Made by a program: the position numbers and the translations under genes. A stretch of 47,212 nt of DNA from an uncultured marine group I thaumarchaeote (GTDB lineage Archaea; Thermoproteota; Nitrososphaeria; Nitrososphaerales; Nitrosopumilaceae): contig CABXPS010000003.1 in NCBI GenBank assembly GCA_902514095.1, positions 1 through 47,212 on the forward strand, in the 5' to 3' direction. Positions 1-47,212 of the stretch are shown here, in pieces. Below the pieces are notes generated by a model. That model was not told the origin of the DNA, did no database searches, and was given only the letters and a program-made list of their open reading frames with translations. Position 1 is the first letter of the stretch. Each line of letters opens with the position of its first letter.

Positions 1-771
1 ATTTTAAAAGAAAATTTTACAATGGATCCAGATGATCTTCAGAAAAAAATTACAAAAAATACCAAAGCAATAGTTCCTGTACATCTTTATGGAAATGTAG
101 CTTATTTAGATAGAATTTCTGAAATTGCTAAAAAATTTAACATACCAATAATAGAAGATTCAGCCCAATCACTCGGTTCTACTTTTAAGAAAAAACATAC
201 CGGAACCTTCTTTGAAATGGGATGCTTCAGTATGTATCCTGCAAAAGTAATGACTGCTGGGGAAGGTGGATTTATTGTCACAAACAATAAAAAATTTAGA
301 GACAAATTACTAATGATTAGAAATCATGGGATGGTCAAGGGATATGATACAAGAATACTTGGTCTTAATCTAAGATTACCTGAAATTAATGCAGCGATTG
401 CAACAGTACAAATGAAAAAATTACCAAAATTTTTAAAAACTAGACAAAAAAATGCAGAACTTTTATCAAAATTACTTTCAAAATTAAATCTTAATCTTCC
501 AGAAGAACGAAAAAATGAAAATGTTAACTGGTATCTCTATACCATTACCACATCAAAACGTAATATCCTTTTGAAAAAACTTAATGTAAAAGGGATAGGT
601 GCAGCCTCATATTATCCAATACCTGTACACAAAACACCATTTTACAAATCAAAAACAAAATTACCTGTAACTGATTGGGCAGCTTCGCATGTACTTTCTT
701 TACCAATTCATCCTAAAGTTACTACAAAAAATATTGAATTCATTGCCAAAACAATTTCTGGAATACTTTGA
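1..771 (+). CDS. DegT/DnrJ/EryC1/StrS-family PLP aminotransferase (5'-truncated by window)
   Basis: Family members transfer an amino group to a nucleotide-linked keto-sugar, usually for cell-surface glycan synthesis. The reading frame is open from base 1, and the residues before the first Met (ILKENFT, then MDPDDL) fit the family's interior, so the gene starts outside the window. Visible landmarks are AIVPVHLYGN, EDSAQSLGS (cofactor-binding Asp) and SMYPAKVMTAGEGG, whose Lys is the likely PLP Schiff-base residue. The C-terminal half, with YYPIPVHKTPFY and LPIHP, is typical of the family. Its stop overlaps the start of the next gene in a TTGA, which suggests translational coupling. The exact sugar substrate cannot be read from sequence. 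Confidence 0.93.
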   Translation: MLKENFTMDPDDLQKKITKNTKAIVPVHLYGNVAYLDRISEIAKKFNIPIIEDSAQSLGSTFKKKHTGTFFEMGCFSMYPAKVMTAGEGGFIVTNNKKFRDKLLMIRNHGMVKGYDTRILGLNLRLPEINAAIATVQMKKLPKFLKTRQKNAELLSKLLSKLNLNLPEERKNENVNWYLYTITTSKRNILLKKLNVKGIGAASYYPIPVHKTPFYKSKTKLPVTDWAASHVLSLPIHPKVTTKNIEFIAKTISGIL

Positions 772-1244
772 ATAAACTAGGTACTACTATTGGAAAAATT
801 TGTGAAGCACTTTTACCAATTCCTGAAGAATTCTATATTGGTAATTATAATTCGTCAATTTGTATATGTACACTTTCTAGCATCAAATTATTAAAAGAAA
901 TCAAAAATTCTAAAATTATTGATAATATTGCAGTAGTTGGACGACTGTTTACTGAAAATAAAGGAATTGATTCAATTATAAAATATGTAAATCAAAATAA
1001 AAAAATTAAAACAATTATTGTATGTGGAAAAGACGTTTGGGGTCATAAATCTGGACACTCATTATTTGAATTGCATAAAAATGGAATTGATAATAATAAT
1101 AGAATAATTAATTCAACTAGTCCTGATCCATTTCTAACAGTATCCAAATTTGAAATCAAGTATTTTCAAAAACAAATAACTCTTGTAAATTTAATTAATG
1201 AAACAGATATTGAATTAATTAATAATAAAATTCAATTAAACTAG
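768..1244 (+). CDS. Stand-alone MtrA-like corrinoid protein (tetrahydromethanopterin S-methyltransferase subunit A homologue)
   Basis: In methanogens MtrA carries the cobamide through which Mtr moves a methyl group from tetrahydromethanopterin to coenzyme M. This 158-residue protein aligns by eye with the MtrA soluble domain: YIGNYNSSICICTL near the N terminus, GRLFTENKGIDSIIKYV, IIVCGKDVWGHKSGHS, LHKNGID and FQKQITLVNLI. His93 in the GHxxG motif corresponds to the axial cobalt-ligand His of MtrA. The C-terminal membrane anchor of methanogen MtrA (about 240 residues) is absent, so the protein should be cytosolic. It starts with TTG inside the upstream aminotransferase stop. No other mtr gene is visible. 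Family membership is strong; the methyl donor and acceptor are unknown. Confidence 0.82.
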   Translation: MNKLGTTIGKICEALLPIPEEFYIGNYNSSICICTLSSIKLLKEIKNSKIIDNIAVVGRLFTENKGIDSIIKYVNQNKKIKTIIVCGKDVWGHKSGHSLFELHKNGIDNNNRIINSTSPDPFLTVSKFEIKYFQKQITLVNLINETDIELINNKIQLN

Positions 1245-1585
1245 TAACCATTTTTTTGTCTTTCATGATTAATTTGGTTTTTTCTTTTGTATTCCTCTAA
1301 GATATCATCTGGTGTTAATTTTAATTCAAGTGATGCCTGAACTACAAAATGCCATATGTCAATTAACTCTTCTCTAGCCTCATTTTGATTAAATTCAGTA
1401 GGTGTTTTCCACCATTTCCAATTAGTTGTTCTTTGTAATTCCACAGCTTCATGCATAATTGCAGTACATAATGCAGAAACTCTATTTTCTGCATCTTTTG
1501 GATATCTATCTAATTTCATTATTTCAGATAGACCTTTTTGGAGATTGAAAATTTCATCTAATCTATCTTCTGTTTTTTCTGACAT
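1241..1585 (-). CDS. dUTPase-like all-alpha NTP pyrophosphohydrolase
   Basis: This 114-residue protein resembles the dimeric dUTPase/MazG all-alpha NTP-PPase superfamily, which hydrolyses dUTP or related nucleotides to the monophosphate plus pyrophosphate. The metal-binding pattern is visible as E46xxE49 and E72-E73xxD76 (EELIDIWHF), followed by the LTPDDILEEY helix and a KNQINHERQKNGY tail that matches dUTPase C-terminal sequence. It is convergent with the MtrA-like gene and overlaps its last 4 bases. It starts with ATG and lies about 40 nt downstream of the PfkB kinase gene, on the same strand. dUTP is the favoured substrate from the tail motif, but other NTPs cannot be excluded. Confidence 0.8.
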   Translation of the reverse strand: MSEKTEDRLDEIFNLQKGLSEIMKLDRYPKDAENRVSALCTAIMHEAVELQRTTNWKWWKTPTEFNQNEAREELIDIWHFVVQASLELKLTPDDILEEYKRKNQINHERQKNGY

Positions 1586-1626
1586 TGTATTGTTTATTTT
1601 TAAAAAATAATTTAACTTAAGTCTTT

Positions 1627-2520
1627 TTAGAATTGGATCATTTTTTCATATGATTTCAAACGTCTTGCGATATCTCCTTTTTTTATTTTTAGTAATCCGT
1701 CTAAACCATATCTTTCAACTGCAAATGAACCAAGTACATTTCCATATACTGCAGCTTTTTTAATTTCAGATATCTTTGTTGTTTTTTTACTAGCAAGATA
1801 TCCAATCATTGCACCTGCAAATGAATCACCTGCACCAGTAGGATCTACAACATTTTCTAATGAAAATCCTGCAGTAGGAAAAATTACATCATCAAAAAAC
1901 ATCAAAGAACCATGTTCACCTTTTTTAATTATAATATACTTTGCACCCCACTGTTTCATTTTTTTTGCACATTTGATTAGATTATGTTCTTTTGTTAGAA
2001 GTTTAGCTTCTTCATCATTGATTACAACTGCATCAACATTTTTTATCATTTTAATTACTGCATCTCTTTTTGTTGATATCCAGAAATCTATAGTATCGCA
2101 CATTGAAAATTTTACATTATCAAATTCTTTTATTAATTTTACATTTTGTTCTGGGTCATTATTTGCAAGATACACAAATTGTGATTTTTTATATTCTTCT
2201 GGTACAATTGGTTTAAAATTTTCAAGTACATTCAATTCTGTTTTTAAAGTAGATCTTGTGCTTAGTGTATTATCATATTTTCCATCATAACGAAATGTTT
2301 TACCTTTGTTTATGGCTAATCCTTGTAAATCTAGATATTTTGACAAAACATTGTGATTTTTTTTTGAAAAATCATCTCCAACTACTGCAATTAATCCAGT
2401 TTTTACAAAATTACTTGATGAAATTGCTGCATATGTTGCAGCCCCTCCTAAAACATTTTTTAGAGTTTTAGTTGGAGTTCGAATTGTATCTAAGGCAGTC
2501 GATCCAAAAACTGTAAGCAT
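1627..2520 (-). CDS. PfkB/ribokinase-family sugar or nucleoside kinase
   Basis: A 297-residue kinase of the PfkB family. The N terminus (MLTVFGSTALDTI) is the first strand, GGAATYAA around residue 25 is the substrate-site glycine motif, and VVDPTGAGDSFAGAMIG around 225-240 is PfkB signature 2, with Asp232 the expected catalytic base. KYIIIKKGEHGSL is the preceding conserved strand and turn. ATP-dependent phosphorylation is secure; the substrate (ribose, adenosine, another nucleoside or sugar) is not. It lies upstream of the dUTPase-like gene on the same strand, so a two-gene nucleotide-salvage transcript is possible but inferred. Confidence 0.88.
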   Translation of the reverse strand: MLTVFGSTALDTIRTPTKTLKNVLGGAATYAAISSSNFVKTGLIAVVGDDFSKKNHNVLSKYLDLQGLAINKGKTFRYDGKYDNTLSTRSTLKTELNVLENFKPIVPEEYKKSQFVYLANNDPEQNVKLIKEFDNVKFSMCDTIDFWISTKRDAVIKMIKNVDAVVINDEEAKLLTKEHNLIKCAKKMKQWGAKYIIIKKGEHGSLMFFDDVIFPTAGFSLENVVDPTGAGDSFAGAMIGYLASKKTTKISEIKKAAVYGNVLGSFAVERYGLDGLLKIKKGDIARRLKSYEKMIQF

Positions 2521-2537
2521 TTAATGAAAAATTATAT

Positions 2538-2981
2538 TTATTGTATAAATTTCCTTGTTTGCTCATCTGTAGGATAGTAATCAAATGGAACTTCTATGGT
2601 TGTAATCAATAAATCATATTTTGTTATTCCTGAAATTTTTACAGATTTAGATTCATCAGAATTTGTATCTGTTGTAAAAGTTCCTTCAACATAGATACTA
2701 CTAATTGGATATAATGTGAATGATTCTAAATTTCCTTTACCTACCATTTCATCATCATAAAATACAAAAAATTCAGTTTCACCTGCTGGTAATGTCAATA
2801 ATGATGGATTTCGAAATTCTAATTCTATTTTATAATTTGAATTATTTTTATTCTCATTCATGATCGCATTTTCAGAAATACTTACTGATATTTTTGATAC
2901 AGATTCATACTGTGAATATCCCACAATACTTACTAATAATAAAAATAGTATAATTGCACTTTTTTTCTTTAATGATTTCAT
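2538..2981 (-). CDS. Secreted LEA14-like hypothetical protein
   Basis: A 147-residue protein starting with a basic stretch (MKSLKKKS) and a hydrophobic core (AIILFLLLVSIVGYSQ), a signal peptide or N-terminal anchor of residues 1-22. The rest is beta-rich (KISVSISENAI, YKIELEFRNPSLLTLPAGETEFFVFYDDEMVGKG), which resembles LEA14/WHy-type immunoglobulin-like domains that occur in many thaumarchaeal exported proteins. The function is unknown. It is separated by 17 bases from the kinase downstream and is divergent from the gene at 3113. The 8076 protein has a similar architecture. Confidence 0.72.
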   Translation of the reverse strand: MKSLKKKSAIILFLLLVSIVGYSQYESVSKISVSISENAIMNENKNNSNYKIELEFRNPSLLTLPAGETEFFVFYDDEMVGKGNLESFTLYPISSIYVEGTFTTDTNSDESKSVKISGITKYDLLITTIEVPFDYYPTDEQTRKFIQ

Positions 2982-3112
2982 GACTAGTTATCAGAAAATT
3001 TTCTTTTAAGCTAAAATTAAAAAAATACTAATAATTTGTGTAAATTTTTTGATTTAATCTTAAATCTCATTAGAGCTATCTCAATAAATCAAAATTAACT
3101 TAATAATTCTCA

Positions 3113-3586
3113 TTGGCACGAATTAAACTCAAAATAGGTGAGAATGAACTTGAAGTTGATTCTAGAGATTTTTATGTTGATAATCAGACATTAGGTGAAA
3201 TAATTGATAACATTTCTCAATACATGCCAGAAAATCAAGCAAAAATTGTTTATGAATCTGATTCTAAACAAATTTCAAATAAAATGGATCATGTTTTAGA
3301 ATCTTTAGATGATGCAGAAACATTTGAACCTGAATTTAATGAACCAATACATATCCAAACTAGTGAAATTATATCAAAACTAAAAATTTTAGAAACTAGC
3401 AAGTTTTTTGATTTACCAAGATCAGTTGGTGAAACTGTTCAACAACTTAGAGAATATGGTTGGGCTACAAGTACACTTGATGTTTCAAAAGCCTTAGCAA
3501 AAATGTCTTTAAATAAAAAATTCACCAAAGTTTCTACTGAAAATCAAATTCGTTATTCAATTGAACAATTACCATTATCTAGTTGA
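3113..3586 (+). CDS. Conserved-looking hypothetical protein
   Basis: A 157-residue soluble protein with a TTG start. It has an acidic first half (IGENELEVDSRDFYVDNQTLGEIIDNI) and a helical C-terminal half. The region around residues 85-125 (SEIISKLKILETSKFFDLPRS) reads like a winged-helix-type segment, but I cannot name a family. There are no signal peptide, transmembrane or cysteine motifs. The 3' end overlaps the zinc-ribbon gene on the opposite strand by 12 bases. Codon and base use match the neighbours, so it is a normal resident gene. Confidence 0.68.
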   Translation: MARIKLKIGENELEVDSRDFYVDNQTLGEIIDNISQYMPENQAKIVYESDSKQISNKMDHVLESLDDAETFEPEFNEPIHIQTSEIISKLKILETSKFFDLPRSVGETVQQLREYGWATSTLDVSKALAKMSLNKKFTKVSTENQIRYSIEQLPLSS

Positions 3587-3769
3587 AGAATAATTACATT
3601 TTAAGCAATCAGAAAAAATTTCACCGTCTAAATGATCAAAATGCGTATTACACTGTTGACATGTGTGATGCATATCAAAATATCCATCATTTTCTGTAAT
3701 TCCTATCTTATTTGATTCAAGATTTGTGCTTTTACACTTTATACAATGACAACCACATTCTATTTTCAT
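3575..3769 (-). CDS. Small zinc-ribbon protein (64 aa)
   Basis: A short Cys-rich protein. Its ligands come as CGCHCIKC near the N terminus, then CQQC and CLKC, plus several His (MHHTC, HFDH), enough for at least two zinc-ribbon knuckles. Such small rubredoxin-like proteins are common in thaumarchaea and are usually of unknown role, possibly nucleic-acid or partner binding. It starts with ATG and is convergent with the gene at 3113, overlapping it by 12 bases. The regular CxxC spacing argues for a real gene rather than a chance frame. Confidence 0.66.
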   Translation of the reverse strand: MKIECGCHCIKCKSTNLESNKIGITENDGYFDMHHTCQQCNTHFDHLDGEIFSDCLKCNYSSTR

Positions 3770-3817
3770 AATTTTTCTCAGATAATCTATGTATAGTTTC
3801 TGTATCTATACAAATCA

Positions 3818-3973
3818 TTGGATAAAAAACGTGAAGTACCAATAGAAATTGATGATCATTTCAAACTTTTTGGAAAGGAACCATGGGAAGTGGAATATGG
3901 AGAAAAATGTCCTGTATGTGAAGTTAGAATAGATGAGTATGGTTTTTGTTCATGTGGTTCTAGTGGAGACTAA
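3818..3973 (+). CDS. Very small zinc-ribbon protein (51 aa)
   Basis: A 51-codon frame beginning with TTG: MDKKREVPIEIDDHF, then a GKEPWEVEYGEKCPVC segment and a CSCGSSGD end. It has a CPVC knuckle and a closing CSC, which would make a half or degenerate zinc ribbon. It lies in the gap between the zinc-ribbon gene at 3575 (divergent) and the cell-surface gene at 3960, overlapping the latter's 3' end by 14 bases. TATA-like sequence is present in the AT-rich 3780-3810 stretch. The reading frame, Cys pattern and position support a real gene; the function is unknown. Confidence 0.6.
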   Translation: MDKKREVPIEIDDHFKLFGKEPWEVEYGEKCPVCEVRIDEYGFCSCGSSGD

Positions 3974-4859
3974 CTTTTCTCATTAATGGCACAGTCAAAA
4001 TTATTACAAATCCCATTATTAATGGAATAAACATTGAAAATTCTGGTATTACTGTAGTTCCAATAATTATTATCTCACCTGATGATTCAGGTTTCATAGA
4101 AAGTGAAATATGATTTTCTTTAATGGAATATTTAGAATATTTAATTTGTTCATCATTTAATAATATAACATATGGACCACCTAACAATTTTTCTTCCATA
4201 TTTATTGTTACAAATTTATTTTTTTCATTTACTTGAAAACTAATACTTTTTGATTCTTGATCAAAATTAAATTCATCTATTTTAGAATCTGTTATAATTT
4301 CTACATTAAACTTATCTTCTTTCCATTGAACTTCTTGTATTTTTTTTGGCATTTCAGAATAATACTCTACATTAACATATCCTCCACCATTTATTGAAAT
4401 TCCTTTGTTATCTCCTAATTGTATTATTTGATTATTTAAAAAAATTTGATCTATTTTTTCAGGAAATAAAATACCAAATGTTTTAGGATATCCAACATTT
4501 AATGTGAGAATATTATCTGATTGCCAAAACATATCTTTTAAATTATATTTGATAATTGTATTTTCAGTTGCTTTAAAAATTGTTATAGATCCATAGTCAC
4601 CCATTCCAACTATTGCAAATTCTAATTCTTTCCCATCCTCATTAGTTACTGTAATACTTTCTGGTATTACACCTTCAAACAAATTTACCATTACTGGATC
4701 ATCTGAAAAACCAATCACATGTTTGGCTTCAATATTATTTAATTCATCTATTATCAAGTGAGTTGATTTTTGATATGCTGGTGCTCCTAATTGAGCACTA
4801 GCTATAGGTACTGCTATTAGAGCAAAAATCATTAAACTTAAAAAAATTATTTTATTCAT
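3960..4859 (-). CDS. Exported cell-surface protein with PEF-type C-terminal sorting tail
   Basis: A 299-residue protein. Residues 1-22 (MNKIIFLSLMIFALIAVPIASA) form a signal peptide. The body is beta-rich with no enzyme motif seen. The C terminus carries IPEFSMFIPLIMGFVIIL followed by TVPLMRKVSLH. A short PEF motif, one hydrophobic helix and a basic end match the tripartite tails used by archaeosortases; in marine thaumarchaea the usual form is PEFG, and here the Gly is Ser. It starts one base before the cyclophilin stop, so the two are probably co-transcribed. Surface location is well supported; processing by a sortase is inferred. Confidence 0.78.
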   Translation of the reverse strand: MNKIIFLSLMIFALIAVPIASAQLGAPAYQKSTHLIIDELNNIEAKHVIGFSDDPVMVNLFEGVIPESITVTNEDGKELEFAIVGMGDYGSITIFKATENTIIKYNLKDMFWQSDNILTLNVGYPKTFGILFPEKIDQIFLNNQIIQLGDNKGISINGGGYVNVEYYSEMPKKIQEVQWKEDKFNVEIITDSKIDEFNFDQESKSISFQVNEKNKFVTINMEEKLLGGPYVILLNDEQIKYSKYSIKENHISLSMKPESSGEIIIIGTTVIPEFSMFIPLIMGFVIILTVPLMRKVSLH

Positions 4860-5336
4860 TTATTCTAGATTAACTTTTAACATTTGGACTTTTTCTAATG
4901 GACAATCATTTCCATCTTTTTGAGCATTTACGATTTTATCTGCAACATCCATTCCTTCTTTTACCTGACCAAATACCGTATATTCTCTATCTAAGAATGC
5001 ACTATCTGATGTTACTATGAAGAATTGTGAGCCTGCACTGTTTGGATCTTGTGATCTAGCCATAGAAACGATTCCTCGTAAATGTGATCTTGAACTAAAT
5101 TCTGCTTTAATACTATATCCTGGTCCTCCCATTCCCCAAGAACCTTTGTTATCTGTTTTTGTATTAGGATCACCACCTTGAATCATAAATCCTGGTATTA
5201 CTCTATGGAATAGTGTACCATCATAAAATCCATCTTTAGTTAATTTTTCAAAATTTCTTACAGTTTCAGGAGCTAATTCAGGTAAAAGTTCAAATGATAT
5301 ATTTCCATGATTAGTTTCAATATTCACTGTAGTCAT
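4860..5336 (-). CDS. Cyclophilin-type peptidyl-prolyl cis-trans isomerase
   Basis: A 158-residue single-domain cyclophilin with no signal peptide, so cytosolic. The core motifs are present: GTLFHRVIPGFMIQGGDP (catalytic Arg in FHRV), HLRGIVSMAR, SAGSQFFIVTSD and YTVFGQVKEGMDVADKI. It catalyses proline isomerisation during protein folding. It is the first gene of a probable pair with the exported protein just downstream, which suggests it may help fold or handle such proteins, though that is inference. The upstream 200 bases are very AT-rich and contain only promoter-like sequence. Confidence 0.95.
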   Translation of the reverse strand: MTTVNIETNHGNISFELLPELAPETVRNFEKLTKDGFYDGTLFHRVIPGFMIQGGDPNTKTDNKGSWGMGGPGYSIKAEFSSRSHLRGIVSMARSQDPNSAGSQFFIVTSDSAFLDREYTVFGQVKEGMDVADKIVNAQKDGNDCPLEKVQMLKVNLE

Positions 5337-5515
5337 AAAATTGCTGATATTAAAATATCATAAAAGTCTTTTTGTAAAATCACTTTAGAAAATTTTTTAT
5401 ATTTTTAAAAAAAAATAAATTTTTAACACTATTATTTAAAAATTATAAAAGTCTTCATTTACCTTAGACAAAAATAAAATAATAATTGTAATTTCTTTGA
5501 TTGAAAGTTATAGTG

Positions 5516-5523
5516 TTATATAG
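5516..5523 (+). promoter_or_regulatory. TATA-like box for the leaderless HTH gene
   Basis: The sequence TTATATAG is centred about 26 bases upstream of the TTG at 5545, the spacing expected between an archaeal TATA box and a start codon that is also the transcription start. The whole 5337-5544 interval is otherwise AT-rich filler with A and T runs, and no other gene is visible there. Confidence 0.5.
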
Positions 5524-5544
5524 ATCGATTGAAATTTAGATATA

Positions 5545-5772
5545 TTGAATCGTACAAACCAAAGCACGATAATTAAAGAAGCAATTAATTCCTATCTTGA
5601 CAAAGGAGTAACTGACAAACAAGACATCTATACAAAAGTAGTTGATGAGCTTGGTGTTCCAAGACCTACAGTAAGAAGGGTTGCCAGAGATCTAAGAACT
5701 GAATTATTACAAAAAATCCAAATCTTACAATCTGATATGCCTAAAGTCTCTACTGTTACTGAAGAAGAATAA
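5545..5772 (+). CDS. Small helix-turn-helix DNA-binding protein (75 aa)
   Basis: A 75-residue basic/helical protein. The middle, VVDELGVPRPTVRRVARDLR (about residues 32-51), reads as a helix-turn-helix with the recognition helix starting at PRPTVRR. The N terminus (STIIKEAINSYLDKGVTDK) gives the preceding helices and the C terminus is acidic. It could be a regulator or an abundant chromatin-type protein. It uses a TTG start with a well-spaced TATA box, so the transcript is probably leaderless. No signal or cofactor domain is present. The exact targets are unknown. Confidence 0.78.
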   Translation: MNRTNQSTIIKEAINSYLDKGVTDKQDIYTKVVDELGVPRPTVRRVARDLRTELLQKIQILQSDMPKVSTVTEEE

Positions 5773-5809
5773 GCCAAAAGCTCCATTTTCTTTTTAATTT
5801 CTTTATTTC

Positions 5810-6325
5810 ATGAGTATCAGCATTACTATTATAAAGAATGAATTTTTGAAATTAACTATGGGATATGCACGTAATCATTTAGCCACTATTGTGACTGGCG
5901 CTTTTGCTTTAGTTTTAACTGGACTTTGGCCACCTTTCTATGATTTTGCACCAATACTAAATTTTGTCTTTATTATGGCAGTTCCAATTATGTGGTTTTT
6001 GGTACTTACTTGTTGGTTAGCTCAAAAGAGTGCAGATTGGACAACTAATCACTCCCATACACATGAAAATCATCAAAAAAAAAGCTTGAGTAGTACTCAA
6101 ACAGTTCAAGTTGAAACTCCAAAACAAGTTAATCTTTTAGAAATAAAACAAATACAAGATGAATTATCAGGAGAATTAAATGAACTAAAGTCATCTGTAG
6201 AACTAAAAGATAGTGAAATTGAAAGATTGAATCAAGAAATTTTAAATCTTAAGACTCTTGTTAAAATTGAATCATTAAAAACTGAATTAGCTAATTTAAA
6301 AATGTTATATTCAAAAAGAAAATAA
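5810..6325 (+). CDS. Membrane protein with His-rich linker and C-terminal coiled coil
   Basis: A 171-residue protein with two hydrophobic segments (around 23-43 and 47-67), followed by a His-rich linker (HSHTHENH) and a long heptad-like helical tail (residues 105-171, including LNELKSSVELKDSEIERLNQ). The likely topology is a hairpin in the membrane with a cytoplasmic coiled coil. I do not recognise the family. The His cluster could bind metal such as copper, but three or four His in a linker are weak evidence. It is 37 bases downstream of the HTH gene on the same strand. Confidence 0.72.
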   Translation: MSISITIIKNEFLKLTMGYARNHLATIVTGAFALVLTGLWPPFYDFAPILNFVFIMAVPIMWFLVLTCWLAQKSADWTTNHSHTHENHQKKSLSSTQTVQVETPKQVNLLEIKQIQDELSGELNELKSSVELKDSEIERLNQEILNLKTLVKIESLKTELANLKMLYSKRK

Positions 6326-6327
6326 TT

Positions 6328-6447
6328 CTAATCTTTACAGTGACACGTAACTATACCGTGATTCTTTTTACAACTAGGACAACTTACTGCACCACCATAA
6401 TGACATTTACATGAACATAGTTCAGTTGGATCTTTTTTTAAACTCAA
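6328..6447 (-). CDS. Tiny Cys-rich zinc-finger protein (39 aa)
   Basis: A 39-codon frame with a TTG start: MSLKKDPTELCSCKCHYGG, then AVSCPSCKKNHGIVTCHCKD. Seven Cys and three His sit in CSCKCH, CPSC and CHC clusters, about the densest possible zinc-binding arrangement for this length. Chance is unlikely to give such spacing in a 30 percent GC genome. It is convergent with the membrane coiled-coil gene, whose stop lies 2 bases away. No function can be assigned; such mini zinc proteins may bind RNA or protein partners. Confidence 0.62.
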   Translation of the reverse strand: MSLKKDPTELCSCKCHYGGAVSCPSCKKNHGIVTCHCKD

Positions 6448-6504
6448 TATTATTAATTTATAGATATACTATTTGACTTTTACAAAATTATCAATAAATT
6501 ATTT

Positions 6505-7032
6505 TTATTTTTGTAATTTAGATGCAATTTGTAGAGTTTCATCAACCATTTCTTTTAATCTATTTTTAGCATCTTCATCTGAAATTTCATTTTCAGTAAA
6601 TACATCTGTAGTTAGATAAACTGCTTTAGGATTTGTTATAACTCTGAAATATGATAACAATTGTGTAATTACTGTTTGAACATCAACAAAACCAATATTT
6701 CCTGCAGCTAAAATGGCCATACCCGCAACTTTACCTTCTGTTTTTTTATAATCAATATATTCAAAGAGATTTTTTAATGCAGAACTAAAAAATGAATTAT
6801 AGATGGGTGAACCAATTAGCCATACATCTGCCTCCATAATGTCATTTGCAGCATTTTTTGTCGCTTGATTATATTCAACATCATATCCTCTATAACATTC
6901 AATTTCACCGTCTGAAAGATTTATGAATTTTGTATCTGGATTTTTTAATTTTACGTATTCATTAACATATTTCATAATTATTTGCGTATTAGCATTTTTT
7001 CTTGGACTACCTGAAATAACAACTACTTTCAT
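6505..7032 (-). CDS. NAD(P)H-dependent FMN reductase / flavodoxin-like oxidoreductase
   Basis: A 175-residue flavodoxin-fold protein. The N-terminal strand and loop MKVVVISGSPRKNANT is the FMN phosphate-binding signature, and IGSPIYNSFFSSALKNLFEY contains the P-Y motif of the NADPH-dependent FMN reductase family. It probably uses NAD(P)H to reduce FMN, quinones or another small acceptor. There is no signal peptide. It is separate from its neighbours; the tRNA-Arg gene lies upstream on the same strand. The physiological substrate is unknown. Confidence 0.88.
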   Translation of the reverse strand: MKVVVISGSPRKNANTQIIMKYVNEYVKLKNPDTKFINLSDGEIECYRGYDVEYNQATKNAANDIMEADVWLIGSPIYNSFFSSALKNLFEYIDYKKTEGKVAGMAILAAGNIGFVDVQTVITQLLSYFRVITNPKAVYLTTDVFTENEISDEDAKNRLKEMVDETLQIASKLQK

Positions 7033-7083
7033 AATATTTTGACTCCTTCTTTGTATTTAATTCCTATAATTTTTAAAATTAAA

Positions 7084-7177
7084 CGGGCTTGGAGGGCTTC
7101 GATCCCTCGACCTGTAACTTAGGAGGCTACTGCGCTATCCATGTTGCGCGTCAAAATTGACTCTGCGCTACAAGCCC
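7084..7177 (-). tRNA. tRNA-Arg (anticodon CCT) with D-loop intron
   Basis: On the minus strand the gene folds as acceptor GGGCTTG/CAAGCCC, D stem GCGC/GCGC, anticodon stem GTAGC/GTTAC with loop CTCCTAA (anticodon CCT), a 5-base variable loop, and T stem GAGGG/CCCTC with loop ATCGAAG, then discriminator G. The 94-base gene becomes a standard 75-base tRNA after removing 19 bases from the D loop. No CCA is encoded. A TATA-like element lies about 25 bases upstream. It reads the AGG arginine codon. Confidence 0.92.
7146..7164 (-). other. 19-nt noncanonical intron in the tRNA-Arg D loop
   Basis: The D loop holds an extra AGAGTCAATTTTGACGCGC between the GCGC stem strand and AACATGGATA. The inserted segment contains a short hairpin, GTCA/TGAC with an ATTT loop, as expected near an archaeal bulge-helix-bulge splice structure. 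The pentamer GCGCA occurs at both junctions, so the exact ends can slide by up to 5 bases upstream (7150-7168). Splicing by the tRNA endonuclease is inferred. Confidence 0.82.
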
Positions 7178-7195
7178 AGCAGAAAAAATATTCTA

Positions 7196-7206
7196 AATTA
7201 TTTAAG
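7196..7206 (-). promoter_or_regulatory. TATA-like box of the tRNA-Arg gene
   Basis: On the minus strand, CTTAAATAATT is centred about 24-25 bases before the tRNA 5' end. It lies immediately downstream of the bluB stop, so the tRNA has its own promoter in the short gap. Confidence 0.5.
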
Positions 7207-7207
7207 C

Positions 7208-7912
7208 CTAATCAAGTTTAGTTTGAATCATATTTTGAATTTCTTTCCAACCCAAATTTCCTTTATCTTTCCATTTTTCATAGTAAACCACATCTTTTAG
7301 ATCTAATCTTGGTAACCATTTTGCAGTTTCAAGATCTGGCTTATCTACAAATTCATTAACATATCCTAGACACAAATATGCAACAGGAACAACATGTTCC
7401 GGTAGTTCAAGAGTTTCTTTTAAAATTTCATTTGAAAGAATACTGACCCAACCTAATCCTACCCCTTCAGTTCTTGCTGATAACCATAAGTTTTGAATTG
7501 CACAACAAACACTGTATAGACCTGCTTCAGGAATACTTGATCTACCTATAACAAATGGACCAAATTTTGTTGGATCATATGTAACACAAAGATTAACCGG
7601 CGATTCTAAAATCCCTTCTAGCTTAAATGATAAATATTTTGATTTTTTTGGTTCTTCTACTATTTGTGATGAACGTTTTTTCTCTTCTTCAAATGACTCT
7701 TTTATTTTCTTTTTAGTTTCTTGATCTTTAATTAAAATGAAATTCCATGGTTGAGAAAAGCCTACAGATGGAGCATGATGTGCTGCATGAAGAATTTTTG
7801 ATAATTTTTCCTCTTCAATTGGTTTTGATATAAAATGTGATCTGACATCTCTTCTTGAATAAATTGCCTTATAGAATCCTCTTTTTTCTTCATCAGTAAA
7901 TTCATCTTTCAA
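7208..7912 (-). CDS. bluB: 5,6-dimethylbenzimidazole synthase BluB
   Basis: BluB uses reduced FMN and oxygen to turn the flavin into dimethylbenzimidazole, the lower ligand of cobalamin. The 234-residue nitroreductase-fold protein has the BluB pattern: FYKAIYSRRDVRSHF near the N terminus, AAHHAPSVGFSQPWNFILI, and VGLGWVSILSNE toward the C terminus. This differs from ordinary nitroreductases and supports the specific call. It starts with TTG. No other cobalamin synthesis gene is adjacent, but the MtrA-like corrinoid protein lies about 6 kb away. Thaumarchaea are known cobalamin producers, so this is expected. Confidence 0.9.
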   Translation of the reverse strand: MKDEFTDEEKRGFYKAIYSRRDVRSHFISKPIEEEKLSKILHAAHHAPSVGFSQPWNFILIKDQETKKKIKESFEEEKKRSSQIVEEPKKSKYLSFKLEGILESPVNLCVTYDPTKFGPFVIGRSSIPEAGLYSVCCAIQNLWLSARTEGVGLGWVSILSNEILKETLELPEHVVPVAYLCLGYVNEFVDKPDLETAKWLPRLDLKDVVYYEKWKDKGNLGWKEIQNMIQTKLD

Positions 7913-7994
7913 TATCTACACTCATTTTCTCTTTTTATTCAGCCTTTCTTTTCTTAAACGTTAATAATGTCTGAACCTTGCTTTGAACTTCAAT

Positions 7995-8068
7995 GGGCCT
8001 GTAGTCTAGCTGGTTAGGATACTGCCTCGACATGGCAGTGATCATGAGTTCGAATCTCATTAGGCCCA
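7995..8068 (+). tRNA. tRNA-Val (anticodon GAC)
   Basis: The 74-base cloverleaf has acceptor GGGCCTG/TAGGCCC (one G-U), D stem GTCT/GGAT, anticodon stem CTGCC/GGCAG with loop TCGACAT, T stem ATGAG/CTCAT with loop TTCGAAT, and discriminator A. The loop places GAC at 34-36, giving valine. Position 33 is C rather than the near-universal U. There is no intron or encoded CCA, and a T5 run follows directly as a likely termination signal. Confidence 0.93.
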
Positions 8069-8075
8069 CTTTTTA

Positions 8076-8564
8076 TCATTTTTCTGTTCTAAATTCAGTT
8101 TCAGCAACACTCCATGTACTTTGAGTGATAATCATACCTTCAGCAACAAAATTAGTTATTTCATTATTTATTATGGATTGATAAATTTCTGAACCCACTT
8201 CAGATTTATTTAGAATAAATGTATTTTTTAAAGGAACTTCACCACCTCCGAAAATTTGTGCTCTTCCAGGTAATGCGACATCTTCTGTAGAATATTTTCC
8301 AGAACCTAATAACACATCATCACTATAGAGTTGATATTCAATTACTGGAATTACGTATGTTTTTTCACTAGAATTTTTTACAAGAAATGTAACAACAAAT
8401 TTTGCTTCATTTTCTCCAGCTTCTCTTAATGTAACATCTGTTAATTCAACTTCAACTTGTTCAAGTGATACATTGTCTAAACTTGCATAGTAAACAATTC
8501 CTCCCATTAAAGCTAAAACTCCAGCTATTGCTGCATAAACTGTAAGTCTACTTTGAAGTGCCAT
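8076..8564 (-). CDS. Membrane-anchored beta-rich hypothetical protein
   Basis: A 162-residue protein with one N-terminal hydrophobic segment (RLTVYAAIAGVLALMGGIVYYAS, split as residues 6-28), serving as signal anchor. The extracellular part has beta-strand runs such as EVELTDVTLREAGENEAKFV and YVIPVIEYQLYSDDVLLGSG. This layout resembles LEA14-like exported proteins such as the one at 2538. There are no catalytic or metal motifs. It lies 7 bases past the tRNA-Val on the opposite strand and is divergent from the CopD-like gene. Function unknown. Confidence 0.7.
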   Translation of the reverse strand: MALQSRLTVYAAIAGVLALMGGIVYYASLDNVSLEQVEVELTDVTLREAGENEAKFVVTFLVKNSSEKTYVIPVIEYQLYSDDVLLGSGKYSTEDVALPGRAQIFGGGEVPLKNTFILNKSEVGSEIYQSIINNEITNFVAEGMIITQSTWSVAETEFRTEK

Positions 8565-8616
8565 TTCAATATGATTCTTAATCTACAAGTAAAAAACGTT
8601 GTCAAGATCCAAATAC

Positions 8617-8640
8617 ATAATATTTGATATAATATTTGAT
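8617..8640 (+). repeat. Perfect 12-nt tandem duplication in the CopD-like promoter
   Basis: The 12-mer ATAATATTTGAT occurs twice without spacer, ending 5 bases before the ATG at 8646. The first copy sits about 26 bases upstream of the ATG, where a TATA box would be for a leaderless mRNA. It may double the core promoter element or form an operator. Confidence 0.75.
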
Positions 8641-8645
8641 AAAAC

Positions 8646-9143
8646 ATGGCTGCAATAGAACAAGCAATTCTTACTTGGATTCATCTTGTTTCAGCTGCAA
8701 TATGGGTGGGTGGTTCGCTTTTTATTGGAATTGTATTTTCTCCACTTCTAAAAACTATGACTAACTCTCTTCAAGAAAGAATGCAAATAATGATTAGAGT
8801 TGGAAAAAGATTTAACAAAATTGCTGTACCTTCATTAATTATTATGATGGTAACTGGTTTGTATAATTCCCATTTGATACTTGGTAAACCAAATATTCTT
8901 TTTGAAACAAGTTATGGTCAATTTTTAGTTATTAAAATAATACTTGTAATTATCTTAATAATCATATATGCAATACATGTTAGAGTAATTCGTAAAGATG
9001 TTGAAGAAAAAATTATGTCAAATCAAATGTCTGAACCTGAAATTCAAAAATTAAGAAAAAAAATTATTATTCTTGGAGAAATCACTGTAGTTTTATCTTT
9101 AGTAATTCTATTTTTAGCATCTTTACTTGATGCTGGAGTCTGA
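8646..9143 (+). CDS. CopD-like integral membrane protein
   Basis: A 165-residue protein with four hydrophobic segments (approximately 6-30, 52-75, 89-112 and 140-162). The first has WIHLVSAAIWVGGSLF with His and Trp residues characteristic of the CopD/DUF2269-type four-helix domain; a second His lies in YAIHVRVIRK. Family members are linked to copper uptake or heme-like electron transfer. Ammonia oxidation in this lineage depends heavily on copper, so a copper role is attractive but inferred. The promoter contains a 12-base tandem duplication. The 3' end overlaps rtcA on the other strand by 21 bases. Confidence 0.78.
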   Translation: MAAIEQAILTWIHLVSAAIWVGGSLFIGIVFSPLLKTMTNSLQERMQIMIRVGKRFNKIAVPSLIIMMVTGLYNSHLILGKPNILFETSYGQFLVIKIILVIILIIIYAIHVRVIRKDVEEKIMSNQMSEPEIQKLRKKIIILGEITVVLSLVILFLASLLDAGV

Positions 9144-10148
9144 TACTCCTTGAATAATCACTTCAAATCCTCCTGATGTTTTTCCAATTCCATATTTACA
9201 ACCAGTAATTTTTGATGTTACAAACAGATTTGTTTCTAAATGCTTTGTAATTTCTTTTACTTGTAATGTTGTTTTGTTTATACCTAAACTTGCAGGCACT
9301 ACCAACATGTCTGCTAAATTTTCATCTACTCCAAGTGAATTATTAATAAATTTCTCAAAATCTAAATCAAAATTCTGTGTTTTTTTATTAAATAACCCAT
9401 CTATTCCAATAATTGAATTTTCATCAATACTGTAAATTAATAATGATGCTCCTGAATCTATTGCTTCCTCTTCTTTAATTTCAATCTCTACATTAAATTT
9501 TTCTTTATTTATTTTCTCTTTAATTTTCTCTATTTTTTCTTTAATTATATTTGTAGAAATTTTTGAAAATGTACATTTTAATTTTAAATTATTTGTTTCT
9601 CTTTTAGAAAGTGTTAATGATTTAATTTTTGATGGATATACTTCTAATTTTACTTCTCCATTGCCTTTTGGATAATATCCTCGTTTTATTATTTCAATTG
9701 AAAATTCTATTCCCATTCTAGAATATGCTTCTTTGAGTACATGTTGAGTGTAATTCATTGATGGACTCCAAAGAACGTCTGTACCACCTCTAATTATTAA
9801 ACTAAGTTTTTTTTGTGAAATAGATACAACAGGAATTAAAACTTGAAGAATTAACGAAATACTTCCTGCTGTTTTAATATCTTCAACTAATTCTAAATTT
9901 TCTACATCACCTGGAATAAATTTAATCTCTGTAGAACCTATTTCAGCTCCAATTACATCTGCTTTTGAAATTTTTTGTAAAATTCGAATCGCAGTAAGAT
10001 GTTGTGGTTTTAACCCTTCATCTTTTCTATTTTTTCTAATATTTTCTAAATGAATTGGTTGTTTTGTAATACATGATAATGTAATTGCTGAACGTATAAT
10101 TTGTCCACCACCTTCACCATATCCTCCATTAATTTTTAAAAAATCCAT
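9123..10148 (-). CDS. rtcA: RNA 3'-terminal phosphate cyclase RtcA
   Basis: RtcA uses ATP to make a 2',3'-cyclic phosphate at an RNA 3' end. The 341-residue length fits the family. The N-terminal INGGYGEGGGQIIRSAITLS is the signature, RKNRKDEGLKPQHLTA follows, and GVDENLADMLVVPASLG lies near residue 275. The conserved catalytic His is best matched by His303 in TKHLETNLF. It is divergent from nadM and overlaps the CopD-like gene at its 3' end. The role in archaeal RNA repair or processing is not settled. Confidence 0.95.
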   Translation of the reverse strand: MDFLKINGGYGEGGGQIIRSAITLSCITKQPIHLENIRKNRKDEGLKPQHLTAIRILQKISKADVIGAEIGSTEIKFIPGDVENLELVEDIKTAGSISLILQVLIPVVSISQKKLSLIIRGGTDVLWSPSMNYTQHVLKEAYSRMGIEFSIEIIKRGYYPKGNGEVKLEVYPSKIKSLTLSKRETNNLKLKCTFSKISTNIIKEKIEKIKEKINKEKFNVEIEIKEEEAIDSGASLLIYSIDENSIIGIDGLFNKKTQNFDLDFEKFINNSLGVDENLADMLVVPASLGINKTTLQVKEITKHLETNLFVTSKITGCKYGIGKTSGGFEVIIQGVSDSSIK

Positions 10149-10209
10149 ATTTTTTACTAGTTTGGACTCTTTATGATAGTTTTTTAAAAAGAAATTCCCT
10201 CTATTTTGT

Positions 10210-10704
10210 ATGAATGGTTTGTTAATAGGACGATTTCAACCATTTCATTTAGGCCATCTTGAAGCATTACAATTTGCATTATCTATAGTAGATAAATTAT
10301 GGGTGGGTTTAGGAAGCTCAAACAAATCTGTTGAAAAAAATAATCCCTTTTCTGCTGAAGAAAGAAAAGAAATGATTTTATCTTCAATTGATGATTCAAT
10401 GAAAAATAAAATTACAATTTATTTTATTCCTGATGTAGATAATCATGTAAAATGGATTGAAAAAATTGATACTATTGTTCCAAAATTTGATATTGTTTTT
10501 TCTAATGATCCATTAACTGATCATTTATATTCAAAAAGAACAGTTCAAGTAATTTCAATTCCGTTTTTAAAAAGGGATCAATTATCTGGGACTCGAATAA
10601 GAAATTTGATTAAAAGCGATCAAAAATGGGATGATCTTATTCCAAATGGAACAAAAATTCTTTTAGAAAATCTGGATGTAAAAAATAGATTGGAAATTCT
10701 TTAA
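10210..10704 (+). CDS. nadM: Archaeal nicotinamide-nucleotide adenylyltransferase NadM
   Basis: Transfers AMP from ATP to nicotinamide mononucleotide, the last step to NAD. The 164-residue length is typical of archaeal NadM. GRFQPFHLGH at residues 7-16 contains the nucleotidyltransferase HxGH motif, NPFSAEERKEMI follows, and LSGTRIRNLI near residue 138 is the second ATP-binding signature. It starts with ATG and is followed after about 40 bases by the class V aminotransferase gene. Confidence 0.96.
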   Translation: MNGLLIGRFQPFHLGHLEALQFALSIVDKLWVGLGSSNKSVEKNNPFSAEERKEMILSSIDDSMKNKITIYFIPDVDNHVKWIEKIDTIVPKFDIVFSNDPLTDHLYSKRTVQVISIPFLKRDQLSGTRIRNLIKSDQKWDDLIPNGTKILLENLDVKNRLEIL

Positions 10705-10743
10705 TTATAAATAAGCCTGAGGCTAACGTTTTTTGAAGATATT

Positions 10744-11901
10744 TTGGAATATTTAGTAATGTTACCAGGACCTACGAATGTTCCTGAACGTGTTACTCGT
10801 GCAATGATTGAACCATCTATCAACCATAGAAGTGATGATTTTGTAAAACTTTATGAAGAATGTGTAAATAATACGAAAAAAGTTTTTGATACTCAAGGCG
10901 ATGCTGTTTGTTTATCTGCATCTGGTACTGGTGCTGTTGAATGCTCTGTTGTAAATTTAATTAAAAAAGACGATAAAGTAATCATTCCTGTAAATGGTGA
11001 ATTTAGTACTCGTTTAGCTCAATCAATTGAATGGGCTGGAGGACAAACAATTAGAATAGAAACCGAACCAGGTGTTAATCCTACATATGATCAAATCAAA
11101 GAGGCCTTTGATAATAATAGTGATGTAAAAGCATTCTACTGTGTTTGGAATGAAACTTCTACTGGAACTATGATAAATTACCTTGATAGAATTAAAGATC
11201 TAACCTCAAGAAATGATTCTTACTATGTTTTAGATGGAGTTTCAATTGTTGGTGGTGAAGAACTTCACATGGATAAATGGGGAATTGATATTGCAATGAC
11301 TGGTGCACAAAAAACTTTTGCATGTCCACCAGGAATTTCACCAATTTGCATTAATCCAAGAACTAGAAAATACATGGAAGCAAATCCTCCAAATACAACA
11401 TATTTCAATTTACCACGATATTTCAAATATTATGATGAAGCAAAACATACTCCATTTACTCCAGCATTACCTGTTCTTTATGCGTATAGAGAAGCAATGA
11501 GAATTATGTTTGAAGAGGGTATTGAACAAAGAATTCAACGCCATAGAATTTGTTCTGATGCATTATATTCTGGATTATCTGCAATTGGATTAACTCCATT
11601 TGCAAAAGAAGATTCACGATCAACTGTAGTAATTGCGTTAAACTATCTAGATGGATTAGAAGATAAAATATTCCGTGAAACGCTTGCTAAAAAATTCAGA
11701 ATTTTAGTTGCAGGCGGATTTGGAAATTTAAAAGGTAAAGTTTTCCGAGTTGGATGTATGGGTGAAGTAAATGCATCTCATGTAATGAGATGTATATCTG
11801 GAATTGCATCAACACTATCTATGATGGGTTATGATACTGATTCACAAGCTGGTTTAAAGATAGCCGAAGATAAACTAAAGGCTCTTCCAAATCCTTCTTA
11901 A
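10744..11901 (+). CDS. Class V PLP aminotransferase (alanine/serine-glyoxylate or related)
   Basis: A 385-residue fold-type I enzyme with the N-terminal LMLPGPTNVPERV-type motif (here VMLPGPTNVPERV), SASGTGAVE around residue 60, YYVLDGVSIVGG (cofactor Asp) and MTGAQKTFACPPG, with Lys190 as the PLP lysine. The R-containing FRVGCMGEV near the C terminus binds the substrate carboxylate. The sequence fits the alanine-glyoxylate/serine-pyruvate aminotransferase family; the substrate pair in vivo is uncertain. It starts with TTG and is followed by the FKBP gene on the same strand after 46 bases. Confidence 0.92.
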   Translation: MEYLVMLPGPTNVPERVTRAMIEPSINHRSDDFVKLYEECVNNTKKVFDTQGDAVCLSASGTGAVECSVVNLIKKDDKVIIPVNGEFSTRLAQSIEWAGGQTIRIETEPGVNPTYDQIKEAFDNNSDVKAFYCVWNETSTGTMINYLDRIKDLTSRNDSYYVLDGVSIVGGEELHMDKWGIDIAMTGAQKTFACPPGISPICINPRTRKYMEANPPNTTYFNLPRYFKYYDEAKHTPFTPALPVLYAYREAMRIMFEEGIEQRIQRHRICSDALYSGLSAIGLTPFAKEDSRSTVVIALNYLDGLEDKIFRETLAKKFRILVAGGFGNLKGKVFRVGCMGEVNASHVMRCISGIASTLSMMGYDTDSQAGLKIAEDKLKALPNPS

Positions 11902-11947
11902 CATTGAGAACGTTTAACTAATATAAGGAAATTCGAAAACGATCACA

Positions 11948-12694
11948 TTGACTTTTGATAAAGGCTCATTAATTTTAGTTGATTATACTGCAAAAGTAAA
12001 AGATGATGGTGAGGTCTTTGATACCACTATTGAAGCAGATGCAAAAAAACATTCACTTCATGAAGAAAATGTCAAATATCATCCAAAATTAGTTTCTATT
12101 GGTGAAACATCATACCCTGTTCTAAAAGGATTTGATGAAGCACTAGCAAAAACATCTGTTGGTGATAAATTAACAGTTGAAGTAACTCCTGACAAAGGTT
12201 TTGGTGAAAGAGATTCTAAAAAAGTTAGAATGATTCCTATTAGAAAATTAGGTGAAGATGCTGAAAAAGTTTCAGTAGGTGATACAATTGAAGTTGATAA
12301 TAAGAGAGGAACTATTCGTTATATTGGATCTGGTAGAGTGCAAATTGATTATAATCATAGATATGCAGGAAAAACAATTCTATTTGATGTCAATGTCCTC
12401 AAATCACTTGATTCATCAAATGATAAAGTTGGTGCAATTTTAAAAGAAAGACTTCCAGTAGAAGATACAAAAATTGCTTTTGACTTGAAAGATAAAGAAG
12501 TAAGTGTTACAGTTCCTGAAGAAATTTTACGTGCTGATGGCTTGCAAATAATGAAACACTTTATTCAACTAGATATTTTCAAATTTGTTAAAACTTTAGA
12601 AAAAATAAGTTTTGTTGAAACTCATATCAACAAACAGGCTCCTGCAAAGAAACCTGAAGCAAAGGAAAAAACTCCTGAACAAAAAACTGTTTAA
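11948..12694 (+). CDS. FKBP-type peptidyl-prolyl isomerase with insert-in-flap domain (long archaeal form)
   Basis: A 248-residue archaeal FKBP. The N-terminal GSLILVDYTAKVKDDGEVFD and VGDKLTVEVTPDKGFGERD are the SlyD-like catalytic and flap segments; the IF chaperone insertion follows (VSVGDTIEVDNKRGTIRYIG), then the fold closes with YNHRYAGKTILFDVNV. A further domain (about 155-230) and a Lys/Pro/Glu-rich tail extend beyond short FKBPs, as in other archaeal long forms. It probably combines proline isomerisation and holdase activity in the cytosol. It starts with TTG and is convergent with the G1PDH gene, 1 base apart. Confidence 0.93.
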   Translation: MTFDKGSLILVDYTAKVKDDGEVFDTTIEADAKKHSLHEENVKYHPKLVSIGETSYPVLKGFDEALAKTSVGDKLTVEVTPDKGFGERDSKKVRMIPIRKLGEDAEKVSVGDTIEVDNKRGTIRYIGSGRVQIDYNHRYAGKTILFDVNVLKSLDSSNDKVGAILKERLPVEDTKIAFDLKDKEVSVTVPEEILRADGLQIMKHFIQLDIFKFVKTLEKISFVETHINKQAPAKKPEAKEKTPEQKTV

Positions 12695-12695
12695 A

Positions 12696-13760
12696 TTAAA
12701 TTACTTTAGTAATTTTTGCAAGATTTAATGCTGTTTTCTTAGTCATTTTAATTTCTTTTAAAATTGTGTATCGTTCTGGTCTTAATTCTTGTGCAATAAT
12801 TAAAGCTTGAATAATCATATTAGGTTCAAGTTCAATTTCTTTTGCTGTAGTTGGTGCTCCAACATCTTTTAATGTTTTAATTATTTTTTTCCAATCTTGT
12901 CCTTGTAATTTTGCCATCATTATAGATCCAATTCCACATTTTTCTCCATGAAGTCCAATTCCTGGTGCAATTTTATCAAGTGCATGTGAGAAAAGATGCT
13001 CTGCACCAGAACATGGACGACTACTTCCAGCAATACATGATGCAACCCCTGCACTGATCAATCCTTCTACAATTACACGAGCATCTAATCCTTTTTTTCT
13101 AAATTCAGAAGAATTTTCCATAACAATTTTAGCACTCATCATTGCTAAATCAGCTGCATATCTTCCATAGTATTCTTTTTTCTTTTTATAACCTAGTTGC
13201 CAATCTTTTACAGCTATAATATTTGCAATAAGATCTCCACAACCACTAGCTAACAATTTTGAAGGAGCTTTTTTAATTATATCAATATCTACAAAAACAC
13301 CCATAGGTGCAGATGCTATAATTGAATGAGGTTTGTCACTTTTTATAGAAACAAATGGACTTGCCATTCCATCATGTGATGCAGCAGTTGGTAAACTTAC
13401 AAATGGTATGGATAAATTATATGAAATTAATTTTGCGGTATCTACAGAACGACCACCACCAATTCCTACAATTAAATTCGAATTATCTTTTTTAACATTT
13501 TTTTCAATTTTATTAATTGATTTAATTTGATTATCTATTGATGTATGCCAAATAAATTGAATTTTTTTAATTTTTAATGACTTTTCAACTTTAATTTTTA
13601 TCACTTTTTGAACATTTGTTCCACAAATCAACGAAACTTTTTTTGGCTTATTTAATGAATTTAGAAATTTTCCAAAGTCACCAATATTTTTTTCACCAAT
13701 TTCAATTAGTCTAGGTAACTCCATTGTATGTGATTGCATGCGATCTTCATTTTTTATCAT
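12696..13760 (-). CDS. egsA: sn-Glycerol-1-phosphate dehydrogenase
   Basis: Makes the sn-glycerol-1-phosphate backbone of archaeal ether lipids from dihydroxyacetone phosphate with NAD(P)H. Landmarks are VGIGGGRSVDTAK (cofactor loop), LPTAASHDGMASPF, and the expected zinc ligands Asp in GCGDLIAN, His in AEHLFSHALD and His in LHGEKCGIG. The family usually starts near MELPRLIEIGE (Met13, base 13724), but a TATA-like TTTTAAATAA about 30 bases upstream of 13760 supports the longer start. It is divergent from the proteasome gene. Confidence 0.95.
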   Translation of the reverse strand: MIKNEDRMQSHTMELPRLIEIGEKNIGDFGKFLNSLNKPKKVSLICGTNVQKVIKIKVEKSLKIKKIQFIWHTSIDNQIKSINKIEKNVKKDNSNLIVGIGGGRSVDTAKLISYNLSIPFVSLPTAASHDGMASPFVSIKSDKPHSIIASAPMGVFVDIDIIKKAPSKLLASGCGDLIANIIAVKDWQLGYKKKKEYYGRYAADLAMMSAKIVMENSSEFRKKGLDARVIVEGLISAGVASCIAGSSRPCSGAEHLFSHALDKIAPGIGLHGEKCGIGSIMMAKLQGQDWKKIIKTLKDVGAPTTAKEIELEPNMIIQALIIAQELRPERYTILKEIKMTKKTALNLAKITKVI

Positions 13761-13834
13761 TATTTATCATTTCAGAGGATCAAAAAGTTATTTAAAAGGG
13801 TGACCTGACATGACTTTATCTTAAAAGGTGTATT

Positions 13835-14467
13835 TTGTCAAATAATGTTGAAGAAAAAATTTTGCATGGGACTACCACTGTAGGTATCAAGGCTAAAGAT
13901 GGTGTTGTATTATGCGCAGATATGAGGGCTAGTGCTGGTTATTTTATAGCAAATAACAATACTATGAAAATTCAGCAAATTGATTTACATGCAGGCTTAA
14001 CCCTGGCTGGAGGCGTTGCAGATGCACAAAATATTGTTGATGTTTTACGATATCATTCTAATTTACATAGAGTTGATAAACAAAATTCAATATCTATTCA
14101 TTCTTTAGCAAGACTTTGTTCATTGATTTTTCATCAAAATAGAGGATATCCATTTATGGCTGATATCTTACTTGGTGGTTATGATGCAAATGGACCTGCA
14201 TTGTATAATGTTGATATGTTTGGATCTGTTGAAGAAAAATCTTATGTTACAACTGGTAGTGGATCACCAGTAGCTTATGGTTTACTTGAAGAAGAATATC
14301 GAAATGACCTCACAGTTGAAGAGGCAAAAAAAATAGCTTTACGAGCTGTTAAAGCTGCAATCGTTAGAAACATTGGTACCGGTGATGGAATAAACATCGC
14401 AATAATGGATAAGGATGGATTCCGTCTATTAACTGATGAACAAAAGAAAGCAGTTATTGAACTTTAG
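13835..14467 (+). CDS. psmB: 20S proteasome beta subunit
   Basis: The catalytic subunit of the archaeal 20S core. The short propeptide MSNNVEEKILHG precedes the expected cleavage site before Thr13 (TTTVGIKAKDGVVL); Thr13 would become the active nucleophile. CADMRASAGYFIANNN and the GSGSPVAYGLLEEEY segment match the beta subunit core. It starts with TTG in a leaderless context. The gene overlaps or abuts aCPSF1 on the same strand, so the two may be co-transcribed. No alpha subunit is in this window. Confidence 0.97.
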   Translation: MSNNVEEKILHGTTTVGIKAKDGVVLCADMRASAGYFIANNNTMKIQQIDLHAGLTLAGGVADAQNIVDVLRYHSNLHRVDKQNSISIHSLARLCSLIFHQNRGYPFMADILLGGYDANGPALYNVDMFGSVEEKSYVTTGSGSPVAYGLLEEEYRNDLTVEEAKKIALRAVKAAIVRNIGTGDGINIAIMDKDGFRLLTDEQKKAVIEL

Positions 14468-14474
14468 TGATTTA

Positions 14475-16415
14475 ATGCAAAAAAAACAACCTCCAAAAGA
14501 ATTACCTCCTAGTAGCCAGAATATAATGGCAACCATACTGCAAAGTATGCCAAAAGAAGCAAGTATTACAAAAATAGAATATGAAGGACCAAGAATTGCA
14601 CTTTATACAAATTCTCCTAGATATCTCTTAGAAAATAATGAAACAATTTCAAATCTTGTAAATATAATTAAAAAACGAATTGTAATTAGAACTGATGAAT
14701 CTATAAGAAAACCAGAAGATGAATGTAGAAAAATTATTGCAGAACATGTTCCAAAGGAAGCAAATCTACAAGGAGTTTTGTTTGATACATCAACTGGTGA
14801 AGTTTCAATTGAAGCAAAAAGACCTTGGTTATTACAAAGAAATGCAAAAGAATTCAATCATGCTGATCTTACTGAAAAAATTGGATGGAGATTAAGAATT
14901 CGAAAATCTACTACTATACCCTCACGTACTATTCAAACGATTAATTCAACTCTAAAACAAGCTTCCACTGAAAGAAGTAAACAAATGAAACAAGTTGGTG
15001 ATGATATTTTTAGGCCTAGAATATCTCAAAGAACTGAAGTATCTCTTCACACTCTTGGTGGTTTTGGACAAGTAGGTAGATCTTCAATGTTATTATCGAC
15101 ACCAGAAAGTAAAATCTTAATTGATTGTGGAATCAATCCTGGTGCCCGTTCTCCAATGGATGCATATCCAAGACTTGATTCATTAAATATTACATTAGAT
15201 GAACTTGATGCTGTAGTTATTGGACATGCTCATTTAGATCATACAGGATTCTTACCAGCATTATGTAAGTATGGTTACAAAGGTCCCATTTATTGTAGTG
15301 AACCAACATTACCTATGATGAATTTAATTCAATTAGATGCAATTAAAGTTGCAGCAGCTCAGGGTAGAACTCCAATTTATGCTGAACGAGATGTAAAACA
15401 AGTAATGAGACAAACGATTACTTTACCATATGGAACTGTAACTGATATTTCTCCTGATATCAAATTAGTTCTTGCTAATGCTGGACATATTCTTGGTTCA
15501 GCATTATGTCATTTTCATATTGGAAATGGTGATCATAATTTTGTATATTCCGGTGATATTAAATTTGGAAAAAGTATTTTATTTGAAGCCGCTAGTTGGA
15601 ATTTTCCAAGAGTAGAAACATTATTGATTGAAAGTACTTATGGTCTTAAAGAAGATGTTCAGCCAACTAGACAGCAAGTAGAATCTTCTTTTATCAATGC
15701 AGTAAACAACACATTAGCAGACGGAGGAAAAGTTTTGATACCAATTCCTGCAGTTGGGCGTGCACAAGAAATTATGATGGTAATTGATCATTATATGAAA
15801 TCTGGTGAAATGGTTGAGGCACCAGTATTTACTGAAGGTATGATTTCTGAAGCATCAGCTATCCATGAATCCTATCCTGAATATCTTGCAAGAGAATTAA
15901 AACAGAAAATTTTAGAGACAGATGATAATCCCTTTGATTCTGAATACTTTACAAATATTGAACATGCAGATTCTAGAGAAGAACCAATGAGAGAAAATTC
16001 TCCATGTATTATTTTAGCAACATCTGGTATGTTGGAAGGTGGACCAGTTTTAGAATATTTCAAAAATATTGCTCCAGATAAGAAAAATAAAGTATTGTTT
16101 GTTTCTTACCAAGTAAATGGAACTATGGGAAGAAGAGTTCTTGATGGCTCTAAACAATGTTCTATGTTAGGAAAAGAAGGTAAAGTTGAAGTTGTTTCTG
16201 TTAATTGTGGTGTTGAAAAACTAGATGGATTTAGTGGACATAGTGATTATAATCAATTAATGTCATTTGTACAAAGATTACGACCAAAACTTCGTCGTGT
16301 TTTAGTTAATCATGGTGAACGCTCAAAATCAGAAAATCTTGCTATGAATATTAGAAGAACATACAAACTTGCGGCTCATTATCCTCAAATTCAAGAAGCA
16401 ATAAAATTATTTTAA
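14475..16415 (+). CDS. fttA: aCPSF1/FttA: KH-domain metallo-beta-lactamase beta-CASP ribonuclease and termination factor
   Basis: The archaeal CPSF73 homologue cleaves RNA 3' ends and promotes transcription termination. Order: two N-terminal KH-type domains (through about residue 150), metallo-beta-lactamase with HAHLDHTG (zinc site), NAGHILGSAL and YSGDIKFGKS, the beta-CASP insertion, then a VNHGERSKSE end. A longer frame starts at ATG 14436, overlapping psmB by 32 bases; the ATG at 14475 gives MQKKQPPKELPP just after the psmB stop and is preferred because the conserved part begins at about residue 17 of the short form. The choice of start is not settled. Confidence 0.95.
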   Translation: MQKKQPPKELPPSSQNIMATILQSMPKEASITKIEYEGPRIALYTNSPRYLLENNETISNLVNIIKKRIVIRTDESIRKPEDECRKIIAEHVPKEANLQGVLFDTSTGEVSIEAKRPWLLQRNAKEFNHADLTEKIGWRLRIRKSTTIPSRTIQTINSTLKQASTERSKQMKQVGDDIFRPRISQRTEVSLHTLGGFGQVGRSSMLLSTPESKILIDCGINPGARSPMDAYPRLDSLNITLDELDAVVIGHAHLDHTGFLPALCKYGYKGPIYCSEPTLPMMNLIQLDAIKVAAAQGRTPIYAERDVKQVMRQTITLPYGTVTDISPDIKLVLANAGHILGSALCHFHIGNGDHNFVYSGDIKFGKSILFEAASWNFPRVETLLIESTYGLKEDVQPTRQQVESSFINAVNNTLADGGKVLIPIPAVGRAQEIMMVIDHYMKSGEMVEAPVFTEGMISEASAIHESYPEYLARELKQKILETDDNPFDSEYFTNIEHADSREEPMRENSPCIILATSGMLEGGPVLEYFKNIAPDKKNKVLFVSYQVNGTMGRRVLDGSKQCSMLGKEGKVEVVSVNCGVEKLDGFSGHSDYNQLMSFVQRLRPKLRRVLVNHGERSKSENLAMNIRRTYKLAAHYPQIQEAIKLF

Positions 16416-16685
16416 ATCGTATTCTGGTTTCCAGATCTTAACACTTGATGGTGTAACAATGATTCTTTCTTCACCTAATCTTGCAATATCAGCATCTGCT
16501 GTTTTTGCAATAGAATACAACTCTTCAACTACTTTACGTAATTGATCCACATCTTTTTGTGCTAATGGTGTTACTCTAAGAATTAGAATAATACCTTTTT
16601 TGATATCTTCTTTTATAGAATGAACATCACTGTTATCTCTAATTGTAATTGCCTTTAGATATGTGGGATTTTCTTGCTTTTGCAT
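16407..16685 (-). CDS. sepF: SepF-like cell division protein
   Basis: A 92-residue protein with the SepF core: YLKAITIRDNSDVHSIKEDI, GIILILRVTPLAQKD, then helix VDQLRKVVEELYSIAKTADA and DIARLGEERIIVTPSSVKIW. In euryarchaea SepF anchors FtsZ to the membrane; in thaumarchaea, where Cdv proteins divide cells, its role is less clear. The usual N-terminal amphipathic membrane-targeting helix is short or missing here, since only about 8 residues precede the core and no in-frame start lies upstream. It is convergent with aCPSF1, overlapping by 9 bases. Confidence 0.84.
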   Translation of the reverse strand: MQKQENPTYLKAITIRDNSDVHSIKEDIKKGIILILRVTPLAQKDVDQLRKVVEELYSIAKTADADIARLGEERIIVTPSSVKIWKPEYDLK

Positions 16686-16757
16686 TATGATTGAAAAAAG
16701 ATCTACTCCCTCAAAAACTCTTCCTTAGTTTTAACTAATTTTTTAAATTTTTTACGC

Positions 16758-17768
16758 CTACATTCTAAATTGAATATAGGATTCTTCTTCTGCACTTTCA
16801 GCAGTGATTTCTTCAACTAAATCATTATTTTTGATAGAAACAATTGCTTGTTCATTATTTGGTGCATCTGAATATCTTAAAGTTACAGATGATGCAAATT
16901 TTAGATGTTCTTTTGCATTAGAACCACGTAAAATTGAAACAGGTCCTACAAAGTCTTTAGCTTCAAGTAATATGTCTCCAGGTAATGCAATTGCTTTAAT
17001 CATTTCATTTTCATCTTTATTTCTTCCAACAATAAATTTAGTTTCTTCATCTAATCTAAAATGTCTTCCAATTTTTAATAGATCAATATCATTTATTGTT
17101 GGATTTTTTGTATGTGAAAACAAATCTTTAGCTTTAATTCCAAATTGCGGTTCTGTTAACAAACAACCGCCACCTGCATTTGGCGGATTTTCAATTCCAT
17201 ATTTTTTTGCCATATCTAATTGATTTCTTCTTGTTCGTCCTCTAATCATTCCAAGATTTTCTCTTTTGATTAATCCATCTTTTTCAGGATCTGTTTCTGG
17301 TAATAATGCAGCTGATAATGGTCTCACAATTTTTCCAACTAAATCTGATTCATTTTCAATTGTTCTTAATGCAGGTGCATGTTGACTCATTGGTCTTTGT
17401 CCTAATACCTCACCTGAAATAATAAACTCTGCACCAATTTCTTCCATGTGTTTTTTTGCAGCATCAAACATCATAGATCTACAATCAATACATGGATTAA
17501 ATCCAGCACCAATTCCATGTTTTGGATGTTTTAACATTTCAATATACTCATCACCAAGATAAACTGTTTTTAGATTTACATTAAGATCATCGGCTCGTTC
17601 TCTAATCTCAAAACCACAACCTCGTCCACAATCAAAATCACAAAATGGAGTTTTAATTGCAACTGCAGAAACATCAAATCCTTGTTCTTGCATCATTTTA
17701 ATTGCAAGTTGACTATCTAAACCTCCAGAAAGCAATGCAACCACTTTCTTCTTCTTTTCTTCAGTCAC
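16758..17768 (-). CDS. PP-loop ATPase, probable tRNA thiolation enzyme (MnmA/ThiI superfamily)
   Basis: A 336-residue protein. The N-terminal VVALLSGGLDSQLAIKMM is the PP-loop that adenylates a tRNA base, followed by Cys-rich CDFDCGRGCGF, GFNPCIDCRSMMF and GGGCLLTE, giving likely catalytic or Fe-S/metal cysteines. IISGEVLGQRPMSQH and RGRTRRNQLDMAKKYGI are conserved within this archaeal/bacterial group, often called MnmA- or ThiI-related. The C-terminal part (after about 220) is a separate accessory domain. It probably inserts sulfur in tRNA, but the modified position is unknown. It is divergent from the M24 peptidase gene. Confidence 0.82.
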   Translation of the reverse strand: MTEEKKKKVVALLSGGLDSQLAIKMMQEQGFDVSAVAIKTPFCDFDCGRGCGFEIRERADDLNVNLKTVYLGDEYIEMLKHPKHGIGAGFNPCIDCRSMMFDAAKKHMEEIGAEFIISGEVLGQRPMSQHAPALRTIENESDLVGKIVRPLSAALLPETDPEKDGLIKRENLGMIRGRTRRNQLDMAKKYGIENPPNAGGGCLLTEPQFGIKAKDLFSHTKNPTINDIDLLKIGRHFRLDEETKFIVGRNKDENEMIKAIALPGDILLEAKDFVGPVSILRGSNAKEHLKFASSVTLRYSDAPNNEQAIVSIKNNDLVEEITAESAEEESYIQFRM

Positions 17769-17838
17769 AGAGATAATTTCAAAATTCCTTATACAAACTT
17801 TACATCATACATAAATTGAGAATACACAATATTTTGTT

Positions 17839-18903
17839 ATGAGACAACGAAGAAAAAATCTTCTAAAATATGCTAAAAAGATAGATTGTGATACTTTAGT
17901 AACATTTGAGCCTGAGAATCTATTTTACATGACTGGTTTTTGGGGGGAGGCAATAGGATTACTAGAAAAAAATGGAAAAACTACCATTATTGCTCCAGAA
18001 CTTGAAGTTGGAAGAGCAAAAGATGAATCTGAAGATTGTGATGTAATTACTGCTGAACGTGGTTCTGGATTAATTTCTACTCTTATAGAAAAAATAAAGA
18101 AAAATCATGTATGTACTGATTGCCAAAATTATTCAACTATGCTAAGTCTAAAAAAATCAGTTTCACATTTGAAATCTTCTACAGAACCATTTTACAATGC
18201 CCGTATAATAAAAGATGAAAAAGAAATTAGAATCTTAAAAAAAGCTTCTAAAATTATTGATGAAATGTTTGAAATTTGTTCAAAAAAAATGAAAGTTGGA
18301 CAAAAAGAATCAGAATTACAAACAATTTTGATGACATATGCCATGGAACAAGAAATGTTTGATACTGGTTACAAATCTACACTTAACCCATTAATTATTG
18401 CTGGAGGTCCTAATGGTGCACTTCCACATGCTCAAGTAAGTCAAAGAAAATTCAAAAAAGGTGATCTTGTAGTAACTGATCTAACATTAAGATACAAAGG
18501 ATATGTTTCTGATGCAACTAGAACATTTGCATTAGGAAAAATTTCTTCACAAGCTAATGAAGCATATGAAATTGTTAAACAATCACAAAAACTTGGTCTT
18601 AAGTCTGTTAAACCAAATATAGGTTGTAAAGATGTTGATTTTGCATGTAGAAAATACATTGAAGAAAAAAATTATGGTCAATATTTTATCCATTCAACTG
18701 GACATGGAATTGGATTAGAAGTACATGAGTTTCCAACTGTTTCTTATCGAAGTACTACTAAATTAAAAGAAAATATGGCAATTACTGTAGAACCTGGAAT
18801 CTATATTGAAAATAAATTTGGAATTAGAATAGAAGATTCACTTATTGTAAGGGATAGACCAATTGTAATGCATAAATTTACAAAAGATCTACTAACAATC
18901 TGA
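17839..18903 (+). CDS. M24 family metallopeptidase (Xaa-Pro dipeptidase/aminopeptidase-like)
   Basis: A 354-residue pita-bread enzyme. The N-terminal creatinase-like domain (residues 1-125; FEPENLFYMTGFWGE) is followed by the catalytic domain with all five metal ligands in place: VVTDLTLRYKGYVSDATRTF (two Asp), GHGIGLEVHEFP (His), VEPGIYI (Glu) and GIRIEDSLIV (Glu). It probably trims N-terminal or dipeptide Xaa-Pro bonds in the cytosol. It starts with ATG and stands alone between a divergent thiolase gene and a convergent membrane protein gene. Confidence 0.93.
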   Translation: MRQRRKNLLKYAKKIDCDTLVTFEPENLFYMTGFWGEAIGLLEKNGKTTIIAPELEVGRAKDESEDCDVITAERGSGLISTLIEKIKKNHVCTDCQNYSTMLSLKKSVSHLKSSTEPFYNARIIKDEKEIRILKKASKIIDEMFEICSKKMKVGQKESELQTILMTYAMEQEMFDTGYKSTLNPLIIAGGPNGALPHAQVSQRKFKKGDLVVTDLTLRYKGYVSDATRTFALGKISSQANEAYEIVKQSQKLGLKSVKPNIGCKDVDFACRKYIEEKNYGQYFIHSTGHGIGLEVHEFPTVSYRSTTKLKENMAITVEPGIYIENKFGIRIEDSLIVRDRPIVMHKFTKDLLTI

Positions 18904-18905
18904 GC

Positions 18906-19391
18906 CTAATCGTAAAAGTCCACTATGTCTATGATGTATTTTGATTCAGGGTTATTTGATTCAATTTTTTTAGAATCTATATTTACATTCCAATCATAAT
19001 TAATATCATCACCTTTATCCGATTTGAAATTTAATATAACTTGATATTCTTCTAAATTGATATTTGCTACGACTACATGTATTCTAGTATTTCTATCATC
19101 AAATATTTTTTTATCAGGATATTCTTCATTTATTTTATTTTCAATTGCATCTTTTACATTTAATCCTGATTCATTAGGACCGTTATACTGCATTAAAATA
19201 TCTACAACAATCTGCTCCTCTTCTGAAAAATCAATTAAAAAATCATCAAGATGTTTTTCTGTTAATACCCCATTTGCACTAATTACAATTAATGCTATTC
19301 CTGCTAGATAAAGTGGTGCTCTTTTTTTAAGAAAAGATTTAAGATTATTCTTTTTTGGTTTTTCTTCTTCTTTTTTATCTTTTTTACCCAT
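18906..19391 (-). CDS. Single-pass membrane protein with basic tail, hypothetical
   Basis: A 161-residue protein. The first 27 residues are extremely Lys/Glu-rich (MGKKDKKEEEKPKKNNLKSF), then one hydrophobic segment (APLYLAGIALIVISANGVL) and an acidic extracellular domain of about 110 residues containing KHLDDFLIDFSEEEQIVVDI and a C-terminal YIIDIVDFYD. The orientation would place the basic end inside. I do not recognise a family. It converges with the M24 gene (2 bases apart) and lies upstream of no partner. Confidence 0.7.
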   Translation of the reverse strand: MGKKDKKEEEKPKKNNLKSFLKKRAPLYLAGIALIVISANGVLTEKHLDDFLIDFSEEEQIVVDILMQYNGPNESGLNVKDAIENKINEEYPDKKIFDDRNTRIHVVVANINLEEYQVILNFKSDKGDDINYDWNVNIDSKKIESNNPESKYIIDIVDFYD

Positions 19392-19447
19392 TTTAATCCC
19401 TGTAAATAATTAATTATTTGAAGTTATTATTAACTAAACTCTTTATT

Positions 19448-20287
19448 TTAATTATTTTTAGCAGTTAAAATTAAAACCTGCCATGGAAAAATAATATCCC
19501 CATTCCTTTTTGTATATTGTAAAGTTTTTTCTTTAACTGAATTTTTGAACTCTTTACGTTTTGAATACTCTAATGCATTTAGTTTTTCTTTTAGAGGTTT
19601 TGCAATGTATTTGATATAATTTTGCCAATAATCTTCAAATTTTCCTGGATTATAATTAAAAATAAATTCTTTAATTACAATATTTGAGAATCCTGCTTTT
19701 CTAATTTCTGTTTTTAATGCAGATTTTGTACCAAATCTATCCAAATTTGGTGTTCCAGGAGGGATATAATCTGGTATGTATTTTGTAGCAGAATCTAAAA
19801 TGCTACTAAAAAATGGAACATTGTCTTTACTACCATGAACAGATATTCCTATTATTCCAGATTTTTTGAGGCTATTTTTGATATTTTTTAATGCTTTTTG
19901 TGCATTAGGAAAAAAAAATAATGCATACTGACAAGTTACTATATCAAATTTTTTTGAAAAAGAAAGGTTTTCAGCATCTGCATTTAGAAAATCTAAATTT
20001 TTTTTATTCTCTTTTTTAGCAATTTTAATTGCAGTTGTTGATGTATCAATCCCTACTACATATCCTGATTTACCAACTTTTTTTTGGATTTGTTTTGTTA
20101 CTACTCCAGTTCCACATGCAACATCTAGTACTCGATTATTTTTATTAATTTTTATTAATTCAATTAATTTTTTTGTACTTTGAAATGGGCCTTTATTTAC
20201 ACTAGCCCATCTTTTATGATATCTTGGAGCAACTTCATTCCAAATTTTCATATTTCTTTGTTTATATTCTGAATGAATAACTTTCAT
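19448..20287 (-). CDS. Class I SAM-dependent methyltransferase (UbiE-like)
   Basis: A 279-residue methyltransferase. Motif I is VLDVACGTGVVTKQIQKKVG, the acidic strand end is VVGIDTSTTAI, and the region LNADAENLSFSKKFDIVTCQ supplies motifs II-III. The N terminus IWNEVAPRYHKRW resembles UbiE/COQ5-type enzymes. The substrate is unknown. It overlaps the CoaBC gene by 4 bases, so it is the last gene of the CoA operon. This co-transcription is visible, but a functional link to CoA is not proven. Confidence 0.88.
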   Translation of the reverse strand: MKVIHSEYKQRNMKIWNEVAPRYHKRWASVNKGPFQSTKKLIELIKINKNNRVLDVACGTGVVTKQIQKKVGKSGYVVGIDTSTTAIKIAKKENKKNLDFLNADAENLSFSKKFDIVTCQYALFFFPNAQKALKNIKNSLKKSGIIGISVHGSKDNVPFFSSILDSATKYIPDYIPPGTPNLDRFGTKSALKTEIRKAGFSNIVIKEFIFNYNPGKFEDYWQNYIKYIAKPLKEKLNALEYSKRKEFKNSVKEKTLQYTKRNGDIIFPWQVLILTAKNN

Positions 20288-21525
20288 TTTAATTTTGATT
20301 CAATTTGTTTTCTTATAATTTTTGCAATTTTATCTTTTTTCATCCAACCTGAGACAATATTCTTTTTTGAATCCACAATTATAATTTGATTATTTTGAGA
20401 ATTTTTCTTATATCGAGATATCCCAATATCATTCGCTATGATTATATCTGATGATGATTCTTTTAGTTTCTTTTTAGCTGATTTAATTAATTGAGTATTT
20501 GTAACATTTGTTTCTGCCTTAAAACCAACTAATAGAACATTTTTTTGTATTTTTTTAATTTCATTTATGATTTTAGGGGTTTTTTTGAGACTAATTGAAA
20601 TATTTGTCTTTGAACTTTTTATTTTTTTCTTACTTGGATTTTTAGGAATATAATCAGATACTGCAGCAGCCATTATAACAATATCAAATTTATTTTTTAA
20701 TTCTTTTTTTACAACATCAAACATTTCTTTACTTGTTACAACATTAATGATCTTTGCACCTTTTGGTGGAATTTCATTACCTGGTCCATAAACAAAAGTA
20801 ACTTTTGCACCTGCAGAAACTAATTCTTTTGCTAAACTTACTCCTGTTTTACCCGTACTTTGATTTGTAATTGCTCTAATTGGATCAATTTGTTCAATTG
20901 TTGGTCCAGCAGTCATCAAGATTTTCTTCCCATGTAATTTAGATGATAATCCAAATTTCTTTAAAACAAAATCAAGTACTTCTTCTGGTTCTGATGCTTT
21001 TGCTTTTCCTTCTATCATATTTGGTGATATAAAATCAATTTTATTTTTTAGAAATGAAATATTTTTTTTAACTGCTGCATTTTCATACATTGATGCATGC
21101 ATTGCTAAGGCCATTAAAATTGGTGTTTTGGAACCAAATCCTACAGTAAGTACAGTTGAAATTGGTGTATCATCAATTCCATTTGCAAGTTTTCCTAATG
21201 TATTGGCAGTTGCTGGATATACAATAATAAGATCTGATCTTTTATAATCTGCAATATTGATATGCTCTAATTTTCCTGTTAATTTTGTAATAACATCATT
21301 TCCTGTTGCCCATTTCATGTAATCAGGCTGAATCATTTTTGTTGAGGCTTTACTCATTACACAAGTAACTTTTGCTCCATGTCTCATTAGTAATCTTGCA
21401 AGTTCAATTGATTTGTATGCTGCAACACTTCCAGCAACACATAATACAATTTTTTTACCAGAAAGTTCCGTTCCTTTTGATTCTACTATATCTAATGATG
21501 GATGTTCTAATTTTCTTTTAGACAA
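20284..21525 (-). CDS. coaBC: CoaBC: phosphopantothenoylcysteine synthetase/decarboxylase
   Basis: A 413-residue bifunctional enzyme that couples cysteine to 4'-phosphopantothenate and decarboxylates the product. The N-terminal flavoprotein CoaC domain (about 25-190) has VLCVAGSVAAYKSIELAR-type sequence and PATANTLGKLANGIDD. The CoaB domain follows from KILMTAGPTIEQIDPIRAIT (about residue 205) and includes VIMAAAVSDYIPKN. It overlaps panB by 8 bases and the methyltransferase by 4, so it is within a tightly coupled operon. Confidence 0.96.
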   Translation of the reverse strand: MSKRKLEHPSLDIVESKGTELSGKKIVLCVAGSVAAYKSIELARLLMRHGAKVTCVMSKASTKMIQPDYMKWATGNDVITKLTGKLEHINIADYKRSDLIIVYPATANTLGKLANGIDDTPISTVLTVGFGSKTPILMALAMHASMYENAAVKKNISFLKNKIDFISPNMIEGKAKASEPEEVLDFVLKKFGLSSKLHGKKILMTAGPTIEQIDPIRAITNQSTGKTGVSLAKELVSAGAKVTFVYGPGNEIPPKGAKIINVVTSKEMFDVVKKELKNKFDIVIMAAAVSDYIPKNPSKKKIKSSKTNISISLKKTPKIINEIKKIQKNVLLVGFKAETNVTNTQLIKSAKKKLKESSSDIIIANDIGISRYKKNSQNNQIIIVDSKKNIVSGWMKKDKIAKIIRKQIESKLK

Positions 21526-22333
21526 TTTCTTTCCTCAGTTTATTATATTCAGATTCATCCATTTGGAATTCATTTTCAATTGCTGGAAATTTTTCTTCTT
21601 TAACTTCTTCCACATATGATTTTACAGCATTTCTTATTTCTTCTGATAATGATAGATATCTTTTTGCAAATTTTGGTTTTAGTTTTTCAAATAACCCTAA
21701 CATATCATGAACTACCAAAACTTGTCCATCACAATCTTTTCCTGAACCAATTCCTATTGTTGGTACAGAAACTTTTTGTGTAATTATTTTTGCAACTTGA
21801 CTTGAAACCATTTCTAAAACTATACTAAATACGCCTGATTCTGTAATAATTTTTGCATCTTCAATTAATTGAATTGCATCTTCTTTTGTTTTTCCTTGAA
21901 CTGTATATTTTTCAGCAGTTTGTGGTAATAATCCTAAATGACCCATAACAGGTATTTTTGATTCTGTAATTGATTTTATTATTCCTGCAACTTCTCTTCC
22001 ACCTTCTAATTTTACAGCATCAGCACCAGCTTTGATAAGTCTTAATGAATTTGTAATAGCATCTTTTTCATTTTTATACGAATTAATTGGTAGATCTGAA
22101 ACAATCAATGAATTTTTTTTTGCATTTTTTGCAGCAGTTGTAAATCTGATCATATCTTCCATAGTTACTGAAGATGTATTTTCATATCCAAGCATCACCA
22201 TACCTGCACTATCTCCTACAAGAATTACATCTACTTGATCACATAATGTTACCATTGTAGAATCATATCCTGTTAAAACAGTGATTTTTTCCTTTTTTTT
22301 CATTTCTACAATATTTTTGATCGTTTTATGCAT
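21518..22333 (-). CDS. panB: 3-Methyl-2-oxobutanoate hydroxymethyltransferase PanB
   Basis: Adds a hydroxymethyl group from methylene-tetrahydrofolate or its archaeal analogue to 2-oxoisovalerate to form ketopantoate. The 271-residue length and VILVGDSAGMVMLGYENT, INSYKNEKDAITNSLRLIKA, AVKLEGG, PVMGHLGLLPQT and PTIGIGSGKDCDGQVLVVHD are the family signature. It overlaps the upstream PPS gene by 8 bases and CoaBC downstream by 8. No ketopantoate reductase is visible, so that step must be encoded elsewhere. Confidence 0.97.
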   Translation of the reverse strand: MHKTIKNIVEMKKKEKITVLTGYDSTMVTLCDQVDVILVGDSAGMVMLGYENTSSVTMEDMIRFTTAAKNAKKNSLIVSDLPINSYKNEKDAITNSLRLIKAGADAVKLEGGREVAGIIKSITESKIPVMGHLGLLPQTAEKYTVQGKTKEDAIQLIEDAKIITESGVFSIVLEMVSSQVAKIITQKVSVPTIGIGSGKDCDGQVLVVHDMLGLFEKLKPKFAKRYLSLSEEIRNAVKSYVEEVKEEKFPAIENEFQMDESEYNKLRKEIV

Positions 22334-23066
22334 TTTTTGCCCTTCTTTCTAAATTTTTGTTAATTTCTAAAATTGATACTTTAAGATTTTTTTTATTATT
22401 ATATTTAGAAGATTTTTTCAATTCTTTTTTTGATTCACTTACAAGTAACTTCATAGCACGTGTTACATTATCTACTATTGTAATATCTGCAGTTTCCGCA
22501 GTTCTAGAAAGTGGATTTAAATCAAATGTAATAATTTTCTTTTTTGCTTTTTTTAATGCAATTGTTCTATCGCCATCTTCCAAAGGAACTAAAACAACAT
22601 CTGCTGAAAATATTCCATTTTTATCAACAATTCTACGTGCACTATCAATTCCTAATAATTTTATAGATGATTTTTTATTTAATCCAAAAATTTCTTTTGC
22701 ACCTGATTTTTTTAAAATTTTAGTGATTGCTTTTTTACGTTTTTCATTTGAATAAAATAAATTCACTTCAATTTTTGAATTAGTATTTTTTGCTAATTGA
22801 ATTATTTCTTTAGGACATAAAGCTGCAAAATTCCCATTTACAGAAATAACCGAATTTTTTGCATTTTTGAGCATAAATGCTGCTGCTTTTATTGATTCCT
22901 TAGCAGATTTTGAGGTTTTTTCACCTATAAGATAATCAAAAGCTTCACCTCTTCCGTGAGCCAAAAGCCCTTCTTTTGCAACTAAATTATCATCAAATCC
23001 TTTGACTAATTTCTCACGAATTAAAAGAGAATTTAATCTTGGATGTGATTTAGGAATTAAAGTCAT
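22326..23066 (-). CDS. 4-Phosphopantoate-beta-alanine ligase (archaeal phosphopantothenate synthetase)
   Basis: The archaeal enzyme that joins 4-phosphopantoate to beta-alanine with ATP. The 246-residue protein has IPKSHPRLNSLLIREKLVKG, GLLAHGRGEAFDYLIGE, ISVNGNFAALCPKEI (substrate loop), VPLEDGDRT, and FDLNPLSRTAETADI, all characteristic of the family formerly called DUF137. It lies 9 bases downstream of pantoate kinase and overlaps panB by 8. This pairing with pantoate kinase defines the archaeal CoA route, replacing bacterial PanC and CoaA. Confidence 0.96.
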   Translation of the reverse strand: MTLIPKSHPRLNSLLIREKLVKGFDDNLVAKEGLLAHGRGEAFDYLIGEKTSKSAKESIKAAAFMLKNAKNSVISVNGNFAALCPKEIIQLAKNTNSKIEVNLFYSNEKRKKAITKILKKSGAKEIFGLNKKSSIKLLGIDSARRIVDKNGIFSADVVLVPLEDGDRTIALKKAKKKIITFDLNPLSRTAETADITIVDNVTRAMKLLVSESKKELKKSSKYNNKKNLKVSILEINKNLERRAKNA

Positions 23067-23075
23067 ATTTTTTAA

Positions 23076-23969
23076 TTAATTATAAAGAACTCTTGCTCCT
23101 GTATTATCTAATTCTGATTTTATAATTATTCCATCAGAATATTTTTCTAAAATTTTTAAAATCTTATTTTCATTTTCTTTTGGAATCATTGAAAAAATTG
23201 TTTCACCAAATAATGCAATTCCACATTTAATATTATTTTTAGATAATTCATTAACCACTTTTTGCATCCTTGGTGTCATAACATCTACATATTTTGCAAA
23301 TTCTAAAGACATTTCTTGAAAATGTTCATAATTTTTTGATTTTAATAATTCATTAACCATTTTTCCTCCAAGACCATTAATTCGTGGTAATCTTTCTTTG
23401 ATGAACTTACTTGTTGAAATTGGAGAAAAACATATCATAATTATAGAAATTTTATTTAAAGTAATATTTTGGACATGACCAATCCCTGGTGCTCCTGGTT
23501 TATCTCTAATTTCAAATCCACCATAATATGATGCTAAAACATCTCCTAATCCTGTTTTACATTCTATTTCAACATCATGTGCTATTTGTGCAACTTTAAT
23601 TTTAGATAATTTACATTCTAATGCATCGTTTAATGCAATAGATAATGATAATGCAACTGCTGCACTAGAACCAAATCCATATCCAACTGGAACATCAATT
23701 TCATGTATAATATCTACAAATTTTCCTTTTGTAGAAAATTTGTTGAGAACTACTTCAGAGACTCTCATATTTCCTGATTCAAAACCATTTACTTTGATTG
23801 TAAAATTTGAAATGTCATGTTTTGTTTTGTTTCTAATTGTAACTGTAGTTTTAACACCTTTCTGTATGGAAAATCCTGCACCTAACGAACCTAATTGTTT
23901 TGAATCTTTTTTGTCTAATTCGGCTTTGAAAAAACCTGTAATGTGTGCTGGACAAAATGCTGTTACCAT
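23076..23969 (-). CDS. Pantoate kinase (GHMP family)
   Basis: Phosphorylates pantoate, the first committed step of the archaeal CoA pathway. The N-terminal TAFCPAHITGFFKAEL and the glycine-rich ATP loop PVGYGFGSSAAVALSLS are diagnostic; CKTGLGDVLASYYGG and CGIALFGETIFSMI are conserved GHMP segments. A longer frame starts at 23987, but the TATA-like AATATTAATACTT near 24001 would place transcription initiation around 23975, favouring Met7 (base 23969). It opens the operon pantoate kinase-PPS-panB-coaBC-methyltransferase. Confidence 0.94.
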   Translation of the reverse strand: MVTAFCPAHITGFFKAELDKKDSKQLGSLGAGFSIQKGVKTTVTIRNKTKHDISNFTIKVNGFESGNMRVSEVVLNKFSTKGKFVDIIHEIDVPVGYGFGSSAAVALSLSIALNDALECKLSKIKVAQIAHDVEIECKTGLGDVLASYYGGFEIRDKPGAPGIGHVQNITLNKISIIMICFSPISTSKFIKERLPRINGLGGKMVNELLKSKNYEHFQEMSLEFAKYVDVMTPRMQKVVNELSKNNIKCGIALFGETIFSMIPKENENKILKILEKYSDGIIIKSELDNTGARVLYN

Positions 23970-24035
23970 TATGATCAAATTTGACATATTTGGAAAATAT
24001 TAATACTTGGCTTAAATAATATAAATTAGTATAAA

Positions 24036-25013
24036 TTGACTACATTCACACGACGCCTACAGAAAATTGGAAGTAGTATGCTTGTTTCACTTCCAAAAGA
24101 ATGGATTGATGCAAATAATCTAAACAAAAGCAATCAAGTTGAAATTGAAACAAATCAAAATAATCTATCAATTAGAACACAACTAAGCAAGAGACCTTCA
24201 AAAGAAGTTGAAATTTCATATCCCTTATCAGAAGGGGAGGGTATTGTTCCAACAATCACTGGTGCATATCTTTTAGGGTTTGATGTTATTAGAATTGTTG
24301 GAAAATCTTCTATCTCAATTAATGATAGAGAAAGTGTTAGAGGTTCTATGAGAAAATTAGTTGGACTGGAAATTATTGATGAAGATGCAACAAATATTTC
24401 TATTCAATTTTTACTTGATGAGACATCAATAAATCCACAAAATATCTTAAAACGAATGAGTTCAATTGCACTTGGAATGTTTAATGATGTTGTATTAGCT
24501 CTAAAAAGTGGAGATAAAACAAATCTTGAAGCAGTAGCAAATCGTGATGCTGAAATTAATAGACAATATTTTCTTCTTGTTAGATTAATTAGAAGTACTA
24601 TAATGGATACTAGATTAGCTGGTATTTTCAATTTAGAAAATATAGATATTCTTGATTACAGAATTGCTGCAAATACACTTGAAATTGCAGGCGATACAGT
24701 TGTAGAATTATCTAAATCATTAATTAAATCAAATCTATCTAAAGTAGAATTAAAAAAATTATATGATTTTGCAAAAGATATGGAAGAAATACAAATCAAA
24801 TCAATTGATTCTTTTATTTCTAATAATAGAATGATTGCAATTAATGCAATTAGACTACAAAGAACTAATTCTACAAAAATCTCTAAAATTCGTTCTGCTT
24901 TAGAAAGCGAAAAACAAATTTCTCTTCCATTATTTGATCTTATCTATATGTTTGAGAAAATTCTACAATCTTGGTCTGATATTAGTGATCTAGTTAAACC
25001 AAGTTATCAGTAA
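24036..25013 (+). CDS. AbrB-PhoU domain regulator
   Basis: A 325-residue two-part protein. The N terminus (TRRLQKIGSSMLVSLPKEWI) is a SpoVT/AbrB swapped-hairpin DNA-binding domain; residues about 110-325 form a PhoU-like helical bundle (LKRMSSIALGMFNDVVLALK, ILDYRIAANTLEIAGDTVVE). Such fusions are archaeal phosphate-uptake regulators. It starts with TTG about 20-25 bases after the CTTAAATAAT box at 24011-24020, as a leaderless gene. It is divergent from the CoA operon. No phosphate transporter is nearby, so the signal is inferred. Confidence 0.9.
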   Translation: MTTFTRRLQKIGSSMLVSLPKEWIDANNLNKSNQVEIETNQNNLSIRTQLSKRPSKEVEISYPLSEGEGIVPTITGAYLLGFDVIRIVGKSSISINDRESVRGSMRKLVGLEIIDEDATNISIQFLLDETSINPQNILKRMSSIALGMFNDVVLALKSGDKTNLEAVANRDAEINRQYFLLVRLIRSTIMDTRLAGIFNLENIDILDYRIAANTLEIAGDTVVELSKSLIKSNLSKVELKKLYDFAKDMEEIQIKSIDSFISNNRMIAINAIRLQRTNSTKISKIRSALESEKQISLPLFDLIYMFEKILQSWSDISDLVKPSYQ

Positions 25014-25050
25014 AATATTATGATATTTTTTAGCTATTATTAAAAAATAA

Positions 25051-25566
25051 TTACAATAATTTTTTTTTCGCAGCATAAATCATTACTGCACAAATTGTTT
25101 TTGAATCAATAATTTTTCCAGATTTAATCATTCCAATTAATTTTTTAATATCCATTTTTACAACTGTGATAAACTCATCATTATCTAATTTTAATTCAAA
25201 TTTCTTTTTTGTTCCTGATGCTACAAAAATGTGAATTTCTTCTTTGTTATAGCCTACTGAAGGAAAATATGAGATTAATTTAGTCATTTTTTTGGCCTCG
25301 TAACCAGTTTCTTCAATAATTTCTCTATATGCACAATCAATCGGTTTTTCTCTTTTTTCTAAAGTACCGGCTGGAATTTCTAAAATATATCCATGTGGAA
25401 ATCGATGTTGTTTTACTAGTAACACTTTACCTTTTTCGTCAAATGCAAGCATTGCGGCGGCACCTGGATGTTCAATAATTTCTCTTCTAACTTTTCTATG
25501 TTCAACTTGCATATGATATGCATTTAATTCAAATAATTTACCTTTGTACAGTTTTTCTTTTTTCAT
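25051..25566 (-). CDS. Nudix hydrolase (ADP-ribose pyrophosphatase-like)
   Basis: A 171-residue Nudix enzyme with a complete Nudix box: GTLEKREKPIDCAYREIIEETGY fits the GX5EX7REUXEEXGU pattern, stretching from about residue 77 to 99. RFPHGYILEIPAGTLE before it and FPSVGYNKEEIHIFVA after it resemble ADP-sugar pyrophosphatases. It likely hydrolyses ADP-ribose or a similar nucleotide in the cytosol. It is 24 bases downstream of the Lrp-like regulator on the same strand, possibly co-transcribed. Confidence 0.93.
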   Translation of the reverse strand: MKKEKLYKGKLFELNAYHMQVEHRKVRREIIEHPGAAAMLAFDEKGKVLLVKQHRFPHGYILEIPAGTLEKREKPIDCAYREIIEETGYEAKKMTKLISYFPSVGYNKEEIHIFVASGTKKKFELKLDNDEFITVVKMDIKKLIGMIKSGKIIDSKTICAVMIYAAKKKLL

Positions 25567-25590
25567 ATTAGTTTTGAAAAGTATTATTAT

Positions 25591-26493
25591 TTAATTTGTT
25601 TGGTATGTTAAATGTAATTTTGATGATTTCTTAAAATCAAGAATAGTATTTTTTAACCATTTGTTATAAAATGAAATTTTTTTAGGAATAAATAAATCTG
25701 CAGATTTAACATTTTTAAAATTTCTAACTTTTTGTGTTAATTCATCTATTTTGTAAATATTATTACTATACATAATTAAAACAATTTGATTTTTTGCAAT
25801 AAATGGAATTTGTAAATATGTTTTAGAAAATTCTTTATTCATTTCTTTTAATGTTTCTTTCAAATTACTTTTTATCCATGTAATAATTGCATAGGGAATA
25901 AATTTCTTAATTTTTTTTGGATCATAAATTGTTGTAAATTGAATTCCTTCATTTTTTTGCAATTTTTCAATACATCTTGTAATTGTTTTAGTTGACATTT
26001 TTGCATTTTTTGCAATTGTTTCAATCTTTTGTCTTGGATCTTTAATTAATTCCTCTAAAATTTCTAAATCAGTTTTTGTTAAATCTGTATTAAATCCTGG
26101 ATTTTCTGCTTCAAAAATTGATAATACTTGAAAATCTTTCATTAATTTTTTTGCAAGTTCAATTTTTTGCTCTAAATTTTCTTTTACAATAATACTACAA
26201 ACGGTTATTCCTCCAACACATGGTGCAACAAAATGTGGTTCTCCTACTAGACTAACTTGTTCTAAAACTTCTTTCATATTTTCTCCAGATACTACAAAAT
26301 ACAAAATTCCATATCCTAAAACTGGTGGCTCAACTTTAATGAAGAACTCTTCAATTATCTCTAATTTTTGCATTTTACGTATTCTTGCGTTAACTGCTCC
26401 ACCAGACATTCCCAAATCAATTCCAATTTGTCTATCTGATTCCCTGCAATTGTTTAATAATTTACTTAGAATTTTGATATCAAAATTGTCCAT
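25591..26493 (-). CDS. Lrp/AsnC-type transcriptional regulator with two HTH segments
   Basis: The protein opens with MDNFDIKILSKLLNNCRESD and GGAVNARIRKMQKLEIIEEF, an AsnC-type HTH. A second winged HTH follows near residue 135-180 (KTDLEILEELIKDPRQKIET and STKTITRCIEKL). The regions after each could be RAM-like ligand domains. A longer frame starts at 26565, but its first 24 residues are hydrophobic and unlike the family, so Met25 (base 26493) is preferred. It is divergent from the ABC exporter operon, whose promoter has a palindrome, so autoregulation or control of that operon is plausible. Confidence 0.85.
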   Translation of the reverse strand: MDNFDIKILSKLLNNCRESDRQIGIDLGMSGGAVNARIRKMQKLEIIEEFFIKVEPPVLGYGILYFVVSGENMKEVLEQVSLVGEPHFVAPCVGGITVCSIIVKENLEQKIELAKKLMKDFQVLSIFEAENPGFNTDLTKTDLEILEELIKDPRQKIETIAKNAKMSTKTITRCIEKLQKNEGIQFTTIYDPKKIKKFIPYAIITWIKSNLKETLKEMNKEFSKTYLQIPFIAKNQIVLIMYSNNIYKIDELTQKVRNFKNVKSADLFIPKKISFYNKWLKNTILDFKKSSKLHLTYQTN

Positions 26494-26571
26494 TATGTCA
26501 CTTATAGTATCTCCATAAAATATACAAATAACTAATATGATATAAAATTGTCTATAATTTAGCACTAGGAA

Positions 26572-26590
26572 TAATATATGTTATATATTA
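26572..26590. promoter_or_regulatory. Perfect palindrome over the ABC-operon promoter
   Basis: TAATATAT-GTT-ATATATTA is an exact 8-base inverted repeat with a 3-base spacer ending 18 bases before the ATG at 26609. It covers the position where the TATA box should be, so a bound dimer would block transcription. The divergent Lrp-like regulator is an obvious candidate binder. Confidence 0.6.
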
Positions 26591-26608
26591 GACTTTTTCC
26601 ATTATTTT

Positions 26609-27796
26609 ATGGATTACCGAATGAAATTAGCAAAAAGAATGCTATTCAATAAACGAGGTAGTTTGTTTGGTGCAGTTTTAGCTGTAACAATTGGAATTTT
26701 AGTAATTCACGTAAATTTTGTAATATTTCAAGGACTCTTTGATGCAATAGTTAGAGACATCAGTGAATATCGAAATGGTGATGTTCTTGTAACAAATGAA
26801 GATGATTACATAGATAAATCCGATTCAACAATTGTAAGATTCTTTGAAAGAATTTCATATGTTGAAGCGGCGACACCGCGGCTTTCATCGACGGCAGAAA
26901 TGGAAATTACAAAAAATGGAAAACTAATTGAAAAAACTAGAATACCTGTAGTTGGTGTTGATCCATTTACTGATATTAGAGCATCTACTGTCCATGAAAC
27001 TGTTACAGAAGGAACTTATGTTTTCTCAAGAAATTCTATTGTATTGGGAAATACTGTAGCAAATGATCTTGGAGGAGCTGTAGTTGGTGATAATGTTAAA
27101 GTTATAATTATTGATAGATGGGGGGAAGAACAAACTAAAAGATTTACTGTTTCTGGAATTGCAAAATCACCTGGTGGTCAAGGATTTGATTATAGTGCAG
27201 TCATACACATTGATACATTACGTGATATGACAGATCGAATAGATCAAACAGGATCAATTATGGTAAAATTAAAGGATCCAACTAAAGCATTAGAAGTAAA
27301 AGAATTTTTCTTATTATCATTTCCAAATGATGATTTCTTAGCAGAAACAATAGAAGAATCAGCTGAACAACAACTTGCTGGTTTTAGATCCGGTATAGCA
27401 ATGATTAACATGATTGGATATTTTGGAATGATGTCTTCTGCATTTGCAATTGTTACAATTCAAATGATGTTAGTAAATGGGAAAACTAGAGAAATTGGTG
27501 TAATGAGAGCAATTGGTGCTAAAAGAAAAGATATTTTGATAATTTTTATTTTTCAAGGTATGTTAATTGGAGCAATTGGTGCTGGAGTTGGAACTGCAAC
27601 TGGATTAGGCTATACATTTTATGCAAAAGAAACAAAGATGTCATTCAATAACAGTTTACCCCTTGAAGTAACTTACAATTGGGAAAAAATTGTTCAAACT
27701 GCTTTGGCTTCATTTGCTCTGGCTATTATTGCGTCATTATACCCATCGTATAGAGCTACAAAATTATTACCTGTGGAGGCAATGAGAACTGGCTAG
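26609..27796 (+). CDS. MacB/FtsX-type ABC transporter permease
   Basis: A 395-residue permease. One helix follows the N terminus (SLFGAVLAVTIGILVIHVNF), then a large external domain (about 45-265), then three C-terminal helices (around 270-295, 305-335 and 360-385). The short cytoplasmic GKTREIGVMRAIGAKRKDIL between the last helices is the FtsX/MacB coupling motif. Members of this type act in lipoprotein release, peptide export or mechanotransmission rather than substrate pumping through the bilayer. Its stop overlaps the likely ATPase start by 8 bases, so the two are translationally coupled. Confidence 0.92.
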   Translation: MDYRMKLAKRMLFNKRGSLFGAVLAVTIGILVIHVNFVIFQGLFDAIVRDISEYRNGDVLVTNEDDYIDKSDSTIVRFFERISYVEAATPRLSSTAEMEITKNGKLIEKTRIPVVGVDPFTDIRASTVHETVTEGTYVFSRNSIVLGNTVANDLGGAVVGDNVKVIIIDRWGEEQTKRFTVSGIAKSPGGQGFDYSAVIHIDTLRDMTDRIDQTGSIMVKLKDPTKALEVKEFFLLSFPNDDFLAETIEESAEQQLAGFRSGIAMINMIGYFGMMSSAFAIVTIQMMLVNGKTREIGVMRAIGAKRKDILIIFIFQGMLIGAIGAGVGTATGLGYTFYAKETKMSFNNSLPLEVTYNWEKIVQTALASFALAIIASLYPSYRATKLLPVEAMRTG

Positions 27797-28493
27797 AGTA
27801 CTTGAGGTTAATCATTTAACCAAAATTTATGGTGATGGGGATAATAAAGTGAAAGCTCTTGATGATGTATCTTTTTCAATTGAACAAGGTGAAGTTGTTT
27901 TAATTGTTGGAAGTTCAGGTTCAGGTAAATCTACATTATTAAACATGATTGGACTTTTAGATAGCCCAACAAATGGAAATATTCTCATCGATGAAATTAA
28001 TACTACAACTCTTAATGATGACCAAATTTCATCATTTAGAAATAAGAAATTAGGATTTATTTTTCAATTCTCTAATCTTTTAACAGATCTTTCAGTTTTA
28101 GAAAATATACTATTACCGATACAAATTGCTGATGCTAATTTTACTTCTGAAAAGGATGCTATAGATTTGTTAAAAGCAGTTGGACTAGAAGATCAAATGT
28201 ATAAACGTGCAAATAAAATTTCAGGAGGGCAAGCTCAAAGAGTAGCTATTGCAAGAGGTTTAATCAACAAACCTTCAATTGTTTTAGCTGATGAACCAAC
28301 TGGTAATCTTGATTCAGTTACTTCAGAAATAATAGTTGATTTAATGAAATCCATGGCAAAAAAACTTAATCAAACTTTTATTATTGTTACTCACGATAGA
28401 AAACATTTTGGAAATGTTGACAAAGTTATTACAATTAAAGATGGTAAGGCATTTCAAGGAGAAGAACCTTCAACAATGGAGATCACTGTATGA
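27789..28493 (+). CDS. ABC transporter ATP-binding protein (MacB/LolD-type), probable CTG start
   Basis: The nucleotide-binding partner of the permease. Walker A is GSSGSGKST, the Q-loop is GFIFQFSNLL, the signature is SGGQAQRVAIARGL, Walker B is VLADEPTGNLD and the H-loop is VTHDRK. The first normal start codon is GTG at 27849, but that would drop the conserved first strand and A-loop region (VLEVNHLTKIYGDGDNKVKA), which is in frame just upstream. Between the in-frame stop at 27783 and the GTG the only plausible initiator is CTG at 27789. Family and operon position are secure; the start is inferred. Confidence 0.9.
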   Translation: MARVLEVNHLTKIYGDGDNKVKALDDVSFSIEQGEVVLIVGSSGSGKSTLLNMIGLLDSPTNGNILIDEINTTTLNDDQISSFRNKKLGFIFQFSNLLTDLSVLENILLPIQIADANFTSEKDAIDLLKAVGLEDQMYKRANKISGGQAQRVAIARGLINKPSIVLADEPTGNLDSVTSEIIVDLMKSMAKKLNQTFIIVTHDRKHFGNVDKVITIKDGKAFQGEEPSTMEITV

Positions 28494-29815
28494 TGAATTC
28501 TAAATTTTTATTAATATTATTTTTAATTGGATTTGTACCGTTCATTTTTACAAATTCATATGCTGATTGGAAAGATGGACCAATAGAATCTGGAAATTTT
28601 GGTTCAGAGGGTCCATTTGAAAGAAATTTTGGAGATGTTAAATTACTAGATGCATATTTTGGCACGTTAGATAATAAAATAGAAGTTGGAACTGGAGATA
28701 GTAATGTTCCATTTACAATAGAATTTGCAAATGTAGGAACTCAAGATATTACAGGAATTGAAGGAAAACTTGCATTACCTTTAGGATTTTCAGGTTCAAA
28801 TGGTCCAGGTACAGCAATTAATGCTAATACCAATACGAATTCTCTAGCTGGTGAAAATTTTCATTTAACTTTTTATGTAAATTTGGATAAAAATACACAA
28901 ATTCAACAATATTCCGGAACTGTAAAAGTTGATTATTCAAGATTAAGAGAATCTGGTGTTAGAACATCATTTTCTACTTTTGATTTTAAAGTAACTGGAG
29001 ATAGTACAATTAATGTGAGAGCATCAGAGTCATTTCTTACATCATTAAAATCCAATAATATTATTATTGATATTGTAAATGATGGAACTGCACAAATGTC
29101 TGCAGTTGATGTGATTATCAATAATGCACAAACATCACTTTCATCAAATACTGCATCAATTACAAATATTGAAAATGTCTTAATTTTAGAATCCAGTTGG
29201 GATCTTGGAAATATTCCTGCAGAATCACATCGTTCTTTGATTGCAAATGTATATGTTCCTGAATCTTTAAAGGGTGATACTTTACGAATTCCTTTATCTA
29301 TTTCATATTATAATACACATGGTGATAAAGAAACTATTTCAAAGATTCTTGATTTTTACATTAGAGGTTTAATTGATCTTACAGTTTTTAATGTAAAAGT
29401 AATTGAATTATCTGGTACTCAAATGGTAATTGGTGAAATAATTAATGAAGGAAACGAAGATGGATTATTTGGTTTTGTAACTCTTGATGCTAATGGAGAT
29501 TCTAATATTAAATCAAATACCCAATTCATTGATGAAATTGAAACTGATGCACCAGTTCCATTTAATATCCCAATTGAGTTTGATGGGGAGCCAAAATATG
29601 GTGAACATGATGTAACAATTACTGTAAGATACAAAGATAGTGTAAGAGATGAAATTTTTCTACCCTATGAAACTACAATTTTAGTTAATGAACCATCAAT
29701 TATTGATGAGGATAATTTTGATTCAATAATAGCAATTATCCCAATAATTTTAGTTATAGGGTTTGCAATTTTCATAATTCGTAGGCGTAAAAAAGCAGCA
29801 TTATCAACAAATTAA
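28490..29815 (+). CDS. Exported CARDB/COG1361-like protein with C-terminal anchor, partner of the ABC exporter
   Basis: A 441-residue protein: signal peptide (residues 1-25, ending near NSYA), several beta-sandwich repeats of about 100-110 residues (for example VPFTIEFANVGTQDITGIEG and ITVFNV-type strands typical of CARDB/NEW3 domains), and a C-terminal helix (SIIAIIPIILVIGFAIFII) with a RRRKK stop-transfer end. Its ATG overlaps the ATPase stop as ATGA. The three-gene order permease-ATPase-surface protein suggests that the transporter works on, or through, this extracellular protein. Confidence 0.86.
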   Translation: MMNSKFLLILFLIGFVPFIFTNSYADWKDGPIESGNFGSEGPFERNFGDVKLLDAYFGTLDNKIEVGTGDSNVPFTIEFANVGTQDITGIEGKLALPLGFSGSNGPGTAINANTNTNSLAGENFHLTFYVNLDKNTQIQQYSGTVKVDYSRLRESGVRTSFSTFDFKVTGDSTINVRASESFLTSLKSNNIIIDIVNDGTAQMSAVDVIINNAQTSLSSNTASITNIENVLILESSWDLGNIPAESHRSLIANVYVPESLKGDTLRIPLSISYYNTHGDKETISKILDFYIRGLIDLTVFNVKVIELSGTQMVIGEIINEGNEDGLFGFVTLDANGDSNIKSNTQFIDEIETDAPVPFNIPIEFDGEPKYGEHDVTITVRYKDSVRDEIFLPYETTILVNEPSIIDEDNFDSIIAIIPIILVIGFAIFIIRRRKKAALSTN

Positions 29816-29853
29816 AGATTAATGTTAAATCTTAAAAGTGTGAATAAAAGAAA

Positions 29854-30192
29854 ATGAAATTCAGATTACCTATTACAATTTTAATTATTGTCTTAAGTGT
29901 AGGCAGTATAATTATTGTAACTGGTTTCATTTCAAATTCTAAATATGTAGATATTCCTGAAATCTCTAATCAATATGAGAATTTACTAAAATACAAAAAT
30001 GAATTAGAGAAAATTAATCAATATAATCAAGAAATTTTAAAAAATTTAGAATATGAAATTAAAAATTCTGATGATGTCAATATCTCTCAAATAAATAATG
30101 AGATTGATGTAATTAATCGTGTAATTAATGAAAATAAATTAGAACTAGAACAAATAATTATTAAATTATCTCAAATTGATTCAAATCCTTAA
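29854..30192 (+). CDS. Membrane-anchored coiled-coil protein, hypothetical
   Basis: A 112-residue protein. The N-terminal hydrophobic helix (LPITILIIVLSVGSIIIVTG, residues 4-23) is followed by an all-helical Asn/Glu/Lys-rich region with heptad-like leucines and isoleucines (LLKYKNELEKINQYNQEILK). It is probably anchored with the coiled coil outside. It is on the same strand as the ABC operon, 38 bases after it, but has its own TATA-like TCTTAAAAG upstream. No family is recognised. Confidence 0.62.
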   Translation: MKFRLPITILIIVLSVGSIIIVTGFISNSKYVDIPEISNQYENLLKYKNELEKINQYNQEILKNLEYEIKNSDDVNISQINNEIDVINRVINENKLELEQIIIKLSQIDSNP

Positions 30193-30251
30193 TTACTAAA
30201 AATATTTTATTTTTTTCTAAATTCATATACTAATTCATTATTCCATAATTA

Positions 30252-30440
30252 TTGTTAAATCATCGAAAATTAACTTTCATTGGAGTTATTTTTTTGGTCA
30301 TAACTTTTTTGATTAACTACTATCATGAACAAAATCATCCTGGTGGGGAATTCAATTATGCCTATATTTCTGGAGCCATAATGTTGATTTCATTTGCTGC
30401 TAGTTTTTTAATATTCACTAAGGATAACATAAAAAATTAA
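30252..30440 (+). CDS. Small two-helix membrane protein (62 aa)
   Basis: A 62-residue protein with two hydrophobic helices (residues 8-24 and 38-57) separated by a polar loop with YYHEQNHPGGEFNY. It uses a TTG start; TCATATACTA lies about 24 bases upstream, the right position for the TATA box of a leaderless gene. Base use is like the surroundings. Function unknown. Confidence 0.58.
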   Translation: MLNHRKLTFIGVIFLVITFLINYYHEQNHPGGEFNYAYISGAIMLISFAASFLIFTKDNIKN

Positions 30441-30530
30441 TTTACTCGTAATTGATTTATTATTAAATTGGAATTAGGCTCAAATTCAATTTAGATCTAG
30501 GATTATAAGCAATTATTAGATATTGATATT

Positions 30531-30914
30531 ATGCCTGGCGATGAAATTGAAGTTCCAAAGGAATTACGTGAATTTATGTTTGAAGAAGCAGAAGAAACTA
30601 ATCTTGGTCAAAAAAATGGAGCACAAAAACAATACCGTTATGGTAATTTGCATATTAGAGAATATAATGATAAATTTCTAGTTCATACTGACAAAATTGA
30701 TCCTAGAGTTAATCCCTTTGGTCATTTAGTATATGATGCTCCTGAAGTTTTAATTGGTATTGCATGTGGAATATTTGCAGGTGTAAATACTGCAAAAAAG
30801 TTTTCTAAAAATAATTCTAAAAAAATTTCCTTAGCTAGTATTTTATCTTCTTCTATAATGTCTGGATATTTAGCATATACAACAACTAAAAAAATTAAAA
30901 AACATCTAGAGTGA
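30531..30914 (+). CDS. Conserved-looking hypothetical protein with C-terminal hydrophobic segment
   Basis: A 127-residue protein. Its soluble half (residues 1-60) contains EVPKELREFMFEEAEETNLG and YRYGNLHIREYNDKFLVHTD, followed by PRVNPFGHLVYDAPEVLIGIA and a likely helix pair (about 72-90 and 103-118). It ends 4 bases before the UbiB-like kinase gene, so they are probably co-transcribed. It might therefore act with that kinase at the membrane, but no family assignment is possible. Confidence 0.66.
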   Translation: MPGDEIEVPKELREFMFEEAEETNLGQKNGAQKQYRYGNLHIREYNDKFLVHTDKIDPRVNPFGHLVYDAPEVLIGIACGIFAGVNTAKKFSKNNSKKISLASILSSSIMSGYLAYTTTKKIKKHLE

Positions 30915-30918
30915 TTTT

Positions 30919-32463
30919 ATGTATACAATAAGAACTATACAAATTTTGATTAAACTTTTGCCATCTATTTTGGCATTACGTAAAGATAGAAAAAAATGGA
31001 TTAATCAAAATGAAAATAAAATCGATTTAAACCAATTTAAAAAAAATGCTAGTAAAGTTCTTGAAACTTTTATTTCATTAGGACCAGTCTACATTAAATT
31101 AGGACAATGGCTTTCTTCTAGAGCTGATATTTTACCACAACCATATCTGGAAGAATTATCAAAACTTCAAGACAGTGTACCTGCTGCCCCATTTGATCAA
31201 GTTAAATCAATAATTGAAAAAGATATTGGATTAATTAATGAAAAATTTGATAGTATTGATCCTACTTCTATTTCAGGTGCCTCATTAGGACAAGTTTATC
31301 GAGGCTCAATTTCTGGCCAACAAATTGTAATTAAAGTAAAAAGACCTGGAATTGAAAAAGTAGTTAAAAAAGATCTAAAAATCTTAAAAAAAATTTTGCC
31401 ACTGGCATTAAGATTTGTTGATCCAAATCTAAGATATTCAGCAAAAACTATGCTTTCACAATTTATTGAAACTATTCATGAAGAAATGGATTATACTAAC
31501 GAATCTAAAAATCTTAAAGAAATTAAAAATGATATGGCAGAAAATCCTAAAGTGATTGTACCTTCAGTTTTTGATGATTTTTCTTCAAAAAATGTTCTTA
31601 CAATGGAATATCTGCCTGGAATTAAGGTCACAAACATAGATGCTTTAGAAGAAAAAAATATTGATCGAGAACAATTAGTCGTTGACGTACACCAGATATT
31701 TTTCACAATGTTACTCAAACATTCAATTTTTCATGCAGATCCACATCCAGGAAATATTTCTGTAACTGATGAAGGGAAATTAATTCTATATGATTATGGA
31801 ATGGTTGGACGAATTAATAATAAAACAAGAATTAATTTAATTCGACTATATCTTGCACTTGTAGAAAAAAATCCTCCGAGAGTTGTTTCTGCTATGGATG
31901 ATCTCAAAATGTTAACTCCTGGATATAATAGATCAATAATTGAAAAAGGAATAGAATTATCGATTCGTTCTATGCATGGGGATAAACCTGATGAAATGGA
32001 AGTTCAAAGTTTAATGGAATTAGCAAATAAAACTATGAGTAAATTCCCATTTCTTTTACCAAAAAATTTGGCATTATATCTGAGAATGACCTCAATAATT
32101 GAAGGAATTTACAAAACACATGATGTTGATTTCAAATTTTTGAAAGTTCTAAAAAATATTCTTCAACAAGAAAATTTAATCACAGGTGCATATATTGAGG
32201 AAATAAAAATTTCCTTTGACACTTTTTTAAAATCAGTTAATTCTACTTTGAGAGTTGGCTCTGATATGGAAAAATTAATGGATGAAGTTCAAATTTATAT
32301 GAAAAAACGTAAACCAGTAGTTTTGATTAGTGGAAGTATATTTTCTTCTGCTATTTTTATTGGCTCTGTCTTTTTATTTCAATCAAATGAATATTTAGGA
32401 TCAATTGGAATGATCAGTTCTGGTATTATTATGGGAATTTCAACATTACTAAGAAAGTATTAG
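30919..32463 (+). CDS. ABC1/UbiB-family atypical kinase
   Basis: A 514-residue atypical protein-kinase-like ATPase. The family KxGQ motif appears in YIKLGQWLSSRADILPQPYL, the Ala/Gly-rich loop is SGASLGQVYRG, the catalytic loop is HADPHPGNI and the metal loop is LYDYGMVGR. Two hydrophobic helices close the C terminus (VLISGSIFSSAIFIGSVFLF and a second near 495-510). In bacteria UbiB supports quinone synthesis or lipid movement; the archaeal role is uncertain, perhaps menaquinone-like or membrane-lipid homeostasis. The gene just upstream, 4 bases away, is a likely partner. Confidence 0.93.
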   Translation: MYTIRTIQILIKLLPSILALRKDRKKWINQNENKIDLNQFKKNASKVLETFISLGPVYIKLGQWLSSRADILPQPYLEELSKLQDSVPAAPFDQVKSIIEKDIGLINEKFDSIDPTSISGASLGQVYRGSISGQQIVIKVKRPGIEKVVKKDLKILKKILPLALRFVDPNLRYSAKTMLSQFIETIHEEMDYTNESKNLKEIKNDMAENPKVIVPSVFDDFSSKNVLTMEYLPGIKVTNIDALEEKNIDREQLVVDVHQIFFTMLLKHSIFHADPHPGNISVTDEGKLILYDYGMVGRINNKTRINLIRLYLALVEKNPPRVVSAMDDLKMLTPGYNRSIIEKGIELSIRSMHGDKPDEMEVQSLMELANKTMSKFPFLLPKNLALYLRMTSIIEGIYKTHDVDFKFLKVLKNILQQENLITGAYIEEIKISFDTFLKSVNSTLRVGSDMEKLMDEVQIYMKKRKPVVLISGSIFSSAIFIGSVFLFQSNEYLGSIGMISSGIIMGISTLLRKY

Positions 32464-32464
32464 A

Positions 32465-32845
32465 TTATTCAATTGAAATATTTTTTGATTTTTTTGTTAC
32501 GGGAATAACTAATACAAGAACTCCATTTTCATATTTTGCAGATCCAATTTTTTCTTCACCTTCTTTAATTTCAATTGGTAATCTAATTTTTTTATTTATT
32601 TTATTGGGTCTTTGATTTGAAATTAATGTTTTTGAATCTTTTTCATCTATAATTTTTTTAGCTTTAATTGAAAGTATATCTCCAGATAGACTCAAATCAA
32701 TATCTTTTTTAGAAAATCCTGGAATATCGATAATTACTTTAAGATTTTTATCAGTTAGATGCATGTCTATTGGTGGTAAAACAAATTCATAGAATTCTCT
32801 TGATTTGTTTCCCATTTCTTTGATTACCTCTTTCATTAATCCCAT
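32465..32845 (-). CDS. Small heat shock protein, Hsp20/alpha-crystallin
   Basis: A 126-residue sHSP, an ATP-independent holdase. The alpha-crystallin domain runs from about residue 27 (MHLTDKNLKVIIDIPGFSKK) to NGVLVLVIPVTKKSK near the end, where the strand pattern gives the A-x-x-x-G-V-L-like closing motif. The N-terminal arm is short (about 25 residues). It converges with the UbiB gene with 1 base between them. AT-rich sequence with a tRNA-like fragment lies upstream. Confidence 0.9.
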   Translation of the reverse strand: MGLMKEVIKEMGNKSREFYEFVLPPIDMHLTDKNLKVIIDIPGFSKKDIDLSLSGDILSIKAKKIIDEKDSKTLISNQRPNKINKKIRLPIEIKEGEEKIGSAKYENGVLVLVIPVTKKSKNISIE

Positions 32846-32916
32846 TTTGTTTATATTCTTGATTTTTTGATATAAACCTTAGTTAACTATGTGAGGTTCA
32901 GATCCTTATCTCTTAG

Positions 32917-32943
32917 GAGTTTGGGTTCAAATCTGACTTCCCA
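32917..32943 (+). other. Possible 3' tRNA fragment
   Basis: GAGTTTGGGTTCAAATCTGA followed by CTTCCCA looks like the T arm (TTGGG, loop TTCAAAT) and 3' acceptor strand of a tRNA, but the second T-stem strand is damaged and no matching 5' half (TGGGAAG) exists nearby. A second T-loop-like hairpin (GTGAGG/CCTTAT around TTCAGAT) lies at 32891-32909. This could be a decayed tRNA or an old integration scar; it may also be chance. Confidence 0.3.
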
Positions 32944-32965
32944 TTCTTATTTTCTACATTTTTAA

Positions 32966-34873
32966 TTAATTATCTTCTAATTTCTCTTTGATATTTTTTG
33001 AAAGAAGTTTGTTTATTATCTCACCTGAGGCTTTACCTCTGAGTTCTTTCATTACAATTCCCATTAGAGGTCCCATTGCCCTCTCTTTTTGATTTTTAAT
33101 TATTTCTTGATTTTTATCTACTATGTTTTTGATAATTTTGTCTAAATCTTCCTCATTGATGGATTCAATTGAAGCATTTTTCATAGCTTCCTCTACATTT
33201 CGTGATTTTTTTGACATTATGTTTTCAAAAATTATTTCAATTGACTCTTTTGCAATTTCTCCTTTTTCTAATAATTCAAACAATTTGAAAATTTCTTGAC
33301 TTTTTAATAAATTTGAATCTAATCCTTTTCTTTCTAAATTTGTAATTGTTGAACAAAGAATTGATGCAACAAATGTTGGATTTGTTTTTATTTTTTTAGT
33401 TATATTTTCAAATAACTCAATATACTTAGAATCAAAAATTTGTTCTGCAAGTTGTTGATTCATTTCATACTTCACTTCTATTTCTTTAATTGCATCATCC
33501 CATAATTTTGGAATATTTTTTCTAGCATTGATTAATTCCATTTCAGTAATTATTATTGGTGGGATATCTGTTTCTGGATACATTCGTGCAGCTCCTGGTC
33601 TTGGTCTGAGAAACTTTGTTTCACCTACTGGGGTAGCTAATCTTGTATCTATTGGTATGCCTTGATTTTTGATATGTTCTATTCTTAAAATTACTTGATC
33701 AATTATAGTATGAATTTTTTCTTCAGGAGCGGCTAAAATTAAAAATGCGTCATTTTCATTAATTTTTAATAAATTTTTTAATTCATCAAGATCAGATTTT
33801 TCTATTCCGTAATTTGGCAATTCGTCAGAATGAAAAACTCCACCAATTCCAAAAAATCTTACTAATTCAGCTACTTCTTTTCCTAACCTAATACCCTCAT
33901 AAGGTAAATATCCAAATATTCCAGCCATGTTTTTAAAAGAAACAGCTACTATCTTCTGATTTTTCTTTATAGCACTTTGAATAATTTTTGAATTACATTT
34001 TGCAAATAATTCTGTAATATCTTTTTTATTTTGATTGTCAAATAACCAATTACTTTCTTGTATTTTTTTTGAAATTTTTAATAGTCCATGTTGTCTTTTT
34101 GCTTCATATTCTACAACTTTTTCTAATTGATCTAATTGTTGAACTCCTTTAACTTCAATTACAACTCCTTTCCCATCTTTAATTGATACATTAACATCTT
34201 GTCGAATTGATCCTAATCCTCTTTTCACTTTTTTTGTACTTCTCAAAATTCTTCCTAAGGATAATGCAATTTTTTTAATTTCTGTTGAATCTACCTCAAA
34301 AGGATCTGTTGCAATTTCAACTAATGGTACACCTAAACGTTCTAACCCAAATTTTCTAGTACTGCCCTCCTCTCCTAAAATTTTTGCTGCATCCTCTTCT
34401 AAACAAATTGACTGAATTCCAATTTTTATTTCTCCTGCATTATAAAATCCACCTTGTGAAATTAGCATTGTACGTTGAAATCCAGTTGTATTTGAACCAT
34501 CAATTACAGTTTTTCTCATAGGATAAATTTCACTAAAAATATTTGATTTTAATGCAGCAGCAATAATCAATATAATCTTTCTTGCATCTTTATCTAATTC
34601 ATGTGGTGGCTCTTCATCTTGTTCAACTAAACAACTGCTTTCTTCATTTGCATAATACATGATAGTTTTTGATTTTGTACTTTCAAATAACGCAGCAGGA
34701 TCAAATTCACCTAATTCACTTTTAGACGCTCGTAATTTTCTTTGAAATTTAATTGAGTAATCATCTGATTCAATTGGAGTACAATTACAAAATAATTTTT
34801 TATTAGTTTTAATCTGTTGATGAATTTCTAAGCCTACTTTTACGCCTGCATCTTTTATTGAAAATTTTTCCAT
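32966..34873 (-). CDS. gatE: Glutamyl-tRNA(Gln) amidotransferase subunit E
   Basis: With GatD it converts mischarged Glu-tRNA(Gln) to Gln-tRNA(Gln), the archaeal route to this aminoacyl-tRNA. The 635-residue size fits GatE. The N terminus KVGLEIHQQIKTNKKLFCNC and GSIRQDVNVSIKDGKG are GatB/E signatures; the AspRS-like insert follows mid-protein (GYLPYEGIRLG to PRPGAARMYPETDIPP), and the YqeY-like tail ends in GPLMGIVMKELRGKASGEII. It lies 11 bases after gatD, in the same operon. Confidence 0.97.
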   Translation of the reverse strand: MEKFSIKDAGVKVGLEIHQQIKTNKKLFCNCTPIESDDYSIKFQRKLRASKSELGEFDPAALFESTKSKTIMYYANEESSCLVEQDEEPPHELDKDARKIILIIAAALKSNIFSEIYPMRKTVIDGSNTTGFQRTMLISQGGFYNAGEIKIGIQSICLEEDAAKILGEEGSTRKFGLERLGVPLVEIATDPFEVDSTEIKKIALSLGRILRSTKKVKRGLGSIRQDVNVSIKDGKGVVIEVKGVQQLDQLEKVVEYEAKRQHGLLKISKKIQESNWLFDNQNKKDITELFAKCNSKIIQSAIKKNQKIVAVSFKNMAGIFGYLPYEGIRLGKEVAELVRFFGIGGVFHSDELPNYGIEKSDLDELKNLLKINENDAFLILAAPEEKIHTIIDQVILRIEHIKNQGIPIDTRLATPVGETKFLRPRPGAARMYPETDIPPIIITEMELINARKNIPKLWDDAIKEIEVKYEMNQQLAEQIFDSKYIELFENITKKIKTNPTFVASILCSTITNLERKGLDSNLLKSQEIFKLFELLEKGEIAKESIEIIFENIMSKKSRNVEEAMKNASIESINEEDLDKIIKNIVDKNQEIIKNQKERAMGPLMGIVMKELRGKASGEIINKLLSKNIKEKLEDN

Positions 34874-34884
34874 ATTATTACCAA

Positions 34885-36174
34885 TTATGTTGTAAATTCT
34901 GATGCAATTTGATTAAGCATATTTTCTTTAATTTCATCATATTTTTCAGTATTTCCTGTTACCCACATTGCTTTAACTAATGCAATTTCTGGAATCATAT
35001 TTTCAAGTGGAATTATTCCTAAATTTAATAGATCTCTGCCACTTTCATAAACTGTCATTCTTACTCTACCATCAATACATTGTGAAGTCATTCCCATGAA
35101 AATTCCTTTTTCATTTGCTATTTTTACTGCTGGATACATATTTTCTCCAATGTGTCCTAATCCTGTACCTTCAAAAATTATTGCTTTACATCCTAAATCT
35201 ATAATATTTTTTAATAAATCTGGATTATACCCTGGATGATATTTTACTAGAGCAACTTTTTCATTTATTTTTATTTTTGGATCAAAATTATTAATTGTAA
35301 AAAATGATGTTTTCATATTTTTGTGAATTTCATTATTTACAATTAAAAATGCTGGATCATTACCTACTGTTTGAAATGCTCCTCTTTTACTAGTGTGATT
35401 TTTTCTTACACGTGTACCAATATGACATGCAATTGTTTCATCACTTTCATCTTGATGCATTGCTATGTAAATTCCATTTGTTTTAGATTCAATAAGAAAT
35501 TTTACTGCTCCAATTAGATTTAATGCAGCATCAGATGATGCACGATCTGATGATCTCTGTGATCCAACTAATGTTATAGGTATTGGAAAACCTGCTAATG
35601 AAAAAGAAAGATATGATGATGTATAATGCATAGTATCTGTTCCATGGGCAATAATTATTCCTGAGTAATCTGATTCACTGTATTCTTTTATTGTCTCCGC
35701 AATTTTTAACCAATGTTTAGGCATAATATTTTCAGAATATTCTGAAAATAGTACTTTTGTGTCAATGTTTGCAATTTTACTTAGTTCTGGAACTGATGAA
35801 TTTAATTCCTCAGCTGTTAATACTGGTGTAACAGCACCTGTTCTGTAATCAATTTTACTTGCAATTGTACCTCCAGTTGATAATAATAAAATATTTGGTA
35901 GGTTATCATTTTTTTCAACTTCTTGATTTTTTTCAATAGTTTTTTCAACTTCTTGATTTTTTTCAATTTTTTCAATCTTTCTAATTTCTAAACCAATGTT
36001 ATATCCACTTTTTAATTTTAAAACAATATGTTTGTCATCATTGTGTTCATATCTTGGCATCACTATTCCTGAATATGTAATATCAGACAAAATTTTTACA
36101 GAATCTCCAACTATGATTTTATTTGTTTTAAGAAACTGTAATGAATTTCCATTATATCCTGTATATTCTGACAT
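34885..36174 (-). CDS. gatD: Glutamyl-tRNA(Gln) amidotransferase subunit D (asparaginase-like)
   Basis: Provides ammonia from glutamine or asparagine to GatE. The 429-residue protein has an N-terminal beta-barrel (1-70; VGDSVKILSDITYSGIVMPR) and an asparaginase-fold domain starting at LLLSTGGTIASKIDYRTGAV, with IIAHGTDTMHYTSSYLSF and VGSQRSSDRASSDAALNLI supplying the other catalytic residues. Between them lies a repeated linker, two copies of a 10-residue IEKNQEVEKT-like unit. It precedes gatE by 11 bases. Confidence 0.97.
   Translation of the reverse strand: MSEYTGYNGNSLQFLKTNKIIVGDSVKILSDITYSGIVMPRYEHNDDKHIVLKLKSGYNIGLEIRKIEKIEKNQEVEKTIEKNQEVEKNDNLPNILLLSTGGTIASKIDYRTGAVTPVLTAEELNSSVPELSKIANIDTKVLFSEYSENIMPKHWLKIAETIKEYSESDYSGIIIAHGTDTMHYTSSYLSFSLAGFPIPITLVGSQRSSDRASSDAALNLIGAVKFLIESKTNGIYIAMHQDESDETIACHIGTRVRKNHTSKRGAFQTVGNDPAFLIVNNEIHKNMKTSFFTINNFDPKIKINEKVALVKYHPGYNPDLLKNIIDLGCKAIIFEGTGLGHIGENMYPAVKIANEKGIFMGMTSQCIDGRVRMTVYESGRDLLNLGIIPLENMIPEIALVKAMWVTGNTEKYDEIKENMLNQIASEFTT
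35911..35970 (-). repeat. Two-copy 30-nt tandem repeat in the gatD linker
   Basis: The 30-base unit beginning TTTTTCAACTTCTTGATTTT (plus strand) is repeated with only the last few bases changed. It encodes the residues KTIEKNQEVE twice in the linker between the GatD barrel and asparaginase domains, keeping the reading frame. Confidence 0.85.
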
Positions 36175-36232
36175 TTATGGGAATTAGATTTGTTATTTAA
36201 TTAAAACTACCTGTTTAATTGATACTTTTATG

Positions 36233-37600
36233 TTATCTTGCATTAAAAAAATGATTTAAACAATAGAATAAACCCCGTTTGTATACACTACCTACTCTAT
36301 TGTATTTCAAGTGAGATCCAAGATCGGCATTACTCCAATTTGCTTTTTGTGGTCCTATCAATAACCACTTCAATAATCGTATATCTAATGATATTACCAT
36401 ATATTGTTCCAATTTTCTTAAAGTATTTTCATTTATTTTGTTAATTCCTTTCCCATTACAACTTATTCCAACCATTAATTCTTCATTGTTGATATCATTA
36501 GTTTTTAGAATAATAATTGTGTTGGAAATCCAGTTTATTTTTTGTCGAATTTTTTCAAAATTTTCATAAGCTTTTCCCATTAAATCATATACTTCAGATG
36601 CTTTTGGTTTTGATTCAAATTCATAATTAAATTTTTTATATGATAAAACACTTTCAATATATTTTTTCTTATCTTTTTTATCTACTGGACTGTATTCTTT
36701 ATTACTTGTTCCTGTATCAATGTTAAACCAAGAATCGTTATTCAAAATTATGCCTTTGTATTTTTCTTGAGAGATATTTTTACATGTCCATTCAAATGCA
36801 TCTTCTAATTCTGGTTCTCCTCTATATTCATTTAAACTAGTATTTTTTCCACATAATGTATAACGACCTGCAAAATGAATGTAATATTTTGGTTCTAGTA
36901 ATTCTAAATATTTCTTGATTGTTTCAAGCTTTTTTTGTTGTTTTAAAATTGCTGCTGACTTTTTTTCTTCTTTAGGAAGATTATAACAATGTGGCCATGA
37001 TGATGCTGCAACATATCCTACTAACAGCAAATCAATATTACCATACATGGATTTAATTGAGGAAGCAGTAATTTTTGCAATATCATATGGACAATCATTT
37101 GTATTTACAATTACTTGATTTTGATTATCAAAAACTGCAATTGTATCTATTTGAGTTGTTTGATATTTAAATTCAGATAAACCACAACCCATTATATTTC
37201 CACAAATATTTGGATCACAATTATCTGCCGCTAAAATATTTAGATACATATTTTCTTTTAATTTAATTCTGATTCCATGTTCTAATTCAATTGTTTTAAA
37301 TCCTAATCTTTCAATTTTATTTTTAAGAAATTTTTCTGGAAAATTATGAATTAGTATTGGAATATTTTTATTTAATTTTGATAATGTTTTTGTCGATACA
37401 TGATCAGAATGGATATGACTTACATAAATAAAATCAACATCTGAAAAGTTTTCTGGTTTAAAATCATATGGCGGATAAATTGCCCATGATCCGATATATT
37501 CTTCTCCTTCTAACCATGGATCACATAGAATTTTGACCTTGGAACCCTCATTATCATCTTCAATTAAGATTGATGCAGAATTCAATTGTGTAACTTTCAT
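36233..37600 (-). CDS. Metallo-beta-lactamase-fold hydrolase, large form
   Basis: A 455-residue protein. SHIHSDH (His62, His64, Asp66, His67) is the metal-binding signature, preceded by LCDPWLEGEEYIGSWAIYPP and the VDFIYV strand. The first 250 residues form the MBL domain; the remainder (YYIHFAGRYTLCGKN, then a long helical end to QKANWSNADLGSHLKYNRVG) is unlike simple UlaG-type hydrolases. The DPWL and GSW context and size recall CMP-sialic acid hydroxylase-like proteins, but this is only a resemblance. It is a stand-alone gene with unknown substrate. Confidence 0.8.
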   Translation of the reverse strand: MKVTQLNSASILIEDDNEGSKVKILCDPWLEGEEYIGSWAIYPPYDFKPENFSDVDFIYVSHIHSDHVSTKTLSKLNKNIPILIHNFPEKFLKNKIERLGFKTIELEHGIRIKLKENMYLNILAADNCDPNICGNIMGCGLSEFKYQTTQIDTIAVFDNQNQVIVNTNDCPYDIAKITASSIKSMYGNIDLLLVGYVAASSWPHCYNLPKEEKKSAAILKQQKKLETIKKYLELLEPKYYIHFAGRYTLCGKNTSLNEYRGEPELEDAFEWTCKNISQEKYKGIILNNDSWFNIDTGTSNKEYSPVDKKDKKKYIESVLSYKKFNYEFESKPKASEVYDLMGKAYENFEKIRQKINWISNTIIILKTNDINNEELMVGISCNGKGINKINENTLRKLEQYMVISLDIRLLKWLLIGPQKANWSNADLGSHLKYNRVGSVYKRGLFYCLNHFFNAR

Positions 37601-37665
37601 TTTGTTTATATGATAATTTTTTAATGTATTAAAAAATGTCTCTTTAATTATTAATTAAAAATAAT

Positions 37666-39867
37666 TTATCTATAATAGGAGGCAACTAATTTTTCACCTA
37701 ACTTAAGGTCTTTTTGTTCTCTTACTTTCTTAACTGCTTCTTCAAAATGCTTCATTGTCACTTTAGCATCAATACTGGTTTTTTCAATATCTTTTACGTC
37801 TGGATGTGAATCTAAAAATTCATGTATTACTAATGATACTGCAGTATTTGCAATTGATGCTGTATCAGCACCACTAAGTCCATCAGTTATTTCTGAAAGT
37901 CTTTCAAAGTCAATATGGTTTGGATCACTTGTTTCAGTAACTGTTGGTATTTTTTCTGCATTTAATTTCAAAATACTCTTTCTACTTTCTTTATCTGGAA
38001 GTGGAATTTGAATAATTTTATCAAATCTTCCTGGTCTTAATAATGCAGGATCAATCATATCTGCTCTATTTGTTGCAGCTAAAACTATTACTCCGTGCAT
38101 ATTTTCCATACCGTCTAATTCTGTAAGTAATTGACTGACAACTCTTTCAGTAACTGCATTTTCTCCGCCTGCTCCTCTAAGTGGTGCAATTGAATCAATT
38201 TCATCAAAGAACACTACACAAGGAGATGACTGTCTAGCTCTTTTGAAAATTTCTCTAATACCTCTTTCTGATTCTCCTACCCATTTTGATAATAGTTCAG
38301 GACCTCTTACTGAAATGAAATTTGCTTCACTTTGTGTTGCTACTGCTTTTGCAAGTAAAGTTTTTCCTGTACCACTTGGACCGTGAAGTAAAATACCTCT
38401 TGGCATATTATGTCCTAGTTTATCATATAATCCTGGATATTTCATTGGCCATTCAACTGCTTCTTGCAATTCTCGTTTAACGTCTTCCAAACCTCCAACT
38501 TCTTCCCATTTTATGTCTGGGTTTTCAATGAATACTTCTCTCATTCCAGATGGGGTTACTTCAATCAATGCTTTTGTAAAATCATCATGATTTACAATTA
38601 ATTTATCTAAAGTTTCTGGAGGAAGTTTTTCTTCTTGTAAATCAAGTACTGGTAATAATCTTCTTAAACATTTCATTGCAGCTTCTTTACAAAGATATTC
38701 TAAATCTGCACCAACATATCCGTGACTAACTGAAGCAATTTTATCAATATCTACAGGTAATTCTTGATCATCTGCTGCTAAAGGCATATTTCTACTATGA
38801 ATTGCAAGAATGTCTTTTCTTCCTTTTTTATCTGGAACTTTAATCTCAATTTCTCTGTCAAATCTACCTGGTCTTCTTAGTGCAGGATCTATTGCATTAG
38901 GTCTATTTGTTGCAGCAATCACGATCACTTTTCCTCTTGCTTCTAATCCATCCATTAATGATAGCATCTGTGATACTACTCTACGTTCTACTTCTCCAGT
39001 AACTTCCTCTCTTTTTGGAGCGATAGAGTCTATTTCATCTACAAAGATAATTGATGGAGCTTTTTCTCTAGCTTCTTTGAAAATTTCTCTTAATCTAGCT
39101 TCACTTTCTCCATAAAATTTACTCATTATTTCAGGTCCTGAAATACTAATGAAATGAGCTTGACTTTCATTTGCTACTGCTTTTGCAAGTAAAGTCTTAC
39201 CAGTTCCTGGTGGACCATAAAGTAAAACACCTTTTGGAGCTTCAATACCTAATTTTTCAAAAATTTCAGGATGTCTTAATGGAAGTTCAATCATTTCTCT
39301 TACTTTTTTAATTTCATTATGTATACCGCCAATATCTTCATAGGTTACTTGAGGTACACCACGTAATGTTTCTCCTTTTTCAGCAATATGAAAAACTGTT
39401 TTTTGTGTAATCAAAACTGCATCAGCTGCGGGTGTTACTCCAATTACTTGGAATGTTAAACGTCCACCAAAGTATGGGACCATTACATTATCACCTTTGA
39501 TTAATGGAACACTTTCTAAAGCATCAGCAAGATATCTTTCATCTATTGGGGGAATTGCTTCTAAAGGTGCAACCACCACTTTTTCAGCAGCAACTGCTTT
39601 AATTTTTCTAACTGAAATTGTATCACCAATTGCTATGCCTGAATTATTTCTACCAAGTCCATCAATTCTGATTATTCCTTTACCTTCATCAGATGGATAT
39701 AGTGGAAGACATTTTGCTACTGTTCTTCTTTTACCTTTAATTTCAATAACATCCCCAGTTGAGGCACTTAGAGTATCCATTGAATCATAATCAATTCTTG
39801 CTACTCCTCTTCCAACATCTCTTGTGTATGCTTCAAGAACTTTGAGAGAAAGTGCATTTTGACTCAT
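37666..39867 (-). CDS. CDC48/VAT AAA+ ATPase
   Basis: A hexameric double-ring unfoldase that feeds the proteasome. It has an N-terminal double-psi barrel and beta-clam domain (to about residue 180), D1 with [20 protein letters not shown] and [20 protein letters not shown], and D2 with [36 protein letters not shown] and [20 protein letters not shown]. The C terminus ends with LVASYYR (aromatic-hydrophobic, consistent with proteasome docking). A longer frame adds two residues (39873), but the TATA spacing favours ATG 39867, [10 protein letters not shown]. It is divergent from uL2. Confidence 0.97.
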
Positions 39868-39888
39868 ATACAAAGACCCTCTAATCTA

Positions 39889-39900
39889 ATTTTTATACCT
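39889..39900 (-). promoter_or_regulatory. TATA box of CDC48
   Basis: On the minus strand AGGTATAAAAAT is centred about 26 bases before ATG 39867, matching a leaderless transcript starting at that codon rather than at the ATG six bases upstream. Confidence 0.55.
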
Positions 39901-39956
39901 TTGTGGTAATTCTTTCATATTTTACTCCATACCAAAGCTTAAAATTCTCTTTTCAG

Positions 39957-40706
39957 TTGGAAACGATCAACTTGGGTAAAAGACCATTAGTACGTAGACG
40001 AGGCCGGGGAGGTAATCAATTTAGATCAACTTCTACTGGTAAAGTAGGAAAAACTGCTACTTATCCACGTTTTCCACTAGCAGAAAATCATACTGGTGAA
40101 ATTATAGACTTGGTTCATGAGCGTGGAAGAGAAGCACCGCTATCTAAAGTTAGATTTGAAGATGGTTCTGTTTCCTTCATTCCAGCAGTTCTTGGAACTA
40201 AAGTAGGAGAATCATTAGAATTTGGCTTAAAATCAAAAATTGAAAAAGGAAATGTAATTAGTGTTCAAAATATTCCTGATGGTACTATTGTTTGTAATAT
40301 TGAAAGACATTTTGGAGACGGTGGTGCTATAGTAAAATCTGCTGGAACTGATGCAACTATTTTTTCTCACGGTGATGATGGTGTTACAATTAAACTTCCT
40401 TCTGGTAAATTTGCAACTCTTAATCCAAAAAATAGAGCTATGATTGGTACTCTTTCTGGTGGTGGAGCCACTGAACGTCATTTTATGAGTGCTGGTAACA
40501 AATGGCGTAGTTTTAAAGCTAAAGGAAAGAAATATCCGATTGTTAGAGGTGTTGCACAAGCAGCATATGTTCACCCACACGGTGGTGGACGACATCAACA
40601 CGTTGGACAAAGTTCTACTGTTTCTAGAGATGCACCTCCTGGCGCAAAGGTGGGAAGTATTGCTGCTAGAAAGACTGGTAGAGCTAGAATTAAAGAAAGA
40701 AAGTAG
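39957..40706 (+). CDS. rpl2: Ribosomal protein uL2 (L2)
   Basis: The large-subunit protein needed for the peptidyl transferase centre. The archaeal N terminus LGKRPLVRRRGRGGNQFRST and the conserved VAQAAYVHPHGGGRHQHVGQ, whose His lies near the active centre, are unmistakable. A longer frame begins at 39903, but its first 18 residues (MVILSYFTPYQSLKFSFQ) are not part of the family; TTG 39957 gives METINLGKRPLV. CTTAAAAT lies about 15 bases upstream. It stands outside the usual ribosomal protein cluster, next to CDC48 and acylphosphatase. Confidence 0.96.
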   Translation: METINLGKRPLVRRRGRGGNQFRSTSTGKVGKTATYPRFPLAENHTGEIIDLVHERGREAPLSKVRFEDGSVSFIPAVLGTKVGESLEFGLKSKIEKGNVISVQNIPDGTIVCNIERHFGDGGAIVKSAGTDATIFSHGDDGVTIKLPSGKFATLNPKNRAMIGTLSGGGATERHFMSAGNKWRSFKAKGKKYPIVRGVAQAAYVHPHGGGRHQHVGQSSTVSRDAPPGAKVGSIAARKTGRARIKERK

Positions 40707-40756
40707 TTTTTCTTTAAAGCTAAAATTGATTAATAAGTTTCTTAAATTTTCTATCA

Positions 40757-41035
40757 ATGTCTCATCAACGTGTAAGACTTTTTGTAACTGGTAGAGTACA
40801 AGGAGTTTTTTTCCGTCAGAGTTTAAAAGCTAAATCTATTCAAAATGATGTTTTTGGATGGGTAAAAAATCTTCAAGATGGTCGTGTTGAATGTCTTTTA
40901 GAAGGTAATGAGGAAAATATTTCTGTACTTGTTAAATGGGCTAATAGTGGACCTGCAAATGCAATAGTTGAAAATGTTGAAGTTCATAATGAAAAATTTG
41001 ATAATGAATTTACAAAGTTTGATGTTTTGTATTAA
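40757..41035 (+). CDS. acyP: Acylphosphatase
   Basis: A 92-residue enzyme that hydrolyses acyl phosphates such as 1,3-bisphosphoglycerate or carbamoyl phosphate. The phosphate loop VTGRVQGVFFRQSLK contains the substrate-binding Arg (FFRQ), and GWVKNLQDGRVECLLEG contains the catalytic Asn (VKNL). It starts with ATG, 50 bases after uL2 on the same strand. The intact motifs support an active enzyme. Confidence 0.96.
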   Translation: MSHQRVRLFVTGRVQGVFFRQSLKAKSIQNDVFGWVKNLQDGRVECLLEGNEENISVLVKWANSGPANAIVENVEVHNEKFDNEFTKFDVLY

Positions 41036-41166
41036 TGGATATTTTCATATGCTGTTTTGAATAATTTAGTAAATTCTAAAATTTTCTGATCTTTTTTAAT
41101 TTGAATAGTTTGTATTGGATCTTTTCTGCTTTTTTGAATTTTAATAATAACACCTTCCATAAGCAT
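41032..41166 (-). CDS. Possible small protein (44 aa)
   Basis: A 44-residue frame, MLMEGVIIKIQKSRKDPIQT continuing to LEFTKLFKTAYENIH, with two possible ATG starts (41166 and 41160). It is basic and helical, without Cys or hydrophobic segments. It converges with acylphosphatase (overlap of 4 bases) and fills the gap before SRP RNA. Real coding is suggested by full use of the gap and lysine-rich composition like the neighbours, but evidence is modest. Confidence 0.45.
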   Translation of the reverse strand: MLMEGVIIKIQKSRKDPIQTIQIKKDQKILEFTKLFKTAYENIH

Positions 41167-41189
41167 GCAAATTTAATTTTAATTATAAA

Positions 41190-41505
41190 GGTAGTAGATC
41201 CGCTGGTTCCAGTCTAGACAAATAGCCCCATTTCAAGGCGTACAAGATCCGCCACGTAGACGAGGAAGCGTGGATGTCCTACCTTAGGATTGCTCCCTCC
41301 CGGACCTCATCCCTTTCGATAGTTCGGTCTTAGAAGTTATTCCTTCGAATATTTCTAGTCCTGCAACCACCCGCCTCGGCGTGATTTCATTTCCGCACAC
41401 CAAGCGGGAATTACCCATCTAGAGATTTACCCAGCAGTTGCTGATCTCTGCATATAGCCGGTTTCAGAATAGGGCACGGCTAGCACCCCAATCCTACCTA
41501 CTACC
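41190..41505 (-). ncRNA. Archaeal SRP RNA (7S)
   Basis: A GC-rich island of 316 bases in AT-rich surroundings. On the minus strand the ends pair as GGTAGTAG with CTACTACC (helix 1). The Alu-domain side has CTGAAACCGGCTATATGC, and the S-domain helix 8 appears as GTCCGGGAGGGAGCAATCC then TAAGGTAGGAC, the SRP54-binding GGAGC-containing loop. It is the RNA core of the signal recognition particle that targets membrane and secreted proteins. No protein frame is plausible across it. Confidence 0.93.
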
Positions 41506-41524
41506 ATTTTTTCTAAGATGGTAT

Positions 41525-41535
41525 GTTATATTTGC
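41525..41535 (-). promoter_or_regulatory. TATA box of SRP RNA
   Basis: GCAAATATAAC on the minus strand lies about 25 bases before the RNA 5' end at 41505, the standard archaeal spacing. Confidence 0.6.
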
Positions 41536-41536
41536 A

Positions 41537-42457
41537 TTAGGTTTGATTTGATTTTAATTTTGAGACCAAGATACAAACTGAGCATACATTGCCTGTGCAT
41601 TCACTACCACATTTTTCACAATTTGTTTTTTCTTTAGTATTTGAATTGGAGTTTTTCATTACTTCAGAAACTTTGATAATTGATTGATACAAATTATTTT
41701 TAATTCCACTGCGTTGACTTTCTAATGAATTTAAAAATTCACGAATATCAGTTCTTATTCCTTCATTCATGTGTGGACATGGTTCTGATTGAAATGGCAT
41801 ACCATTTGTAAATGCATAAAATACAATTTCAGATTCGTATATTTCACAAAATGGTTTTATTTTTCTTAAAGAATTTACTGTTGTATCTGGATTCATCCAA
41901 CCTACTTTAGTTGTATCACCAGAAAGCATGTTTATCACAAATGTTTGTAATGTATCATCTAAATTATGACCTGTTGCAATTACATCTGCTCCAATATCTT
42001 TTGCAGCATAATCCATTGCACGTCTTCTAAATGTTCCACACATTGAACATGATGATGTTTTCTCATTTTCTCTTAAATCTAATGCCTCATCAAGTGTTAA
42101 ATCAAAAAGATCTTTGTAAGAATATATTTTATATTCTACATTTAATTCTAAACAAACTTTTTTGACAATTTCTAATGCTTCATTTCTATATCCTGGAATT
42201 CCTTCATCAATTGTTATGACTTTAATTTTAAAATTATGAGTTAATGACATTTCATGAATAACTTTTAGTAATGCTAGTGAATCTTTTCCACCTGATACTG
42301 CAACTGCTACTAATTCATTATGTTTAATCATTTTATATTTTGAAATAGTTTTAGCAGTTTTTTTTATAATAGATTTTGAAAAACATTGAGAACAGAGTTT
42401 TTCACCTGAATATTTTCTTGTATATGCTGCTTGATTTTCACATCTATCGCAGGTCAT
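41537..42457 (-). CDS. ncsA: TtuA/NcsA-family tRNA 2-thiouridine synthetase (Ncs6-like)
   Basis: Thiolates U34 or U54 of tRNA using a Ubl/sulfur carrier or sulfide. The 306-residue protein starts with a zinc knuckle (CDRCENQ, CSQC), has the PP-loop VAVSGGKDSLALL near residue 52, the catalytic cysteines in SSCSMCGTFRRRA (about residue 137) and SEPCPH (about 228), and GHNLDDTLQTFVIN. A second zinc knuckle ends the protein (CEKCGSECTGNVCSVC). All elements of a [4Fe-4S]-type TtuA are present; which uridine is modified is unknown. Confidence 0.94.
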   Translation of the reverse strand: MTCDRCENQAAYTRKYSGEKLCSQCFSKSIIKKTAKTISKYKMIKHNELVAVAVSGGKDSLALLKVIHEMSLTHNFKIKVITIDEGIPGYRNEALEIVKKVCLELNVEYKIYSYKDLFDLTLDEALDLRENEKTSSCSMCGTFRRRAMDYAAKDIGADVIATGHNLDDTLQTFVINMLSGDTTKVGWMNPDTTVNSLRKIKPFCEIYESEIVFYAFTNGMPFQSEPCPHMNEGIRTDIREFLNSLESQRSGIKNNLYQSIIKVSEVMKNSNSNTKEKTNCEKCGSECTGNVCSVCILVSKLKSNQT

Positions 42458-42499
42458 AAATTTAATAATTATTTTTCATTAATGATTCTTTAGGTAATT

Positions 42500-43696
42500 T
42501 TAGATTGTAAACCATCCAGATTTCATATATGACAAAGCAATATTGAGACCAAATAGAATAAACGTAAATGCGTAAATCCCCCACATTGTCATTTTAACCC
42601 CTTTATCTGAAAATCTCTTATCGATAATAATGTGAATAAACTTTCCACCATCCAAGATTGGTAATGGAAGCATGTTGATTATGCCTATGAAAAATGAAAT
42701 CATCCATAACCATAACAAGAACATTGAAACAGTTGGATCATTCCATTCAATGAAATTCATTACAGGTGTATATGCAAATGAATTATCTCTCATAATTCCA
42801 ATTAATCCTCTTTCAGGATCATCTGGTGCTGGCATTACTGTTAATCCAAAGTCTAATGGTTGACCATCTCTAAGTACAGATACAGTAGCTGTATCTCCTG
42901 GATTCAAACTAGGAAAATCAATTGGACTAAGAATCGGTATACCGTTAATTGAAGTGATAATATCATTTGCAAGTAATCCTGCTTGTTCAGCTCCTGAATT
43001 CTCTATAATTGAAAGTATCAAAACACCTTCAGGTAACTCGTAAAATATACTCAATAATGGTTCAGGTACTACCATTGCAAAAAATGGATTTGTTAATAGT
43101 ATGACACCTAACACTAATGCAAATAATACATTTGAAGTTGCACCTGCTCCAATTACTCTTAATTTAGAAATCTTTTTAGCTTTTTCAAATTCTTCTTCAT
43201 CTGGTTCTACAAATCCTGCAAACATTGCGATAAAAATTGCAAAACCACCTGTTTTGATTTTAATTTTTTCAAGTGCAGCTACAATTCCATGTCCACCTTC
43301 ATGCATTACAAGTACAATTGGAATTGAAAGTAAAAAGTACGTAATAGCTGGTGCTGAAGTTAAAGTAATTCCTGGAATTAGTACAGTTAATTCATTAAAT
43401 TCTGATTGTGCAACAAAAAAGTTTGAAACATTATTTAGTAAAAACCAAAATGCAAATCCCATCATTATAAAACCTGCAATTACACTAACGTTTGCAAATA
43501 TTGATACTGCCGCTCTTGTTCTTCCAAGAACTCGAATTAAAACATCATTGACACTTTTATTTTTGTAAACGAGACTGTATGCTTTAATTTCAACACCATA
43601 TTTTTCTAATTTTAGAGCTTTTGCGGTTACAAAAATAGCTACCCAAGCCATTAAGACGTAGATTATCGCATTTTCAGTAATAAAATCAAGTTCCAA
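42500..43696 (-). CDS. Site-2 protease-like membrane metallopeptidase (M50) with PDZ domain
   Basis: A rhomboid-independent intramembrane protease that cuts transmembrane substrates. The active site VLVMHEGGHGIVAALEKI contains HExxH, and NMLPLPILDGGKFIHI is the second conserved motif, whose Asp is a metal ligand. A PDZ domain sits between (NSGAEQAGLLANDIITSING). Several hydrophobic helices surround these. A longer frame starts at 43801 and would overlap cutA; TTG 43696 (MELDFITENAIIYVLM) avoids the overlap and is preferred, so the gene is divergent from cutA. Confidence 0.92.
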   Translation of the reverse strand: MELDFITENAIIYVLMAWVAIFVTAKALKLEKYGVEIKAYSLVYKNKSVNDVLIRVLGRTRAAVSIFANVSVIAGFIMMGFAFWFLLNNVSNFFVAQSEFNELTVLIPGITLTSAPAITYFLLSIPIVLVMHEGGHGIVAALEKIKIKTGGFAIFIAMFAGFVEPDEEEFEKAKKISKLRVIGAGATSNVLFALVLGVILLTNPFFAMVVPEPLLSIFYELPEGVLILSIIENSGAEQAGLLANDIITSINGIPILSPIDFPSLNPGDTATVSVLRDGQPLDFGLTVMPAPDDPERGLIGIMRDNSFAYTPVMNFIEWNDPTVSMFLLWLWMISFFIGIINMLPLPILDGGKFIHIIIDKRFSDKGVKMTMWGIYAFTFILFGLNIALSYMKSGWFTI

Positions 43697-43739
43697 ACTA
43701 ATTGCTAATTTTTTAAAGTAGAGCCATTTATCGGTTACT

Positions 43740-44051
43740 ATGAAACCCGTCTTGATTATCTCTACATATCCTAATAAAAAATCGATTTTAAAAATAGCCA
43801 ATGAACTTGTGAAAACTAAGATAATAGCATGTGTGAATATTTCAAAAATCGATTCAGTTTATTCATGGAATGGTAAAATTCAAAATTCATCAGAATATAT
43901 TGCAATATTCAAAACTGTCACAAAAAATAAAACTAAACTCAAAAAGAAAATTGCTGAAACTCATCCCTATGATGTTCCAGAAATAGCAGAAATTGATGTT
44001 ACTTCAATCAATAAATCATATCTAAATTGGTTAATTGAATCAACACATTAA
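43740..44051 (+). CDS. cutA: CutA1 divalent-cation tolerance-like protein
   Basis: A 103-residue trimeric ferredoxin-like protein of the CutA1 family: VLIISTYPNKKSILKIANEL, KIIACVNISKIDSVYSWNGK and THPYDVPEIAEIDV match. Linked to copper and other metal tolerance in bacteria, though its molecular role is unclear. It converges with pelota (overlap of 4 bases) and diverges from the protease. Confidence 0.93.
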   Translation: MKPVLIISTYPNKKSILKIANELVKTKIIACVNISKIDSVYSWNGKIQNSSEYIAIFKTVTKNKTKLKKKIAETHPYDVPEIAEIDVTSINKSYLNWLIESTH

Positions 44052-45091
44052 GTTTCTAAAGAATATCTTAACAAAGAAACAATTCCACCCAAACCTGTAA
44101 CTCTTAATCCAATATCTGTTGATGAATCAACACTGTAAATTTTAACTCCTTTATTCTCAACATCATTTAAAAAATTCATTATCTCTTGTTCATTATTATC
44201 TTGAATTATTTTATCTGAAAATACTATTGATTCTACTGCTCCCAATTGATTTGCCTTCAAAGTTTCAGCATACCCCATTGTAAATTTTTTACTTTTTTTA
44301 TTTGCAAGAATCATTATTTCATCAATTATTAATGCAGCTTTTGCTAATTTACTATCAGACATTATTTCATGCATAGTTTGAGATTTGGTAAATGTGTAAA
44401 TCCCATCTTCTCCTCCTGAATCAATTCCATCGACAACTTGAATTTTATATTTTTGTAATTTTTGAATATTATTTGCAAATCTTTTTTTTGTTTCACCTGG
44501 ACCAAAAATTACTATCATATCCCCTTCCTTGAAAATAGAAGTTATTGCCTGGTGTATATGCTCAAAAAATTTTTCAATATTAAAACTAGTTTTGTATCTC
44601 TTTCCACCAGATCCTGAATAAATATTTGGCATAAATTCTAAATGTGTGCCTCTTAATCTTGCAATTCCACAATCTGTAGTATCAATTGCAACTAAAACAA
44701 AACTTGTTTGATTGTTACTTGATTTCAAAAGTTTTTTTTCAATTGGTAACCATTTTTTCTTTGAAATTGTTATTCCATCATTAAGTTGTAAAATAAATGA
44801 GTGATGTGAGCCATGTGGTACTGACTCATTACTTGATTCAGAAATTATTCCTCCAATTCTTAATTTGTCTAAAACTTCATCTAGCGAAATTTTTTCTACA
44901 GTTAATGCAATTCTAATTTTTATTCTTTCCCCTTTATCTGGTCTTGCATAATCTTTATCTTGTTTTAGAACTCTTGTTGTATCTCCAATTACTTTATCAT
45001 TTTCTTTAATTATACGTCGTAAATTCAATAAATCTTCTGAATCTTCTGGAATAACTGAAATTAGATTTTCATCTATTGTTTTTGTAATCAT
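44048..45091 (-). CDS. pelA: Pelota (Dom34) ribosome-rescue factor
   Basis: Releases stalled ribosomes together with an aEF1A/ABCE1-type partner. The 347-residue protein has the N-terminal Sm-like domain (residues 1-130; VIPEDSEDLLNLRRIIKEND, GERIKIRIALTVEKIS), the eRF1-like central domain (FVLVAIDTTDCGIARLRG, IVIFGPGETKKRF) and the C-terminal domain (GLGGIVSLLRY). No GGQ loop is present, as expected. It lies 32 bases downstream of the unknown gene at 45124 on the same strand. Confidence 0.97.
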   Translation of the reverse strand: MITKTIDENLISVIPEDSEDLLNLRRIIKENDKVIGDTTRVLKQDKDYARPDKGERIKIRIALTVEKISLDEVLDKLRIGGIISESSNESVPHGSHHSFILQLNDGITISKKKWLPIEKKLLKSSNNQTSFVLVAIDTTDCGIARLRGTHLEFMPNIYSGSGGKRYKTSFNIEKFFEHIHQAITSIFKEGDMIVIFGPGETKKRFANNIQKLQKYKIQVVDGIDSGGEDGIYTFTKSQTMHEIMSDSKLAKAALIIDEIMILANKKSKKFTMGYAETLKANQLGAVESIVFSDKIIQDNNEQEIMNFLNDVENKGVKIYSVDSSTDIGLRVTGLGGIVSLLRYSLET

Positions 45092-45123
45092 GATATTGTT
45101 ATAATTTACAAAAAGTAAAGTGT

Positions 45124-45540
45124 TTAGTTTGTTGTTTCAGTAGTTTCTTCTTCTTGGGATTTTTTCTTTAGATAATTTTCAACCCAATCTAAAGTAAGAA
45201 CTCCAGATTCTGCTAAGTTTGTTAAAGAATTTGGAGAAGCTTCACCTGTTACTTTACCTTCCATTCTTCTTATTTGACGCCATTTTAGAGATGTGTTCCC
45301 ACTTTTTGAATTATAAATTATTCCAAGAACATCTCTTGCATTCATAAATGTAATATCTCTAATTTTTTTCAACGTTACTTTATCTGCAGCTTCAACGTAT
45401 ATTGCACCCAAATTATCTTCTCTTTCTGCAAATACTTCTGAATCTCCCAAGTAACTTCTTGGGGCATAGGATTTACAAGTACTAGATATGATAAATCTCC
45501 TAAAACTTTCCAATGTTGCTGGAGCGCTAATTGTAACCAT
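45124..45540 (-). CDS. Hypothetical soluble protein (138 aa)
   Basis: A 138-residue protein opening with MVTISAPATLESFRRFIISS and containing CKSYAPRSYLGDSEVFAERE, a KKIRDITFMNARDVLGIIYN segment and a Trp/Arg patch (LKWRQIRRMEGKVTG). The C terminus is acidic (EEETTETTN). No signal or membrane segment. It is on the same strand as pelota, so a ribosome-related role is possible, but nothing in the sequence shows it. The C/D sRNA lies upstream on the other strand. Confidence 0.68.
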   Translation of the reverse strand: MVTISAPATLESFRRFIISSTCKSYAPRSYLGDSEVFAEREDNLGAIYVEAADKVTLKKIRDITFMNARDVLGIIYNSKSGNTSLKWRQIRRMEGKVTGEASPNSLTNLAESGVLTLDWVENYLKKKSQEEETTETTN

Positions 45541-45615
45541 TTTGCTTGACTAACTATTCGCCATTTATCAAGCTTCTTGAAAGACTCAATAGGAATGTCT
45601 CTAAAACTTGGTTTG

Positions 45616-45675
45616 TAGGCTGTGATGATCCTATCCCTCTGACTAGTGATGAGGATCTTGAGAACTGAGTCTGCC
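45616..45675 (+). ncRNA. C/D box sRNA (predicted 2'-O-methylation guide)
   Basis: All four boxes occur in order at proper spacing: C GTGATGA (45622-45628), guide TCCTATCCCT, D' CTGA (45639-45642), C' GTGATGA (45646-45652), guide GGATCTTGAGAA, D CTGA (45665-45668). The ends GGC and GCC can close a short terminal stem. The 5th-base rule would direct methylation at the A in AGGGAUAGGA and the second C in UUCUCAAGAUCC of the target RNA. No match is found in the tRNAs of this window; the target was not identified. Confidence 0.85.
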
Positions 45676-45710
45676 TTATGATTTTAATGCTTGATCTGTA
45701 TTGTTATTAT

Positions 45711-46130
45711 GTGAAATTCTTAACTGAATATCTAACTTTTCAAGTGAAAAAACGAAGAGGATTTGTTAACATCACTTCTGATATATCAAAACTAGTTTTA
45801 AAAAGTAAAATTCAGGAAGGTCTTTGTCTTGTTAATGCAATGCATATCACTGCAAGTGTTTTCATTAATGATAATGAAACTGGATTACATCATGATTATG
45901 AAAAGTGGTTAGAAGAATTAGCACCACATGAACCAATTGAACAATATGATCATAACAATACCGGTGAGGATAATGCAGATGCTCATCTAAAAAGACAAAT
46001 TATGGGAAGAGAAGTTGTAGTTGCAATTACAAATGGACAATTAGATTTTGGTCCATGGGAACAAATCTTTTATGGAGAATTTGATGGTAAAAGATCAAAA
46101 AGAGTTTTAGTTAAAATTATTGGAGAATAA
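45711..46130 (+). CDS. YjbQ/UPF0047 family protein
   Basis: A small trimeric enzyme family linked to thiamine-phosphate synthesis side activity. [60 protein letters not shown] and [16 protein letters not shown] are all conserved, including the His in AMHITAS and in DAHLK. A longer frame begins at 45678, right behind the sRNA; GTG 45711 gives [12 protein letters not shown], which fits the family start better. It converges with the small zinc protein downstream. Confidence 0.92.
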
Positions 46131-46134
46131 TATT

Positions 46135-46299
46135 TTATCCAAAGTCTGCATCACGTTTTTGACTCTGTGATTCATTCTTTCTTGCAGCATCTCTAAATGC
46201 ATCATCATGATTTTGAGGTCCATGTTCACATTTTACACATGCAATTTTAAAACCATCTTCATTTTTTACATAAGTTTCACAACCACAGAAACATGCCAT
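46135..46299 (-). CDS. Small zinc-binding protein (54 aa)
   Basis: A 54-residue frame: MACFCGCETYVKNEDGFKIA, then CVKCEHGPQNHDDAFRDAAR and a polar end KNESQSQKRDADFG. The CFCGC and CVKCEH clusters give four or five zinc ligands, a zinc-ribbon type. It starts with ATG 48 bases beyond the DtxR stop, on the same strand, and ends 4 bases from yjbQ. Like the other small Cys-rich proteins in the window, the role is unknown. Confidence 0.65.
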   Translation of the reverse strand: MACFCGCETYVKNEDGFKIACVKCEHGPQNHDDAFRDAARKNESQSQKRDADFG

Positions 46300-46347
46300 G
46301 CTAAATCTGTTTTTTTAATCTGATATATCTTTTGGGATATTTTTTAT

Positions 46348-46791
46348 TTACTTACAGCATTCGCCCATTGGAATATCATGATCATGTGGACATTTTCTTG
46401 GATGTTTTAACATTACACATAATGCATCAGTAAATTGTTTATTCATATGATGTTCAATTCCACATACCATCTCTTCATCAATTGCCACTTTTAATGCACT
46501 ATCCATCAAGACTTCTAATAATCTACTATTTCGCATCATACTAGAACCAATTCTTTCTCCTTCTTCTGTAAGTGTTACTCCTGCTTTATTGTACTCTACA
46601 AGATTTTTAAGATTTAATTTTTTTAACATTTGAACTACACTTGGCTGTCTTATGTTGAGCATTTTTGCAATTGTACTAATTTTAACATCTCCTCCACTTT
46701 CTTTTATATGCCAGATTGCCTTAAGATACATTTCAACATGTTCTGCCTCTGCAGTTCCAACAAATAGTGTTTCTTCTTCTAGTATGTCCAT
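46348..46791 (-). CDS. DtxR/MntR-family metal-dependent transcriptional regulator
   Basis: A 147-residue metal-sensing repressor. The winged HTH spans about 18-70 (YLKAIWHIKESGGDVKISTI then ARQPSVV-like RQPSVVQMLKKL). The dimerisation and metal domain has MVCGIEHHMNKQFTDALCVM with Cys, Glu and His ligands, and the C-terminal HPRKCPHDHDIPMGECC is rich in Cys/His. It may sense iron or manganese; the extra cysteines at the end are a distinctive feature. It follows the TrmB-like gene by 3 bases, so they form an operon. Confidence 0.93.
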   Translation of the reverse strand: MDILEEETLFVGTAEAEHVEMYLKAIWHIKESGGDVKISTIAKMLNIRQPSVVQMLKKLNLKNLVEYNKAGVTLTEEGERIGSSMMRNSRLLEVLMDSALKVAIDEEMVCGIEHHMNKQFTDALCVMLKHPRKCPHDHDIPMGECCK

Positions 46792-46794
46792 ATA

Positions 46795-47212
46795 CTACAC
46801 CTTCTTTGAATCTTTTAATAAATATTCAAAATATTGACGTGCAAATCCTGCTAAACCTATATGATCTGCCCAAATTGCAATAACTTCTGAGGAATTTTCA
46901 CCTGCTATTTCTGGACCTAATAAGATTACAACATATCTTTTATCACAAATTATACCTCCACCAAAGAGACCTTTCTTAATTTTTACTTCTGCAACTCTTT
47001 TGATTGCTACAATTGATTCTTTATCGATCTTATTTGATGTAAGAATTGTAATTTTAATTCCTTTATCATGTAATGCTCTTAATTTGGGCAATGCTTGTTT
47101 AACTAATTCTACACCAGCTTCTGGCAATGTGATCATTACTTCATTTCTACAATTATCTACCATCTCTAAAATTTTAGCAGTAATGTTAACTGCTCCAGAC
47201 AGTACCCATATG
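46795..47212 (-). CDS. TrmB-like transcriptional regulator, C-terminal part (5'-truncated by window)
   Basis: The frame stays open to the window edge: residues IWVLSGAVNITAKILEMVDN precede the first Met (47163), and no stop intervenes, so the gene starts outside. This stretch and EVMITLPEAGVELVKQALPK, then KGIKITILTSNK match the phospholipase-D-like C-terminal domain of TrmB-family archaeal regulators. The DNA-binding HTH would lie outside the window. It is upstream of the DtxR gene with 3 bases between; a shared regulatory role in metal or nutrient response is inferred. Confidence 0.8.
   Translation of the reverse strand, partial: IWVLSGAVNITAKILEMVDNCRNEVMITLPEAGVELVKQALPKLRALHDKGIKITILTSNKIDKESIVAIKRVAEVKIKKGLFGGGIICDKRYVVILLGPEIAGENSSEVIAIWADHIGLAGFARQYFEYLLKDSKKV

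Follow-up and report, generated by a model that had tools for sequence, protein, structure and literature searches.

The MtrA-like protein encoded close to the start of the window (the whole 47,212-nucleotide stretch of DNA that was analyzed) is kept in most ammonia-oxidizing archaea (AOA), with its cobalt-ligand site intact and its methyltransferase partner missing. Because its B12-contacting residues are conserved, the partners for methyl transfer are missing and B12 genes often lie near, it probably handles B12 and does not feed an unusual methionine synthase. We tentatively favor a role as a corrinoid carrier in B12 reduction and adenosylation, B12 activation or repair, which seems to us possible, if somewhat short of probable. 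AOA are regarded as major cobalamin producers in the ocean (PMC4303638), and the protein offers a concrete handle on how they reduce, deliver and adenosylate cobalamin in oxic cells. It would be a methanogenesis protein re-used by an aerobic lineage. Soluble MtrA homologues in non-methanogens (PMC4915002) and MtrA-MtrH pairs and fusions in other archaea (PMC9635834, PMC11291895) were already known. A search of the open-access literature yielded no description of the AOA clade.

An MtrA homologue distinct from the methanogen subunit

The TTG start codon of the MtrA-like open reading frame overlaps the TGA stop of the preceding DegT gene (Table 1). At the matching place the nearest relatives also have TTG, and others have ATG or GTG. 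A Pfam profile search gave a single match, to MtrA (PF04208; 94.5 bits, E 7e-27; curated cut-off 25 bits). A sequence search of the PDB returned six matches, all of them MtrA, among which chains of 5LAA, 8Q3V and 5L8X matched at E 1e-14 to 1e-18. The view of the preliminary description that this is a soluble MtrA homologue is thus borne out by the significant profile hit and by the PDB matches. NCBIfam likewise returned MtrA-type models only; the top one, the subfamily model NF002126, gave 153.5 bits, slightly below its cut-off of 161, and the equivalog model for true mtrA, TIGR01111, gave 83.8 bits, below its cut-off of 249. Judged from sequence, the protein is an MtrA homologue, yet no equivalent of the methanogen subunit, since it matches PF04208 and the MtrA structures but falls below the TIGR01111 cut-off.

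The protein ends at approximately MtrA position 150, where the MtrA linker starts, so it has no C-terminal membrane anchor, as had been claimed. The source genome (an assembly of 873 kb, 71% complete) contains one PF04208 gene only. Compared with its nearest relative (94% identical; 23.5 synonymous and 9.5 non-synonymous differences), dN/dS was 0.087, and the gene is under purifying selection.

Table 1. Features of the window discussed in the text
Feature	Position	Strand	Basis and remarks
DegT/DnrJ/EryC1 aminotransferase gene	22..771	+	PF01041; 5' end cut by contig edge; 4-nt overlap with MtrA-like start
Soluble MtrA-like corrinoid-type protein gene	768..1244	+	158 aa, TTG start; Pfam, NCBIfam and PDB matches, AlphaFold model
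Codons of E63-N64 (Glu54 and Asn55 of MtrA)	954..959	+	Alignment; invariant 46/46
Codon of H93 (GHxxG histidine; cobalt ligand His84 of MtrA)	1044..1046	+	Alignment with 5LAA/5L8X; invariant 46/46
MazG/dUTPase_2-like pyrophosphatase gene	1241..1585	-	PF08761, 65.8 bits; convergent with MtrA-like gene
BluB, 5,6-dimethylbenzimidazole synthase gene	7208..7912	-	TIGR02476, 237.7 bits (cut-off 150)

Conservation of the cobalt-ligand site

His84 of MtrA binds cobalt from below and is hydrogen-bonded to Glu54; Asn55, Thr53 and Gly57 contact the corrin and its tail, and MtrA also has a meander, GAIPF-Y/F-xEN (PMC4915002). Alignment with 5LAA and 5L8X placed His84 at H93 of the AOA protein, Glu54 at E63, Asn55 at N64, Thr53 at T62 and Gly57 at G66. 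The GHxxG histidine that had been proposed as the axial ligand therefore coincides with the cobalt ligand of MtrA. H93, E63, N64 and G66 were invariant in all 46 aligned AOA homologues, in which 20 positions altogether were invariant, and position 62 was Ser or Thr in nearly all of them. The tail contact Asn64 of MtrA is Tyr73 in the AOA protein, and in place of the meander consensus the AOA sequences have SPDPxLTVS, with the Pro alone nearly invariant.

An AlphaFold model built on the 46-row alignment had a pLDDT of 88.1 and a pTM of 0.82. When it was used in a structure search, seven PDB chains were retrieved at E <0.001, all of them MtrA, with TM scores of 0.76-0.80; the best match was 5L8X (TM 0.80, rmsd 1.8 Å). 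Conservation of the ligand residues together with the predicted MtrA fold makes it likely that the protein binds a corrinoid.

Distribution and ancestry

A public genome collection, scanned once, yielded 178 confirmed relatives. Of 300 genomes sampled from the phylum, 66 had the gene above the cut-off, among them almost every genome sampled from three families: f1, which is Nitrosopumilaceae according to named records, and f2 and f3, which were assigned to Nitrosocaldaceae and Nitrososphaeraceae, respectively, from gene content and genome size. The order-wide sample placed the gene in these three families and in f56, and those genomes listed as lacking it that lie outside f1 belong to other families. 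Families f63 and f64 of the same sample have a longer, distinct MtrA-like form. This protein (L215:5610-6368, L216:1202-1972) has approximately 255 residues, keeps the His, carries a C-terminal extension and groups with non-AOA forms. In the tree, the AOA proteins formed one clade (support 99/98) whose branching matches the families, so the simplest history suggested by the sequences is a single ancestral AOA copy that was vertically inherited.

Within Nitrosopumilaceae, 133 of the 160 genomes of the family-wide sample matched, two pseudogenes counted in, and the gene was absent from genera g7, g9, g129, g130, g132 and g134 of that sample. Decayed copies were seen in two genomes of the genus Nitrosopumilus, G299 (11 stops; L233 about 3372-3773) and G374 (L234 about 3055-3518), in both cases between intact DegT and MazG genes. 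The gene has been lost in some B12-using and in genome-reduced lineages; its loss from the former indicates that it is unnecessary for B12 use as such.

Methionine synthases and methyl-loading enzymes

It had been suggested that the protein supplies a folate-independent methionine synthase of the core MetE type, a pairing that would resemble the one predicted for MesA and MtrA in methanogens (PMC7857596). However, the MetE catalytic domain (PF01717) was absent from the source genome (71% complete), from all 43 Nitrosopumilaceae and from all three Nitrososphaeraceae-like genomes searched. Among AOA it was confined to the Nitrosocaldaceae-like family f2, so that MetE does not accompany the gene wherever the gene occurs. 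The absence of PF01717 refutes a core-type partner for the Nitrosopumilaceae lineage, and we give this proposal virtually no credence.

AOA except Nitrosocaldus use a cobalamin-dependent methionine synthase (PMC5817080, PMC4303638). A B12-independent enzyme was reported for sediment and NP-alpha clades (PMC8397731), but this report was not reproduced by our PF01717 search in the genomes sampled. The MetH homocysteine domain showed the reverse of the PF01717 pattern, being present in 47 of 50 AOA genomes and missing only from f2. In the source genome the MetH pair is complete: the homocysteine subunit has 320 aa, and its 837-aa partner carries the pterin, cap, B12-binding and activation domains. 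That MetH serves nearly all AOA (PMC5817080, PMC4303638) would fit an auxiliary role, in which the MtrA-like protein would serve this enzyme as a cobamide supplier, store or re-activator, or as a methyl donor. MetH has B12 and activation domains of its own, however, and the two genes do not keep company: Nitrosocaldaceae-like genomes carry the MtrA-like gene with MetE and no MetH, and genomes G082 and G108 have MetH without the MtrA-like gene. These distributions disfavor the feeding of MetH, which we regard as improbable.

If the protein carried methyl groups, as all MtrA proteins studied do, an enzyme would be needed to load it. MtrH (PF02007) was found in none of 27 AOA genomes, the source genome included, whereas seven of the eight other genomes tested from the phylum that carry MtrA have it. 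None of the other Mtr subunits (B-G) was detected among the window ORFs scanned. The preliminary description was therefore correct in noting the lack of an mtr partner. Two PF00809 proteins were present in most AOA genomes tested, one DHPS-sized and the other the MetH subunit; the incomplete source assembly has one, and in f2, which lacks MetH, the DHPS-sized protein occurs alone. Neither MtrH nor a second pterin methyltransferase was found by the PF02007 and PF00809 searches, and both were rejected as loaders. With MtrH absent and PF00809 reduced to the DHPS-sized protein, no known enzyme is left for pterin methyl loading, at least in f2.

These findings weigh against the main rival to a carrier role in B12 activation, namely a methyl-corrinoid shuttle whose Co(I) form would move a methyl group from an unrecognised donor to an equally unrecognised acceptor, such as a thiol. 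Such a shuttle is consistent with the invariance of the axial His-Glu pair, which tunes Co(I)/Co(III) chemistry (PMC4915002), and with the fact that MtrA homologues of other non-methanogens can be soluble, paired with MtrH or fused to it (PMC9635834, PMC11291895). Given what the MtrH and PF00809 searches returned, we consider it rather unlikely.

Gene neighborhood

The order DegT, MtrA-like gene and convergent MazG was invariant in all 15 Nitrosopumilaceae loci compared. CbiH lies approximately 4 kb upstream of the MtrA-like gene in each of the 14 loci that reach that far, and BluB approximately 6 kb downstream in 15 of 15. The identity of BluB and its distance in the window, as first described, were confirmed, and the presence of CbiH and BluB supports the cobalamin-related character of the neighborhood in this family. 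In Nitrosopumilaceae only these two B12 genes are near; DegT and MazG adjoin the MtrA-like gene, and CobA does not. DegT was rejected as a functional partner because it adjoins only in Nitrosopumilaceae and is absent from the other two families. The MazG/dUTPase_2-like gene is similarly placed in several Nitrososphaeraceae-like loci, and its convergence with the MtrA-like gene extends across two AOA families. An NADPH-FMN-reductase-like gene (window:6505-7032) adjoins BluB on the same strand and could supply its reduced flavin.

Outside Nitrosopumilaceae, the gene immediately preceding the MtrA-like gene, in the same orientation, belongs to the PNPOx family in 16 of 20 loci (f2, 5/6; f3, 10/13; f56, 1/1), and in locus L055 the gap is 1 nt. 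The best NCBIfam models for this neighbor were F420-dependent PPOX families, at scores below cut-off. CobA is found in 7 of 13 loci of f3, the soil-type family, where it is divergent from the PNPOx/MtrA-like pair or from the MtrA-like gene, or lies one gene away. MetK, CbiD and CbiG follow downstream in several of these, and L055 has in addition genes resembling CbiX, CbiC and CbiA/CobB. CobA was identified by profile in the L055 copy (PF02572, 198 bits); CbiD, CbiG, CbiX, CbiC and MetK were assigned by visual inspection of the sequence. The linkage of a reductase candidate and CobA is strong in Nitrososphaeraceae-like loci and partial in Nitrosocaldaceae-like ones, and is not seen in Nitrosopumilaceae.

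A PNPOx orthologue was present in 111 of the 160 Nitrosopumilaceae genomes. By genus, 11 have both PNPOx and the MtrA-like gene, 3 have the MtrA-like gene only, 6 have neither and none has PNPOx only (one-sided p 0.002, uncorrected for ancestry); the pattern stems partly from shared ancestry. Approximately 30 genomes have the MtrA-like gene but no PNPOx orthologue; the source assembly (71% complete) and G233, a single-contig genome, are among them. PNPOx is therefore not obligate, and it was rejected as an obligate partner.

A candidate corrinoid carrier

The gene linkage supports an association of PNPOx and CobA with the MtrA-like protein. In the carrier model, the stand-alone MtrA-fold protein, which would not be a subunit of the methyl-H4MPT:CoM methyltransferase, would hold a cobamide in the base-off/His-on state via H93, hydrogen-bonded to E63. 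The Co(II)-corrinoid would be presented to a flavin- or F420-type reductase, for which the PNPOx-family neighbor of the ancestral arrangement is a candidate, and would be reduced to Co(I). After reduction, the recipient of the corrinoid would be CobA, an adenosyltransferase, or a B12 enzyme. We infer corrinoid binding, the reduction of the corrinoid by PNPOx, CobA as its recipient, and every catalytic step.

The MtrA fold, the invariant H93, E63, N64 and G66, the PNPOx and CobA linkage, the nearness of CbiH and BluB and the co-occurrence with PNPOx in Nitrosopumilaceae, and the lack of methyl-loading partners argue for a carrier. CobR, a corrin reductase that depends on flavin, is known to generate Co(I) ahead of adenosylation (PMC4083273), and the proposed pairing of a flavoprotein reductase with an adenosyltransferase is analogous to CobR and CobA. 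The analogy differs in that no MtrA-type carrier is known in that system and the AOA candidate reductase belongs to the PNPOx/F420 family. Against a carrier, PNPOx is missing from many genomes that have the MtrA-like gene, DegT and MazG rather than CobA adjoin this gene in Nitrosopumilaceae, some B12-using lineages have lost it, the substrates of the PNPOx family are many, and location in a cobalamin region is circumstantial. With considerable reserve, we also put forward the joint possibility that an MtrA-type protein, inherited by AOA without its methyltransferase, came to serve as carrier in a new module for B12 activation, in which a PNPOx/F420 flavoprotein, the MtrA-like carrier and CobA would reduce and adenosylate cobamide under oxic conditions.

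The position near B12 genes, the small size of the protein and its exposed corrinoid site could also suit a protein that senses, stores or scavenges cobamide, or some other role in ligand binding kept on the MtrA fold. The gene is dispensable in genome-reduced lineages and the meander linked to energy coupling is degraded, as this would allow. Nevertheless, the protein lacks a DNA-binding or effector domain, and simple storage would not require an invariant redox-tuning His-Glu pair. We judge these roles unlikely.

Relation to known MtrA systems

The AOA protein shares its fold (TM 0.8) and the equivalents of His84, Glu54, Asn55 and Gly57 with MtrA of the methanogen Mtr complex (5L8X, 5LAA, 8Q3V, 9QTQ). 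It differs in having no membrane anchor and no MtrB-H (MtrB-G as judged among window ORFs), a mostly lost meander, Tyr at the Asn64 tail contact, and a TIGR01111 score of 83.8 against 249. Cytoplasmic MtrA homologues have been noted in methanogens and non-methanogens (PMC4915002) and, like the AOA protein, consist of the soluble cobalamin domain only, with the key His conserved. Those of methanogens are 60-97% identical to MtrA, whereas the AOA clade is approximately 30% identical (in the structural match) and has no MtrH. In Asgard archaea and others, too, an MtrA-like domain occurs outside methanogenesis, paired with MtrH or fused to it (PMC11291895, PMC9635834), but in AOA MtrH is neither a partner nor a fused domain.

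Fusions of MtrA with thymidylate synthase and DUF4346 (L103-L105, L109 and L110) also have the PF04208 domain in common with the AOA protein. Their axial His and Glu are gone, whereas the unfused AOA protein retains both. A possible thymidylate link through the MazG/dUTPase_2-like gene was set aside because the fusions that suggest it lack the cobalt ligand and AOA have no such fusion. In the fusions, the MtrA domain may have become structural or pterin-related. They occur in other archaea of the phylum, and DUF4346 was seen in L105 (L105:8913-10409).
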